From positions 1-48,510 of the forward strand of contig JAFSKR010000005.1 of assembly GCA_017448825.1 (NCBI GenBank): a stretch of DNA of 48,510 nt. The letters run 5' to 3'. The notes below the pieces were generated by a model. That model was given only the letters and a program-made list of their open reading frames with translations, was not told the origin of the DNA and did not search any database. Made by a program: the position numbers and the translations under genes. This document shows positions 1-48,510 of the stretch, piece after piece (positions within the stretch are counted from its first letter, which is position 1; each line of letters opens with the position of its first letter). Source of the DNA: Bacteroidaceae bacterium. Its GTDB lineage: Bacteria > Bacteroidota > Bacteroidia > Bacteroidales > Bacteroidaceae.

Positions 1-130
1 ACAGGTGGCTTGCAAGTGCGGTAGCAAATTTTTCACTTTTCACTTTTACTTTTCACCTTGCCAACAGCCGCGGTAGCAAATTTTTCACTTTTCACTTTTA
101 CTTTTTATCTTTATTTTTTACTTTTCACTT
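1..130. repeat. A/T-rich simple repeats with a 36-bp direct repeat
   Basis: This stretch downstream of the minus-strand permease holds no gene. A block beginning gcggtagcaaatttttcac occurs at about 18-54 and again at about 70-106, followed by further runs of the unit cacttttactttt. Similar spacers made of short A/T words occur at 9352-9372, 9676-9724, 19420-19455 and 24384-24413, so this seems to be a general style of intergenic filler in this genome. No terminator hairpin is visible after the permease stop codon. Confidence 0.7.
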
Positions 131-1282
131 TTACTTTTTACCTTTTCCATAGAGCCACAGGGTGAGGAAGAAATACACAGCCACCTGTGTCCAGAGGGCG
201 AAGTATTCGTGGGAAACATCGAGGATTCCTGCACCGAGGGTGGAGATGCGCACATAGCCGTTCATGCCGAAGGTACTGGGGATGAGGGTGCTCACCGCTC
301 GCCAGAAGGGAGGCACGGCGGTGACTGGCCATGAGATGCCGCTGACGAAGAGGAAGGGGACGGAGAGGAACATGAAGAGCAGCATCCCGTCCTCGCGACG
401 ATAGACGAGGAAGGAAAGGGTCATGGCAAAGAAGATGCAGGCGAGGATGTAGGGGATGACGAAAGCGATGAACGTCCAATAGTTGCCAAGGTGGACAAGG
501 TGGAAAGAGCGTGTGACCACCGTGAACATATAAATCGCCATGACGAGGTAGATGCAGAAATAGACGAGGGCTTTTCCGAGCACGAAGGACGCAACCGGGT
601 ATCGGTGTGAAGGCAGGGTGCATCCGTACTTCTCCCGCGTGTTCCCCATCTGCATCCCTATCCCCAGGAGCAAGGTCTGCTGGATGATGAGCATGAGCAC
701 GGGAGGGATGAGGAAGCAGGCGAAGCCGCCTTGTGGATTGAACAGAGCCGTGTAGTCATATTCTATGGGCATCTTGCTGAGGGTCTCCTGCCGCTGGGTC
801 GTGCCGTGCAGATAGCGCGAGATGCGGATGTCCTTGCCCATCGAGAGAGCCACATTGTTGATGCCCATGAGCATCGTCTTGTAGCAGAGCATGCTGCCCA
901 TGTCGCTGTAGTAGCCCACGTGTGTCTGCCGACCGCGTGCGATGTCAGCCGAAAACGTGGAGGGAATGTGGATGATGCCCTGCACCCTCCGCCGTTTCAG
1001 CCCCTCCTCCGCCTCCTCCATGCTGTGGCACTGGGCAGCGATGCAGACATGGGGCGTGGCATCGACATGGCGGACAAACGCACGGCTCAGTGTGGAATGG
1101 CTGTCATCCACCACCGCACAGGGCACCTCGCGCACCACCTCGTTCGTATAGGTATAAGTGTAGAGCAAGGGATAGAACAAAGGGGCAAGCACGATAAAGA
1201 TGAGGATGCCCTTATCCCTCGACACCACCCGCAATTCGTTCCAGAAGACACGAAAAACATCTTTCATCATATCATTCCACAT
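131..1282 (-). CDS. ABC-2 type transporter permease (second of two)
   Basis: This 383-residue membrane protein has the layout of ABC-2 permeases of the YhhJ/YbhR kind. One transmembrane helix lies near residues 26-45, a soluble periplasmic domain spans roughly 46-185, and five or six hydrophobic helices fill the C-terminal half (about 188-380). The family forms the membrane channel of ATP-driven exporters of drugs, lipids or cell-surface material. Its start overlaps the end of the upstream permease by 11 bp; a start at the internal Met5 or Met6 (1270 or 1267) would remove the overlap. It is the last gene of the tolC-hlyD-permease-permease operon. No ATP-binding subunit is encoded in the visible operon, so the ATPase must lie elsewhere or beyond the left edge. 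Substrate unknown. Confidence 0.88.
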   Translation of the reverse strand: MWNDMMKDVFRVFWNELRVVSRDKGILIFIVLAPLFYPLLYTYTYTNEVVREVPCAVVDDSHSTLSRAFVRHVDATPHVCIAAQCHSMEEAEEGLKRRRVQGIIHIPSTFSADIARGRQTHVGYYSDMGSMLCYKTMLMGINNVALSMGKDIRISRYLHGTTQRQETLSKMPIEYDYTALFNPQGGFACFLIPPVLMLIIQQTLLLGIGMQMGNTREKYGCTLPSHRYPVASFVLGKALVYFCIYLVMAIYMFTVVTRSFHLVHLGNYWTFIAFVIPYILACIFFAMTLSFLVYRREDGMLLFMFLSVPFLFVSGISWPVTAVPPFWRAVSTLIPSTFGMNGYVRISTLGAGILDVSHEYFALWTQVAVYFFLTLWLYGKGKK

Positions 1283-2435
1283 ATTTATATTTTAAGAACG
1301 CCCTTCTGTAGCGGCGCAGCACCGGCAAGGGCAGCAGCAGGAAGCCGAGCAAGGCCGCCACGTGTTGCCAAGCGTAGAAGATGCTGTAGCCATCCAATGC
1401 CTGATTCGTGTAGATGACATTGTAGTGCCTCAGCGGAATAAACCACGAGAACACCTGCAAAGGCATGTCCATAGCCGAGATGGGGAAAGTCAAGCCAGCC
1501 ATCGAGAAAGAGAACACGCCCAGCAGGGCACACACGCTCATCGCCATGCGCATCTGCCCCAAGAAGATGCCGAACACGAACACACCAAAGCCTTGGCATG
1601 CCAGCACCGTGAGCACGCCCAAGAGCATCATGGGGAGGATGCCGCTGTGGCAGGGAAACCGCAACACACCGTAGAACAGCACATCGAAGAAACAGAATAC
1701 GAAAGAAAAGATAACCGTCTGCGGCAGCAGTTTCCCCGCCAGAATGCGCGACACCGAATAGCCCCCCAAGCGGAATAGTTGCCATTGTGTGCCGCGCTTC
1801 CACTCATAGCCAATCGTGTAGGTGGCACAGAGCATACAGAGCAGCATCACCGCCCCTGGCACAAACACGTTGCAGAGAAAGACGGCATAGTTCAGGTAGG
1901 AATTGTTCAGCGGATGGGTGTCCACCACGATGGGTTGCAGCATCGGCATGATGTTCTCCTCGCTGACACCTTTGCCCCGGAGCGACGTGCGCATCATCAC
2001 CACGCTGGCCAGTTCCGACGCTTGCCGCATATCCTTCATCACCAATGCGCTGGGGATGAAGAATGCCTCGTTCGTGTAGAACGAAAGTCTCGGTTGGCGA
2101 GAGGCGAGTGCATCGTCGGTAAACCCGTCGGGGATGTAGTAGAAGCCATAAATCTCTCCGTGCTGGATGCCTCGCCGCGCATCGCTGAAGGAAGCGTATC
2201 GACGGGTCAGCTCCACCGATTGAAGGGCGTCGAGCGTGCGGACGAAGGTGCGGCTGATTTGGGTGTTGTCCTCGTCCACGATGCCTGTAGGCAAATCGGT
2301 GGGCAAACCGTCGCGCATGAGAGTGGTGAAATAAACCATACACAAAATGGGTGCCACCACCATCACACTGATGAGCAAAGGTCGCCTCCTGTAGAAGCGC
2401 AACTCTCGGCGAACAAAGAAAAACAAATCTTTCAT
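1272..2435 (-). CDS. ABC-2 type transporter permease (first of two)
   Basis: This 387-residue paralogue of the downstream permease has the same plan: a basic N-terminus (KDLFFFVRRELRFYRRRP), a first helix at about residues 20-40, an extracytoplasmic domain to about residue 185, then a cluster of helices to the C-terminus. Two half-size permeases side by side probably form the heterodimeric channel of one exporter. The gene begins 3 bp after the HlyD-like adaptor gene ends and overlaps the next permease, so the genes are almost certainly cotranscribed and translationally coupled. Substrate cannot be read from the sequence. Family assignment is firm on topology and operon context. Confidence 0.88.
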   Translation of the reverse strand: MKDLFFFVRRELRFYRRRPLLISVMVVAPILCMVYFTTLMRDGLPTDLPTGIVDEDNTQISRTFVRTLDALQSVELTRRYASFSDARRGIQHGEIYGFYYIPDGFTDDALASRQPRLSFYTNEAFFIPSALVMKDMRQASELASVVMMRTSLRGKGVSEENIMPMLQPIVVDTHPLNNSYLNYAVFLCNVFVPGAVMLLCMLCATYTIGYEWKRGTQWQLFRLGGYSVSRILAGKLLPQTVIFSFVFCFFDVLFYGVLRFPCHSGILPMMLLGVLTVLACQGFGVFVFGIFLGQMRMAMSVCALLGVFSFSMAGLTFPISAMDMPLQVFSWFIPLRHYNVIYTNQALDGYSIFYAWQHVAALLGFLLLPLPVLRRYRRAFLKYKYVE

Positions 2436-2438
2436 TCT

Positions 2439-3440
2439 TCAATCCTTTCTCAACACAGCGCTCATCCCTGCATACAGCTCCACCGTGTCTCTATCCTGCA
2501 TGGGGCGCGCCCTCACCTCAAAGGTCTTCAGGTCCAGCCCGTCCATGGCTTTCGTGGCTTTCCATGCAGCAAAGTTGCCCACATTGTTCATCCACGTGAT
2601 GCCCACAATCATGGTTTTGTGGATAGCCGGGATATAGACCTCCTTCACATCGCCCACCTTCAACCCCTCCAAGAGGTCCTCGCGCACATTGAACGTGAAC
2701 CAGAAATCATACACACAAGCCACATTCATCAGGGGTGCCCCCGCTCCCACAAACTCTCCCACTTCCGGAAAAATCTCTGTCACCAGCCCGTCAGCCGAAG
2801 CCAGCAGCACCGTCTCGCCCACGTAGGAACGCACCTCGCTGATGGCACCTTCGGCACGCTGCACCTGTGCCGAGGCTGCCGATTTGTCTTCCGTTCGCGC
2901 GCCGTTGTGTGCCATTTCATACTGTGCCCTTGCAGCCGACTCACTCGCCAACGCTGCATCACGCTGTGCCAGAGCCTCGTCGCGCTTCTGTTCAGCCATC
3001 ACCCCCTGCTCGAACAATTGGCTGACACGCTGGTACGTCTTTTCAGCCACGTCCAACCCGGCTTTGGCTTTCTGCCACAGCTCAAATGCCGACTGAATCT
3101 GCTCCTGCCGGGTGCCATTTTGTGCCTTCTGCTCCTGAGCCAGGGCGGCATGATAGGCTGCTTCCGCCTGTTGCAGTTTGGCATCCAAGTCGGGGGCATC
3201 GAGCACCACCAACGTGTCGCCTCGCTTCACACGGTCGCCTTCTTCCACTCTGATTTCGAGCACACGGGCAGGAACCTTGCTGGAGAGGCGATAATCTGTC
3301 ACCTCCACCTCGCCTTGGATAATTTCTTCACTTGTTGGCAACCCAAACCCCACGCACACCACGAGGGCTATCACGCCAACCAAAACACCGCCACACACAA
3401 GGGTGGCTTTCATGTTCTTTTTGTTCATAATCTTGAGCAT
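2439..3440 (-). CDS. HlyD/EmrA-family membrane fusion (periplasmic adaptor) protein
   Basis: This 333-residue protein has one N-terminal anchor helix (about residues 10-32), then a lipoyl/barrel-sandwich half motif (VPARVLEIRVEEGDRVKRGD, about 56-75). A long alanine/glutamine-rich coiled-coil hairpin follows (about 85-190), then the second barrel-sandwich half (VGETVLLASADGLVTEIFPE) and a beta-barrel domain. Such adaptors bridge an inner-membrane pump and a TolC channel across the periplasm. Start taken at 3440; Met5 (3428) is also possible. It is separated from the upstream tolC-like gene by 147 bp carrying four palindromic 23-bp repeats, and lies 3 bp from the first permease gene. The combination defines a tripartite efflux or secretion system. 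Confidence 0.92.
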   Translation of the reverse strand: MLKIMNKKNMKATLVCGGVLVGVIALVVCVGFGLPTSEEIIQGEVEVTDYRLSSKVPARVLEIRVEEGDRVKRGDTLVVLDAPDLDAKLQQAEAAYHAALAQEQKAQNGTRQEQIQSAFELWQKAKAGLDVAEKTYQRVSQLFEQGVMAEQKRDEALAQRDAALASESAARAQYEMAHNGARTEDKSAASAQVQRAEGAISEVRSYVGETVLLASADGLVTEIFPEVGEFVGAGAPLMNVACVYDFWFTFNVREDLLEGLKVGDVKEVYIPAIHKTMIVGITWMNNVGNFAAWKATKAMDGLDLKTFEVRARPMQDRDTVELYAGMSAVLRKD

Positions 3441-3480
3441 TTAGGTTTGCTGTTTTTCGTCGCTTCCCATACCCCCGAAT

Positions 3481-3566
3481 CGACGTGCCCCACGTCGCCT
3501 CACCGACGTGCCCCACGTCGGTTGACCGATGTGCCCCACGTCGGTTGACCGATGTGCCCCACGTCG
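3481..3566. repeat. Four tandem 23-bp palindromic repeats between tolC and hlyD
   Basis: Four copies of a 17-bp near-perfect palindrome, cgacgtgccccacgtcg (cgatg in copies 3 and 4), begin at 3481, 3504, 3527 and 3550, an exact 23-bp period. The linkers are cctcac and ggttgac. Each unit can fold as a 6-7 bp hairpin. A related pair lies at 26397-26436. The array sits inside the tolC-hlyD operon and would be transcribed, so it could set relative expression of channel and adaptor by stabilising or pausing the mRNA; that role is inference. Confidence 0.85.
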
Positions 3567-3587
3567 GTTTAGAGGTATTGAGTGCAC

Positions 3588-4979
3588 CTATTCGGAGGCA
3601 GTGGACAAAGTACCCATCGCCTTCTTCAGGTAGAGCTTTGCCAGCCGCAGGTCAATCTCCGCACCCACCACCTGCGAGTGGGCAGAGAGCCATGCCGTCT
3701 GTGCCTCCAGCACATTGCTCACGGGGATGACTCCCTCGCTGTGTCCGAGGGTGGCGTGGCGCAGGTTTTCATCTGCCGAGGCTTGGCTCGCACGTGCCGC
3801 TGTGAGTCTTTCACGGGCTTCGGTCAGTTTCTGCTGGCACTGGCTTACCTGTAGTTCCACTTGTTCGCGCGCCTCGGAGAGTTGCAGCCGCGCGATGTTG
3901 GCCCGTGCTTTGGCCGCGTTCACCTTGAAGATGCGCTCGCCGCTGGTGAGCAGGGGGATGTTGACCATCACGCCCACATTCCACATGCCTTTCAACTTCC
4001 GCTCAAACCCGTTGAACATGGAGGGGTTGGTGCCCATCCACCCACCTGTCAGCACCACTTGCGGAAGATACTCTGCACGGGCGGCCGTTATCTTCTGGTC
4101 GTGGATGCGGGTGGAAAGCTTCAGCATCTGCAATTCTGGACGGCGGTCGAAGGGATTGCGGTTGAGGAGCGTCGCTTGGGGAATCTTCGGAGTCTCGGCT
4201 TCCATCAGCGGTTCTCCGCTGTTGTCAAGTGGCTTGATGTCCGTGTCCATCGGCAATCCGCACACCAGGCAGAGTTTCATCTGCAAGATGCTGATGCCGT
4301 TGTCGAGTTGAATCAGCGTCACCTCCGCCTCGTTCACCTTCACTTTCACTGACAGTTCGTCGGCACGGGTGGTCACTCCTTCCGTCACCATCGCCTCCAC
4401 ATCGGCATCGAGCTTCTGCACCAACTGCAAATAACTCTCCGCCAACTGTCGCCTTTCTTGCAGGTGGACGAGTTGCCAGTAGGTCTCATCCACCTCGACG
4501 ATGACTTCCTGCAACGCCAAGTTGTGTTTCTGTCGGGCAATGTCTTCGGCAAAATGGGTGATGCGGTTGTATGCCAGAATCTTGCCGCCCATGTAGAGCG
4601 GTTGGGTCAGCATGACAGTGGTGGCGGTGAGGTCGCGGGTGTCGGTGTGGAGCGCATCCACCAGTGCCGCTCCCATGTCGCCAAGCAAGGCACCGCTGCC
4701 CAGCATGGTCTTCTGTGAATCGCTCAGTAGCGAGATTTCTCGATTGGTACGCACATACGTACCCGAGGCGGACACACGGGGCAACAGTTTCGACTCTGCC
4801 GCCCTGTGTTCCCACGTTGCCTCACGAATGCCCTCGCGAGCCATCAAGACCGATTTGTTGTTCTGAATGGCAAATGCCCGGCAGCTGTCGAGCGAAAGAC
4901 GCATGGGGATGTTCGGTTGCGACCATCCTGACACCGAGACGACCAGCCATAAGGAGAAAAATAAAACATTTCTTTTCAT
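3588..4979 (-). CDS. TolC-family outer membrane efflux channel
   Basis: This 463-residue outer membrane factor has a signal peptide (MKRNVLFFSLWLVVSVSGWSQ) and the two long alpha-helical hairpin repeats typical of TolC/OprM proteins, rich in Ala, Gln, Glu and Leu. In-frame sequence continues upstream to 5303, but the hydrophobic signal begins at the ATG at 4977-4979, so that start is chosen. It would form the trimeric outer-membrane duct for the downstream HlyD-like adaptor and ABC-2 permeases. It is the first gene of the minus-strand operon and is divergent from an AraC-family gene 256 bp away. A conventional TolC family member in length and composition. Confidence 0.92.
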   Translation of the reverse strand: MKRNVLFFSLWLVVSVSGWSQPNIPMRLSLDSCRAFAIQNNKSVLMAREGIREATWEHRAAESKLLPRVSASGTYVRTNREISLLSDSQKTMLGSGALLGDMGAALVDALHTDTRDLTATTVMLTQPLYMGGKILAYNRITHFAEDIARQKHNLALQEVIVEVDETYWQLVHLQERRQLAESYLQLVQKLDADVEAMVTEGVTTRADELSVKVKVNEAEVTLIQLDNGISILQMKLCLVCGLPMDTDIKPLDNSGEPLMEAETPKIPQATLLNRNPFDRRPELQMLKLSTRIHDQKITAARAEYLPQVVLTGGWMGTNPSMFNGFERKLKGMWNVGVMVNIPLLTSGERIFKVNAAKARANIARLQLSEAREQVELQVSQCQQKLTEARERLTAARASQASADENLRHATLGHSEGVIPVSNVLEAQTAWLSAHSQVVGAEIDLRLAKLYLKKAMGTLSTASE

Positions 4980-5235
4980 CTTGCTTGTGTTGAAAAACGC
5001 TGCAAAGGAACGACTTATCGACGAATGAAACAACCAAAAAAGTTCCACAAGAATGTCTGATTTTCCACAAAACGGCAAGATGGAGAAGAATGCAACATCT
5101 TTGGAAGAAAACAGAACATCACCATATGAAAAAAAAGTGGTTACTTTGCACAAGATAAGCTGCGCCTCGGCATAGTTCAAACGAGCATGGCTCTGCGTTC
5201 GGCTTGTATTATCTTTCATCAAAAACGGGACACCT
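4980..5235. other. Divergent intergenic region, tolC operon and araC
   Basis: This 256-bp gap between the two divergent genes must hold both promoters. No exact pair of TTTG and TAnnTTTG boxes was found in either direction. The nearest candidate for the araC gene is ttactttg near 5138-5146, which lacks the A of the consensus. No strong inverted repeat that could be an AraC operator was recognised. Confidence 0.4.
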
Positions 5236-6087
5236 ATGAAGACAATGGCAAAAGACCTGACTGTGCAGACGAACAATCGTCTGACGTTCATCGACGACAT
5301 CACGGGGCTGAAAAACTTTCAGTTGCGGGACCTGCACCTCTCCTCCTACGTGGTCGTCCACATTCTGGAGGGAAGAGCCTCCTTCTGTGTACACCATCAG
5401 CAGTATGAACTGGCGAAGAACGACATGTTCATCTGCCACCCCGACATCGTGCTGGAGCGCACGACGGTGAGCCTCGATGTGGAACTCCGATGCACGGCCC
5501 TCTCGCCTGAATATGTCGAGGAACTCGCTGTGCTGGCATCGGAGAATTGGGACATCCGCCGATACATGGAGGAACGCCCCATCCTGCACCTGAGCGACGA
5601 GGATTCGCTCGTCTGCCAGCAGTACTACACGCTCTTCAAGTCGAAGATGCGGCACACTGACATCCCTCACCACAGGGAACTGATGAACGCCCTGGTGCAA
5701 GCGTTCATCTATGAGTTCCACAATATGCTGACCGCCCATGTCTGTCTGCCCACATCGCCTCGCTCATCGGCGGAAATCCTCTTCCAGCGTTTTCAGCGGC
5801 TGCTCGAAAACACCAACCCCAAGGTGCGCAACATGGGCTACTATGCGGAACAACTGAACATCACTCCGAAGTACTTCTCCACCATCTGCAAGCGAGTGAG
5901 TGGAAAACGGGCGAACGAACTCATCACGGCAGCCGTGTTGAAGGAGGTGGAGAACGCCCTGCGCAACACATCGATGAGCATCAAGGAAATCACCCACCGC
6001 CTCGACTTCCCCAACGAGTCCTTCTTCTGCGCCTTCGTCAAGAAGCATCTGGGCAGGACACCGCAAAGCATAAGAAGGGGAACGTGA
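5236..6087 (+). CDS. AraC-family transcriptional regulator
   Basis: This 283-residue protein has an N-terminal cupin-like sensing domain (about residues 15-160) and a C-terminal AraC-type double helix-turn-helix (about 195-280). The first HTH is seen in GYYAEQLNITPKYFSTICKR and the second in SIKEITHRLDFPNESFFCAF, ending in the familiar GRTPQSIRR. Members bind DNA through the C-terminal domain and usually respond to a small ligand. It is transcribed away from the tolC-hlyD-ABC operon and is the obvious candidate regulator of it, as is common for Bacteroidetes efflux operons; that link is inference from position. Start: ATG at 5236 (MKTMAKDL); an in-frame ATG three codons later is an alternative. 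Confidence 0.9.
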   Translation: MKTMAKDLTVQTNNRLTFIDDITGLKNFQLRDLHLSSYVVVHILEGRASFCVHHQQYELAKNDMFICHPDIVLERTTVSLDVELRCTALSPEYVEELAVLASENWDIRRYMEERPILHLSDEDSLVCQQYYTLFKSKMRHTDIPHHRELMNALVQAFIYEFHNMLTAHVCLPTSPRSSAEILFQRFQRLLENTNPKVRNMGYYAEQLNITPKYFSTICKRVSGKRANELITAAVLKEVENALRNTSMSIKEITHRLDFPNESFFCAFVKKHLGRTPQSIRRGT

Positions 6088-6136
6088 CATCCCTAAGTGC
6101 ATGTTTCTCATCGTGCGATTTTGACAGAGGAGTGTA

Positions 6137-6169
6137 CTTGAAAGCGTGACAAGTCGTCACGCTTTCAAG
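6137..6169. terminator. Perfect 14-bp hairpin after araC
   Basis: Arms cttgaaagcgtgac (6137-6150) and gtcacgctttcaag (6156-6169) are perfect complements around a 5-nt loop, about 50 bp after the araC stop codon. No T-tract follows on the plus strand, so it may be a factor-dependent terminator or transcript-end stabiliser rather than a classical intrinsic terminator. The rest of 6170-6309 shows nothing recognisable. Confidence 0.6.
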
Positions 6170-6309
6170 GTGAAAAATAAAAAAAGGCTGCCGCGACGGA
6201 CGACCTGTAAGATATAGATATATTATAATAATGTGGAGAAACACAGGGCAGGAATAGCCGATCTTCTCATTTTTCTTGTTGAGACGGATGGAGTTTGAAG
6301 AAATTGTTG

Positions 6310-6317
6310 TACCTTTG
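6310..6317 (+). promoter_or_regulatory. -7 box TACCTTTG upstream of the thioredoxin-fold gene
   Basis: TACCTTTG matches the Bacteroidetes -7 consensus TAnnTTTG exactly and lies 19 bp before the start codon at 6337. A TTTG occurs at 6294-6297 but only 12 nt upstream, which is too close for a standard -33 element. The leader would be very short. Confidence 0.5.
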
Positions 6318-6336
6318 TGGACAAATTTAGCAATAT

Positions 6337-8730
6337 ATGGCGAATATGAAGAAAATATGGTTAATGATGCTGCTCGCCCTCGTCGGGGTGGCGGGATTGG
6401 CTAAAGAGGCTGTTGTCGTGTGGGAACAGCCCGCTACCGAGTGTGGAAACTGCTATGGCGATGGATACTTCAACCTCGCCATCGATGTGACGAAGGTGGA
6501 ACTGAGGGCTGACGAGACCGTGGTGTATGTCACGGTGTCGCAGCGTTCGGACTATCCCGACTTCTGTTTTCAGTTTGTTGGCGACACTTATTTGAAAGCG
6601 GACAACCAGCGCTATCCGCTTGTGGAGGCCAAAGGCATAGAACTCAACAAGTTTGTGCAAACCAATAAGAACGGCAAGCGCGATGTGGAGTTCCATTTCC
6701 CACCGCTGCCTCAGAACACCAAGTCGTTCGACTTCATCGAGGGCGACGGCGACCGTGCTTTCCAAATCAGGGGTATCAAGCCCGTGGAGGAACGCTGGAA
6801 GCAGCTGTTCCCGTCCTATTGGCGCGATGACAAGGGTGACTGGAAGATTGCCTTTCTGGAGGATTGCGCTATCTACGATTGCAGGTTCTGGAACTATCAG
6901 CAATGTGACGTGAACCCCAAGACGAACAAGGCTGAAATCGTGATGCGGAATGGCAACGACGAACTGAGGGTGAAGGTGGGAAAGGACAAGAGGGGCAAAC
7001 GCCAGATTCAGATTGGTGACAAAAGGGCTGTGTACGCCATGATTACCAGCCGCTTCATGCCCGACTACCCCACCAAGGACTTGCGAACGGACTTTGTGGA
7101 TAATGGCTACAAGACCGATACCGTGACGGTGGTCGGCTGGCTTAAGGATATGCCCGAGCACTTCAAGAGCCAGAAGACCTTTGAGTTCGGTTACGAGAAC
7201 TTCTTTACTGACAAACAGGAATCTGTCTATGCCGATTTGGATGAACAGGGACGCTTCACCGTAAAAATACCTGTCATCAATAGCACCGATTTCTTCTGCG
7301 ACTGGGGTCGTAGCTTCACCGAGATGATGTTTGAGCCTGGCAAAACCTACTTCATGCTCTACGACTTCAAGGAGGGGCGCCGCTTCTTTATGGGAGACGA
7401 CTGCCGGCTGCAGAACGAGCTCTTCAGGTTTCCGCTTGGTTGGAACAGCGTTCGCCTGTATGAGGGAAGAGATGGGGCTGGCGAGGGTGCGCAGGAACTC
7501 TTCGACAAGTATATCGCCTCTGTCGATAGTCTGCTTAAAACGGAATATGCCAACGTCGATGCACTCTGTGAGACTCACCCCACGCTCTCCACACGCTTCA
7601 ACCTCTACAGAAAGGGTCATACGCTCAGCCAGCAGGCTCGCGATTTTGGTCAGGCTCGTTTCCGTGCTGCCCAATTCCAGTTGCCTGCCAGCGCCCGCAA
7701 GTATGCCTACGCTACGTTCTGGACAAAGATGCAGGAGCCTTACACGCTCCATCGTGACCTGAGCACCTTCCTGACCGACTATCTTGACGATGCCGCCTAC
7801 AACGTGAAGTCTTCGTTCTCCATTAATCCCCAAGACCACATTGACGAATACGCCTCGAACGATGAGGAACTGGCGTTGCTGAAGAAATGGAAGGAATGGA
7901 TTGCCGAGGCCAACGCCGCAGTTGAAAAGGCATCCACTCCTGAAGAGAAACAGCACGTGGCCGAGGAACTGAACACCAGGAATGCGGACATGATTCAGCA
8001 GGTAAACAAGATTCTTAATGGTCCTAAAGGTGTGAGGCTCATCAGCGGGAAGTTGCTTACGGCAAGCATGAAAGGTCATCTCCAAATGCTTGATTCTCTT
8101 CAGGCTTCCCCATTCATCAAGGATATGTTTCTCTCACGAATGGTATGCAAGGAGATTGACTACAGACGCTGCTCGTTGCTCCCAGAGGTGATTGATACGC
8201 TGAAGGCACTTGTCAGCAATCCTATCTGCATCGGGATGGTGGAGAAGAAGAACGACCACTACCTCGCCATCGAGAACCGTGAGTTCGACAAGTTGGTGCT
8301 CAAGTCGCCGGATAACCTCAAAGACATCTCAGAGGGCGAGGCGCTGCTGAAGAAAATCGTCGAGCCGTACAAGGGTAAGTTTGTATTGCTCGACATCTGG
8401 GGCACATGGTGCGGCCCCTGCAAGGAAGCTCTCTCACACTCCACCGAGGAGTACGCCCGTCTGAAGGACTTTGACATCCAGTACCTATATTTGGCTAACC
8501 GCAGCCCTCAAGACTCGTGGGAGAACGTCATCAAAGAGTATAATGTGAGCGGCCCGAACGTGGCTCACTACAACCTTCCCGAAAACCAGCAGACCGCCAT
8601 CGAGCACCATCTGAACGTCCACAGCTTCCCCACCTATAAACTCTTCAACCGCAACGGCGACCTTCTCGACTTAGAAGTAGACCCGCGCAACCTCGAAGGC
8701 CTTGCAAGATTGCTGGAACAGATGAAATAA
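6337..8730 (+). CDS. Exported protein with C-terminal TlpA-like thioredoxin domain
   Basis: This 797-residue protein begins with a signal peptide (KKIWLMMLLALVGVAGLAKE; a start at 6346 is equally plausible). It carries a long, poorly recognisable N-terminal region (about 25-640) and ends in a TlpA/ResA-like thioredoxin fold (about 650-797). The redox motif WCGPC is at residues 691-695 with cysteines 692 and 695, followed by a cis-proline loop (SFPTYKLFNRNGDLL). Such Bacteroidetes proteins are periplasmic or envelope thiol-disulfide reductases; the large N-terminal part may bind a partner. It appears monocistronic, with its own -7 box just upstream. The redox domain is sure; the target is unknown. 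Confidence 0.85.
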   Translation: MANMKKIWLMMLLALVGVAGLAKEAVVVWEQPATECGNCYGDGYFNLAIDVTKVELRADETVVYVTVSQRSDYPDFCFQFVGDTYLKADNQRYPLVEAKGIELNKFVQTNKNGKRDVEFHFPPLPQNTKSFDFIEGDGDRAFQIRGIKPVEERWKQLFPSYWRDDKGDWKIAFLEDCAIYDCRFWNYQQCDVNPKTNKAEIVMRNGNDELRVKVGKDKRGKRQIQIGDKRAVYAMITSRFMPDYPTKDLRTDFVDNGYKTDTVTVVGWLKDMPEHFKSQKTFEFGYENFFTDKQESVYADLDEQGRFTVKIPVINSTDFFCDWGRSFTEMMFEPGKTYFMLYDFKEGRRFFMGDDCRLQNELFRFPLGWNSVRLYEGRDGAGEGAQELFDKYIASVDSLLKTEYANVDALCETHPTLSTRFNLYRKGHTLSQQARDFGQARFRAAQFQLPASARKYAYATFWTKMQEPYTLHRDLSTFLTDYLDDAAYNVKSSFSINPQDHIDEYASNDEELALLKKWKEWIAEANAAVEKASTPEEKQHVAEELNTRNADMIQQVNKILNGPKGVRLISGKLLTASMKGHLQMLDSLQASPFIKDMFLSRMVCKEIDYRRCSLLPEVIDTLKALVSNPICIGMVEKKNDHYLAIENREFDKLVLKSPDNLKDISEGEALLKKIVEPYKGKFVLLDIWGTWCGPCKEALSHSTEEYARLKDFDIQYLYLANRSPQDSWENVIKEYNVSGPNVAHYNLPENQQTAIEHHLNVHSFPTYKLFNRNGDLLDLEVDPRNLEGLARLLEQMK

Positions 8731-8758
8731 GAAATCAGAGTCCTTCTCCAGCTGTATG

Positions 8759-8790
8759 CCCCCAGCCCCAAAGGGGGAGGGGGTGGGACA
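8759..8790. repeat. C/G-rich hairpin repeat (cccc-aaa-gggg type)
   Basis: The stretch ccccagccccaaaggggga can fold with ccccc against ggggg around a short loop. Related sequences lie at 12274-12299 and 24351-24373, and the same words in reverse complement (ccctttgggggctgggg) occur within the signal-peptide codons of three genes (12414, 19515, 24472). It lies between the thioredoxin-fold gene and the gamma-carbonic anhydrase gene and may weaken read-through. Confidence 0.6.
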
Positions 8791-8837
8791 CCCGAAACTT
8801 TCAAAAATTTCATATACTCAACATAACAGATAATACT

Positions 8838-9350
8838 ATGGCTTTAATCAAGACGGTGTGCGGCTTGACCCCGAAGTGGGGTGAGGGCTGCTATTTCAGC
8901 GAGAACGCCACGATTGTGGGCGACGTGCAGATGGGCGACCAGTGCACGGTGTGGTTTAACGCGGTGGTGCGTGGCGACGTGAACTACATCAGGATTGGGA
9001 ATCGGGTGAACATTCAGGATGGCTCGTGCCTGCATACGTTGTATAAGAAGGCGGCGATTGAGATTGGGGATGACGTGACGATTGGGCATAACGTGACCCT
9101 GCATGGCTGCACGGTGAAGAGCGGTGCGCTGATTGGCATGGGTGCCACGGTGCTGGACGATGCTGTGATAGGCGAGGGTGCCATCATCGCTGCAGGAGCC
9201 TTGGTGCTGAAGGGCACAAAGGTGGGCGACGGCGAGCTGTGGGGCGGTGTGCCGGCGAAGTTCATCAAGAAGGTGGACCCGCAGCAGGCGAAGGAGCTGA
9301 ATGTGGGCATTGCTCAGCATTATATTATGTATGCGGAGTGGTATAAGTGA
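8838..9350 (+). CDS. Gamma-carbonic anhydrase family protein (left-handed beta-helix)
   Basis: This 170-residue protein is built of hexapeptide repeats ([IV]GxxxxI type) through most of its length, the mark of a trimeric left-handed parallel beta-helix. It has the family's conserved residues: VRGDVNYIRIG near 47-57, NIQDGSCLH near 58-66, and IGHNVTLHGC. The histidines of the last two motifs match the metal ligands of gamma-class carbonic anhydrases. The short C-terminal helix (AKELNVGIAQHYIMYAEWYK) is also typical. Family members catalyse CO2 hydration or act as related metal-dependent proteins; many bacterial ones lack proven activity. It follows the thioredoxin gene by about 107 bp and appears unrelated to it. 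Confidence 0.9.
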   Translation: MALIKTVCGLTPKWGEGCYFSENATIVGDVQMGDQCTVWFNAVVRGDVNYIRIGNRVNIQDGSCLHTLYKKAAIEIGDDVTIGHNVTLHGCTVKSGALIGMGATVLDDAVIGEGAIIAAGALVLKGTKVGDGELWGGVPAKFIKKVDPQQAKELNVGIAQHYIMYAEWYK

Positions 9351-9377
9351 GGTCGAAAGTTAAAAGTTAAAAAATCA

Positions 9378-9570
9378 AGTTTCGCAAATTGTATATCTTT
9401 GAAGTTAACGAAGTTAGTGAAGTTATCGGTTCTTTGCGAGCAAAGCGCTTCGCGATGACGCTCGAAGTTAACGACAATAGTTACGCACAGTGAAACAGCA
9501 TTGAAAAGTATCGTCGCTCACTTCGTTAACTTCGCTCACTTCGAGCGAAGCGATAACTTCAGAAAGTTTA
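9378..9570 (+). repeat. MITE/REPIN-like dispersed element, copy 1
   Basis: The element begins tttcgcaaattgtatat and ends cagaaagtt. Between these, both flanks are made of 9-10 bp units such as gaagttaacg and aagttatcg, with the reverse complement cgttaacttc on the right, so the whole can fold on itself. The central part (gacaatagttac, aaacagcattgaaa, tatcgtcg) is shared with copies at 26157-26330 and 40176-40349. This copy lacks about 11 bp of the core and has an extra hairpin-rich insert (ttgcgagcaaagcgcttcgc) in the left arm. It accounts for most of the 382-bp gap before the FAS1 lipoprotein gene. Confidence 0.85.
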
Positions 9571-9655
9571 GTTTTTAACTTTTAGTTTTATTTTTTTGTA
9601 ACGTGCATGAAAGTCTGTGTAACGTGGGGAAAGATGGAGTGTGTGAAAATTTGTG

Positions 9656-9663
9656 TAATTTTG
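9656..9663 (+). promoter_or_regulatory. -7 box TAATTTTG upstream of the FAS1/Sus locus
   Basis: TAATTTTG fits the TAnnTTTG consensus and lies 69 bp before the first gene of the locus. A well-placed TTTG at -33 was not found. From here to the start codon the leader consists of A/T-rich direct repeats. Confidence 0.45.
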
Positions 9664-9675
9664 CAGCGGATTTGT

Positions 9676-9724
9676 ATTTTGAACTAAAAACTAAAAGTTA
9701 TAAACTAAAAACTAAAAGTTATCA
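9676..9724. repeat. A/T-rich direct repeat in the leader of the FAS1/Sus locus
   Basis: The words aactaaaaactaaaagtta are repeated head to tail, and a related run (gttaaaagttaaaaa) lies at 9358-9373. The repeat ends 9 bp before the start codon, so slippage here would change the untranslated leader. Confidence 0.6.
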
Positions 9725-9732
9725 TAACCTGT

Positions 9733-12267
9733 ATGAAAACCAATCTTAATCGACTGTTGAGCTTTTCCCGCTGTGCGAAGTGGGTGGGTGTGGCGTTGAT
9801 TGCCGTGGGAGGATTGTCGTCTTGCGATGGCTATGACTTGGCTGAGGAGGACCCGAGTTGGCTGGGCGAGAGCATTTACGATTATCTGAAGGGTGATGGC
9901 AATTACACCAACATGGTGAGGATGATTGACGACTTGGGCTATGCGGAGGTGCTGGCCAAGACGGGCAGCAAGACGCTTTTTGTGGCTGACGATGCAGCGT
10001 TCAATCGTTTTTACCAGGGCAACTCGTGGGGGGTGCGCAGCTATGAGGGGCTGTCGCTTGCCCAGAAGAGGCTGCTGCTGTATGGCAGCATGATTAACAA
10101 TTCGTGTCAGGTGGCTTATCTGAGCAGTTCGGAGGGGCCTACTGAGGGTGACTGCATGAGGCGGCTCACGGCGATGAGCGAGTATGACTCGGTGCCGGTG
10201 GTACGTCCGAGCGGGATGCCTGATAATCCTTACTGGGCGCGCTACCGTGAGGGTGGCGATGCGCTGGTGTGCATGAGTGACATCACGGCTCCTCCGATGA
10301 TTCACTTTATTGAGGCGTTTCTGACGAACAAGCTTATCACGAATGAGGACTGCAATTTCTTGTTTAACCACCAGACGGAGCGAAGGGCGGGGGATGCTAA
10401 TGTGAATGGTGTGATGATGGAGGTGCAGAACATTAAGTGCTCTAATGGTTTTGTGCATAAGATGGCTGAGGTGCTCACGCCTCTGCCTAACATGGCGGAT
10501 TTTATCAGCGGGCATCCCACGACTCGGGGTTATGCGAGGTTGCTGAACCGCTATTGTGCGCCTTACTATGCTGGCGACGAGGCGACTCGTGAGTATAATC
10601 GTCTATATAATGTTAGTATTGATTCTTTGTTTGAGAAGCGTTATTTCTCGGAGCGCAGTCGGGGTGGTGAGCCTCTGGACCTCACTCCTGATGAGGGTCC
10701 TGTGAATGGTTTGCTGAAGTTTGACCCTGGGTGGAATCAGTTTTATAGTGCCACGACTAACAGCACAGCAACGAATGTGGCGTTGCAGGAGAATATGGGT
10801 GTGATGCTGGTGCCTACGGACGAGGCTCTTGACCGCTATTGGAATGAGGGGGCTGGCAAGGTGCTGAAGGATTATTATGGCTCGTGGGACAATGTGCCTG
10901 ACAAGGTGGTCTCGAAGATGCTGAATGTGAATATGCTGAATTCGTTTACGTCGTCTGTGCCGAGCAAGTTTTACACTGTGCTTAATGATGCGAATGATGA
11001 GTTGGGGCTGGAGGAGGAGTTTGTGGATTCGGTCTATATGGCTTGCAATGGGGCAGTCTATTTGACGAACAAGGTGTTTAACCCTGTGGCTTATATTTCT
11101 GTGACGTTTCCTGCTCTTGTAAATGAGACGATGAGCATTCTTTATTGGGGTGTGGAGCAGTTGGGCTTTGATGTGTATCTGAATTCACAGAACACGTATT
11201 ATAGTCTGTTTATTCCGAATAATGATGCGCTGCTGAATTATGTTGACCCTTGTTCTTATGGGAAGACGAGCACTCAGTTGTTTAGGTTCCACTACAGGGC
11301 TTCGGCTCAAACGGAGCATGAGAGAGTGTGGGCAAGCATCTGGAATTATGACACGGTGACGGGTGTGGTGGGTGACTCTATTGGTGAGGCTTCTTATAAC
11401 CAAATAACGAACCGCTTGGAGGATATTCTTAACACCCACATTGTCATTGGCGACGTGGAGAATGGTGATGTGTTTTTCCAAACGAAGGGTGGCTCGATGG
11501 TGAAGGTGACGAATGCGGCTGCTGGTGTGGGTGGTATGACGGTGCAGGGTGGCTACCAGATTGAGGAGGGTAGGGCTGTCCGTGTGGTGGGCATCTATGA
11601 TGAGTCATACGAGGGGAATGGCAAGACTTACATTCTGGAGGATGAGCCTATCCTGACTGCTCGGAGGTCTGTGTTTGATGTGCTGGGCGAGCATCCTGAG
11701 TTTAGTGCTTTCCATGACCTTTTGCAGAGTTCCTCGCTGCTGGAGACGAAGCACGTCATCGGTACTGATGAGCATGGTGCTCCTTCTCAAAACATTTCTC
11801 TTTTCAACACTTACCGCTATACTGTGTATGTGCCTACGAATGAGGCTATCGAGGCTTTGCAGGCTGCTGGCAAGTTGCCTACTTGGGCTCAGGTGGAGGA
11901 GGAGCAGGACGAGGAGTTGAAGGATAGCTTGCAGCAGGAAATTGAGAAGTTTGTGAAGTATCACATTCAGGATAATGCATACTTTATTGGCCAAGGTGCT
12001 GCTCAGGGCGAGTTTGAGACTTCTGCCTATAAGGTGACGGATGGTAACTTGTCGTACTATAAGTTGAACACGTTGGTCAATAATGATGGCATTACGGTCA
12101 CTGATGGGCATGGCAATACGCGGCATGTGGTCACTACGGGTGGGCTTTACAATATGATGGCGCGTGAGTATCAGTATGATGCTGGTGATGCCACCCGTGC
12201 TAATAATCTCTACACTTCTTCTTTTGCCGTAGTGCACCAAATAGATGGGGCGTTGCAGTATAAGTAG
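9733..12267 (+). CDS. Multi-domain fasciclin (FAS1) lipoprotein
   Basis: This 844-residue protein has a lipoprotein signal ending VGGLSSC, with the lipidated cysteine at residue 31. It holds about four FAS1-like segments. The first (about 45-250) shows TLFVADDAAFNRF; the second (about 330-460) shows GVMLVPTDEALDRY; the third (about 465-640) shows YSLFIPNNDALLNY; the fourth (about 645-844) shows YTVYVPTNEAIEAL. FAS1 domains mediate adhesion or carbohydrate and protein binding. It is the first gene of a seven-gene plus-strand locus with two SusC/SusD pairs, so it is likely a surface lipoprotein acting with those importers. Exact ligand unknown. The locus has no catalytic gene. Confidence 0.85.
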   Translation: MKTNLNRLLSFSRCAKWVGVALIAVGGLSSCDGYDLAEEDPSWLGESIYDYLKGDGNYTNMVRMIDDLGYAEVLAKTGSKTLFVADDAAFNRFYQGNSWGVRSYEGLSLAQKRLLLYGSMINNSCQVAYLSSSEGPTEGDCMRRLTAMSEYDSVPVVRPSGMPDNPYWARYREGGDALVCMSDITAPPMIHFIEAFLTNKLITNEDCNFLFNHQTERRAGDANVNGVMMEVQNIKCSNGFVHKMAEVLTPLPNMADFISGHPTTRGYARLLNRYCAPYYAGDEATREYNRLYNVSIDSLFEKRYFSERSRGGEPLDLTPDEGPVNGLLKFDPGWNQFYSATTNSTATNVALQENMGVMLVPTDEALDRYWNEGAGKVLKDYYGSWDNVPDKVVSKMLNVNMLNSFTSSVPSKFYTVLNDANDELGLEEEFVDSVYMACNGAVYLTNKVFNPVAYISVTFPALVNETMSILYWGVEQLGFDVYLNSQNTYYSLFIPNNDALLNYVDPCSYGKTSTQLFRFHYRASAQTEHERVWASIWNYDTVTGVVGDSIGEASYNQITNRLEDILNTHIVIGDVENGDVFFQTKGGSMVKVTNAAAGVGGMTVQGGYQIEEGRAVRVVGIYDESYEGNGKTYILEDEPILTARRSVFDVLGEHPEFSAFHDLLQSSSLLETKHVIGTDEHGAPSQNISLFNTYRYTVYVPTNEAIEALQAAGKLPTWAQVEEEQDEELKDSLQQEIEKFVKYHIQDNAYFIGQGAAQGEFETSAYKVTDGNLSYYKLNTLVNNDGITVTDGHGNTRHVVTTGGLYNMMAREYQYDAGDATRANNLYTSSFAVVHQIDGALQYK

Positions 12268-12273
12268 CTCCCT

Positions 12274-12299
12274 AACCCCTCTGCCTTTGGGGCTGAGGG
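12274..12299. repeat. Hairpin between FAS1 and susC
   Basis: Arms ccctc-t-gcc and ggc-t-gaggg pair around the loop of ctttggg, giving a stem of eight pairs with one T/T mismatch, 7 bp after the FAS1 stop codon. It belongs to the C/G-rich repeat type seen at 8759 and 24351 and could partly terminate transcription between the lipoprotein and the susC gene. Confidence 0.55.
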
Positions 12300-12353
12300 C
12301 AAGGTAGGCTAATGCGACGTTAGTTTTATCTCAAAAAAATTTTTATCCAATAT

Positions 12354-15300
12354 ATGAATAGAATTATCAAAAAAATACTCCGACGCTCTGTCTTTGCGTT
12401 CTCTCTCTCGCTTTGGGGGCTGGGGGGCTATGCCCAATCGCCTGGCACGATGATTCATGGTGTGGTGCAAGACGATATTGACCCTCTGATGGCGTGCAAC
12501 GTGGTTGAGATTGACAATGCTAACCGTATTGTGGCTCATGCCGTTACTGACATTAATGGCAACTTTTCTTTCCGCATTGTTGACCCGAAGCATCGTTTGA
12601 AAATTTCTTACGTGGGTTATACTACTCAGATTATCCCTATCAAGGGCACTACTTATAAGATTACGCTGAAGAGCAATACCCAGTTGCAAGAAGTGGTGGT
12701 GAAGTCGCAGAAGGTGGTGCAGACGAGTGGTCTTGCTATTCCTGAGCGGGAACTTTCTGTGGCTCATCAGATGATTGATGCCAAGGAGTTTGAGGGCTTG
12801 GCTCTGACCAGTGTGGACGAGGCTCTGCAAGGACGCATTGCGGGTCTCGACATTGTGAGCAATTCGGGTAACCTGGGCTCGGGCACTTCTATGCGTTTGC
12901 GTGGTGTCAGTTCCATCAACGGGAGTTCTGAGCCGCTCATTGTGGTGGATGGCAACATCTTTGAAAGTGACTATAACAGTAATTTCGACTATGCCAATGC
13001 TACAGAGGACCAGTTTGCGGAACTGCTCAACGTGAATCCTGACGACATCGCTTCTATCTCGGTGCTGAAGGATGCTGCTGGTACGGCTATCTACGGTTCG
13101 CAGGGTGCCAATGGTGTCATCGAAATCAAGACGAAGCGTGGTGCGCGTGGCAAGACGAAGGTGCAGTACTCTTATCGAGTGATGGCAACCCATCAGCCCT
13201 CGGGTCTCCGACTCCTGAATGGTGACCAATACACGATGCTCCAGAAAGAGGCTTACTATAATCCCACCCTCAGTGATGCGGCTGCCAACATCCGCGAGTT
13301 CAACTACGACCAGTCGTGGAATGAATATGAGATGTACAACAATAACACTGATTGGCGTAAGGCTATTCGTCAGACAGGTGTGCAACAGAAGCATTATGTG
13401 AGCCTTTCGGGTGGTGGTGAGAAGGCCAACTTCCGCATTGCGGGAGGTTACGACCATCAGACGGGCACTGTGATTGAGCAGAAGCTTGACCGCTTTACCA
13501 CTCGTGTGGCACTCGACTACTTCGTGAGCGACCGCATTAAGATTGTGACGAACTTCAATATGACTTATACGGACAATCAGAAGAACTATGATTATGTGGT
13601 GAATGGTGCACGTTATGATTTGCTGGGATTGGCTTATGTGAAGATGCCTAACCTCTCCATCTATGAGCAAGACGGTAATGGGCGTGATTTGTCTGACTAT
13701 TACCATATGCTCAACACCTGTTCTGATGAATTGAAGGAGGATCAGTATAATTACGTCAACCCCGTCGCTTTGGCCAAGCAGGCCAAGAACGAGGAGAGCA
13801 CTTATCAGATTCAGCCCGAATTTCAGTTGCATTATAATTTGTTGGGTACTACTGCCGAACAGACTCAACTGAAGTATGAAGGCAAAATCCTCTTCAACAT
13901 CTTCAACAAGTACAATGATACTTTCTATCCCTCCAGTCTTGTGACGGCAGGGTGGTCGAATTCCAACAACAATAAGACTACGGCTGATGCTCACAAGAGC
14001 ACCGCTGTGACCACTACCCACCGACTCACTTTCATGCCTCACTTCCGTAATGACAGCCATTCTTTTATGGCGATGGCGCAGTTCCAGTTGACGGATGGCA
14101 CTTCCAAATCGACCAGCTCTACTGTGTGGGGGTTGCCATCGGGTGGCATCAGTTCGCCCATTGCCGACGGCATTGTTAGCGGTCTGGGCACCTCGTCAGG
14201 GCAGTGGCGTAGTGTCTATCTTACTTTCTCGGCACACTATGCTTACAAGGGTAAGTATATTGCAGATTTTTCCATTCGTCGAGATGGTTCCACGAAGTTT
14301 GGTGATGACAGTCGTTGGGGAAATTTCCCTGCTTTGTCTTTCCGTTGGAATGTGAGTGACGAGCCATTCATGGAGAAACTTCCTTGGATATCGATGCTTT
14401 CCATCCGTCCAGGTTGGGGTAAGGTGGGTAATCAGCCTAATGGCGAGTATCTGTATTTCTCGAAATACACCAATGGACAGTCTTACAATGCTGGTGGCTC
14501 TGTTTACCCCAGCAACATCCGTCTGAGCTCTCTGAAGTGGGAGGAGAAGGAAACGTGGAATATCGGTTTCGACCTTGGATTGTTTGACAACCGCATCACT
14601 GCCGACTTCAATATTTACACTCAACATACCAGCGACCTCTTGATGATGAATCGGAAAATTCCTACTTCTTCAGGCTTTGGCGCATTGAATTATCAGAATG
14701 TGGGCGACATGGTGAACAACGGATGGGAGTTTAACATCAACGCTCAGGACATTATCAGGGCAGGAAAGTTCCGCGCCAGTTTCAACGTTTCGTTTGCTAA
14801 CAATCGGAATGAAATCACCAAGATGGACGAGACCGTGCTTGCATCGCTCAACAGTGATTTTGACAAGAATAATGGCTCTTATCTTACCCGTGTGCAGTTG
14901 CACAATGCTTTTGGCTCCATCTATGGTTTCCGCTATAAGGGTGTCTATCAGTACAGCAAGTATTCTGATGTGGAAGTGCCAGGCGTGAGCGGTCCCAACG
15001 CACCTGTGGCTCGTGATGCGAATGGAGATGTGGTGGTTGATAAGAATGGTTACACCACTCCGATGGTGTTCTGTTATGACAGTAACGACAAGAGCTACAT
15101 TTATGAGTTCAAAGGAGGTGATGCTATCTATGAAGACATTAACCATGACGGTAACATCAACGAATTAGACATCGTCTATCTCGGGTCATCATTGCCGAAG
15201 GTGACAGGCGGTTGGGGCTTCAAGTTGCAGTATGGCCGTTGGACATGGAATAACCAGTTCAATTTCCGTATAGGCAACAAAATCGTCAACCAGGCACGAA

Positions 15301-15683
15301 TGATGGCAGAGAATATGTACACCAACAACAACCAATCGACTGCTGTCAATTGGCGTTGGCGTGTGGAAGGAGACCAAGCCCTTGTGCCTCGTGCCCTCCA
15401 TAAGGAAGGCTACAATTGGTTAGGCAGCGACCGGTTTGTGGAGAAAGGCTCATTCATGCGGCTCAACTATACCCAAATTAGTTATTCACTTGACCCTAAA
15501 CTTATCAAAGATTGGGGGCTGACCCAACTGAGTTTCTATTTGAGTGCCAACAATCTCTTCTGTCTGACGGGATATTCGGGTGCTGACCCAGAAGTGGGTT
15601 ATGGTGGCTATGGTGTGACAACAGACCGTGCTCGCACTCCGAACCCACGTTCCGTTACTTTTGGCATCACTGTTCAATTCTAA
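12354..15683 (+). CDS. SusC/RagA-family TonB-dependent outer membrane transporter (pair 1)
   Basis: This 1109-residue protein has a signal peptide ending WGLGGYAQ (about residue 28). A carboxypeptidase-regulatory-like domain follows (about 32-115, GVVQDDIDPLMACNVVE to ISYVGYTTQ). The TonB plug (about 125-245) contains the SusC signature region with MRLRGVSSINGSSEPLIVVD, and a 22-strand-type beta barrel runs to the terminal phenylalanine (VTFGITVQF). SusC proteins import glycans or peptides across the outer membrane with energy from TonB, capped by a SusD lipoprotein. The susD gene follows 14 bp later. Signal-peptide codons contain the ctttgggggctgggg word of the dispersed C/G repeat. Confidence 0.95.
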   Translation: MNRIIKKILRRSVFAFSLSLWGLGGYAQSPGTMIHGVVQDDIDPLMACNVVEIDNANRIVAHAVTDINGNFSFRIVDPKHRLKISYVGYTTQIIPIKGTTYKITLKSNTQLQEVVVKSQKVVQTSGLAIPERELSVAHQMIDAKEFEGLALTSVDEALQGRIAGLDIVSNSGNLGSGTSMRLRGVSSINGSSEPLIVVDGNIFESDYNSNFDYANATEDQFAELLNVNPDDIASISVLKDAAGTAIYGSQGANGVIEIKTKRGARGKTKVQYSYRVMATHQPSGLRLLNGDQYTMLQKEAYYNPTLSDAAANIREFNYDQSWNEYEMYNNNTDWRKAIRQTGVQQKHYVSLSGGGEKANFRIAGGYDHQTGTVIEQKLDRFTTRVALDYFVSDRIKIVTNFNMTYTDNQKNYDYVVNGARYDLLGLAYVKMPNLSIYEQDGNGRDLSDYYHMLNTCSDELKEDQYNYVNPVALAKQAKNEESTYQIQPEFQLHYNLLGTTAEQTQLKYEGKILFNIFNKYNDTFYPSSLVTAGWSNSNNNKTTADAHKSTAVTTTHRLTFMPHFRNDSHSFMAMAQFQLTDGTSKSTSSTVWGLPSGGISSPIADGIVSGLGTSSGQWRSVYLTFSAHYAYKGKYIADFSIRRDGSTKFGDDSRWGNFPALSFRWNVSDEPFMEKLPWISMLSIRPGWGKVGNQPNGEYLYFSKYTNGQSYNAGGSVYPSNIRLSSLKWEEKETWNIGFDLGLFDNRITADFNIYTQHTSDLLMMNRKIPTSSGFGALNYQNVGDMVNNGWEFNINAQDIIRAGKFRASFNVSFANNRNEITKMDETVLASLNSDFDKNNGSYLTRVQLHNAFGSIYGFRYKGVYQYSKYSDVEVPGVSGPNAPVARDANGDVVVDKNGYTTPMVFCYDSNDKSYIYEFKGGDAIYEDINHDGNINELDIVYLGSSLPKVTGGWGFKLQYGRWTWNNQFNFRIGNKIVNQARMMAENMYTNNNQSTAVNWRWRVEGDQALVPRALHKEGYNWLGSDRFVEKGSFMRLNYTQISYSLDPKLIKDWGLTQLSFYLSANNLFCLTGYSGADPEVGYGGYGVTTDRARTPNPRSVTFGITVQF

Positions 15684-15697
15684 AATAAGACTGTCAC

Positions 15698-17413
15698 ATG
15701 AAAATGAAATGTATATATAAAAAACTCGTTGTATTGGCTCTTCCTCTATTGGGGGGAGGAGGCTTGAGTAGTTGTGATGACTTCCTGTCTATTGAGCCAC
15801 AGAACGATATTGTGCTGGAGAACTATTGGACAGAGGAGGCTGACGTGAATAGTGTCCTCACTTCATGTTATGCCCAACTTGAGAGCAGTGACTGTATCAG
15901 CCGCATGATTGTGTGGGGCGAGTTACGGTCTGACAACATGACGACTGGCTCGGGTACTAATAATAGTTTGCAGCAGATTTTGAAGGAGAATATCCTTGAG
16001 ACTAACGATTATACCAAATGGCTATGTTTCTATGAGGTTATCAATCGTTGCAATACAGTGCTCTACTATGCTCCTGGTGTGAATGACATCGACCCGAACT
16101 TCACAGATTCGGAACTCCATGCCACTATTGCGGAGGCTACCACTCTTCGTGCCTTGTGTTATTTCTATCTGATTCGTACTTTCCGCAACGTCCCTTATAT
16201 CACCTATCCTTCCAATGATGACAGCCAAGTCTTCCAAGTGGCAGCATCGCCTTTCGACGAGGTGCTGGACAGCTTGATTGCTGATGTGGAGGGGGTGAAG
16301 GACTATGCTGTGCGTAGTTATGGCGAAGAGAGTGTGGAGAACAAGTGTCGCATTACCCGATGGGGCTGTTATGCCTTGTTGGCAGACCTCTATCTGTGGA
16401 AGGGTGACTGGCAGCAATGCATCCAGTACTGCGACCTCGTGATTGATGAGAAAATCCGCGAATATGAGGAAGCATACGAGAAGAACCCGACGACGTTGAC
16501 GACGGAGTTGTATGGGAAGTATCCTCTGATATCGGAATCGTCAAGCAACAGCAACTATGCAGGTAATGCCTATACGGAGATTTTTGGTGCGGGCAATAGT
16601 TTCGAGTCTATCTTTGAATTGAACTTCATCAACAATCAGTCCGTGTCCAACGCTACTATATCCAGTTTCTATGGTTCAAGCAGTAACAGGACAGGGCAGA
16701 TTGGGGCACCGACCTTCCTTTTCAGTGAGGCATACGCAGGACTGAATGACTATTTCCGCATGACTGACTGCCGCTACTTGGAAAACATGACGGAACAGAA
16801 TAACAAGGTTTATATATCCAAGTATGTCAATCAGTCGGTGTCTTTCCGTACCAGTACAACATCTGGTGGTGCGCCAACAGTGAATGGTAGTGTGCGCTCA
16901 TCGGCATACGCTAACTGGATTATCTACCGTTTGACTGATGTCATGCTGATGCGTGCAGAAGCAGAAGTGGAGTTGGCTGGTAATGTGGAAGAGGGGACCG
17001 TCCTCTCTGACGAGCAGACACAGCATTACCGTAATGCATTCTCATGTGTCAGTGCCGTGTGGAAACGTGCAAATAACAAGCGTGTGGCAACCACCGACAC
17101 TTTAGTGTTTGATGATTATGCCACCTCACGTTCGGCAATGGAAGACCTTGTGCTTGATGAGCGTCAGCGTGAATTGATGTTTGAAGGCAAACGTTGGTAT
17201 GACCTTGTGCGTCTTTCTCGTCGTGAAGGTGACAACTCACGCATGATTAGTAAGGTGCTGCCTAAGTTCCAAGAAAACACGAGTGCCATCCGCATCAAGC
17301 TTTCCACACAGGATGTGCTTTATTGGCCGTACAATCGTGACGAACTCAAGCAGAATCCATATCTTGAACAGAATCCTGCCTACGAAACTGATAATACTGA
17401 ACAAAACTTCTAA
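15698..17413 (+). CDS. SusD/RagB-family nutrient-binding lipoprotein (pair 1)
   Basis: This 571-residue protein has a lipobox (GGLSSC, cysteine 26), then the SusD-like start DDFLSIEPQNDIVLENYWTE. Helical TPR-like segments contain the typical ATTLRALCYFYLIRTFRNVP and the late motif LVLDERQRELMFEGKRWYDL. SusD proteins bind the substrate at the cell surface and act as the lid of the SusC transporter. It sits 14 bp after its SusC partner and 6 bp before a FAS1 lipoprotein gene, indicating one transcript. Which substrate is taken up cannot be told, as no degradative enzyme is encoded nearby. Confidence 0.95.
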   Translation: MKMKCIYKKLVVLALPLLGGGGLSSCDDFLSIEPQNDIVLENYWTEEADVNSVLTSCYAQLESSDCISRMIVWGELRSDNMTTGSGTNNSLQQILKENILETNDYTKWLCFYEVINRCNTVLYYAPGVNDIDPNFTDSELHATIAEATTLRALCYFYLIRTFRNVPYITYPSNDDSQVFQVAASPFDEVLDSLIADVEGVKDYAVRSYGEESVENKCRITRWGCYALLADLYLWKGDWQQCIQYCDLVIDEKIREYEEAYEKNPTTLTTELYGKYPLISESSSNSNYAGNAYTEIFGAGNSFESIFELNFINNQSVSNATISSFYGSSSNRTGQIGAPTFLFSEAYAGLNDYFRMTDCRYLENMTEQNNKVYISKYVNQSVSFRTSTTSGGAPTVNGSVRSSAYANWIIYRLTDVMLMRAEAEVELAGNVEEGTVLSDEQTQHYRNAFSCVSAVWKRANNKRVATTDTLVFDDYATSRSAMEDLVLDERQRELMFEGKRWYDLVRLSRREGDNSRMISKVLPKFQENTSAIRIKLSTQDVLYWPYNRDELKQNPYLEQNPAYETDNTEQNF

Positions 17414-17419
17414 ACAGCC

Positions 17420-19402
17420 ATGAATTTCAGATATATAACAAAACTCTTTGCTGGCACACTGTTCCTTGTTGCCGTGTCACAAGGACTGTTGGGATGTTCT
17501 GACGAACCAGATGCCGACAATTATTATACTTTTACGGGCGAGATGGTGAGTGATTATCTTGACCATCGTCCAGAACTCTATAGCGAGTTTACGGAGATTC
17601 TGCATCGTTCGGGTATGTATGGCATGATGGCCACATACGGTACTTACACTTGCTTGGCTCCCACCAACGAAGCGGTAAATCAGTACCTCCGTCAGCATGG
17701 CTATAGTAGTGTGGCCGACCTTTCGAAGGAAGAATGTGACACGCTGTCGTGGAACCACATCATTGCTGAGACTTATTTCACGACAGACTTGAGCGATGGT
17801 AATATTCCGACGGCTAACATGAACGAACGATTCCTCACTTTCTCATGTGATAGTGATGCGACGAATGGAGGCAACGTGATGTATTACGTGAATATGGCCT
17901 CTAAACTGATTGTACGTGATGATTCGGTGGAGAATGGCGTGGTGCATACGCTTGACCATGTGATTCAGCCTTCCAGCTCCTACCTGCCAGAGGTGCTGTT
18001 GGACGACAAGAACATCACGCTCTTCACCTCAGCATTGACATTGACTGGATTGAGCGATAGCCTCTATGAGTATATCGACAACACCTATTCCGTCAGCGTC
18101 GATTCGGTCAACAAAGGTATTGTGTTCCACCGAACGGGTGCCAACTACATGATGTACTATCCAGCTGTACGTATGAAGCGTTTCACGGCTTTGGTGGAAA
18201 CGAATAAAGTGTTTGCAGAGGCGGGCATCAATAATCTGGATGACCTCAAAGCGTATGCCAAAGAGGTGTATGACACGATGTATCCAGAGGATGCTGGTCA
18301 GTATGATGATGATTGGACGAACCGTAAAAATCCGTTGAATCGTTTTATCGCTTATCACTTGTTGCCTTATTATGGTGCTATCAACGACTTTACCATTTCG
18401 GAAAGTGGTATCGACTACAAGACCACTTGTGCCATGCCGAACCTCATTGACTGTACCGACTGGTACACCACGCTGATGCCAGGCACCATCATGAAGATGT
18501 CATCTCCTTCTGAAGGCCTTTTCATCAATCGTAAAGGTGTGGCAAGCAATTATTCGGTGAGAGGCATCAAAGTGTACACGCCAACTGAAATGAAGACGTT
18601 CCATGATCAGGAATTGGAAGAGGCTGGCTTGCCCGTTGACACCCTGAACCAACAGGCCCTGAATGGTATTTACCACTATATTGACCGTGTGCTGACTTAC
18701 AACACTCAGACCCGTGATGTGGTCTTCAATGACCGTATTCGTTGGGATGTGATTACGATGTCAACAGAATTTCTCAACGCGGGTGCGCGTGGCAACACGA
18801 ACGGCAATCACTTGACGGGCTTCAAGCAGGTGGATGGTTGGGATTTTCATGGAAGCATTCCAACACTTGCCTTGCGCGAACGGGGTGTTTGGATGGCCAC
18901 CTACTCTGACGCTGTTGACTTGATTGGACAGTTTGATGTTTCCTTCAAGTTGCCCCCTGTACCAGCCAACACATACGAGATTCGCTTTGCCTATGGTGCG
19001 GGTAATGACCGTGGTGTGGTACAGATTTATTTTGGTGAGAAGGACAATATGCAGCCGATGGGGTTGCCCATTGATTTCCGCATCTGGGGTGGTGACCCAA
19101 GCATTGGTTGGGTGGCTGACACGGATGATAATGAAGAGAACCGTGCCATCGACAAGGCCATGCACAATCGTGGCTACATGAAGGACATGGACTCATGGAA
19201 TCAAGGCGGTCAGAACAATCTTCGTGCCAACAATGGCAAGTATCGCAAGATTCTCACCACACAGCCTCTCGACCCCAACAAGGAGTACTGGTTGCGCATC
19301 AAACTTGTCATCGAGAATGCTGAAGCCGAACTGCCTATCAACTACTTTGAGTTCTGTCCCAAGAGTGTTTATGCAGGACTGACTGCTGAAGATACACATT
19401 AA
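17420..19402 (+). CDS. Fasciclin (FAS1) domain lipoprotein, 660 residues
   Basis: The lipoprotein signal ends GLLGC with the cysteine at residue 26. A first FAS1 domain (about 40-195) shows YTCLAPTNEAVNQYL and ends VVHTLDHVI. A second, less typical one (about 196-440) follows. The C-terminal third (about 450-655) looks like a beta-sandwich (FDVSFKLPPVPANTYEIRFA, then YWLRIKLVIENAEAELPINY) that may bind a ligand. It begins 6 bp after the first susD, so it is part of that transcript. Together with the next gene it may form a surface complex with the Sus proteins; this is inference from position and the shared lipidation signal. Confidence 0.82.
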   Translation: MNFRYITKLFAGTLFLVAVSQGLLGCSDEPDADNYYTFTGEMVSDYLDHRPELYSEFTEILHRSGMYGMMATYGTYTCLAPTNEAVNQYLRQHGYSSVADLSKEECDTLSWNHIIAETYFTTDLSDGNIPTANMNERFLTFSCDSDATNGGNVMYYVNMASKLIVRDDSVENGVVHTLDHVIQPSSSYLPEVLLDDKNITLFTSALTLTGLSDSLYEYIDNTYSVSVDSVNKGIVFHRTGANYMMYYPAVRMKRFTALVETNKVFAEAGINNLDDLKAYAKEVYDTMYPEDAGQYDDDWTNRKNPLNRFIAYHLLPYYGAINDFTISESGIDYKTTCAMPNLIDCTDWYTTLMPGTIMKMSSPSEGLFINRKGVASNYSVRGIKVYTPTEMKTFHDQELEEAGLPVDTLNQQALNGIYHYIDRVLTYNTQTRDVVFNDRIRWDVITMSTEFLNAGARGNTNGNHLTGFKQVDGWDFHGSIPTLALRERGVWMATYSDAVDLIGQFDVSFKLPPVPANTYEIRFAYGAGNDRGVVQIYFGEKDNMQPMGLPIDFRIWGGDPSIGWVADTDDNEENRAIDKAMHNRGYMKDMDSWNQGGQNNLRANNGKYRKILTTQPLDPNKEYWLRIKLVIENAEAELPINYFEFCPKSVYAGLTAEDTH

Positions 19403-19459
19403 GGTGTGATGCGCTTCGCTAAATGATAAATGTAAAATGATATAAATGTAAAATATAAT

Positions 19460-21169
19460 ATGTCGAAACTCAAACATATACTCAAGAACACCCTTCGCTG
19501 CACCGCGTTAGCCCTTCCCCTTTGGGGGCTGGGGAGCCTGTCCAGTTGTTCTGACAAATGGGATGACCATTACGATATGGCTGGAACGAATGGCACAGAG
19601 TCACTGCTGCAATTGGTGGAGGGAAACGGGCAACTGAGCGATTTTCTTTCTCTGCTCAAGGTGACACATATTTATAATAATCATCATCGGACGGACGTAA
19701 CGTTTGCCGACTTGCTTGCCTCTGACCAGACACTTACAGTGTGGGCACCTATGAATGGTACGTTCAACATCGACTCGCTGCGCACGCTTTGTCAAACGGA
19801 GTGGGGCGACTCAACCGTCGGTAGGCACTTTGTGATGAACCACATTGCCCATAATCTCTACAACATGAATGCCTTGACAGATGAGGCGGTGAAGATGCTG
19901 AATGACAAGTATCTGCCGTTAGACGGTGGTGCACTCTACAACGCTTCTGTGGTGGAGAACGGAAAGAACTTGCCTGCCACCAACGGCTTGCTGCATGTGG
20001 TGGGTGACGATGCGTGGTACACCTATAATATTTACGAAGGTCTAACGTCAATGGACGAGTTTAGTCATATTGGTTCTTTTCTCTCGCGCTTTGAACGTCA
20101 AGAACTGGACGAGGAGAACAGTATTCAGGCAGGGTTGGTGGATGGCAAGAAAGTCTATTCCGATTCAGTGATGGTGAAAGAAAATTCCCTCTTCCGTGTG
20201 TTTGACCAAATCATCTCGGAAGACTCTACTTTTGCCATGCTGGTACCAGACAAGGCTACATGGCAACCTGTTTATGACGAGGCAGTGAAATACTTTAACT
20301 ATGGCTCCATCGAAAAGGCCGACTCGGTGTCGGAGTATTGGACAAGTGTAGCGTTAGCACGTGACCTTATTTTTAATCGAAACGTGCAACGTTCGGAGCA
20401 AGATAGCATCTTCTCTACCTCCTACACACCATTGGAGTGGCCATATCATGTGTTTTATAAGCCCTTCGAAGTGGGTGGCCTGATGGATGCCCAGAACATT
20501 AAAGACTCGCTCCGATGCTCCAATGGCTACATCTACCGCATCAAGCAGTGGCCCTTCACGGCAGAGGACATCTATTTCCATCCCATCGTTACTCAAGGTG
20601 AACGAGAAGCAAACATTACGGAATATAAGGATTGTACACTGAATTACCGTTCTGCCATAGGCGACTCTATTTCAGGAAATGGATATGTGGATATTGTGCC
20701 ACGCACCAGCACGAGCAACTGGACTGCTACTTTCGAAATTCGCAATACTCTTTCTGGCACCTATGACATTTGTGCTGTCATCTTGCCAAAGACGGTCTAT
20801 CTTGCCAACTCTCGTGACTTCAAGAAGAACAAGTTCAAGGCCACACTTAACTATGTGGATGAGACAGGGGAGAAAAAATCTGTGAGTTTCGACGACGAAA
20901 TGTCCAACGACCCCTATCGTGTCGATACCGTGCTGATTGGTCGTTTCACCTTCCCAGTATGCAATTATCAGCAGCCTGATGCTACGGTGAGCTTGCAGTT
21001 GCAGTGTTCCATCACCAACCGCCAGACATCATTTTCCCGTGAAATGTTTCTCGATTGTATTTATTTCAAACCCGTTTCCGAAGAGACTTCAAGCGAAGCT
21101 TCGAAGAAACGCTTAAAAAAGGCCAATGTTGCCATAGAGACTAAACAAGGAAAGGAGGTGACAAAATGA
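19460..21169 (+). CDS. Fasciclin (FAS1) domain lipoprotein, 569 residues
   Basis: The signal peptide ends LWGLGSLSSC with lipidation at cysteine 30. A FAS1 domain covers about 38-200 (TLTVWAPMNGTFNIDSLR; GLLHVVGDDAWYTYNI). A middle region follows, and a C-terminal beta-sandwich (about 395-545) resembles that of the preceding lipoprotein. The first 23 codons are nearly identical at the DNA level to those of the second susD (24416), although the mature proteins are unrelated. The C-terminal codons include a perfect AAAGGAGGTGA just before the next start, and the stop codon overlaps that start by 4 bp (ATGA), so it is translationally coupled to the second SusC. Confidence 0.82.
   Translation: MSKLKHILKNTLRCTALALPLWGLGSLSSCSDKWDDHYDMAGTNGTESLLQLVEGNGQLSDFLSLLKVTHIYNNHHRTDVTFADLLASDQTLTVWAPMNGTFNIDSLRTLCQTEWGDSTVGRHFVMNHIAHNLYNMNALTDEAVKMLNDKYLPLDGGALYNASVVENGKNLPATNGLLHVVGDDAWYTYNIYEGLTSMDEFSHIGSFLSRFERQELDEENSIQAGLVDGKKVYSDSVMVKENSLFRVFDQIISEDSTFAMLVPDKATWQPVYDEAVKYFNYGSIEKADSVSEYWTSVALARDLIFNRNVQRSEQDSIFSTSYTPLEWPYHVFYKPFEVGGLMDAQNIKDSLRCSNGYIYRIKQWPFTAEDIYFHPIVTQGEREANITEYKDCTLNYRSAIGDSISGNGYVDIVPRTSTSNWTATFEIRNTLSGTYDICAVILPKTVYLANSRDFKKNKFKATLNYVDETGEKKSVSFDDEMSNDPYRVDTVLIGRFTFPVCNYQQPDATVSLQLQCSITNRQTSFSREMFLDCIYFKPVSEETSSEASKKRLKKANVAIETKQGKEVTK
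21151..21161 (+). promoter_or_regulatory. Strong Shine-Dalgarno sequence before the second susC
   Basis: AAAGGAGGTGA is an extended match to the anti-Shine-Dalgarno end of 16S rRNA and lies 4 bp before the ATG at 21166, inside the end of the preceding gene. Bacteroidetes mRNAs seldom use such sites, so together with the ATGA overlap it suggests unusually tight re-initiation of the SusC gene. Confidence 0.6.
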
Positions 21170-24100
21170 AACGTTTCCTATTTTTCATCGTGATGCTGAT
21201 GCTTCACTTCTCACTTTTCACGTTATCCCTGCAAGCGCAAGAGCGCGAACTCAAGGGGCGTGTCTTCGATGCTGCGACAGGCGAGCCGATGGCAGGTATT
21301 TCTGTGAAGGCACCTGGAACTACTCATGCCGCGATGACAGATGAACAAGGCGAATATACGATTAGAGTGCCACAGTGGGTCACCTCACTCACCTTCCGTG
21401 GTGATGGTTATGTGATGGTGAAACAGCCTATAGGTCGGGCATCCGAAGGGATGGCTACCGTGCTGGATGTGAAGATGTGGTCCGATCGTTTTTTGGAGAC
21501 CTACTCTGATGCCAGCACTGCCACAAGTGGCAAGACTGTCAAGGCAAACTACAATAACAACGACATCTCCATCGATCCCCAGATTCAGCAGACTTTGGGG
21601 GGGGATATGCTGACTATCACACGTGGCGGACAACCCGCACAGGGCGTGAAGATGCTTATGAATGGTGTCAACTCTCTCAACAGTAATGCCCAGCCACTTG
21701 TCATCATTGATGGGGTGGTGCAGAATATGCAGTATGGTTCTCCCTCCCTCCACGATGGCTTTTTTAACAATGTGCTTGCTGGCATCATGGTGGAAGACAT
21801 CGAGCGGGTTTCCATCCTCAAGAATGGTGCTGCTATTTATGGTGCCAAGGGTGCCAATGGTGTGGTGCTCATTGAGACCAAACGCAACAAGTCGATGGCC
21901 ACTAAAATAGATGTGAGTATTGGAGGAGGATGGGAATGGGTGCCACGGCAGCCCAAAATGATGGATGCCGAGCAGTTCCGCGTCTATGCCTCTGAACTGA
22001 TTGGCACGACAGGCACAAAGAGCAATGCTTTTAAGTTCCTACAGACAGACCCTCACTATTACTACTATAACATTTACCACAACGAGACTGATTGGAGTAA
22101 GAAAGTGACTCGTACAGCCTTTACCCAGCAGTATAGCATCAACGTGCAAGGTGGTGATGACATCGCCAACTACAACCTTTCCGTTGGCTATGCGGGCAGT
22201 GATGCCACGTTGAAAGATTTCTCTTTTTCACGCTTCAACTTACGACTGAATAGTGACATTGCCCTGACAAAAACACTGGGTGTACGTTTCGATGCTGCTT
22301 ATTCCGATGTGACCCGCAACATGAGAGACGATGGCGTGAAGTCGGATGTGACAGATGGAATCATCTCGGCACCCGCTTTCCTCTCGCTTATCAAGGCACC
22401 TTTTCTCTCGCCATACGCTTACGACACGAACGGTCATCTCTCAGGCTATTTGGCTGAGGCCGACGACTACCTTTCCGATGTAGTCACATCGCGTAGTGAC
22501 TATACGACCTCGCTGGCCAACCCCCTCTCTATCCTGCAAAATGGCGATGGTAAGAATAAGAATGATTTTGGAAACCGCATGATTTCACTTGCTATTACCC
22601 CAAAGTGGAACATTACGAAAGATTGGACATTGAGGAATCATTTCGCTTTCCAAATGGTGAACACTGATGAAAACTACTATCTCCCCACGACGGGTGTGCC
22701 CACCTACAAAGTGGAGGGTATAGGCATGGTGGAGAATTGTGCCAGTGCTCTGGCTGGGAGACAAACCACGTTGATGAACGACCTCAACCTTTCCTATAGC
22801 CATCAGTTTGGTGCTCATGCCCTGTCTGCACAGGCCGGTTTCCGCTACCTGAGGGACTCCTATCGGCTGAACACCCAGATAGGCTATAATACGGGTAATG
22901 ACAAGACCCCCAATATGTCCAGTTCGCTGCAAGACAAGCAAACTGACGGACTTGACAACAAGGACATCAGTCTCACCTACTACGTGGGTGCTGACTACAA
23001 CTGGCGTGAACGTTACTACTTTTCGACGGCCTTGGCGATGGATGGCTCCAGCAAGTTTGGTGTTGATGCTCCCGATGGAGCCAAGATCGGTAACTATGCC
23101 TTTGGCTTCTTCCCCTCTGTTGAGGCAGCATGGGTGCTTACCAACGAAAACTGGTTCACTCCTTCCAATGTGGTCAACCATCTGAGAATCAATGCGGGAT
23201 TTGACCTCCTTGGCAACGATGACATCAACAGCATCGCATCGCGAACCTACTTCAAAGCCGGCAAACTGTTTAATAGTCTCACAGGTATCTCAATGGCTAA
23301 CATTGGCAACACGAAACTCCAATGGGAGACTACCGCACGTTTCACTTTTGGGGTGCAAGGCTCTTTCTTCCAGAATCGCCTCTACCTTGCTGCTAATTAT
23401 TTCAATGCCAATACATACAATTTGCTTTCTCTTGGCACACTCAGCTACATCTCTGGCTTGGAAACTAATTGGGTGAACGATGGCAGGATGCACAACCACG
23501 GATTTGATGTGAATGCCAATGTGAAGGTAATCAGTAATAAAGACTGGACATGGTCGTTGGCAGCCTCTCTTGGTCACTATAAGAACGAAATCAAGCGTTT
23601 ACCAGGTGGCAGACAGTCGATGACTACCGACCTCTATAATGCCACGATCCTTTCTCAAGTGGGCAGTGCAGCAGGAGTCTTCTATGGTTACAAGACCGAC
23701 GGCGTGCTGGCCACAGCAGAAGAAGCCACAGCTGCAGCCCTCTATCAGCAGACCGAGACAGGAGCCAAGCAGTATTTCGAGGCTGGTGACATAAAGTTCG
23801 TGGATGTGAACGGTGACCACTGCATTGACTCAAAGGATATGCAGGTGATAGGCGACCCCAATCCCGACATCTACGGCAACTTCTCCACTCAGCTCTCGTG
23901 GAAGAACCTTTCGCTCTCTGCCACCTTCAACTATTCTGTGGGCGGTGACCTCTACAACTACCAGCGCAGCATCTTGGAGTCGGGTAGCTATTTCTACAAC
24001 CAGACCACGACCATGCTGTCCAGATGGACACACGACGGTCAGGTAACAGATATTCCACGTGCCTCGTTCCTCGACGAGATGGGCAACAGCCGATTCTCTG

Positions 24101-24351
24101 ACCGTTGGATAGAGGATGGCTCTTACCTAAAACTCAAGAACGTGACCCTTAGCTACCGCATCCCAGTTCGTAGCACCTATCTTCAGGGCATCACCGTCTG
24201 GGCGGCTGGCAACAACCTCTTCACTATCACTAAATATCTTGGTTCTGATCCAGAATTTGCAGCCTCCAATGCTGTCATCGGTATGGGCATCGACCGTGGG
24301 CTGCTCTCCTCTGGACGCAGTTTCTCGATGGGTGTGAAGATAAATCTATAG
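21166..24351 (+). CDS. SusC/RagA-family TonB-dependent outer membrane transporter (pair 2)
   Basis: This 1061-residue protein has a signal peptide (to about residue 25, SLQAQ), then a carboxypeptidase-regulatory-like domain (ELKGRVFDAATGEPMAGISV, about 28-105). The plug domain (about 135-245) contains GVNSLNSNAQPLVIIDGVVQ and GANGVVLIETKR, and a long beta barrel completes the protein. The N-terminal extension and plug define the SusC class of outer-membrane importer. It overlaps the preceding FAS1 lipoprotein gene by 4 bp and is followed after 64 bp by its SusD. It is only distantly similar to the first SusC, so the two pairs probably take up different ligands or different parts of one ligand. 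Confidence 0.95.
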   Translation: MKRFLFFIVMLMLHFSLFTLSLQAQERELKGRVFDAATGEPMAGISVKAPGTTHAAMTDEQGEYTIRVPQWVTSLTFRGDGYVMVKQPIGRASEGMATVLDVKMWSDRFLETYSDASTATSGKTVKANYNNNDISIDPQIQQTLGGDMLTITRGGQPAQGVKMLMNGVNSLNSNAQPLVIIDGVVQNMQYGSPSLHDGFFNNVLAGIMVEDIERVSILKNGAAIYGAKGANGVVLIETKRNKSMATKIDVSIGGGWEWVPRQPKMMDAEQFRVYASELIGTTGTKSNAFKFLQTDPHYYYYNIYHNETDWSKKVTRTAFTQQYSINVQGGDDIANYNLSVGYAGSDATLKDFSFSRFNLRLNSDIALTKTLGVRFDAAYSDVTRNMRDDGVKSDVTDGIISAPAFLSLIKAPFLSPYAYDTNGHLSGYLAEADDYLSDVVTSRSDYTTSLANPLSILQNGDGKNKNDFGNRMISLAITPKWNITKDWTLRNHFAFQMVNTDENYYLPTTGVPTYKVEGIGMVENCASALAGRQTTLMNDLNLSYSHQFGAHALSAQAGFRYLRDSYRLNTQIGYNTGNDKTPNMSSSLQDKQTDGLDNKDISLTYYVGADYNWRERYYFSTALAMDGSSKFGVDAPDGAKIGNYAFGFFPSVEAAWVLTNENWFTPSNVVNHLRINAGFDLLGNDDINSIASRTYFKAGKLFNSLTGISMANIGNTKLQWETTARFTFGVQGSFFQNRLYLAANYFNANTYNLLSLGTLSYISGLETNWVNDGRMHNHGFDVNANVKVISNKDWTWSLAASLGHYKNEIKRLPGGRQSMTTDLYNATILSQVGSAAGVFYGYKTDGVLATAEEATAAALYQQTETGAKQYFEAGDIKFVDVNGDHCIDSKDMQVIGDPNPDIYGNFSTQLSWKNLSLSATFNYSVGGDLYNYQRSILESGSYFYNQTTTMLSRWTHDGQVTDIPRASFLDEMGNSRFSDRWIEDGSYLKLKNVTLSYRIPVRSTYLQGITVWAAGNNLFTITKYLGSDPEFAASNAVIGMGIDRGLLSSGRSFSMGVKINL

Positions 24352-24373
24352 CCCCCCAACCCCCAAAGGGGGT
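24351..24373. repeat. C/G-rich hairpin repeat between susC and susD
   Basis: Directly after the susC stop codon, ccccc and ggggg flank aaa, forming a short stable hairpin related to those at 8759 and 12274. It is followed by an A/T-rich run (aatgtaaaatgtaaac) up to the susD start. Confidence 0.6.
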
Positions 24374-24415
24374 GAACACTACTGCAGAATGTAAAATGTA
24401 AACAATAGAATCTGT

Positions 24416-26104
24416 ATGAAACTCAAACATATCATCAAAAACATCCTTCGCTGCACCGCGTTAGCCCTCCCCCTTTGGGGGCTGGGCAGCTGCACCGAGA
24501 CAGACAGCGACCTTGTGGCTTTCGTGGAAGACAACAACCTTTCCACCCCCAACGACACCGTCTATTCCCTCATGGGCATCATCAACAAGATGCAGGTCAT
24601 AGCCGACCGCACAATCCTCCTCGGCGAGCTGCGTGGCGACCTCACCACACTCACCGAGAACGCCACCCTCGACCTGCAAGACATCGCCAACTTTACGGCC
24701 GATGCCACCAATCCTTACAACAATGCCCGCGACTACTACGCCGTCATTCAGAACTGCAATTACTTCCTCGCTACGGCCGACACAGCTCTGATGAAACGAG
24801 GCCAATACGTGTTCGAGGCCGAGTATGCCGTGGTGAAGACCTACCGTGCGTGGACCTATCTGCAACTCGCCATCAACTATGGCTCTGTGCCCTTCTTCAC
24901 CCAGCCCCTCTTGGCGGAGAAAGAAGCCAATCCTGCTCTCTACCCCCACTACGACGTGGAGCAGATAGCCAACTACTTCATCACTGACCTCGCCCCCTAC
25001 GTTGATACCGACTATCCCGACTACGGCACCATCAACTCCCTCAACTCACGCACCTTCTACTACCCCGTGCGTGTGCTCTTGGGCGACCTCTGCCTATGGG
25101 CTGGGCGCTACCGCGAGGCAGCTAAATACTACCACGACTATCTGACCAAGCAGGGTGACATCCACCCCACGGGTACCAGTAGCGTGTCATGGGCAACATA
25201 CGACTTCGACACCGTGCTGGACAGCTATGCCTCCCAGTTCACCAGCACCTCCTCCTCCGAGATGCTCACCTGCATCCCGATGGAAACCAGCGAGTACGAC
25301 GGCATAGAGTCACACCTCACCGACGTGTTCAACTCCACAGAAGATAACAACTACTATTATCAAGCCACACATTCGGCTGCCTACGATGAACTCTCTCGTG
25401 CCCAGCGTTACGTGCTTGTTTATAGCGACCCCGTCACCCTGTTGCCCGACACGGTGGTGCCAGCCGACACAATGACCTACCAGAACGAAGCACTTCGTGG
25501 CGACTTGCGCCAGTTCAGCATCTATATGTTGCGCAATGTCTCATCGGCATCCACTTCGCAAGCCACTTTACGTCAGACTTGCTATAAGTACAGTACCACC
25601 AACGTCAACATCTTGCGCCTTCAGCACATATACCTGCGTTATGCCGAAGCCCTCAACCGTGCCGGTTATCCTCAGTCAGCCTTTGCTGTATTGAAACATG
25701 GACTTTGGTATCAGAACATAGACAAATACATCTCAGCGCAAGAACGCACCGACGCCGCTGACCTTCTCTCATTCAGTCAGTACACTTTCTTGCGGGAAAA
25801 CACCCAAGGCATTCACTCGCGCGGTTCAGGCAACGCCGATGCAGACACCACCTACATCATTCCCAACCTTGCCTCCCGTGCCGACTCCATCCTTTACGTG
25901 GAAGACCGCATTTGTGATGAGATGGCCTTAGAGACAGCTGCCGAAGGACTCCGCTTCTACGACCTCATGCGTCTTTCCCTCCATCGTGGCGACCCCAGCT
26001 ACCTTGCCGGCAAAGTGGCACGGCGTAACGGAACAGCCCACTACGATGCAGCGCTCTACACCCTTCTTTCAGAATCCAAGAACTGGTATCTCCCGTTAGA
26101 ATAG
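24416..26104 (+). CDS. SusD/RagB-family nutrient-binding lipoprotein (pair 2)
   Basis: This 562-residue SusD-like protein has the lipobox WGLGSC (cysteine 26). It shows helical repeats including VVKTYRAWTYLQLAINYGSV and the family's C-terminal motifs (ILRLQHIYLRYAEALNRAG; DEMALETAAEGLRFYDLMRL). It would cap the second SusC and bind its ligand at the surface. It ends the seven-gene FAS1/Sus locus. Its signal-peptide codons share nearly all bases with those of the FAS1 lipoprotein gene at 19460, a sign of recombination or repeat-derived sequence. No clear terminator follows; the next 50 bp contain only a 4-bp stem. Confidence 0.93.
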   Translation: MKLKHIIKNILRCTALALPLWGLGSCTETDSDLVAFVEDNNLSTPNDTVYSLMGIINKMQVIADRTILLGELRGDLTTLTENATLDLQDIANFTADATNPYNNARDYYAVIQNCNYFLATADTALMKRGQYVFEAEYAVVKTYRAWTYLQLAINYGSVPFFTQPLLAEKEANPALYPHYDVEQIANYFITDLAPYVDTDYPDYGTINSLNSRTFYYPVRVLLGDLCLWAGRYREAAKYYHDYLTKQGDIHPTGTSSVSWATYDFDTVLDSYASQFTSTSSSEMLTCIPMETSEYDGIESHLTDVFNSTEDNNYYYQATHSAAYDELSRAQRYVLVYSDPVTLLPDTVVPADTMTYQNEALRGDLRQFSIYMLRNVSSASTSQATLRQTCYKYSTTNVNILRLQHIYLRYAEALNRAGYPQSAFAVLKHGLWYQNIDKYISAQERTDAADLLSFSQYTFLRENTQGIHSRGSGNADADTTYIIPNLASRADSILYVEDRICDEMALETAAEGLRFYDLMRLSLHRGDPSYLAGKVARRNGTAHYDAALYTLLSESKNWYLPLE

Positions 26105-26156
26105 GATAAACCCCAATCGATCATTAGCGTGATGATGATAACAGCTTTTACTCAAA

Positions 26157-26330
26157 TTTCGCAAGTTGTATATCATTGAAGTTAACGAAGTGAGCGAAGT
26201 GAGCGCTTTGCTCGAAGTTAACGACAATAGTTACAGACATAGAAACAGCATTGAAAACTATCGCAAAAAGTATCGTCGATAACTTCGTTAACTTCGATAA
26301 CTTCGAGCGAAGCGATAACTTCAGAAAGTT
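26157..26330 (+). repeat. MITE/REPIN-like dispersed element, copy 2
   Basis: This copy runs from tttcgcaagttgtatat to cagaaagtt. The left arm is gaagttaacg followed by two aagtgagcg units and a ctttgctcg unit. The right arm is ataacttcg, ttaacttcg and ataacttcg. The core (gacaatagttac ... gaaacagcattgaaa ... ctatcgcaaaaagtatcgtc) is almost the same as in the inverted copy at 40176. It sits between the last Sus gene and the toxin-antitoxin promoter. No gene or obvious target-site duplication accompanies it. Confidence 0.85.
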
Positions 26331-26396
26331 TGTTATAGTGCCTAACAGCCTAATGACCGATTCGAATTAAAAAGGGCACATATTATATGTCAAAAC

Positions 26397-26436
26397 CGAT
26401 GTGCCCCACGTCGCCTCACCGACGTGGGGCACGTCG
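26397..26436. repeat. Pair of 17-bp palindromic units (23-bp period)
   Basis: One unit cgatgtgccccacgtcg begins at 26397 and a second, inverted unit cgacgtggggcacgtcg begins at 26420, again 23 bp apart with the linker cctcac. The same unit forms the four-copy array at 3481-3566. Because the second unit is inverted, the pair can also form one long cruciform. Confidence 0.8.
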
Positions 26437-26520
26437 TTTTACCCCTATGTTCACATCATCAACCAACCCTCTGACAAATCATAAAAAGTTCGGGAAAGTG
26501 TATTTTTTCTTTGAAAAACA

Positions 26521-26552
26521 TTTGGAGGAAAGGAAAACAAGTTGTATCTTTG
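26521..26552 (+). promoter_or_regulatory. Promoter TTTG-20-TATCTTTG of the toxin-antitoxin transcript
   Basis: TTTG at 26521-26524 and TATCTTTG at 26545-26552 have exactly 20 nt between them, a full Bacteroidetes promoter. Transcription would start near 26559, giving a leader of about 105 nt before the antitoxin ATG. Confidence 0.8.
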
Positions 26553-26640
26553 TCCCCGAATGAGTGGCAACACTCTCTGCGGTGCTTCGGTGTCGTGGCT
26601 AATTGGTAACTATAAGCGTTATGTTCTTTCTGAAAACAGG
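26553..26640 (+). ncRNA. Leader RNA family, copy A (5' half only)
   Basis: The leader begins with a perfect hairpin gagtg-gcaa-cactc (26562-26575). A second stem, cggtgc-TTCG-gtgtcg, follows, closed on a UUCG tetraloop. The segment 26579-26626 (through aattggtaac and agcgttatg) matches 27521-27569 at about 40 of 48 positions by eye; where the stem differs (cggtgc against cgatgc) pairing is kept (G-U against A-U). Only the 5' half of the longer 27490 leader is present; the antitoxin gene follows it. I do not recognise it as a named RNA family. Confidence 0.55.
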
Positions 26641-26665
26641 AAAATAGAACTCATTGTTTGGATTT

Positions 26666-26941
26666 ATGAATACGACAGCATTACAAAGTGTTTGGCAGAC
26701 CTTACTTGGTTACGACCTTACAGCAGCCAACAAACGCTGGCTGGCTGACCATTTGTATGAAGCAGTGAAGGCGGAAAATATGAAGGCAAGGAGAAATGCG
26801 AAGTCTTGGCCAAAGTTGTCAAAAGCAGATTTAGTCATTTCTCCAGAAGTGATGGCTTTGGTGGAAGGGGTTGAACCATTACCAGAAGATTTTGACGTAA
26901 ACAAAGTTCGCTTAGAATATTTGATGAAAAAATATGGATGA
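26666..26941 (+). CDS. Antitoxin-like protein of a type II toxin-antitoxin pair
   Basis: This 91-residue protein (start ATG at 26666; an in-frame TTG lies 12 bp upstream) begins MNTTALQSVWQTLLGYDLTA. It is mostly helical and charged, with a segment LVISPEVMALVEGVEPLPED and a C-terminal end likely to wrap the toxin. No clear DNA-binding fold was recognised. Its end overlaps the PIN-domain toxin gene by 8 bp, the usual arrangement of VapBC modules, where the antitoxin neutralises the toxin and represses the operon. The function is therefore inferred mainly from position and size. Confidence 0.7.
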   Translation: MNTTALQSVWQTLLGYDLTAANKRWLADHLYEAVKAENMKARRNAKSWPKLSKADLVISPEVMALVEGVEPLPEDFDVNKVRLEYLMKKYG

Positions 26942-27374
26942 TAGAATAAACGTCTTTATCGATACAAACATTCTGATTGATTATCTTGCTCGCCGAAAAA
27001 CTTTTTTTGAAGCGGTGGCACTTATCATCCAACTTGGCAAGAAAAAGAAATGTAATTTGCAAGTTTCTTCGTTGTCATTTGCTACTGCGAGTTTTATTAT
27101 GCAGGCTCATTACAAGATGAGGCATGATGACATCGTCAAGAGGTTTGCCAATTTTGTCAAACTCTGCAATGTGACTACAGTAGATTCTCAAGCAATAGAC
27201 GAATCTCTGACTTCCCTTTTTGACGATTTTGAGGATGCCATGCAATATTTTTCCGCTACACGAGAAGGGGCAGATGTTATCATCACTCGTAACAAAACAG
27301 ATTTCAACGCATCTCAACTCCCTATTTACGAGCCGCAAGAGTTTTTGGATGTTTTGTTATCGGGACATCAATAA
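26934..27374 (+). CDS. PIN-domain ribonuclease toxin (VapC-like)
   Basis: This 146-residue PIN-domain protein shows the acidic active-site pattern. VFIDTNILIDYL near the N-terminus contains Asp10, FFEAV has the second acidic residue, and DFEDAMQYFSATREGADVIITRN supplies the remaining acidic residues before NKTDF. VapC-type toxins are Mg-dependent ribonucleases, often cutting tRNA or rRNA, restrained by the antitoxin encoded upstream. The start overlaps the antitoxin gene by 8 bp. A strong terminator follows 20 bp after the stop codon. The pair lies between two copies of a leader sequence (26553 and 27490), suggesting insertion as a cassette. Confidence 0.85.
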   Translation: MDDRINVFIDTNILIDYLARRKTFFEAVALIIQLGKKKKCNLQVSSLSFATASFIMQAHYKMRHDDIVKRFANFVKLCNVTTVDSQAIDESLTSLFDDFEDAMQYFSATREGADVIITRNKTDFNASQLPIYEPQEFLDVLLSGHQ

Positions 27375-27394
27375 ATTCTTTCTTATCTCACATG

Positions 27395-27428
27395 AGGCAC
27401 AAAGCACTTTCCACTTTGTGCCTTTTTT
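27395..27428 (+). terminator. Intrinsic terminator after the vapC-like gene
   Basis: Arms aggcacaaag (27395-27404) and ctttgtgcct (27414-27423) are perfect complements with a 9-nt loop, followed by a run of T to 27428. Confidence 0.85.
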
Positions 27429-27457
27429 GTGCCCTGTTGAAAAAAGTTGGGGAAAAG

Positions 27458-27489
27458 TTTGTGGGTGTCGGAGTTTTTTAGTTAATTTG
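27458..27489 (+). promoter_or_regulatory. Promoter TTTG-20-TTAATTTG of the Big_2/dockerin gene
   Basis: TTTG at 27458-27461 is followed after 20 nt by TTAATTTG (27482-27489), one base from the TAnnTTTG consensus. It would give a leader of about 290 nt before the ATG at 27784, long for a bacterial gene and filled by a structured element. Confidence 0.6.
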
Positions 27490-27741
27490 CAACCGATTGG
27501 GCGGTTAACGTCCTGTCACTGCGATGCTTCGGTGTCGTGTCTTATTGGTAAAATAGAAGCGTTATGCTCATCGTACAGACAGAAACCTGAGAAATTTCTA
27601 AAAAAACAACGATGGAGGATAGGCATAGTGTTTCACGTTATAGCGTGGAACATCTACTCTGTCGTTTATCGTTGTGGGTTTTCTCAGGACCTCTGTCTGA
27701 AACGTGGACATAGCAGTTCCACGCTTCTTCGTTTTATATAA
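27490..27741 (+). ncRNA. Leader RNA family, copy B (full, with alternative pairings)
   Basis: Three perfect nested stems are visible: cagacaga 27576-27583 with 27692-27699; cctgagaaa 27586-27594 with 27680-27688; acaacgat 27606-27613 with 27668-27675. Inside is the hairpin gtttcacg/cgtggaac (27630-27637, 27644-27651). After the nested stems, gttccacgc (27716-27724) can pair either with the nearby cgtgga (27703-27708) as a small hairpin, or with gcgtggaac (27643-27651) inside the nested domain over 9 perfect pairs, which makes a pseudoknot. The two states exclude each other, so this could be a regulatory switch. The 5' part matches copy A and the 3' part resembles copy C. No known riboswitch recognised. 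Confidence 0.6.
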
Positions 27742-27783
27742 ATGTCTTTCAAGGGACTGGGGAGGACAAAAAAAGGGAAGACA

Positions 27784-29517
27784 ATGAAAAAACTCTTGTT
27801 AATTCTTGTAATGTTTTCGACATCGATATATCGTTTGTCGGCAGCAGACTACACAACCACTATCACAATGATGATAGGTAAATCTGCAACAATAAATCCT
27901 GTTACAGATGTAGGTCTCACACTCTCTAATACGTGTAAAATCTACCAAGAGACATATGAGATGTATTACAACAATGTCTATGACAATAGTGCATTTACGA
28001 TAACACCAATAGACAACGCATATAAAATAGAAGCATTGAGAACTGGGACTTTTCGGATGGATGTCAAAGTCACCTGGTTCAATCCCAAATCCCAATATCT
28101 AATATATACAACCTATATAGCCACCTATAATATCAATGTCATCGATGTCACCCAGATTAATATGCCTTCTTCTCTGAATCTACAGCCTGGCAGTACTTAC
28201 ACACTAACACCCCAGATATTGGAAACGGGTGCAACATCGGAACTTACATGGACGAGCAGCAACACGGGAGTTGCTATTGTCAGCAACGTTGGTGTCATTC
28301 GGGCACTTAGGGTTGGCACGACCGACATCACTTGTACGGCCTATAACGGTGTAAGTGCAACTTGCCGAATCACCGTAGTACCTATTATCGCAGAAGATTT
28401 TGTGCTGGAGGAGACTTTGTTGGAATTGGAGCAAGGCGAGACTGCTACATTGAGTCCGATTTTTACACCTGCCAATACAACAGACCAGAGTGTGACCTAC
28501 AAGAGTTCGAACACGAAAGTAGCAACGGTGGATGCCGAAGGCCTTGTAACAGGTGTGGGCAAAGGAACCTGTACCATCACGGCAAGTACTAACGATGGAA
28601 GTGGGCTGAATGCTGCATGTACCATTACAGTCAAACCTACGGTTACGTCTATCACGCTACAAAACGCAATGGAATTGACTGTCGGTCAAAGCAATATACT
28701 TGAGCCTGTTATTCTGGAAGAAGGTGCAGTAACTACGCTGACTTGGCATAGTAGCAATACTTCTGTTGCGACGGTCACCAGCGATGGAACTGTCTATGCC
28801 GCCAGTGCAGGAAAGACCACCGTCACCTGTACTGCCGCCAATGGTGTGTCCGCATCTTGTGAGGTGATGGTGAATCCGCTTCCTAACTACTTGTATTCCT
28901 CCAATATATCCGTCATTGTCGGCAGTCAAGCGACCTTGCCCGTTATGATGGCGAACAAGGAGAAAATCACCGCTTGTGCCTTTGAGATAGTCCTGCCCGA
29001 GGGTGTCACCATCTCCTCATATCAACTGACAGATCGTAAGGCAGACCAGAGTGTCGGGGTTGAGCAACTTGCCAATGGCAACCATCAGGTGGTCATTTTC
29101 TCTTCTACCTCTACAGCACTCAACGGAACAGATGGCGTGCTGTTGAATCTCGCACTTACTGCCGACATGTTCATGAGTACAGGAACTTATGTCCTCGGCA
29201 TCAAGAACATAGAGTTGACCACAACAGACGCTCTTACCATTAATCCTGTAGATGTGAATGTGGCACTGACCGTGAGCGACGTGCAGATAGGCGACGCGAA
29301 CGGTGACGGCAAGATTTCCATCACCGATGCAGTGGCGATTGTAAACAGTATTCTCGGCAATGCTTCCGCAAACTTTGTCAATGAGGCTGCCGATGTGAAC
29401 GGTGACGGGAAGGTAAGCATCACAGATGCTGTGGCAGTGGTCAACAAGGTCTTGAAATCGGGAACAGTCAGTGCAAAAGTGAGAATGAAGGAAGAGGGGC
29501 AACTTGATCCTCAATGA
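27784..29517 (+). CDS. Secreted Big_2 / cohesin-like / dockerin-like surface protein
   Basis: Start chosen at ATG 27784, which opens a signal peptide (MKKLLLILVMFSTSIYRLSA); an upstream in-frame ATG at 27742 would precede it by 14 codons. The 577-residue protein has a diverged Ig-like N-terminal domain and three clear Big_2 domains (about 115-370, each with the pattern SSNTxVATV and an ending such as CRITVVP). A cohesin-like beta-sandwich follows (about 375-500, with FEIVLPEGVTISSYQL). A type-I dockerin-like pair of calcium loops lies at about 503-565: GDANGDGKISITDA and DVNGDGKVSITDAV. Cohesin and dockerin modules bind each other, so the protein could join larger cell-surface assemblies. It has a 290-nt structured leader. 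Confidence 0.85.
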   Translation: MKKLLLILVMFSTSIYRLSAADYTTTITMMIGKSATINPVTDVGLTLSNTCKIYQETYEMYYNNVYDNSAFTITPIDNAYKIEALRTGTFRMDVKVTWFNPKSQYLIYTTYIATYNINVIDVTQINMPSSLNLQPGSTYTLTPQILETGATSELTWTSSNTGVAIVSNVGVIRALRVGTTDITCTAYNGVSATCRITVVPIIAEDFVLEETLLELEQGETATLSPIFTPANTTDQSVTYKSSNTKVATVDAEGLVTGVGKGTCTITASTNDGSGLNAACTITVKPTVTSITLQNAMELTVGQSNILEPVILEEGAVTTLTWHSSNTSVATVTSDGTVYAASAGKTTVTCTAANGVSASCEVMVNPLPNYLYSSNISVIVGSQATLPVMMANKEKITACAFEIVLPEGVTISSYQLTDRKADQSVGVEQLANGNHQVVIFSSTSTALNGTDGVLLNLALTADMFMSTGTYVLGIKNIELTTTDALTINPVDVNVALTVSDVQIGDANGDGKISITDAVAIVNSILGNASANFVNEAADVNGDGKVSITDAVAVVNKVLKSGTVSAKVRMKEEGQLDPQ

Positions 29518-29552
29518 AATAATTCAGAATAACTACAATAAATATTATCCGT

Positions 29553-30782
29553 ATGAAAAAGATTTTCTTTTTGCTGCTCACGTTCTTGACAGGTATGCTG
29601 ACTGCCAATGCGGAAAATGGGGTGAGCACAGAGAATGCCACGATTCCGCAAGGCGGAACTGGCATTATCAGCATCGAATTGAATAATGACGATTACACTT
29701 TCACGGCTTTTTCCTTCAAGTTAACCTTGCCTGAAGGCATCAGTTTCGTATTGGATGGAAATGGACGTCCCACGTTTGGGGTGGGTACACGCTTCAGTGA
29801 TCACAGTCCCTCTTCATATGGAGATGGACAAGGGGGCACATTTGCTTGCCTATCACCGAGCAGTGCCCCCATTAGCGGTACGAGTGGCGTGCTATTGGAC
29901 ATTAATGTAACCGCCGATGCAGAATTGTCCGTAGGTAGCACATTCATTGCCACGCTTAGTGAATTGACCTTCACCACTCCCTCGGAACAGGAGGTGAATT
30001 TTGATGATATGATCGTAACCATCACCATTGGTGAACCAGACGACGGACGCATCAAATTTGATGAGAATGCCACCAGACTGCCCACTTATACAGCAGGGGG
30101 AAAGGGATACGTAAAAATGACACGTGCCATCAAGGCTGGGGAGTGGAGCACGATTGTGCTGCCTTTCACCTTGACCAAGGCAAAGGCTGAGACTGCATTC
30201 GGCAGCGATGTACAATTGGCTGTGTTTACGGGTTTTGAGACCGAATATGCAGACGAGGACGATGTGACTCCAGATGCGATTGCTATCAAATGTGAGACAT
30301 ACACGATGACGGCAAAGAAAGGAATGACTGGTGGCACACCATATCTTATCAAGACAACGAAGGACATAGAATCGTTTGAGGCGGATGATGCTACCTTGGT
30401 AGATGCCGTGACCGATGTGACAGGAAAAGATGAGTATGAAACATCGGGCAAGTTCACGGGGACATTTGTCAAGGATAAAATTCCAAATGACGGATTGTTC
30501 CTCAGCGGCAATAAATTCTGGTACTCAACAGGCAAGACCAATGTGAAGGCGTTTCGTGCATGGTTTGAGTTGGGGGCTGTGCTGGACAAAGAGACAGACT
30601 TCGGCTCAAAAATCCGCCTGGTAATGAATGACGAGGCAACAGGCATCGTGGATGTTGAGTCAGAAAAGCGAATTGCTGATGGCGTGTACACCTTGCAGGG
30701 CGTGTCGCTCGGGCAGAAGGACGTGCAGTCGTTGCCGAAGGGCATCTACATCGTGGATGGCAAGAAAGTGAGTGTGAAGTAA
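29553..30782 (+). CDS. Secreted cohesin-like protein with T9SS-type C-terminal tail
   Basis: This 409-residue protein has a signal peptide (MKKIFFLLLTFLTGMLTANA). An N-terminal cohesin-like domain (about 22-165, FSFKLTLPEGISFVLDG and GVLLDINVTADAELS) resembles that of the preceding gene. A central domain of unknown fold includes WSTIVLPFTLTKAKAE. The tail is ADGVYTLQGVSLG...LPKGIYIVDGKKVSVK, the pattern of Bacteroidetes type IX secretion/cell-surface sorting domains. It begins 35 bp after the Big_2/dockerin gene and probably shares its transcript. If its cohesin-like domain binds the upstream protein's dockerin, the two would form a surface complex; this is inference. Confidence 0.8.
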   Translation: MKKIFFLLLTFLTGMLTANAENGVSTENATIPQGGTGIISIELNNDDYTFTAFSFKLTLPEGISFVLDGNGRPTFGVGTRFSDHSPSSYGDGQGGTFACLSPSSAPISGTSGVLLDINVTADAELSVGSTFIATLSELTFTTPSEQEVNFDDMIVTITIGEPDDGRIKFDENATRLPTYTAGGKGYVKMTRAIKAGEWSTIVLPFTLTKAKAETAFGSDVQLAVFTGFETEYADEDDVTPDAIAIKCETYTMTAKKGMTGGTPYLIKTTKDIESFEADDATLVDAVTDVTGKDEYETSGKFTGTFVKDKIPNDGLFLSGNKFWYSTGKTNVKAFRAWFELGAVLDKETDFGSKIRLVMNDEATGIVDVESEKRIADGVYTLQGVSLGQKDVQSLPKGIYIVDGKKVSVK

Positions 30783-30817
30783 CTGAAAGGAATGTTTAAC
30801 CCGAAACAAACAGAAAT

Positions 30818-31030
30818 ATGAAAAAGACTTATATTCGTCCAGAGATGGAAGTATTTGCATCCGTAGAGGCTGCTCCGCTGTGTGGCAGCGGTGGCGTTGC
30901 AGGTGGCAAAGATGGTGTCATTGAGGATGTGCTGTTCGGCGGCGTTGACGAGGACGGCAACATCGATCCGAGCGCTCCTCTGCGTGGCATCATCGGCGAC
31001 GATGACAAGGTAGGAGGGCTTCTCTGGTAA
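30818..31030 (+). CDS. Small acidic, glycine-rich peptide of 70 residues
   Basis: This small protein begins MKKTYIRPEMEVFASVEAAP, a start common to many unexplained short Bacteroidales ORFs. It continues with a Gly/Asp-rich stretch (GSGGVAGG, FGGVDEDGN, GIIGDDD) and ends GGLLW. It follows the cohesin-like gene by 35 bp and is closed by a 26-bp perfect palindrome 25 bp after its stop codon, which supports it as the real last gene of that operon. No enzyme or membrane domain is visible. A role as a small secreted or processed peptide is possible but unproven. Confidence 0.65.
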   Translation: MKKTYIRPEMEVFASVEAAPLCGSGGVAGGKDGVIEDVLFGGVDEDGNIDPSAPLRGIIGDDDKVGGLLW

Positions 31031-31051
31031 GAATCCCCTACGTCGTTACCT

Positions 31052-31119
31052 CGATGCGTATCAATTCATGCACGGGTGTTGTATTGTTTCAACACCCGTG
31101 CATGAATTGATACGCTTCG
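31052..31119. terminator. Large 26-bp perfect palindrome ending the dockerin operon
   Basis: Arms 31056-31081 and 31090-31115 are exact reverse complements (core tcatgcacgggtgttg) around an 8-nt loop, and three more pairs extend the stem after one mismatch. There is no T-tract. It lies 25 bp after the small-peptide stop codon and probably ends or protects that transcript in both directions. Confidence 0.75.
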
Positions 31120-31244
31120 TGGTATCTTGTCTTTGTGAAGACCTTGCCCCATTCACATACGATGAGACACCAGAAGCCAAGTGCTGCATTTACTGAATAC
31201 CTTACTTCCATCAAAAACACGTCTTTCCTGTCAACTGATGAGGC

Positions 31245-31408
31245 GAATGTATGTTGACCGATGTCGCTAATATAGGCGAACCACTTTCGCGGGTCAAGAC
31301 CCAAGAGCGTAGCGGGTGTAGATGTGAATTTTGTTTCCACGGCTACAAGAATTTATCTTTTTATAGTGATTTGGACTGCTCTCTTGAAATGTCTATCATT
31401 TTGTGGCG
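31245..31408 (+). repeat. Diverged promoter-bearing repeat, copy 1
   Basis: Compared with 47932-48095, both copies share atgtatgttga, ctaatata-gcgaac, gggtcaagacc, acaag-at, gtgattt and attttgtggcg in the same order, over about 165 bp. On the minus strand both can be read as related peptides (ILV...TK...GLDP.K.F.YI....QHT). This copy's promoter boxes (TTTG 31370, tcattttg 31396-31403) have decayed. It accounts for the gap before the GDSL gene, with its own -7 box further on. Confidence 0.65.
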
Positions 31409-31449
31409 GCAAAGTCGGGAAATGTGCTCCTGTTTTGAGAAAGTTTTTG

Positions 31450-31457
31450 TAACTTTG
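31450..31457 (+). promoter_or_regulatory. -7 box TAACTTTG of the GDSL esterase gene
   Basis: TAACTTTG matches TAnnTTTG and lies 25 bp before the ATG at 31483. The nearest TTTG (31434-31437) is 12 nt upstream, too near for a typical -33 box. Confidence 0.5.
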
Positions 31458-31482
31458 CAGGCGAAATGAAAAGACTGGGAAT

Positions 31483-32250
31483 ATGAAGCGTAAGAGATTG
31501 AGACATGTGGGTGGGCTGGTGATGGTGTTGTTGTGGCTTTCGGTTGGCATGGTGCTGACGGGAGGGAAGCGTGTGCTGTTTATTGGTGACTCCATCACGG
31601 ATGGTGGATGGGGCAATAGCGGTGGCTCGGCGAAGAGTTCGAAGGAGCGGAATCATGTTGACATGAATCACATTTATGGGCATAGTTATATGATGTTGTG
31701 TGCGGCACATTATCAGGGTGAGTGTCCTGACTCGGATTATGTGTTTTTCAACCGAGGCATTAGCGGCAACACGCTTTATGATATGGTGGCACGCTGGCAG
31801 GAGGATGCTTTGGACTTGCAGCCAGATGTGGTGTCTATCTTGATAGGGACTAATGATATACATGGATTCTTGGAAAAGAAAGATGCAGGTGCGGAGGCTT
31901 CGTTTGACTATGAGTGCTGGGAACGCTCTTATCGACAATTGTTGGAAGAATTGAAGAGATGGAACCCGAAGGTGAAGGTGGTGCTGGGTGCTCCTTTTGT
32001 GGCGAAAGAAGGGTGGGTTGGTGAGACGCCGACGTACGAACTCCGTGCGGAGATGGTGAAGAAGTTGGCAGTCATTGTGAAGAAAATCAGTGAGGACGTT
32101 GGGGCGGTGTATCTGCCGTACGATGAAATGTTTGCAGAGTTGGTTAAGACGGAACCACGGAAATCCTACTGGATATGGGATGGCATTCATCCCACGCCCG
32201 CAGGTCATCAGAAGATGGCAGACTTGTGGATCTCTATGGTGAAGTTGTAA
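31483..32250 (+). CDS. SGNH/GDSL-family esterase, exported
   Basis: This 255-residue protein has an N-terminal hydrophobic signal (GGLVMVLLWLSVGMVLTGG) and the SGNH catalytic blocks. FIGDSITD holds nucleophile Ser37, NRGISGN contains the oxyanion Gly92, GTND has Asn124, and DGIHPTPAGH supplies Asp233 and His236. The fold removes acetyl or acyl groups, often from plant or host polysaccharides. It is followed 27 bp later by a HAD-family phosphatase on the same strand. The substrate cannot be decided from sequence. The lack of a lipobox suggests periplasmic or secreted location. Confidence 0.9.
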   Translation: MKRKRLRHVGGLVMVLLWLSVGMVLTGGKRVLFIGDSITDGGWGNSGGSAKSSKERNHVDMNHIYGHSYMMLCAAHYQGECPDSDYVFFNRGISGNTLYDMVARWQEDALDLQPDVVSILIGTNDIHGFLEKKDAGAEASFDYECWERSYRQLLEELKRWNPKVKVVLGAPFVAKEGWVGETPTYELRAEMVKKLAVIVKKISEDVGAVYLPYDEMFAELVKTEPRKSYWIWDGIHPTPAGHQKMADLWISMVKL

Positions 32251-32277
32251 ATGATATGTTAGAAAGAAGGTAAAAAG

Positions 32278-33051
32278 ATGGAAAAGGAAGTGATACAAGG
32301 GGCGATCGGAAAGTACTTGAAAGAGAAGGGATTCGAGCGACTGAGTGTGCAGGCAGCCATGTTCGATATGGATGGCGTATTGTTCGACTCGATGAAGAAT
32401 CATGCCTATTGCTGGCATGAGACGATGAAGCATTTTGGCTTAGACTTGCCCGAATGGGAGGCTTATATGCATGAGGGACGCACGGGGGCAGGAACGATTA
32501 ATCTGGTGTCGTTGCGTCAGCGTGGGCATGAGGCGACAGAGGAGGAGATACACAATATCTATAAATATAAGAGTGAAATGTTCAACCAATGCCAGAAGGC
32601 TGAACGGATGCCAGGGGCTTACGAGGTGCTGGTGAAGGTGAAAGAGTGTGGGGTGGTGCCGATGGTGGTGACGGGCAGTGGGCAGGTGACGCTGTTGGAC
32701 AGATTGAACCGGAACTTTCCCGACATCTTTCAAAAGGAACTGATGGTGACGGCTTTCGATGTGCAGTATGGGAAGCCGAATCCAGAGCCGTATCTGATAG
32801 GAATGGAGAAATATCAGCGTTGGTGCGAAGGAAAGGGATTTAATGGTGAATTAAAGCCCAACAACTTCATTGTTGTGGAGAACGCACCTTTGGGGGTGCA
32901 GGCTGGTGTGGCAGCAGGGGTGTTCACTATTGCTGTGAACACGGGACCTCTGCCAGATGACGCACTGCTAAGTCAAGGGGCAAACCTGCTGTTCCATTCG
33001 ATGCAGGAGTTCTGCGAGGAATGGGAGACCTTCTTCAATTCTTTCTCATAA
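32278..33051 (+). CDS. HAD-superfamily phosphatase (beta-phosphoglucomutase-like)
   Basis: This 257-residue cytoplasmic enzyme has all four HAD motifs: FDMDGVLFDS with nucleophile Asp30 and acid Asp32, VVTGSGQ (motif II), KPNPEPY (motif III lysine), and VVENAPLGVQAG (motif IV). A helical cap lies between the first two (subclass I). Such enzymes remove phosphate from sugar phosphates or other small metabolites, or isomerise them. It is in line with the GDSL esterase and overlaps, tail to tail, the end of the minus-strand pgeF gene by 17 bp, leaving no room for a terminator between them. Confidence 0.9.
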   Translation: MEKEVIQGAIGKYLKEKGFERLSVQAAMFDMDGVLFDSMKNHAYCWHETMKHFGLDLPEWEAYMHEGRTGAGTINLVSLRQRGHEATEEEIHNIYKYKSEMFNQCQKAERMPGAYEVLVKVKECGVVPMVVTGSGQVTLLDRLNRNFPDIFQKELMVTAFDVQYGKPNPEPYLIGMEKYQRWCEGKGFNGELKPNNFIVVENAPLGVQAGVAAGVFTIAVNTGPLPDDALLSQGANLLFHSMQEFCEEWETFFNSFS

Positions 33052-33763
33052 TGCCGTTGATGATTCTTCCGTTTAGGTTTCGGCGGGCAGAGAAGAAGCG
33101 GTCGTAGTTCTGATAGGTGTCAATGCTGGCAACGTGGATGTTGTTGGGATTGACACCTTTTTCGATGAGTTGTAGTCGGTTGCATTCCCAAAGGTTAATG
33201 TGCCATGCCTCTTCCTGTCCTTCCGACAGAGAGGTTTTCTTTCTTTTGAGAGGAGAAGCCGGCATGAGAGGGTGTCGTTTGGCAAGTCTTTCCATGGGGA
33301 AGCCTGCCTTGGCAAAAAGTTCATACACCTCGTCACCCACCTCAAAACTGTCTGGTCCGATGCCTGGTCCGATGATGGCATGCAGATGTTTGGCCTGTGT
33401 GCCGTAAGTCTCTTGCAACGCTTCGATACTACTTTCGACGATGCGTTTCTGTGTGCCTTTCCATCCTGCATGTACGGCGGCAACAATCTGGGTGACATCA
33501 TCCCATAAAAGAACTGGAATACAATCGGCTGTTCTGACGCAGATACAAAGGTTCGGGAGATGGGTGCAGAGGGCATCCACTCCATCGAGGGCAAGTGCCT
33601 GTTCCAGAGGGTTCTTATGGGTAAAGTCCTCGTCGATGATTCTTGTGGTGGTCTCATGCGTCTGATGCAAAGGCATGATGAGATGGGGTATGTCGATAGA
33701 AACACCGCCATCTCGCGTAGTGGAGAAGGCGGTGATGTTTTGTGGCGTATTATAGATTAACAT
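33035..33763 (-). CDS. pgeF: Multicopper-oxidase-like purine nucleoside phosphorylase (YfiH/PgeF family)
   Basis: This 242-residue member of the 'laccase domain'/YfiH family has conserved metal and active-site residues: LHQTH (His33, His36), VRTADCIPVLLWD (Cys81), and AAVHAGWKG (His98). The family was long called polyphenol oxidase. Bacterial and human (LACC1) members have been shown to be purine nucleoside phosphorylases and adenosine deaminases, and PgeF has also been linked to peptidoglycan fidelity. Here it ends an operon with adenylate kinase and hypoxanthine phosphoribosyltransferase, which fits purine salvage. It starts 14 bp after obgE ends. Start ATG at 33763. Confidence 0.9.
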   Translation of the reverse strand: MLIYNTPQNITAFSTTRDGGVSIDIPHLIMPLHQTHETTTRIIDEDFTHKNPLEQALALDGVDALCTHLPNLCICVRTADCIPVLLWDDVTQIVAAVHAGWKGTQKRIVESSIEALQETYGTQAKHLHAIIGPGIGPDSFEVGDEVYELFAKAGFPMERLAKRHPLMPASPLKRKKTSLSEGQEEAWHINLWECNRLQLIEKGVNPNNIHVASIDTYQNYDRFFSARRNLNGRIINGIMRKN

Positions 33764-33777
33764 GAATAAAAAAGCAT

Positions 33778-34965
33778 TTATGTTTCATACTCAAAGTCTT
33801 CCAGCTCTTCAATATCTTCTGCGTCAAGGTACTCGATGTCTTCCTCATCGGAAAGATCTTCATCTCCCCAACCTTCATCATCTTTAGCTATGTCGTCCAT
33901 GTAGGCAAAGGTCTTGGAAGCATGGATGATGGATTCCTGTGTGTTGATGGCAGCGATTTTGTTGCTCTCACTGTTCATCTCTTTCCACAGGATGTCTTTG
34001 AGTTCTTGAAGACCTTGTTGTGCCACTGCACTGATGAAGATGACAGGAATATCGTTAGGCAGTCCTTCCTTCAACATATCCTTGAGTTCCTCGTCTTGCC
34101 CTAATAGGTCGCACTTTGTGATGGCAAGTACACGTCCTTTATCGAGCAGGTCAGGGTTAAACTGTGCCAACTCGTTGAGCAGCACTTCGTATTCGTGGCG
34201 GATATCCTCCGTATCGGCTGGTACCATGAACAGCAACAGAGAGTTGCGTTCGATGTGGCGAAGAAAACGGAGTCCAAGGCCTCGTCCTTCGCTGGCTCCT
34301 TCGATGATGCCAGGGATGTCGGCGATGACAAACGAGCGTCCGTCTCGATACGATACGATGCCCAGCGATGGCTCCAGGGTGGTGAAGGGGTAGTTGTCAA
34401 TCTTGGGTTTGGCGGAAGAGATGGCGTTGACGAGGGTGGATTTTCCTGCATTAGGAAATCCAACGAGTCCCACGTCTGCCAATAGTTTCAGCTCCAAAAT
34501 GACACTTCGTTCCTGCATTGGTTCTCCTGGTTGTGCATAACGAGGTGCTTGATTGGTGGGGGTGGCGAAGTTAAAGTTTCCCAAACCGCCACGACCACCT
34601 TTCAACAGAATGACCTCCTGCTCATGTTCGGTTACATCGCAGATGTATTCGCCTGTCTCTGCATCATACACTGCTGTACCACAAGGCACTTCGATATATG
34701 CGTTTGCTCCTTGCTTTCCAGAAGACTTGTTTCTAGACCCATTGCCACCATGTTCTGCTTGGATGTGACGGTCATACCGAAGGTGCAGCAACGTCCAGTA
34801 ATTGCGGTTGCCCCGCAGAATTACGTGGCCACCACGACCTCCGTTGCCACCGTCAGGACCGCCTTTCGGCAGATACTTTGCACGGTGCATATGGGTGGAA
34901 CCTCGTCCACCTCGTCCCGAACGGCAATAGATCTTTACGTAGTCAATGAAATTGGATTCAGCCAT
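33778..34965 (-). CDS. obgE: GTPase ObgE/CgtA
   Basis: This 395-residue protein has the glycine-rich Obg fold (about 1-158, with [12 protein letters not shown]), then a G domain. G1 is GFPNAGKST at 169-177, G3 is DIPGI at 216-220, and G4 is TKCD at 283-286. The C-terminal tail is acidic (rich in Glu and Asp, ending [10 protein letters not shown]). Obg proteins act in late 50S ribosome assembly and stringent/stress control. It lies 2 bp after adk and 14 bp before pgeF. All nucleotide-binding motifs are intact. Confidence 0.97.
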
Positions 34966-34967
34966 CC

Positions 34968-35540
34968 TTACTTTTGTGTGTCAAGGAAAGCAAAAATCTC
35001 ACTCAGCATTAAGTCCTTGGAACCCTTCCAAGTGAATGTGTTGCGAATGCCTTCCTGCTCAAACCACTTGGAGAGAGGTTCTGTCTGCTTGTGATACACT
35101 TCGAAACGTTTCTTGATGGTCTCTTCATTATCGTCGGCACGGCCTTGTTCCTTGGCACGGTTGAGCAAACGAGCCAAAAGGGTTTCTTCATCTACGATGA
35201 GTTCAATCATGAGACCCATGTCATGCTTGCGTTCAGCCAGCATCTTTTTCAAAGCCTCTGCCTGAGCGATGGTGCGTGGAAAACCGTCGAAGATGACGCC
35301 CTTGCCTGCAGGTAGTTCATCGTATGTCTTTGCCAGGATGTCAATCATCAGTTCGTCGGGGATGAGTTGACCGTTGTCAATATAATTCTTGGCTATTTTG
35401 CCCAATTCTGTTCCATTCTTGATCTCACTGCGGAGCACATCACCCGTAGAGATGTGACCCATACCATATCGTGTAACGATTTCATCGCTGTAAGTGCCCT
35501 TGCCTGAACCTGGAGCACCAAAGATAATGATATTCTTCAT
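34968..35540 (-). CDS. adk: Adenylate kinase, short form
   Basis: This 190-residue enzyme interconverts AMP, ADP and ATP. It has the P-loop GAPGSGKGT (residues 8-16), the AMP-binding [17 protein letters not shown], and a compact LID segment ([22 protein letters not shown]) without the zinc cysteines of the long form. It is 54 bp downstream of hpt and 2 bp upstream of obgE on the minus strand, so it is part of one operon. Confidence 0.97.
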
Positions 35541-35594
35541 AATTGATTGATGTAATGTGTTGTTTTGTTTGTTTTATTTTTGATTGTCTGATTT

Positions 35595-36125
35595 CTATTC
35601 TTTTACCACATAGATGCTTTTATAGTTCCTGCCGATACCGTCGTAGTCAAGACCGTATCCCACAATGAATTCATTGGGTATTTCCATGGCACAATACTTC
35701 ACGCTGAGGGGCATTTGTAGCTTGCCTGGCTTCATCAGCAGGGTTGCAATTTCCACAGAGCGGGCACCCTTCTCTGTGAGTTTGGGAATCAGGTTGTGCA
35801 TGGTTGTTCCTGTGTCGATAATGTCCTCTACAATAATGATGTCCCTGTCTTTTATATCGAGAGAAAGCCCTATCAATTCCTTCACCTTGCCTGTTGTTTC
35901 CATGCCTTCGTACGATGAAAACTTCGCAAATTGGATCTCGTGGTCGAAGTTGAGGTGGCGCACCAAATCGGCTGTAAACATGAAAGCACCATTCAAGATG
36001 GAGACGAGTATCGGATTGCGTCCTGTATAGTCCGTATTCAGTTTCTCTGCCAATGCAGCCACTTTTTCGGCTATCTGTTCATGGTGGATGAACGGTTCGA
36101 AATGTTTATCTTTAATTGTAATCAT
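35595..36125 (-). CDS. hpt: Hypoxanthine phosphoribosyltransferase
   Basis: This 176-residue purine salvage enzyme makes IMP or GMP from hypoxanthine or guanine and PRPP. The PRPP-binding loop VEDIIDTGTT is at 99-108, and the hood and purine-binding features (NEFIVGYGLDYDG) follow near the C-terminus. The start MITIKDKHF at 36125 is chosen because a -7 box lies at 36153-36160, which leaves the longer in-frame start at 36203 upstream of transcription. It is the first gene of hpt-adk-obgE-pgeF. Confidence 0.95.
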   Translation of the reverse strand: MITIKDKHFEPFIHHEQIAEKVAALAEKLNTDYTGRNPILVSILNGAFMFTADLVRHLNFDHEIQFAKFSSYEGMETTGKVKELIGLSLDIKDRDIIIVEDIIDTGTTMHNLIPKLTEKGARSVEIATLLMKPGKLQMPLSVKYCAMEIPNEFIVGYGLDYDGIGRNYKSIYVVKE

Positions 36126-36152
36126 GAAAGATTTTTGTCTATGATTTTTATG

Positions 36153-36160
36153 CAAATATA
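36153..36160 (-). promoter_or_regulatory. -7 box TATATTTG of the hpt operon
   Basis: On the minus strand this reads TATATTTG, matching TAnnTTTG, 27 bp before the hpt start codon. No TTTG is seen at the ideal -33 distance. It defines the start of hpt. Confidence 0.55.
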
Positions 36161-36266
36161 CAAAAAAATCCCTGTTTGAGGGTGAAATAATGAATAATAA
36201 CACTAAAAAATAGGACAGAAACTGACTTTTTGTGCAAAATTTAGCATTTTTTTAATATCTATTTAC

Positions 36267-36274
36267 TATTTTTG
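36267..36274 (+). promoter_or_regulatory. -7 box TATTTTTG of the nnr gene
   Basis: TATTTTTG is an exact TAnnTTTG match. Transcription would begin near 36281, downstream of an in-frame TTG codon at 36272, so the ATG at 36317 is the likely translation start. Confidence 0.55.
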
Positions 36275-36316
36275 CACATCGAAGCATCTCCTGTTGTTAT
36301 TCCATTTCATGACGTT

Positions 36317-37864
36317 ATGAAGATTTTATCCGCACCACAACTAAAGGTGGTAGATGCCTACACGATAGAGCATGAGTCAATCAGTTCCACAACCTTGATG
36401 GAACGTGCTTCCCGTGCGGTGGCAGACAAGATACGTGCTCGGTGGAAGGTCGAAACCCCCATCAAGATATTTGCAGGTCCAGGCAACAATGGAGGCGATG
36501 CGCTTGCCATTGCTCGTATGTTAGGAGAGTCAAACTATAATGTCTATGTCTATTTGTTCAACATCTCTGGCACGCTTTCATCTGATTGCCAGATTAACAA
36601 GCAACGACTGCTTGACTTTCTCGCAGTCAAGAAAACCACTTTAGGCACTCCCAACATAGAATTTACGGAAATTACTTCTCAATTCACTCCTCCGAAGCTT
36701 GGAACGGACGATTTGGTGATTGATGGTCTCTTCGGTACAGGACTTTCGCGCCCGCTGAATGGTGGCTTTGCCTCGGTGGTGAAGTACATCAACGCCTCTC
36801 CAGCCACAGTCGTTTCAATTGATGTCCCCTCTGGTTTGATGTGTGAAGACAACACTTACAATGTGATGAACCATATTGTCAAGGCAACGATTACATACAC
36901 TATTCAGTATCCCAAATTGGCATTTTTCTTTGCTGAACATGAGCAGTATGTGGGAGAATGGGAAGTATTGGATGTTGGCATCACAGACCCCGTAACGGAG
37001 GAAACTCAGACCCCCTATTATTTTACTGAACAAACAGAAGTGCAGGGTATGTTGAAGAAACGTTCCAGGTTCGCGCATAAAGGTACTATGGGACATGCAC
37101 TGCTCATTGCTGGCAAGAAGGGTATGGCTGGTGCTGCCGTTCTCAGTGCTACGGCCTGTCTCCGTAGTGGAGTGGGAAAGGTGACGGTGCGCACTCCCGA
37201 GTACAATGTGCCGATTCTTCAAACTTGTGTGCCAGAAGCTGTGTTGAATGTGGATGTTGACCCTAATTGCTTCAGCCAGTCTTTCGACACCAGCGAGTAC
37301 GATGCAATGGCAATAGGTCCAGGCATTGGCACGGGTTCCTATACGGTGCAAGCGTTTATCGAACAGGTCAGTTTGTCGAAGTGTCCAATGGTGATAGATG
37401 CCGATGCACTCAACATCATTGGTTCGCATCGTGGTTGGATTTCTCAGTTGCCCCGTCGTTGTATCCTCACTCCTCATAAGAAGGAACTCTTTGGACTCAT
37501 TAGTACAACACGAAATTCTTACGAAGAATTGGAACGTACTCGCGAACTCTGTGTACGTCAGCAGATATATATTGTTATCAAGGGTGCTTATTCTGCCGTG
37601 GTCACGCCTGAGGGAAATGTTTTTTTCAATCCGACAGGCAATCCAGGCATGGCAACCGCTGGTAGTGGCGATGTGTTGACAGGCATCATTCTTGCTTTGC
37701 TTGCTCAGGCGTATCCTCCTGATTTTGCAGTCCGATTGGGTGTTTATCTGCATGGTCTTTCTGGCGATTTGGCTGTCGAGGATTTATGTTACGAAGGTCT
37801 CATCGCAAGCGACCTCGTTGCTTATCTCCCAAAGGCCTTCAAGTTATTGAGAGATAATCTATAA
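36317..37864 (+). CDS. nnr: Bifunctional NAD(P)H-hydrate epimerase/dehydratase
   Basis: This 515-residue enzyme repairs damaged (hydrated) NADH and NADPH. The N-terminal epimerase domain (YjeF_N, about 1-215) shows AGPGNNGGDALAIAR near 52-66. The C-terminal ADP/ATP-dependent dehydratase domain (about 235-510, ribokinase-like) shows GHALLIAGKKGMAGAA and the catalytic GNPGMATAGSGDVLTG at 441-456. The start at MKILSAPQLK is chosen on the upstream -7 box. It is followed 5 bp later by a DUF4831 gene. This fused two-domain form is the common bacterial arrangement. Confidence 0.95.
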   Translation: MKILSAPQLKVVDAYTIEHESISSTTLMERASRAVADKIRARWKVETPIKIFAGPGNNGGDALAIARMLGESNYNVYVYLFNISGTLSSDCQINKQRLLDFLAVKKTTLGTPNIEFTEITSQFTPPKLGTDDLVIDGLFGTGLSRPLNGGFASVVKYINASPATVVSIDVPSGLMCEDNTYNVMNHIVKATITYTIQYPKLAFFFAEHEQYVGEWEVLDVGITDPVTEETQTPYYFTEQTEVQGMLKKRSRFAHKGTMGHALLIAGKKGMAGAAVLSATACLRSGVGKVTVRTPEYNVPILQTCVPEAVLNVDVDPNCFSQSFDTSEYDAMAIGPGIGTGSYTVQAFIEQVSLSKCPMVIDADALNIIGSHRGWISQLPRRCILTPHKKELFGLISTTRNSYEELERTRELCVRQQIYIVIKGAYSAVVTPEGNVFFNPTGNPGMATAGSGDVLTGIILALLAQAYPPDFAVRLGVYLHGLSGDLAVEDLCYEGLIASDLVAYLPKAFKLLRDNL

Positions 37865-37869
37865 AAAGC

Positions 37870-38925
37870 ATGAAGATGAAAAGAAAAGTATTGATAATAT
37901 TGACCTTGTTGTTTTCGTTAGGTGCTGTGGCACAAACGCAAGTGAACGAGTTCAATCCAGGTCTTGTGGCAGGTGGTGTGAATTATGCTTTACCCAAGAC
38001 CGTCTTAAAGGTGGATGTGTCTGCTGTGAAGGTGGTTTACACTCCTGGTGAATTTGCGAAATACGCAGAGCGTTATCTTCACATTGGTGGTGTGAGTACA
38101 GAGTCTTCCACTGCTTGGAATACCACGGGCCTCACAATTTATCAAGAAGGAGTGCCTGATACACAGAAAGTTTTCACCGTTAAACTAAAGGACAAGACCG
38201 TTGCTCCGATGGTGCAACTGACCAACAGTGGTGTGCTTGTTGCTGTGAATACGAGAACCAATTTGGTAGAAAATACACTTCCTCCTTCCACGACTACCAA
38301 TCACAGACTCGATGCGCGTCAGTACCTGACTGAAGACATCCTTGCTGCCACTTCCACCGCAAAGATGGCGGAACTGACGGCGCAGGAGATTCTTGACATC
38401 CGCGAGAGCAAGAACGCTATCAAGCGTGGGCAGGTGGAATCGATGCCGCAAGATGGCGCATCGCTCAAGATTGTGCTCGACGAACTGAATTTGCAGGAAG
38501 AAGCACTCACGCAGCTTTTCACGGGCTATACTGACACCACCTTTGTGACCGAATCCTTCAGTGTCCTTCCTGTTGCCGACATCGACAAGCAAGTGCTCTT
38601 CCGCTTCTCGCATAGGTTGGGATTTGTCGATGCCGATGACTTGGCTGGCGAACCTTATTATGTCTCAGTGGAAGACCAGCATACCGTCCTTTTGCCTAAT
38701 GAAAAAGAGGTGGCGAAACGAAAAATAGAGGGTCTTGTGTACAATATGCCCAGCATGGCAAACGTTATTATAAGTACGATGCAGCATACGATTTATGAAC
38801 GTGAGTTGCCTTTTGCCCAGTTTGGCACCATTGATATGTTAAGCCCCACACTCTTCAATAAAGGGGCAACCACCAAGTTGACACTTTATCCTGCCACTGG
38901 TGGTATTATGCACTTGGAGCAATAA
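37870..38925 (+). CDS. DUF4831-family exported protein
   Basis: This 351-residue protein has a signal peptide (KVLIILTLLFSLGAVAQTQ). Its body is typical of the Bacteroidetes-only DUF4831 family (VNYALPKTVLKVDVSAVKVV; AKYAERYLHIGGV; AAGTS-like SATAKMAELTAQEILDIRES region). No catalytic motif is seen and the function of the family is not known. It starts 5 bp after nnr and is 55 bp before an aquaporin gene, so all three may be cotranscribed. The signal suggests periplasmic location. Confidence 0.8.
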   Translation: MKMKRKVLIILTLLFSLGAVAQTQVNEFNPGLVAGGVNYALPKTVLKVDVSAVKVVYTPGEFAKYAERYLHIGGVSTESSTAWNTTGLTIYQEGVPDTQKVFTVKLKDKTVAPMVQLTNSGVLVAVNTRTNLVENTLPPSTTTNHRLDARQYLTEDILAATSTAKMAELTAQEILDIRESKNAIKRGQVESMPQDGASLKIVLDELNLQEEALTQLFTGYTDTTFVTESFSVLPVADIDKQVLFRFSHRLGFVDADDLAGEPYYVSVEDQHTVLLPNEKEVAKRKIEGLVYNMPSMANVIISTMQHTIYERELPFAQFGTIDMLSPTLFNKGATTKLTLYPATGGIMHLEQ

Positions 38926-38980
38926 AACAAAAAATACTCATAAAAACTTATTTACAAACATCTAAAAACATTCAGAAAGT

Positions 38981-39658
38981 ATGAAAAAGTATCTTGCAGA
39001 AATGGTGGGAACAATGGTTCTTACACTGCTTGGCTGCGGTACAGCAGTCTCACTCAACTGCGGTTCTGACACCGCTTCAGTCGTTGGTACAGCCATCGCG
39101 TTCGGTCTTGCTGTTGTGGCAATGGCTTACACTATTGGTGGCATTTCGGGTTGCCACATCAATCCAGCCATCACGCTTGGCTGCCTCATCTCTAAGCGTA
39201 TCAGCGGTAAGGATGCTGGTATGTATATGATCTTTCAGGTGATTGGTGCTGTGATTGGTGCAGCTATCCTCTTCGCCCTCACGTCTAACGACATGGCCTT
39301 GGCTGGTGGCACAACGACCGGTGCTAACAGCACTGGCGACCACGGTGTGGTGGTAGGTCTCATTGCCGAAATCGTCCTCACTTGTATCTTCGTGCTCGTT
39401 GTATTGGGTACTACTGATGCCAAGAAAGGTGCTGGTAATTTTGCCGGTCTTGCCATTGGTCTTTCCCTCATCCTTATCCACCTCGTGGGCATTCACTACA
39501 CAGGCACTTCTGTGAACCCTGCCCGTTCTATCGGTCCTGCTCTCTTCGAAGGTGGTCAGGCACTCAACGACCTTTGGGTGTTCATCGTTGGTCCATTCGT
39601 TGGTGCAGCCATTGCCGCTGGCATCTGGAAGATGATTGGTGGTGAAGAAAACGCATAA
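38981..39658 (+). CDS. aqpZ: Aquaporin / MIP-family channel (AqpZ-like)
   Basis: This 225-residue membrane protein has six helices and the two half-helix NPA motifs of water channels: CHINPAITLG (Asn61-Pro-Ala) and TSVNPARSIGPAL (Asn179-Pro-Ala-Arg182). The Arg after the second NPA, with the small pore residues, fits an orthodox water channel like AqpZ rather than a glycerol facilitator, which usually has Asp here (NPARD). A good terminator follows. Symbol by family resemblance. Confidence 0.92.
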   Translation: MKKYLAEMVGTMVLTLLGCGTAVSLNCGSDTASVVGTAIAFGLAVVAMAYTIGGISGCHINPAITLGCLISKRISGKDAGMYMIFQVIGAVIGAAILFALTSNDMALAGGTTTGANSTGDHGVVVGLIAEIVLTCIFVLVVLGTTDAKKGAGNFAGLAIGLSLILIHLVGIHYTGTSVNPARSIGPALFEGGQALNDLWVFIVGPFVGAAIAAGIWKMIGGEENA

Positions 39659-39675
39659 TAAGTAATTAGATAAAG

Positions 39676-39709
39676 AAAGCGAGACACATTTTAGTGCCTC
39701 GCTTTTTTT
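39676..39709. terminator. Intrinsic terminator after aqpZ (bidirectional)
   Basis: Arms aaagcgagacac (39676-39687) and gtgcctcgcttt (39694-39705) pair with one mismatch around atttta, and T residues continue to 39709. It separates aqpZ from the convergent beta-flower gene and can serve both. Confidence 0.88.
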
Positions 39710-39721
39710 GTTGTTTCGATT

Positions 39722-40138
39722 CTATTTTTTGAAGAAATCGAAGAAAAAGAACACGGCTGCATAACGAACAGGAACGCCCTTTGCATAGCCGATAGTGGAG
39801 TTGCTGGAGTTCCTTACGGTTCCGTCCGATTCAATCTTTCCGATGGTTGAGTTGCTGCCATTTCTCACGGTGCCGTTCGATTCCACTTTCCCGATGCTTG
39901 AATTGCTGCTGTTGCGGATGGTGCCATCCGAATCAATCTTTCCGATGCTTGAGTTGCTGCTGTTGCGAATCGTACCATCACGTTCAATCTTTCCGATGGT
40001 CGAATTGCTTGAGTTTCTCACCGTACCGTCCGATTCAATTTTACCGATGTACGAGTTGCTGCTGTTCCTCAAGTCTTGAGCATTCATTGCCAGAACAGAA
40101 GAAACTAATGCCAATAATAAAAAAAGCCTTTTCATCAT
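39722..40138 (-). CDS. Tandem-repeat '5-fold beta-flower'-like secreted protein
   Basis: This 138-residue protein has a signal peptide (MKRLFLLLALVSSVLAMNAQ) and then six or more 17-residue repeats of the form RNSSNSxIGKIESDGTV, ending in a short aromatic tail (AAVFFFFDFFKK). At the DNA level the repeats are 51-bp units. The repeat pattern resembles small Bacteroidetes proteins described as a beta-flower fold; I assign it by pattern memory only. Function unknown; likely periplasmic. It has a good minus-strand promoter at 40422-40453, giving a leader of about 275 nt that contains a copy of the dispersed MITE-like element. Confidence 0.75.
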   Translation of the reverse strand: MMKRLFLLLALVSSVLAMNAQDLRNSSNSYIGKIESDGTVRNSSNSTIGKIERDGTIRNSSNSSIGKIDSDGTIRNSSNSSIGKVESNGTVRNGSNSTIGKIESDGTVRNSSNSTIGYAKGVPVRYAAVFFFFDFFKK

Positions 40139-40175
40139 CTTGTGTTTTTAATAAGTTATACAATTATGTTTACTT

Positions 40176-40349
40176 AACTTTCTGAAGTTATCGCTTCGCT
40201 CGAAGTTATCGAAGTTAACGAAGTTATCGACGATACTTTTTGCGATAGTCTTCAATGCTGTTTCAATGTCCGTAACTATTGTCGTTAACTTCGAGCGAAG
40301 CACTCACTTCGCTAACTTCGTTAACTTCAAAAATATACAACTTGCGAAA
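40176..40349 (-). repeat. MITE/REPIN-like dispersed element, copy 3 (inverted)
   Basis: The reverse complement of this stretch begins tttcgcaagttgtatat and ends cagaaagtt, as the other two copies do, with the core gacaatagttac, gaaacagcattgaa and ctatcgcaaaaagtatcgtc nearly identical to the copy at 26157. The arms again consist of 9-bp units (cgaagttat, cgaagttaa). It lies within the predicted 5' untranslated leader of the beta-flower gene, so it would be present in the mRNA. Confidence 0.85.
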
Positions 40350-40421
40350 CTTAAATCATGTTTATAAGTTGGGTAGTCCTATTTTCAACGAAACAGTGTC
40401 ATCTGCCCTTCAATGAAGGCA

Positions 40422-40453
40422 CAAAGTTACAACTTTTTCCTAACACATCCAAA
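40422..40453 (-). promoter_or_regulatory. Promoter TTTG-20-TAACTTTG of the beta-flower gene
   Basis: On the minus strand TTTG (40453-40450) and TAACTTTG (40429-40422) are separated by exactly 20 nt. It reads toward 40138. Confidence 0.75.
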
Positions 40454-40573
40454 TTCTGCCTTACTTTTTCTCCGTTCTCTAATCGTTTCGTGTGGAAAGG
40501 ATGTCTCTCAGTGTCGTGCCGGTGAAGGTGTGCCCTTCATCGTAATTGTTTTTTGAAAAAAAGCGAGGGAATG

Positions 40574-40605
40574 TTTGTACCTATGTGAAAAAAGGTGTAA
40601 CTTTG
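40574..40605 (+). promoter_or_regulatory. Promoter TTTG-20-TAACTTTG of the GH92 gene
   Basis: TTTG at 40574-40577 and TAACTTTG at 40598-40605 are separated by 20 nt. Transcription would begin near 40612, which rules out an in-frame start at 40575 and favours the ATG at 40689. Confidence 0.8.
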
Positions 40606-40688
40606 TGGCAGATAATGGGATGCTTTATCCTTGCATCGGGTTGGCTATCCCTGTTCAGATTGCCCATTCATCAATACGTGAAACTCGA

Positions 40689-43007
40689 ATGAGAAGGATG
40701 AAAAATAGTTTTTTCCTGACGATGTGGCTCTGCCTTGAGGGCTACATCAATCTGTGCATGGCGCAGCAATTCACCCCTCTTTCCTTGATAGACACCCGTG
40801 TGGGTACTGCGGTCAGTGAGACGCAGACAGCAGGGATGTTCGGGTCGGGCACAGAAGAGTATGCCCATACGTTGCCTGCCGTGTTGGAACCGAACGGCAT
40901 GAACTTCTGGACACCTGAGACGGCTGGTGCCACGGAGACGAAGGGCGTGTGTCCTTATCTCTATCAGTACAATCGGCTGACGGGTTTTCGTTGCTCCCAT
41001 TGGATCGTGGGAGGATGCACACAGGATTACGGGTCGTTTTCTCTCTTTCCCACAGCCCATCCAGCCGACTCCGCTTCTTTTTACTCACATGAGCAGGAGG
41101 TGGCCACCCCTACTTACTATTCCGTGTTTCTTGACGATGTTCAGGCAAAGGTGGAAATGACAGGACGGAGTCGTTCTGCCATCTTCCGCTTGACGTATGC
41201 CAACGCAGATTCTGCATACATGGTGGTGACAGTGAACAGTGATGAGGGAGAGGGGCAGATAGGCATTGACTATGAGCGGAAACTTATTTGGGGCGAGAAC
41301 CCCGTTCATCGTATCTATCAGGGATGGGGCGAACGGGCAGGTTTCAGTGGTTGGTTTGTGATGAAGAGCGATGCCGAGATTGTGGCGAGCGGGCGGATTG
41401 ACTCACAACGCATTTGGGTGAAGTTCAAGCGGACAGGGAAGCCCATCCTCTTGAAGGCTGCCAGTTCGTTCACTTCGGTGGATGGAGCTTTGATGAACCT
41501 TGAATCGGAAATTCCACATTGGGACTTTGAGAAGACTCGGAAAGAATTGGAAACGATATGGGAGAAGAAACTGGCTCAAGTGGAGGTGCAGTCGGACGAT
41601 GAGGCTGAGAAGGCCAAGTTCTACACGGCACTGTATCATGCCTCCTTCCTGCCACACATCATCAACAATGTCGATGGCTCTTATCCAACCTTTGCAGAAG
41701 GTAAGACAATCCACAACGACAACACGTTAGTGGATTTTGGCTTGCAACTGAGTATGTACGACTACTATGACGACTTTTCCATGTGGGACACCTATCGTGC
41801 ACTCCATCCGCTGCTCATCATCCTTGAACCTCAGAAGAGTGGGGAGATGATGCAGTCGTTGGTGACGAAGTATCGGCAGGGTGGATGGATGCCGATTTTC
41901 CCCTGCTGGAACTCCTACACGGCGGCGATGATTGGCGACCATGCGGCGGCAGCCATTGCTGATGCATACGTGAAAGGCATTCGGAATTTCGATGTGGTGA
42001 AGGCTTACGAAGGACTTCGGAAGAATGCATTTGAAAGCCCTGCCACATACGAGGAATACAAGAATGGTATGGGGCGCAGGGCGTTGAAGTCCTATCAGGA
42101 GTATGGCTATATCCCCTTGGAAGACAGCGTGAAAGAGGCATTCCATCAGAACGAGCAGGTGTCGCGCACCTTGGAATATGCCTATGACGACTATGCCTTG
42201 GCGCAGATGGCTCGAACGATGATAGACAATCCATATTTGAAAGGCATCGACCGTGCCTCCATGCAGAAGGATTATACCGCGCTGATGCAGCGGAGCCACA
42301 ACTGGCGCAACATGATAGACCCCAAGATGCGACGTGTCAACGGTCGCCATGCTGATGGCAGTTTCGTGACAGAAGCCGATACGCAATACTTGAAAGAGCC
42401 CGAAAAGCATCCCGACACAAAGGCGCTGACGGAAACGACTTTTGTCACCTTCATCACCGAGGGTACGCCTTGCCACTACACGTGGTATGTGCCGCACGAT
42501 ATTCCTGGACTTATCAAGGCGATGGGTGGCAAGGGCGCGTTTGAGGAAAAGTTGGATGCCATGTTTGAGAAGGGCTACTATTGGCATGGCAACGAACCTT
42601 GCCACCAGATAGCCTACCTCTACGACTTCATCGGCAAGCCTTGGAAGACCCAACAGGCGGTGCGACACATCATGGCAACGGAATACCTCAACTCGGTGGG
42701 AGGCCTTTCTGGCAACGACGATGCAGGACAGATGTCGGCTTGGTACATCTTCTCCGCTCTTGGATTCTATCCTGTGTGCCCTGCCACCGACCGCTACTAC
42801 CTCGGTTCGCCCATTTTCCCCCGTGTTGATATTCATCTGGAGAATGGTCGCGTCTTCACTATCATTGCCGAGAACGCTTCGCCAGAGAACATCTATGTGA
42901 AGTCGCTGAAACTGAACGGATTGAAGCACACGCTTCCTTACATCACCCATGAGAACATCATGCGAGGGGGCACCTTGAGATTTTCGATGACGAACACGCA
43001 CGAATAA
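40689..43007 (+). CDS. GH92-family alpha-mannosidase
   Basis: This 772-residue glycoside hydrolase has a signal peptide (RMKNSFFLTMWLCLEGYINLCMAQ region). The N-terminal beta-sandwich starts LSLIDTRVGTAVSETQTAGM, and a large (alpha/alpha)6 domain follows. Conserved family stretches are HYTWYVPHDIPGLIKAMGG, YYWHGNEPCHQIAYLYDF and GLSGNDDAGQMSAWYIFSAL; the acidic residues of GH92 lie in these. GH92 enzymes are calcium-dependent exo-alpha-mannosidases, mostly trimming N-glycans or yeast mannan. Start at MRRMKN is chosen because the promoter lies at 40574-40605. An MFS transporter begins 2 bp after the stop, suggesting linked uptake. Confidence 0.93.
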   Translation: MRRMKNSFFLTMWLCLEGYINLCMAQQFTPLSLIDTRVGTAVSETQTAGMFGSGTEEYAHTLPAVLEPNGMNFWTPETAGATETKGVCPYLYQYNRLTGFRCSHWIVGGCTQDYGSFSLFPTAHPADSASFYSHEQEVATPTYYSVFLDDVQAKVEMTGRSRSAIFRLTYANADSAYMVVTVNSDEGEGQIGIDYERKLIWGENPVHRIYQGWGERAGFSGWFVMKSDAEIVASGRIDSQRIWVKFKRTGKPILLKAASSFTSVDGALMNLESEIPHWDFEKTRKELETIWEKKLAQVEVQSDDEAEKAKFYTALYHASFLPHIINNVDGSYPTFAEGKTIHNDNTLVDFGLQLSMYDYYDDFSMWDTYRALHPLLIILEPQKSGEMMQSLVTKYRQGGWMPIFPCWNSYTAAMIGDHAAAAIADAYVKGIRNFDVVKAYEGLRKNAFESPATYEEYKNGMGRRALKSYQEYGYIPLEDSVKEAFHQNEQVSRTLEYAYDDYALAQMARTMIDNPYLKGIDRASMQKDYTALMQRSHNWRNMIDPKMRRVNGRHADGSFVTEADTQYLKEPEKHPDTKALTETTFVTFITEGTPCHYTWYVPHDIPGLIKAMGGKGAFEEKLDAMFEKGYYWHGNEPCHQIAYLYDFIGKPWKTQQAVRHIMATEYLNSVGGLSGNDDAGQMSAWYIFSALGFYPVCPATDRYYLGSPIFPRVDIHLENGRVFTIIAENASPENIYVKSLKLNGLKHTLPYITHENIMRGGTLRFSMTNTHE

Positions 43008-43009
43008 CT

Positions 43010-44191
43010 ATGATGCAGAAAGAAAAACTCTGGAATGCCAATTATGTGAAGGTGTGGGCGGCCAACTTCATGATATACTTCTCCTTCATGATTGTCACGC
43101 CCCTGCTTCCCTTGTATCTTAGTGAAACCTATCAGGCAGACAAGGACACCATTGGTTTGGTCCTTTCGGGCTATACCTTGACAGCACTTTTGGCACGTCC
43201 CATTGCTGGCTACCTTGTCGATAGCTTTCCTCGTCGCATCGTGCTTCTCGTGTGTTACTTCCTTTTCTTTGCCTTCTTTGCTGGCTATCTCATAGCCGGC
43301 ACCATGACACTCTTTGCCATCATCCGCACCATGCATGGTGCACCGATGGGAGCCGTCACTGTGGCAAACAGCACTTGTGCCATCGATGTGCTTCCATCCT
43401 CTCGGCGGGCTGAGGGCATCGGCTATTATGGGCTTTCCAACAACCTCGCTACCAGTATCGCACCAACAGTCGGGTTGCTGATTTATGACTCCATCGGCAA
43501 TTACAATATCATCTTCCTCATTGCCCTTATAGCAGCTGGCATCGGTTGTGCCATCAATGCCACCGTTCATTTCCCTGCCCATAAAATTGTCCCCAACAAA
43601 GACCCTCTTTCCTTCGACCGCTTTTTCCTCCTCAAGGGGTGGAGCCTTGGGGTAGTGATGATATGTATCGGTCTGTCCTACGGTGTGCTTACCAACTATC
43701 TTGCCATCTATGGGAAAGAAGTACTCCACATGACAGCTGGCACAGGAGTATGGTTTGCTATCCTCAGCGGTGGTCTCATCCTCTCCCGGCTCATCGGGGC
43801 ACGTACGTTGAGAAAAGGAAAGGTGGTCGAGAACGTCAACCACGGCATCCTCGTCAGTCTCTTCGGCTATCTGCTCTTCGCCCTGCTTGAGACTCCCTTG
43901 GCCTACTACGGTGCCGCCCTTATCATCGGACTTGGCAATGGACACATCTGGCCAGGTGTGCAGACCATGTTCATCAACCTCGCCCCCAACAACAAACGTG
44001 GCACAGCCAACTCTTCTCAACTCACCTGTTGGGACATCGGTATGGGACTCGGTGTTGTCCTCGGTGGCATCGCCATCCATCACACAGGCTACTCCTCCGC
44101 CTTCTGGCTCGCCTTCCTTGTCAACGTCCTCGGTGTCCTTTTCTATTTCGCCTACGTGAAGAGTCACTTCATCAAGAACCGTCTGCGATAG
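43010..44191 (+). CDS. Major facilitator superfamily transporter
   Basis: This 393-residue protein has about 12 hydrophobic helices and the MFS signature between helices 2 and 3 (GYLVDSFPRRIVLL, near residues 65-78), with a related loop in the second half. It would move a small solute or drug across the inner membrane using a proton or ion gradient. It begins 2 bp after the GH92 mannosidase and is cotranscribed with it, so mannose or a released oligosaccharide is a reasonable guess, though the family is also common for drug efflux. A terminator follows at 44405. Confidence 0.9.
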   Translation: MMQKEKLWNANYVKVWAANFMIYFSFMIVTPLLPLYLSETYQADKDTIGLVLSGYTLTALLARPIAGYLVDSFPRRIVLLVCYFLFFAFFAGYLIAGTMTLFAIIRTMHGAPMGAVTVANSTCAIDVLPSSRRAEGIGYYGLSNNLATSIAPTVGLLIYDSIGNYNIIFLIALIAAGIGCAINATVHFPAHKIVPNKDPLSFDRFFLLKGWSLGVVMICIGLSYGVLTNYLAIYGKEVLHMTAGTGVWFAILSGGLILSRLIGARTLRKGKVVENVNHGILVSLFGYLLFALLETPLAYYGAALIIGLGNGHIWPGVQTMFINLAPNNKRGTANSSQLTCWDIGMGLGVVLGGIAIHHTGYSSAFWLAFLVNVLGVLFYFAYVKSHFIKNRLR

Positions 44192-44404
44192 CACTCGACG
44201 GAGCATTGCCGCGAGGTATGTCTTCTTCTGTTCCATTAAAATAATTTCATAAATAATTTGTGGATAATTCATGGAAATTTGTGTTCTTTTTTAACATATA
44301 ATTCCCATGAACCTTTTAGCTCGGCGAAGCCAATTATCATGAATTTGATGTAGATAATTTTCGTCGAACTGGCGTTAACATCACAACACAACGGAATTGC
44401 AAAG

Positions 44405-44439
44405 AAAAGCGTAAACGAAGCAATTTGTTTACGCTTTTT
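44405..44439 (+). terminator. Intrinsic terminator after the GH92-MFS operon
   Basis: Arms aaaagcgtaaac (44405-44416) and gtttacgctttt (44427-44438) are perfect complements around a 10-nt loop and end in a T-tract. It lies about 215 bp after the MFS stop codon; the region between (44192-44404) has no recognisable gene. Confidence 0.8.
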
Positions 44440-44527
44440 CTTGTGAGGGGGACTTCACACGATAAAACGAGGACTTTACAACAAACACCATGAAAACTCT
44501 ATATGAAACCCTCAGAAAACACCTCCC

Positions 44528-44760
44528 CAGAAGACACGAGCAAGAGAGTGGAGTGATGACGAGCGTGAGGGCCAGGTGATGACGAGCATCAGAGCAGAGT
44601 GATGACGGGCAAGAGGACTCGGAAGACACGGGCAAGAGGCGGAGCAAGATACGGGCATGAGAACTCGGAAGACACGGGGCACAGTCTTCCGAGATGACGG
44701 GCATGAGGACGAGGAAGACCTTGGCAACAGAGTTAGGAAGACCTTGGCAACAGACTTGAG
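44528..44760. repeat. Degenerate tandem repeat array (gacgggca / ggaagac words)
   Basis: Within this purine-rich stretch gatgacg(a/g)gc occurs at about 44555, 44578, 44600 and 44693, cggaagacacggg at about 44620 and 44666, and ggaagaccttggcaacaga twice in direct repeat with a 23-bp period (44713, 44736). Open frames on the minus strand across it only translate the repeats. No function assigned. Confidence 0.65.
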
Positions 44761-44818
44761 TGAACATGGAGAGTCACCCTTTTTCATGAGAGTTTTTCAC
44801 ATTTTTCTTCTTTTTTCT

Positions 44819-44847
44819 TTTGTTTTGCAAAAACTTTCGTATCTTTG
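44819..44847 (+). promoter_or_regulatory. Promoter with TATCTTTG before leader copy C
   Basis: TATCTTTG at 44840-44847 is an exact -7 box; TTTG at 44819-44822 lies 17 nt upstream, slightly closer than the usual 20. Transcription would run through a structured leader of about 330 nt. Confidence 0.6.
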
Positions 44848-45180
44848 CAACTGTTCTTCCGCCGAAGTCCGCTTTCGGGTGGGTCTGAGGGCGGGGAACC
44901 CTATATATAGAAAAGGCGTTACTTGACGCTTTGTGCTTGACGTTTCGGAATCTGGCAGTTCCCTAAAGTTGTCAAACATCAAAGCAACAATGACGTCCAT
45001 GAGGTGTATATTAATACATTTATTTGTAGATAGCCATGATTGGCTTCATTTGCAAAGAATGTTGTTTATATACAAATGCGTGGGCTTCGGCGTTGCTCGT
45101 TCAGACAACTTGGGCATGCCAGAGCCTCGAAACGTGGGACGAGTGACAGGAAGAAGGACTCCCACGCTTTTTGTGTATAT
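44848..45180 (+). ncRNA. Leader RNA family, copy C, before the BspA-like gene
   Basis: Stems visible: ccgcc/ggcgg near 44860-44895; ctttgtgcttgac with gtcaaacatcaaag (44929-44941, 44971-44984); atttgta with tacaaat (45022-45028, 45071-45077); agcca/tggct (45032-45045). At the 3' end tcccacg (45160-45166) can pair with cgtggga (45133-45139) as a terminator-like hairpin followed by five T. Alternatively cccacgc can pair with gcgtggg (45078-45084) further upstream. This mirrors copy B, whose 3' end has the same words (gcgtgg, aaacgtgg, ccacgc). The 5' part shares ggcgtta and the ttcgg loop with A and B. Confidence 0.55.
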
Positions 45181-45238
45181 ATGACTTTATTGTTTATAAC
45201 TCAGAGATTGGGAGTTGCTCTGAAAAAATCTATGTCAT

Positions 45239-45469
45239 ATGACTTACACATTCAAATCAGAGAAGGAATTGGAAATTTTGATTCCAGAAAAACACCACTC
45301 CATCATCATGCATGGAAACCTTTCTGTAGACGGAAAGACTTTTGTCGTGTCTTCTGATGCAATTGACAACCTAAAAGATTTATATTCAAAAACTTTTAGG
45401 CAAGAAATAAAGAGAGGTATCTCGAAACAAAGCATTGTGGATGGGAATATTTGTATTGTTTTTGAATAA
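45239..45469 (+). CDS. Small hypothetical protein, 76 residues
   Basis: This short ORF (MTYTFKSEKELEILIPEKHH...) encodes a mixed alpha/beta, soluble protein with no signal peptide or known motif. It ends 18 bp before the large BspA-like gene, which has its own strong ribosome-binding site, so it may be the first gene of that operon. The protein composition looks like a real coding sequence, but homologues could not be checked. A role in regulating the leader or in folding the downstream surface protein would be only a guess. Confidence 0.5.
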   Translation: MTYTFKSEKELEILIPEKHHSIIMHGNLSVDGKTFVVSSDAIDNLKDLYSKTFRQEIKRGISKQSIVDGNICIVFE

Positions 45470-45475
45470 AATAAA

Positions 45476-45483
45476 AGGAGGAG
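45476..45483 (+). promoter_or_regulatory. Strong Shine-Dalgarno sequence AGGAGGAG
   Basis: AGGAGGAG lies 4 bp before the ATG at 45488. Such sites are unusual in Bacteroidetes; this is the second in the window after 21151-21161. Confidence 0.55.
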
Positions 45484-45487
45484 CATT

Positions 45488-47854
45488 ATGAAGCGTATTA
45501 TTAGTTTTTGTATGTGCCTGACCCTGTGTATGGCACTATTTGCACAAGCAACAGACTTGACAATTGACAACCAAACTCCAGGATGGCTGTCGAGTAAGAT
45601 AAATTATGGTGACCAGCAAACGGTTAAAAATTTGAAGGTCACAGGGTATATCAATGAGACGGATTTGAAATTCATAGGTACCCTTCTTCAAAAGAATCTT
45701 AAAGGATGTCTTAATCTGTATGATGCCAACATTGTTACAGAAGGGGACTGGAAAGAAAATACACTTTCCTCCTCGATGCCCATGTTTGGGATTTATGGGG
45801 ATTCGAATGAAAAATTGCAATCACTCTATTTACCTTATAGTGTAACATCTGTCAATATCAATATTCCTTTTCCTCTTGATACACTTGTATTCGATACAAA
45901 TGATACTGTTTTAGAATGGCGATCTATATCATGGCCTAATTCTTCAAATACTCATTTAATAATTGGCGAGAATGTGGAGGTTATAGATGGCGGATTTTTC
46001 GGTCTTGCATCTGTGAAACTTCCATCTTCGGTAAAAAAAATAGGCAATGGTGCTTTTGCAAATGCTGGTACAAGTCTTTTAGGTGAACAGAATTTGCATG
46101 CAAATATAGAAGATTTGGTGAATTTGGAAACTATCGGTTTTAAATCTTTTTCCAGTATTTCGCCGAAATCTTTGCCCGACACTCTAAACTTTCCAAGCAT
46201 GAAAGAGTACTCGGTCGGGGCATTTGATTATAAGGATGGAATGCATGTTTTTTTAGGGGAAAATCTTGAACAGATATATTATCCTAGTAAATCAGCCGTT
46301 TCTTCAACTGAAATCTGGTGTTCTTCGAACGCGACTGTATATTTCCATATAGCAGCAAAGAATATGATAGGGATTGTTTCCAGTATGCCCAATAGAATGA
46401 AATTTTATGTACCTAAAGAACTGGTGGAAGAATACAAGAAACAATGCCCTAATCTTACCTTTATTGCAGAGTCCGTGCCTTTAGAGGAAATCTTATTAGA
46501 TAAGCACGAAGTAGTTTTGGATATCAATGAAGAGATACATTTAACAGCAACACCTGTTCCTGCGAATGCCGATAACACTGATTTGATTTGGAATGTTGAC
46601 AATCCAGATATTGTTACAGTTTCACAATCTGGAGATTTGAGAACTTTAGCATCGGGGACTGCTATTGTAACGGCTTCATCATTAGATGGTAAAATAAAAG
46701 ATCAATGTAAAGTAATTGTCAAAATGCATGCATTAAGCGTGATGATAGAACCTTCTGAACTTACTTTTACGAGAATCGGGGAAATGAAACAATTGCAAGC
46801 GGTTATTTTACCTGAAGAAACATATGATAAATCTGTCAAATGGTCAAGTTCCAACACTTCTGTATGCACCGTGACTTCATCTGGCATGGTTGTAGCGATG
46901 GGATACGGTGAGGCGGTTGTAATGGCGATTACAAACGATGGGGAGTTGCCTGCAACCTGTGTGGTGAAAGTCTCCCCTGAAAAATATAAATTAACCTATA
47001 TGGTAGATGGTGTAGAATACAAGTCTTATGAAGTGGAATACACTTCTAATATCACGCCAGAAGCAGCACCAGTGAAAGAAGGATACACATTCTCTGGGTG
47101 GAGTGGGATTCCATCAACTATGCCAGAGCATGATGTGACAGTAACAGGAACATTCACTGTGAACAAGTATAAAGTAACCTATGTCATAGATGGAGTAACA
47201 TACAAAACCTTTGAGGTTGAATATGGGAAAGATGTTATTAGAGAAGCGGAACCCACAAAAGAGGGCTATACTTTCTCTGGCTGGAGTTTAATTCCTACGA
47301 CCATGCCTGCATACGATATAACCATTACAGGAACATTCACAAAGGGGCAATATAAACTCTTCTATATACTTGACGGGCAAATATACAAAACTGTCAGCAT
47401 GGATTATGGTGTCGGAATTACCAAAGAGAACGCACCAGAAAAGGAGGGCTACACTTTCTCTGGTTGGAGTGAAATCCCCGAAACGATGCCAGCACACGAT
47501 GTGACCGTGACAGGTAGTTTTACTATCAACACATATAAGGTGATCTATATTGTGGATGGCATGACATACAAAACCTTTGAAGTGGAATATGGCAAAGAGA
47601 TTGAAAAGGAAGCTGAACCATCGAAAGAAGGCTACACTTTCTCTGGTTGGAGTGAAATACCTAAAACGATGCCAGCTCATGATGTGACGATTACAGGCAA
47701 TTTCACGTTTGTGGATGGAATAGCAGGTGTCAGCATGGATGGCAAAACGGATGGTATCTATACGCTTGATGGCAGAAAGATTGAAAAGTTGCAGAAGGGT
47801 GTGAACATCGTTAAAATGCCTGACGGTCATGTGAAGAAGGTTTTTGTGAAATAG
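45488..47854 (+). CDS. BspA-like LRR / Big_2 / InlB-repeat surface protein
   Basis: This 788-residue exported protein has a signal peptide (MKRIISFCMCLTLCMALFAQ) and a BspA-type leucine-rich region (about 100-310, with SVKLPSSVKKIGNGAFANAG). Two Big_2 domains follow (about 330-495; SSNTSVCTVTSSGMVVAMGYG). Four consecutive 61-residue Listeria-Bacteroides (InlB B) repeats start at residues 500, 561, 622 and 683, each with the core KEGYTFSGWSxIPxTMP. The end is DGIYTLDGRKIEKLQKGVNI and VKKVFVK, like the sorting tail of other Bacteroidetes surface proteins. Such proteins act in adhesion. Preceded by a leader RNA of the same family as the Big_2/dockerin gene at 27784. Confidence 0.88.
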   Translation: MKRIISFCMCLTLCMALFAQATDLTIDNQTPGWLSSKINYGDQQTVKNLKVTGYINETDLKFIGTLLQKNLKGCLNLYDANIVTEGDWKENTLSSSMPMFGIYGDSNEKLQSLYLPYSVTSVNINIPFPLDTLVFDTNDTVLEWRSISWPNSSNTHLIIGENVEVIDGGFFGLASVKLPSSVKKIGNGAFANAGTSLLGEQNLHANIEDLVNLETIGFKSFSSISPKSLPDTLNFPSMKEYSVGAFDYKDGMHVFLGENLEQIYYPSKSAVSSTEIWCSSNATVYFHIAAKNMIGIVSSMPNRMKFYVPKELVEEYKKQCPNLTFIAESVPLEEILLDKHEVVLDINEEIHLTATPVPANADNTDLIWNVDNPDIVTVSQSGDLRTLASGTAIVTASSLDGKIKDQCKVIVKMHALSVMIEPSELTFTRIGEMKQLQAVILPEETYDKSVKWSSSNTSVCTVTSSGMVVAMGYGEAVVMAITNDGELPATCVVKVSPEKYKLTYMVDGVEYKSYEVEYTSNITPEAAPVKEGYTFSGWSGIPSTMPEHDVTVTGTFTVNKYKVTYVIDGVTYKTFEVEYGKDVIREAEPTKEGYTFSGWSLIPTTMPAYDITITGTFTKGQYKLFYILDGQIYKTVSMDYGVGITKENAPEKEGYTFSGWSEIPETMPAHDVTVTGSFTINTYKVIYIVDGMTYKTFEVEYGKEIEKEAEPSKEGYTFSGWSEIPKTMPAHDVTITGNFTFVDGIAGVSMDGKTDGIYTLDGRKIEKLQKGVNIVKMPDGHVKKVFVK

Positions 47855-47871
47855 ATTGTTCAATCATAATG

Positions 47872-47906
47872 AAAGAAGTTCGCTTGTTAGCAAGCGAACT
47901 TCTTTT
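47872..47906. terminator. Intrinsic terminator after the BspA-like gene
   Basis: Arms aaagaagttcgcttg (47872-47886) and caagcgaacttcttt (47891-47905) are perfect complements over 15 bp around a ttag loop, followed by T. Confidence 0.9.
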
Positions 47907-47931
47907 GCAAATACAGGGTGAGTGATAACGC

Positions 47932-48095
47932 TGATGTATGTTGAATGGTGTGCCTAATATAGACGAACTGCTTTGGTGGGTCAAGACCTGTTGATTGGGT
48001 TCGTGTAAATGATTTGGTTTTGTTACTTACAAGGATATGCGGATTTTGGTGTGATTTTTTGGCAGAGTGCATGATTTGTTATAATTTTGTGGCGA
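47932..48095 (+). repeat. Diverged promoter-bearing repeat, copy 2
   Basis: This copy aligns with 31245-31408 (shared atgtatgttga, ctaatata, gggtcaagacc, acaag, gtgattt, attttgtggcg). Its last part contains an intact promoter (48058-48089) that would drive the NUDIX gene, so the element may have supplied it. On the minus strand it reads as a short peptide related to that of copy 1. Confidence 0.65.
48058..48089 (+). promoter_or_regulatory. Promoter TTTG-20-TAATTTTG of the NUDIX gene
   Basis: TTTG at 48058-48061 and TAATTTTG at 48082-48089 are separated by 20 nt; the ATG follows 24 bp later. Confidence 0.8.
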
Positions 48096-48113
48096 CATTA
48101 ATACCTATAGATT

Positions 48114-48510
48114 ATGGAAGAAAAGAAGTATTGCTACAAGTATCCGCATCCGAATGTGACTACGGATTGTGTGATTTTCGGTTTTGATGGTACGGGATTG
48201 CGTGTGCTGTTGGTGGAACGGGCTTTTGAGCCGTGCAAGGGAAAATGGGCGTTTCCGGGCGGATTCCTTGAAATGGAGGAGTCGGCAGAGGAGGGGGCGA
48301 AGCGTGAATTGCTGGAGGAGACAGGACTGAGGACGGCGAAGGTGAAGCAGTTTCATGTGTTCTCTGACCCACACCGTGACCCGAGGGAACGGGTGTTGAC
48401 CGTTGCCTATTATGCGTTGGTGCAGATGAGTGACGTGAAGGGTGCGGACGATGCGGCACAAGCCCAATGGTTCCCATTGAGTGAGGTGCCCCCATTGGCT
48501 TTCGACCACG
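48114..48510 (+). CDS. NUDIX hydrolase, partial (runs off the window)
   Basis: The 132 codons visible from ATG 48114 encode a NUDIX fold. The complete box G-x5-E-x7-REU-xEE-xGU is present at about residues 50-72 (GFLEMEE, REL, LEETGL). Residues 15-40 resemble the front strand of ADP-ribose pyrophosphatase-like and NrtR-like NUDIX proteins of Bacteroidetes. These cleave nucleoside diphosphates linked to another group or, when fused to a winged helix, act as regulators; the C-terminus that would tell is outside the window. The gene begins just after a full promoter. Confidence 0.92.
   Translation, partial: MEEKKYCYKYPHPNVTTDCVIFGFDGTGLRVLLVERAFEPCKGKWAFPGGFLEMEESAEEGAKRELLEETGLRTAKVKQFHVFSDPHRDPRERVLTVAYYALVQMSDVKGADDAAQAQWFPLSEVPPLAFDH

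Follow-up and report, generated by a model that had tools for sequence, protein, structure and literature searches.

What is the long structured RNA that would precede a gene for a secreted protein in a contig of a Bacteroidaceae bacterium, does it belong to a family, and could it control the gene that follows? The window, i.e. the whole stretch of DNA analysed here (48,510 nt of contig JAFSKR010000005.1, forward strand), had previously been interpreted from its letters alone, and this sequence-only reading proposed a conditional leader (riboswitch, thermosensor or attenuator) controlling surface-protein synthesis. We suggest, with a probability of roughly one half, that the locus carries a cis-acting leader of an unnamed Bacteroidota RNA family, which has two conserved, mutually exclusive folds and gates the start of translation through docking of its tail on the loop of a downstream hairpin. 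The location in cis, a surplus of G-U pairs and exclusive pairings that covary all agree with the earlier proposal, whereas "controlling surface-protein synthesis" is too narrow, because homologues precede very diverse genes.

Structure and surroundings of the window copy

Folding of the core (27556-27729) is predicted at -75.6 kcal/mol; its z is -9.7, and 0 of 200 dinucleotide shuffles were as stable. For the longer leader (27490-27775) the fold z is -7.0, with 0 of 200 shuffles as stable. The features of the locus are listed below. The z values of helices come from the duplex test described further on, in its main set of 65 rows unless stated otherwise.

27458..27461, + strand: candidate -33 box, TTTG (sequence)
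27482..27489, + strand: candidate -7 box, TTAATTTG, TAnnTTTG-like (sequence)
27499..27513, + strand: first small 5' hairpin (predicted fold)
27521..27538, + strand: second small 5' hairpin, GCGATGC-TTCG-GTGTCGT (fold, blastn matches)
27555..27728, + strand: structured core, short form, 174 nt in the window; 124.7 bits to covariance model R1, whose 82 rows include a near-identical relative of this copy (L213)
27555-27562:27721-27728, + strand: outer helix P1 (z -6.1; -0.3 in 102 rows)
27555..27562, + strand: 5' strand of P1, with an alternative partner within 27622-27634 (B0; z -5.6; -5.8 in 102 rows)
27576-27583:27692-27699, + strand: P3, 8 bp (z -31.3)
27586-27594:27680-27688, + strand: P4, 9 bp (z -23.0)
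27606-27616:27665-27675, + strand: P5, 11 bp, of which the 8 outer pairs are perfect, with two G-U pairs towards the inner end (z -28.7)
27609-27614:27569-27574, + strand: A:A', alternative to part of P5 (z -11.0)
27629-27638:27643-27652, + strand: inner hairpin P7 (z -9.4)
27642-27651:27716-27725, + strand: B4, inner arm as alternative partner of the tail (z -7.8, 0 of 400 shuffles)
27663-27667:27700-27704, + strand: B3, alternative helix, with CGTTT at 27663..27667 (z -8.4)
27714..27720, + strand: tail CAGTTCC, whose partner is the loop GGGACTG at 27753-27759 or the inner arm (z -7.7 with the downstream leader)
27743..27768, + strand: 3' hairpin TGTCTTTC:GGAGGACA with loop GGGACTG (sequence and relatives)
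27784..29517, + strand: downstream gene, encoding a signal peptide (by eye), Big_2 domains and a dockerin (Pfam)

The three nested helices of the sequence-only reading correspond to P3, P4 and P5, all of which covary strongly, and its inner hairpin corresponds to P7. As it had also observed, the tail segment 27716-27724 is perfectly complementary to 27643-27651, and this pairing covaries in the wide set. A local partner proposed there, cgtgga (27703-27708), is indeed complementary to part of the tail, but its pairing shows no covariation (z +0.4, +1.6 and -0.2 in three row sets) and was rejected. P1 had been overlooked, as had the possible pairing between tail and 3' hairpin.

The boxes upstream follow the -33/-7 promoter consensus of Bacteroidetes, and transcription would start a few bases after the -7 box, near 27494-27500. 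The region of the second 5' hairpin resembles a truncated copy of the leader at 26514-26631 (blastn), and TGCTCTTTCTTG bears a possible resemblance to rrn boxA. A leader peptide starting from the ATG in GTTATGCTTATC was considered and dropped, the same ATG being absent by eye from distant members.

We take 27784, where the signal peptide MKKLLLILVMF... begins, rather than 27742 as the start codon of the gene. The 3' hairpin ends 15 nt 5' of it. RNAfold of 27735-27784 alone favours a competing downstream arm, GGAAGACA (27776-27783), directly 5' of the start codon; in this window-type form of the 3' hairpin, TGTCTTTC is paired with GGAAGACA (27743-27783). After the outer helix stands CTTCTTCGTTTTATA, in which the T run is interrupted. 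The product had been described as a Big_2/cohesin/dockerin protein; Pfam recovers Big_2 and dockerin, but no cohesin at E<=0.001.

A leader family spread through the Bacteroidota

In the genome of origin blastn found two more full copies and one promoter-side fragment (window 26574-26626), and at E<=0.001 a match is present in 23 of 61 genomes (own and relatives), some covering the promoter only. The motif GAAGCRTTATGCTY is present in 24 of the 45 genomes of the genus. Among 50 distinct occurrences in the stretches retrieved, 40 have the conserved tail; by eye, 6 of the other 10 stand before small genes and 4 inside unrelated coding sequence. An exact pattern made of the tail and the next hairpin loop matched at least 120 stretches in a species-level genome collection; among the matches listed, all but L124, L171, L211 and L231 (L numbers denote loci) are Bacteroidota by record title, including Bacteroides, Phocaeicola, Parabacteroides, Prevotella, Alistipes, Butyricimonas, Muribaculaceae, Flavobacteriia and Aquimarina. 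L124, L171 and L231, together with L118 from a viral collection, were set aside as chance matches. Phocaeicola massiliensis and Bacteroides faecichinchillae are among the cultured carriers.

The pattern yielded 107 short forms, 83 after dereplication, and with L235 left out by hand the remaining 82 were used to build the covariance model R1, which, owing to this origin, favours tails like theirs. With strict filters and E<=0.001, the genomes matched by R1 number 76 of 198 in the order, 53 of 296 in the class and 20 of 296 sampled from the phylum, each count including the own genome. The own genome holds 7 R1 matches, and six genomes searched more fully hold 21, 22, 11, 13, 18 and 16. R1 found nothing in three genomes outside the phylum, those that had given chance pattern matches; its one match outside the phylum, in a MAG named Acetatifactor, we take for contamination.

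Members come as short forms of 159-183 nt (A3 set) and as long forms of 205-234 nt with an extra branch. Common to both are P1, P3, P4, P5, the inner hairpin P7 and the tail, which usually has a small hairpin 10-45 nt downstream, its loop resembling GGGACTG. A loose loop motif is absent from 8 of the 40 tailed members of the genus search, among them L081, L096, L097 and L112, which by eye have no such 3' hairpin. A minimal member, L110, has no rod and keeps GAAGCG...CGCTTC (P1), the tail and the 3' hairpin.

By their sequence surroundings the family members look like cis-located mRNA leaders, with a promoter box upstream and a gene start downstream. A Bacteroidetes -7 box lies at most 100 nt upstream in 165 of 203 elements, where shuffled sequence gives 28; a -33/-7 pair is present within 140 nt in 68 of 203, where shuffled sequence gives 1.4. 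An ORF starts 25-80 nt after P1 in 139 of 193 members; the same reading of the opposite side and strand gives 6. The helices of the rod contain 348 G-U cells versus 77 A-C cells, a surplus that is uneven, with 148 G-U cells in P7 alone and a reversed ratio in P4 (2 G-U versus 12 A-C); antisense rows L311 and L242, and repeats, were left out of these promoter and pair counts. Since G-U exceeds A-C in most rod helices, it is on balance the transcribed sense strand that appears to be under selection.

The downstream genes are very diverse: they encode surface proteins above all, and also restriction and other cargo genes are found. Pfam (E<=0.001) assigned 54 families among 125 downstream proteins, with LRR_5 (BspA type) in 20, Big_2 in 8 and HSDR_N in 5; the tally covers 125 of 141 downstream ORFs, each truncated to 320 residues, after the removal by hand of near-duplicates and some short ORFs. 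Of the 109 targets with >=60 residues, 66 look secreted by a crude N-terminal pattern, compared with 145 of 461 other ORFs with >=200 residues. On Bacteroides uniformis plasmid pBUN1 the leader follows a MobV relaxase gene and directly precedes the beta-lactamase gene blaMUN-1 (L351, 4001-4265); on a Parabacteroides distasonis plasmid it follows a hypothetical protein and directly precedes a DUF4433 gene (L353, 4001-4239).

Several further arrangements were observed. Closely similar proteins (MDFKDSI...) follow the leader in L114, L116, L117, L125, L160, L179, L202, L215 and L237; they are HSDR_N by Pfam where tested, and three of the contigs come from the viral collection. Two elements stand in tandem before one gene in L276 (256-406 and 460-631), and L283 contains two nearly identical elements (1251-1414 and 2376-2539), each before a similar gene. 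The distant class-level members L330-L349 often have a small opposite-strand gene upstream, with an HTH by Pfam in L334 and no Pfam match in three others tested; the TonB receptor found after distant members has a Plug domain (6 loci tested).

The promoter and 5' leader part alone heads small genes in the window (26514-26631, with 26666-27374) and in L069, L071, L083, L092, L094 and L108. Pfam identifies toxins behind these partial leaders as PIN_3 (window, L094), YoeB (L071) and ParE (L092); by eye L083 resembles L094, whereas Pfam gives no match for L069 and no toxin was noticed in L108. A full leader follows 0.9-1.1 kb downstream of the partial one in the window, L069, L071, L092 and L094, an arrangement that would fit the insertion of a cassette together with a duplicated start of the leader. 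In L008 (with L035, G019) a window-type promoter side is joined to an L003-type core and gene, upstream leader parts having been exchanged between paralogues.

The sequence-only reading could not match the element to a named family, and our searches agree. Rfam 15 (4227 families) gave 0 matches in the whole window at gathering score and 0 in 27400-27850 at E<=10. At gathering score, 17 homologous loci had none at the element and 7 elsewhere (5 tRNA, tmRNA, group II intron), and at E<=1, 16 loci with divergent members had none at the element and one CRISPR repeat away from it. It is unusual for a leader of such size and covariation to be without an Rfam family.

Metabolite riboswitches, e.g. 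the cobalamin riboswitch, can have a loop-loop lock before the gene. The present leader is similarly a structured, covarying 5' leader with a downstream hairpin loop that pairs back into the core, but unlike those it has no Rfam match and no known ligand. As in riboswitches, the family presents a conserved structured leader with exclusive pairings; a pathway shared by the downstream genes is not seen in the 54 Pfam families, which counts against a leader with two folds. The mRNAs of hok type have metastable and stable folds, and by description our leader is like them in its exclusive local versus long-range pairings and possible control by folding order; unlike them, it stands before unrelated genes, and no antitoxin RNA was seen.

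No description of the leader was found in the literature searched, PMC11109978 included; it may be among the thousands of candidates listed by PMC8040213, or in another set of 224. FopS, as presented in PMC11697453, has a single-stranded 5' stretch and a terminator hairpin and acts on mRNAs in trans. Like the FopS and GibS sRNAs of Bacteroides described there, the leader is a multi-copy Bacteroidota RNA with some link to SusC-type genes; unlike FopS, it consists of a structured core of 160-235 nt in cis, and it differs from FopS in fold and position. Flavo-1, named in PMC9723704, is likewise a Bacteroidota RNA motif near diverse genes, but 0 Flavo-1 matches at E<=1 were obtained in the 16 loci with divergent members.

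Covariation of two sets of helices

Covariation was assessed by a duplex test, in which the energy of two segments from the same member is compared with that of segments swapped between members. The main set consisted of 65 model-found rows with <75% identity, from which antisense L311 and L242 and duplicate sequences had been dropped, as they had from the wider set of 102 rows. Shuffles ignore relatedness; a map of all 1275 segment pairs, with 95% and 99% quantiles of +1.9 and +2.5, provides the better null.

The first set of helices (fold A) would form one long rod, with the 5' half paired to the 3' half through P1, P3, P4, P5 and P7. All five covary in the main set (values above), and P6 reaches z -2.9. 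In 102 model-found rows, weighted, P5 has z -30.2, P3 -28.7, P4 -17.9, P7 -9.1 and P1 -0.3. Among the 82 pattern-found members P3, P4, P5 and P7 are supported (0 of 2000 swaps reached), and P2 and P6 are without support in the duplex test. P2 is inconsistent, with z -0.9, -0.2 and -0.1 for short segments and -5.5 in a 9-base map (7-15:148-156); double changes in it are present in the alignment counts. These counts, taken from all 104 distinct rows in an alignment fitted to fold A, give 91.3% of fold-A cells paired versus 67.0% shuffled and 34-45% slid, a covariation score of 0.565 versus 0.172 shuffled and 0.055-0.080 slid, and double changes in 44 of 47 pairs.

The second set (fold B) covaries more weakly than the rod helices. 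To the main-set values of A:A', B3, B4 and B0 given above, the 102 weighted rows add z -11.3 for A:A', -6.0 for B3 and -5.8 for B0. In the 82 pattern-found members A:A', B2 and B3 are supported (0 of 2000 swaps reached), and in their map of 831 segment pairs A:A' ranks right after P3 and P4. B2, a local 5' hairpin, was not used further, as its z of -5.0 in the pattern-found set fell to -2.1 in the 102 rows. In the 104-row alignment, fitted as it is to fold A, 72.2% of fold-B cells are paired versus 67.6% shuffled and 38-52% slid, and the covariation score is 0.203 versus 0.153 shuffled and 0.067-0.083 slid. B0 and B1 are paired in 49-66% of cells, with G-U to A-C cells of 111 to 62 and 106 to 143, respectively, which results partly from alignment register.

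Bases are shared outright by P7 and B4, P1 and B4, and P1 and B0 alone. Covariation in both alternative helices was what the sequence-only reading had named as support for a switch, and both P7 and the pairing of tail and inner arm do covary, which indicates that the exclusive pairings are conserved. Within the helix region of B4, a segment pair lying outside P7 and P1 (94-102:151-159, L240 numbering) has z -5.2. The independence of the B4 signal is weakened because inner arm and tail lie in imperfect direct repeats inside the RNA.

For the tail's other partner, the downstream leader, z is -7.7 in the 65 rows, compared with -2.3 to +0.1 for five control segments. When the tail segment is set a few bases off (102 rows), tail:3' leader has z -2.6 and tail:inner arm -4.1. 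In the 82 pattern-found members, 825 of 2000 shuffles reached the value of tail:inner arm and 67 of 2000 that of tail:3' leader, a set that is uninformative here because the pattern fixes the tail. Changed tails are matched by changed loops (CAGTGCC/GGCACTG, CAGTCCG/CGGACTG, GGTTCC/GGAACC). A permissive search found some 3' hairpin in 203 of 204 members; complementary loop:tail runs of at least 5 occur in 137 of these 203 and none that long in 66, and the mean run of 5.56 versus 4.95 in swapped pairs was not reached in any of 500 swaps.

A possible mechanism and its rivals

Folded alone, the 5' half of the window copy forms 27556-27568:27622-27634 and 27569-27574:27609-27614, and the 3' half forms 27642-27651:27716-27725 and 27663-27667:27700-27704, with a few shorter helices besides. 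These are the covarying helices of fold B, which cannot coexist with P1, P7 and part of P5. In silico, the rod has much the greater stability (-76.0 versus -18.9 and -29.2 kcal/mol for the halves in the window; means over 184 rows of -64.6 versus -50.0), so that fold B may be just a folding intermediate.

We propose that fold A would leave the tail CAGUUCC free to dock on the small hairpin loop shortly 5' of the start codon, while in fold B each half would be folded on itself, the inner arm would take the tail and the hairpin loop would be released. The RNA may move between the two folds in the cell, and the order of folding suggests that fold B would appear first during transcription, with fold A as the stable end state; the output would probably be the access of ribosomes to the start region, and a small molecule, a protein, temperature or transcription speed may set the balance. 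Translation start rules are unusual in Bacteroidota, where Shine-Dalgarno sequences are generally absent (PMC3155529, PMC6847099). If the leader is a switch, it would represent a new layer of gene control in these bacteria, and the covarying helices point to the exact pairs to test. That it is moreover one ancient bistable leader, a phylum-wide switch class reused up to ~20 times per genome ahead of unrelated surface and cargo genes so that their translation answers a single global cue, is a bolder idea which we put forward tentatively, at somewhat less than even odds.

The main rival to a leader with two folds is a static compact structure, in which a bend at the P4/P5 bulge would fold the rod back on itself and let both strands of internal loop J2/3 pair with both of J5/6, serving mRNA stability or protein binding with no switching. 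A:A' and B3 could then be tertiary contacts of the folded-back rod, not a second state: both connect one and the same pair of internal loops, no other fold comes near the rod in stability, and a multi-branch junction is predicted at the bend in long forms. However, the covariation of tail and inner arm, whose bases are shared with P7 and P1, is left unexplained, and on the whole we regard this rival as unlikely.

Control at the level of transcription, in which an intrinsic terminator would be formed by T residues after either P1 or the hairpin of tail and inner arm, seems improbable to us. At least 6 T are present at the end of P1 in 47 of 104 model-found rows, and in 6 of 17 distant loci a TonB receptor does not follow directly but begins 0.38-0.57 kb after the element start (~0.23-0.42 kb after its end). 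However, such a run occurs in just 2 of the 82 pattern-found members, is interrupted in the window (CTTCTTCGTTTTATA), and in most members a gene starts 25-80 nt on.

Very improbable, finally, is a mobile or recombining DNA module (a cassette leader) for which RNA folding would be secondary. In its favour, paralogues of G000 and G019 have swapped promoter sides, small genes (several of them in toxin-antitoxin modules) are headed by copies of promoter and 5' leader, matches occur in 7 plasmid records, in 5 of the 6 viral contigs found and in 2 phage records (71% and 18% of the query covered), and L283 has its two nearly identical members; against it, the rod helices show the G-U surplus (348 versus 77), most other same-genome members compared by eye differ clearly, and the promoter and start-codon spacing is kept.
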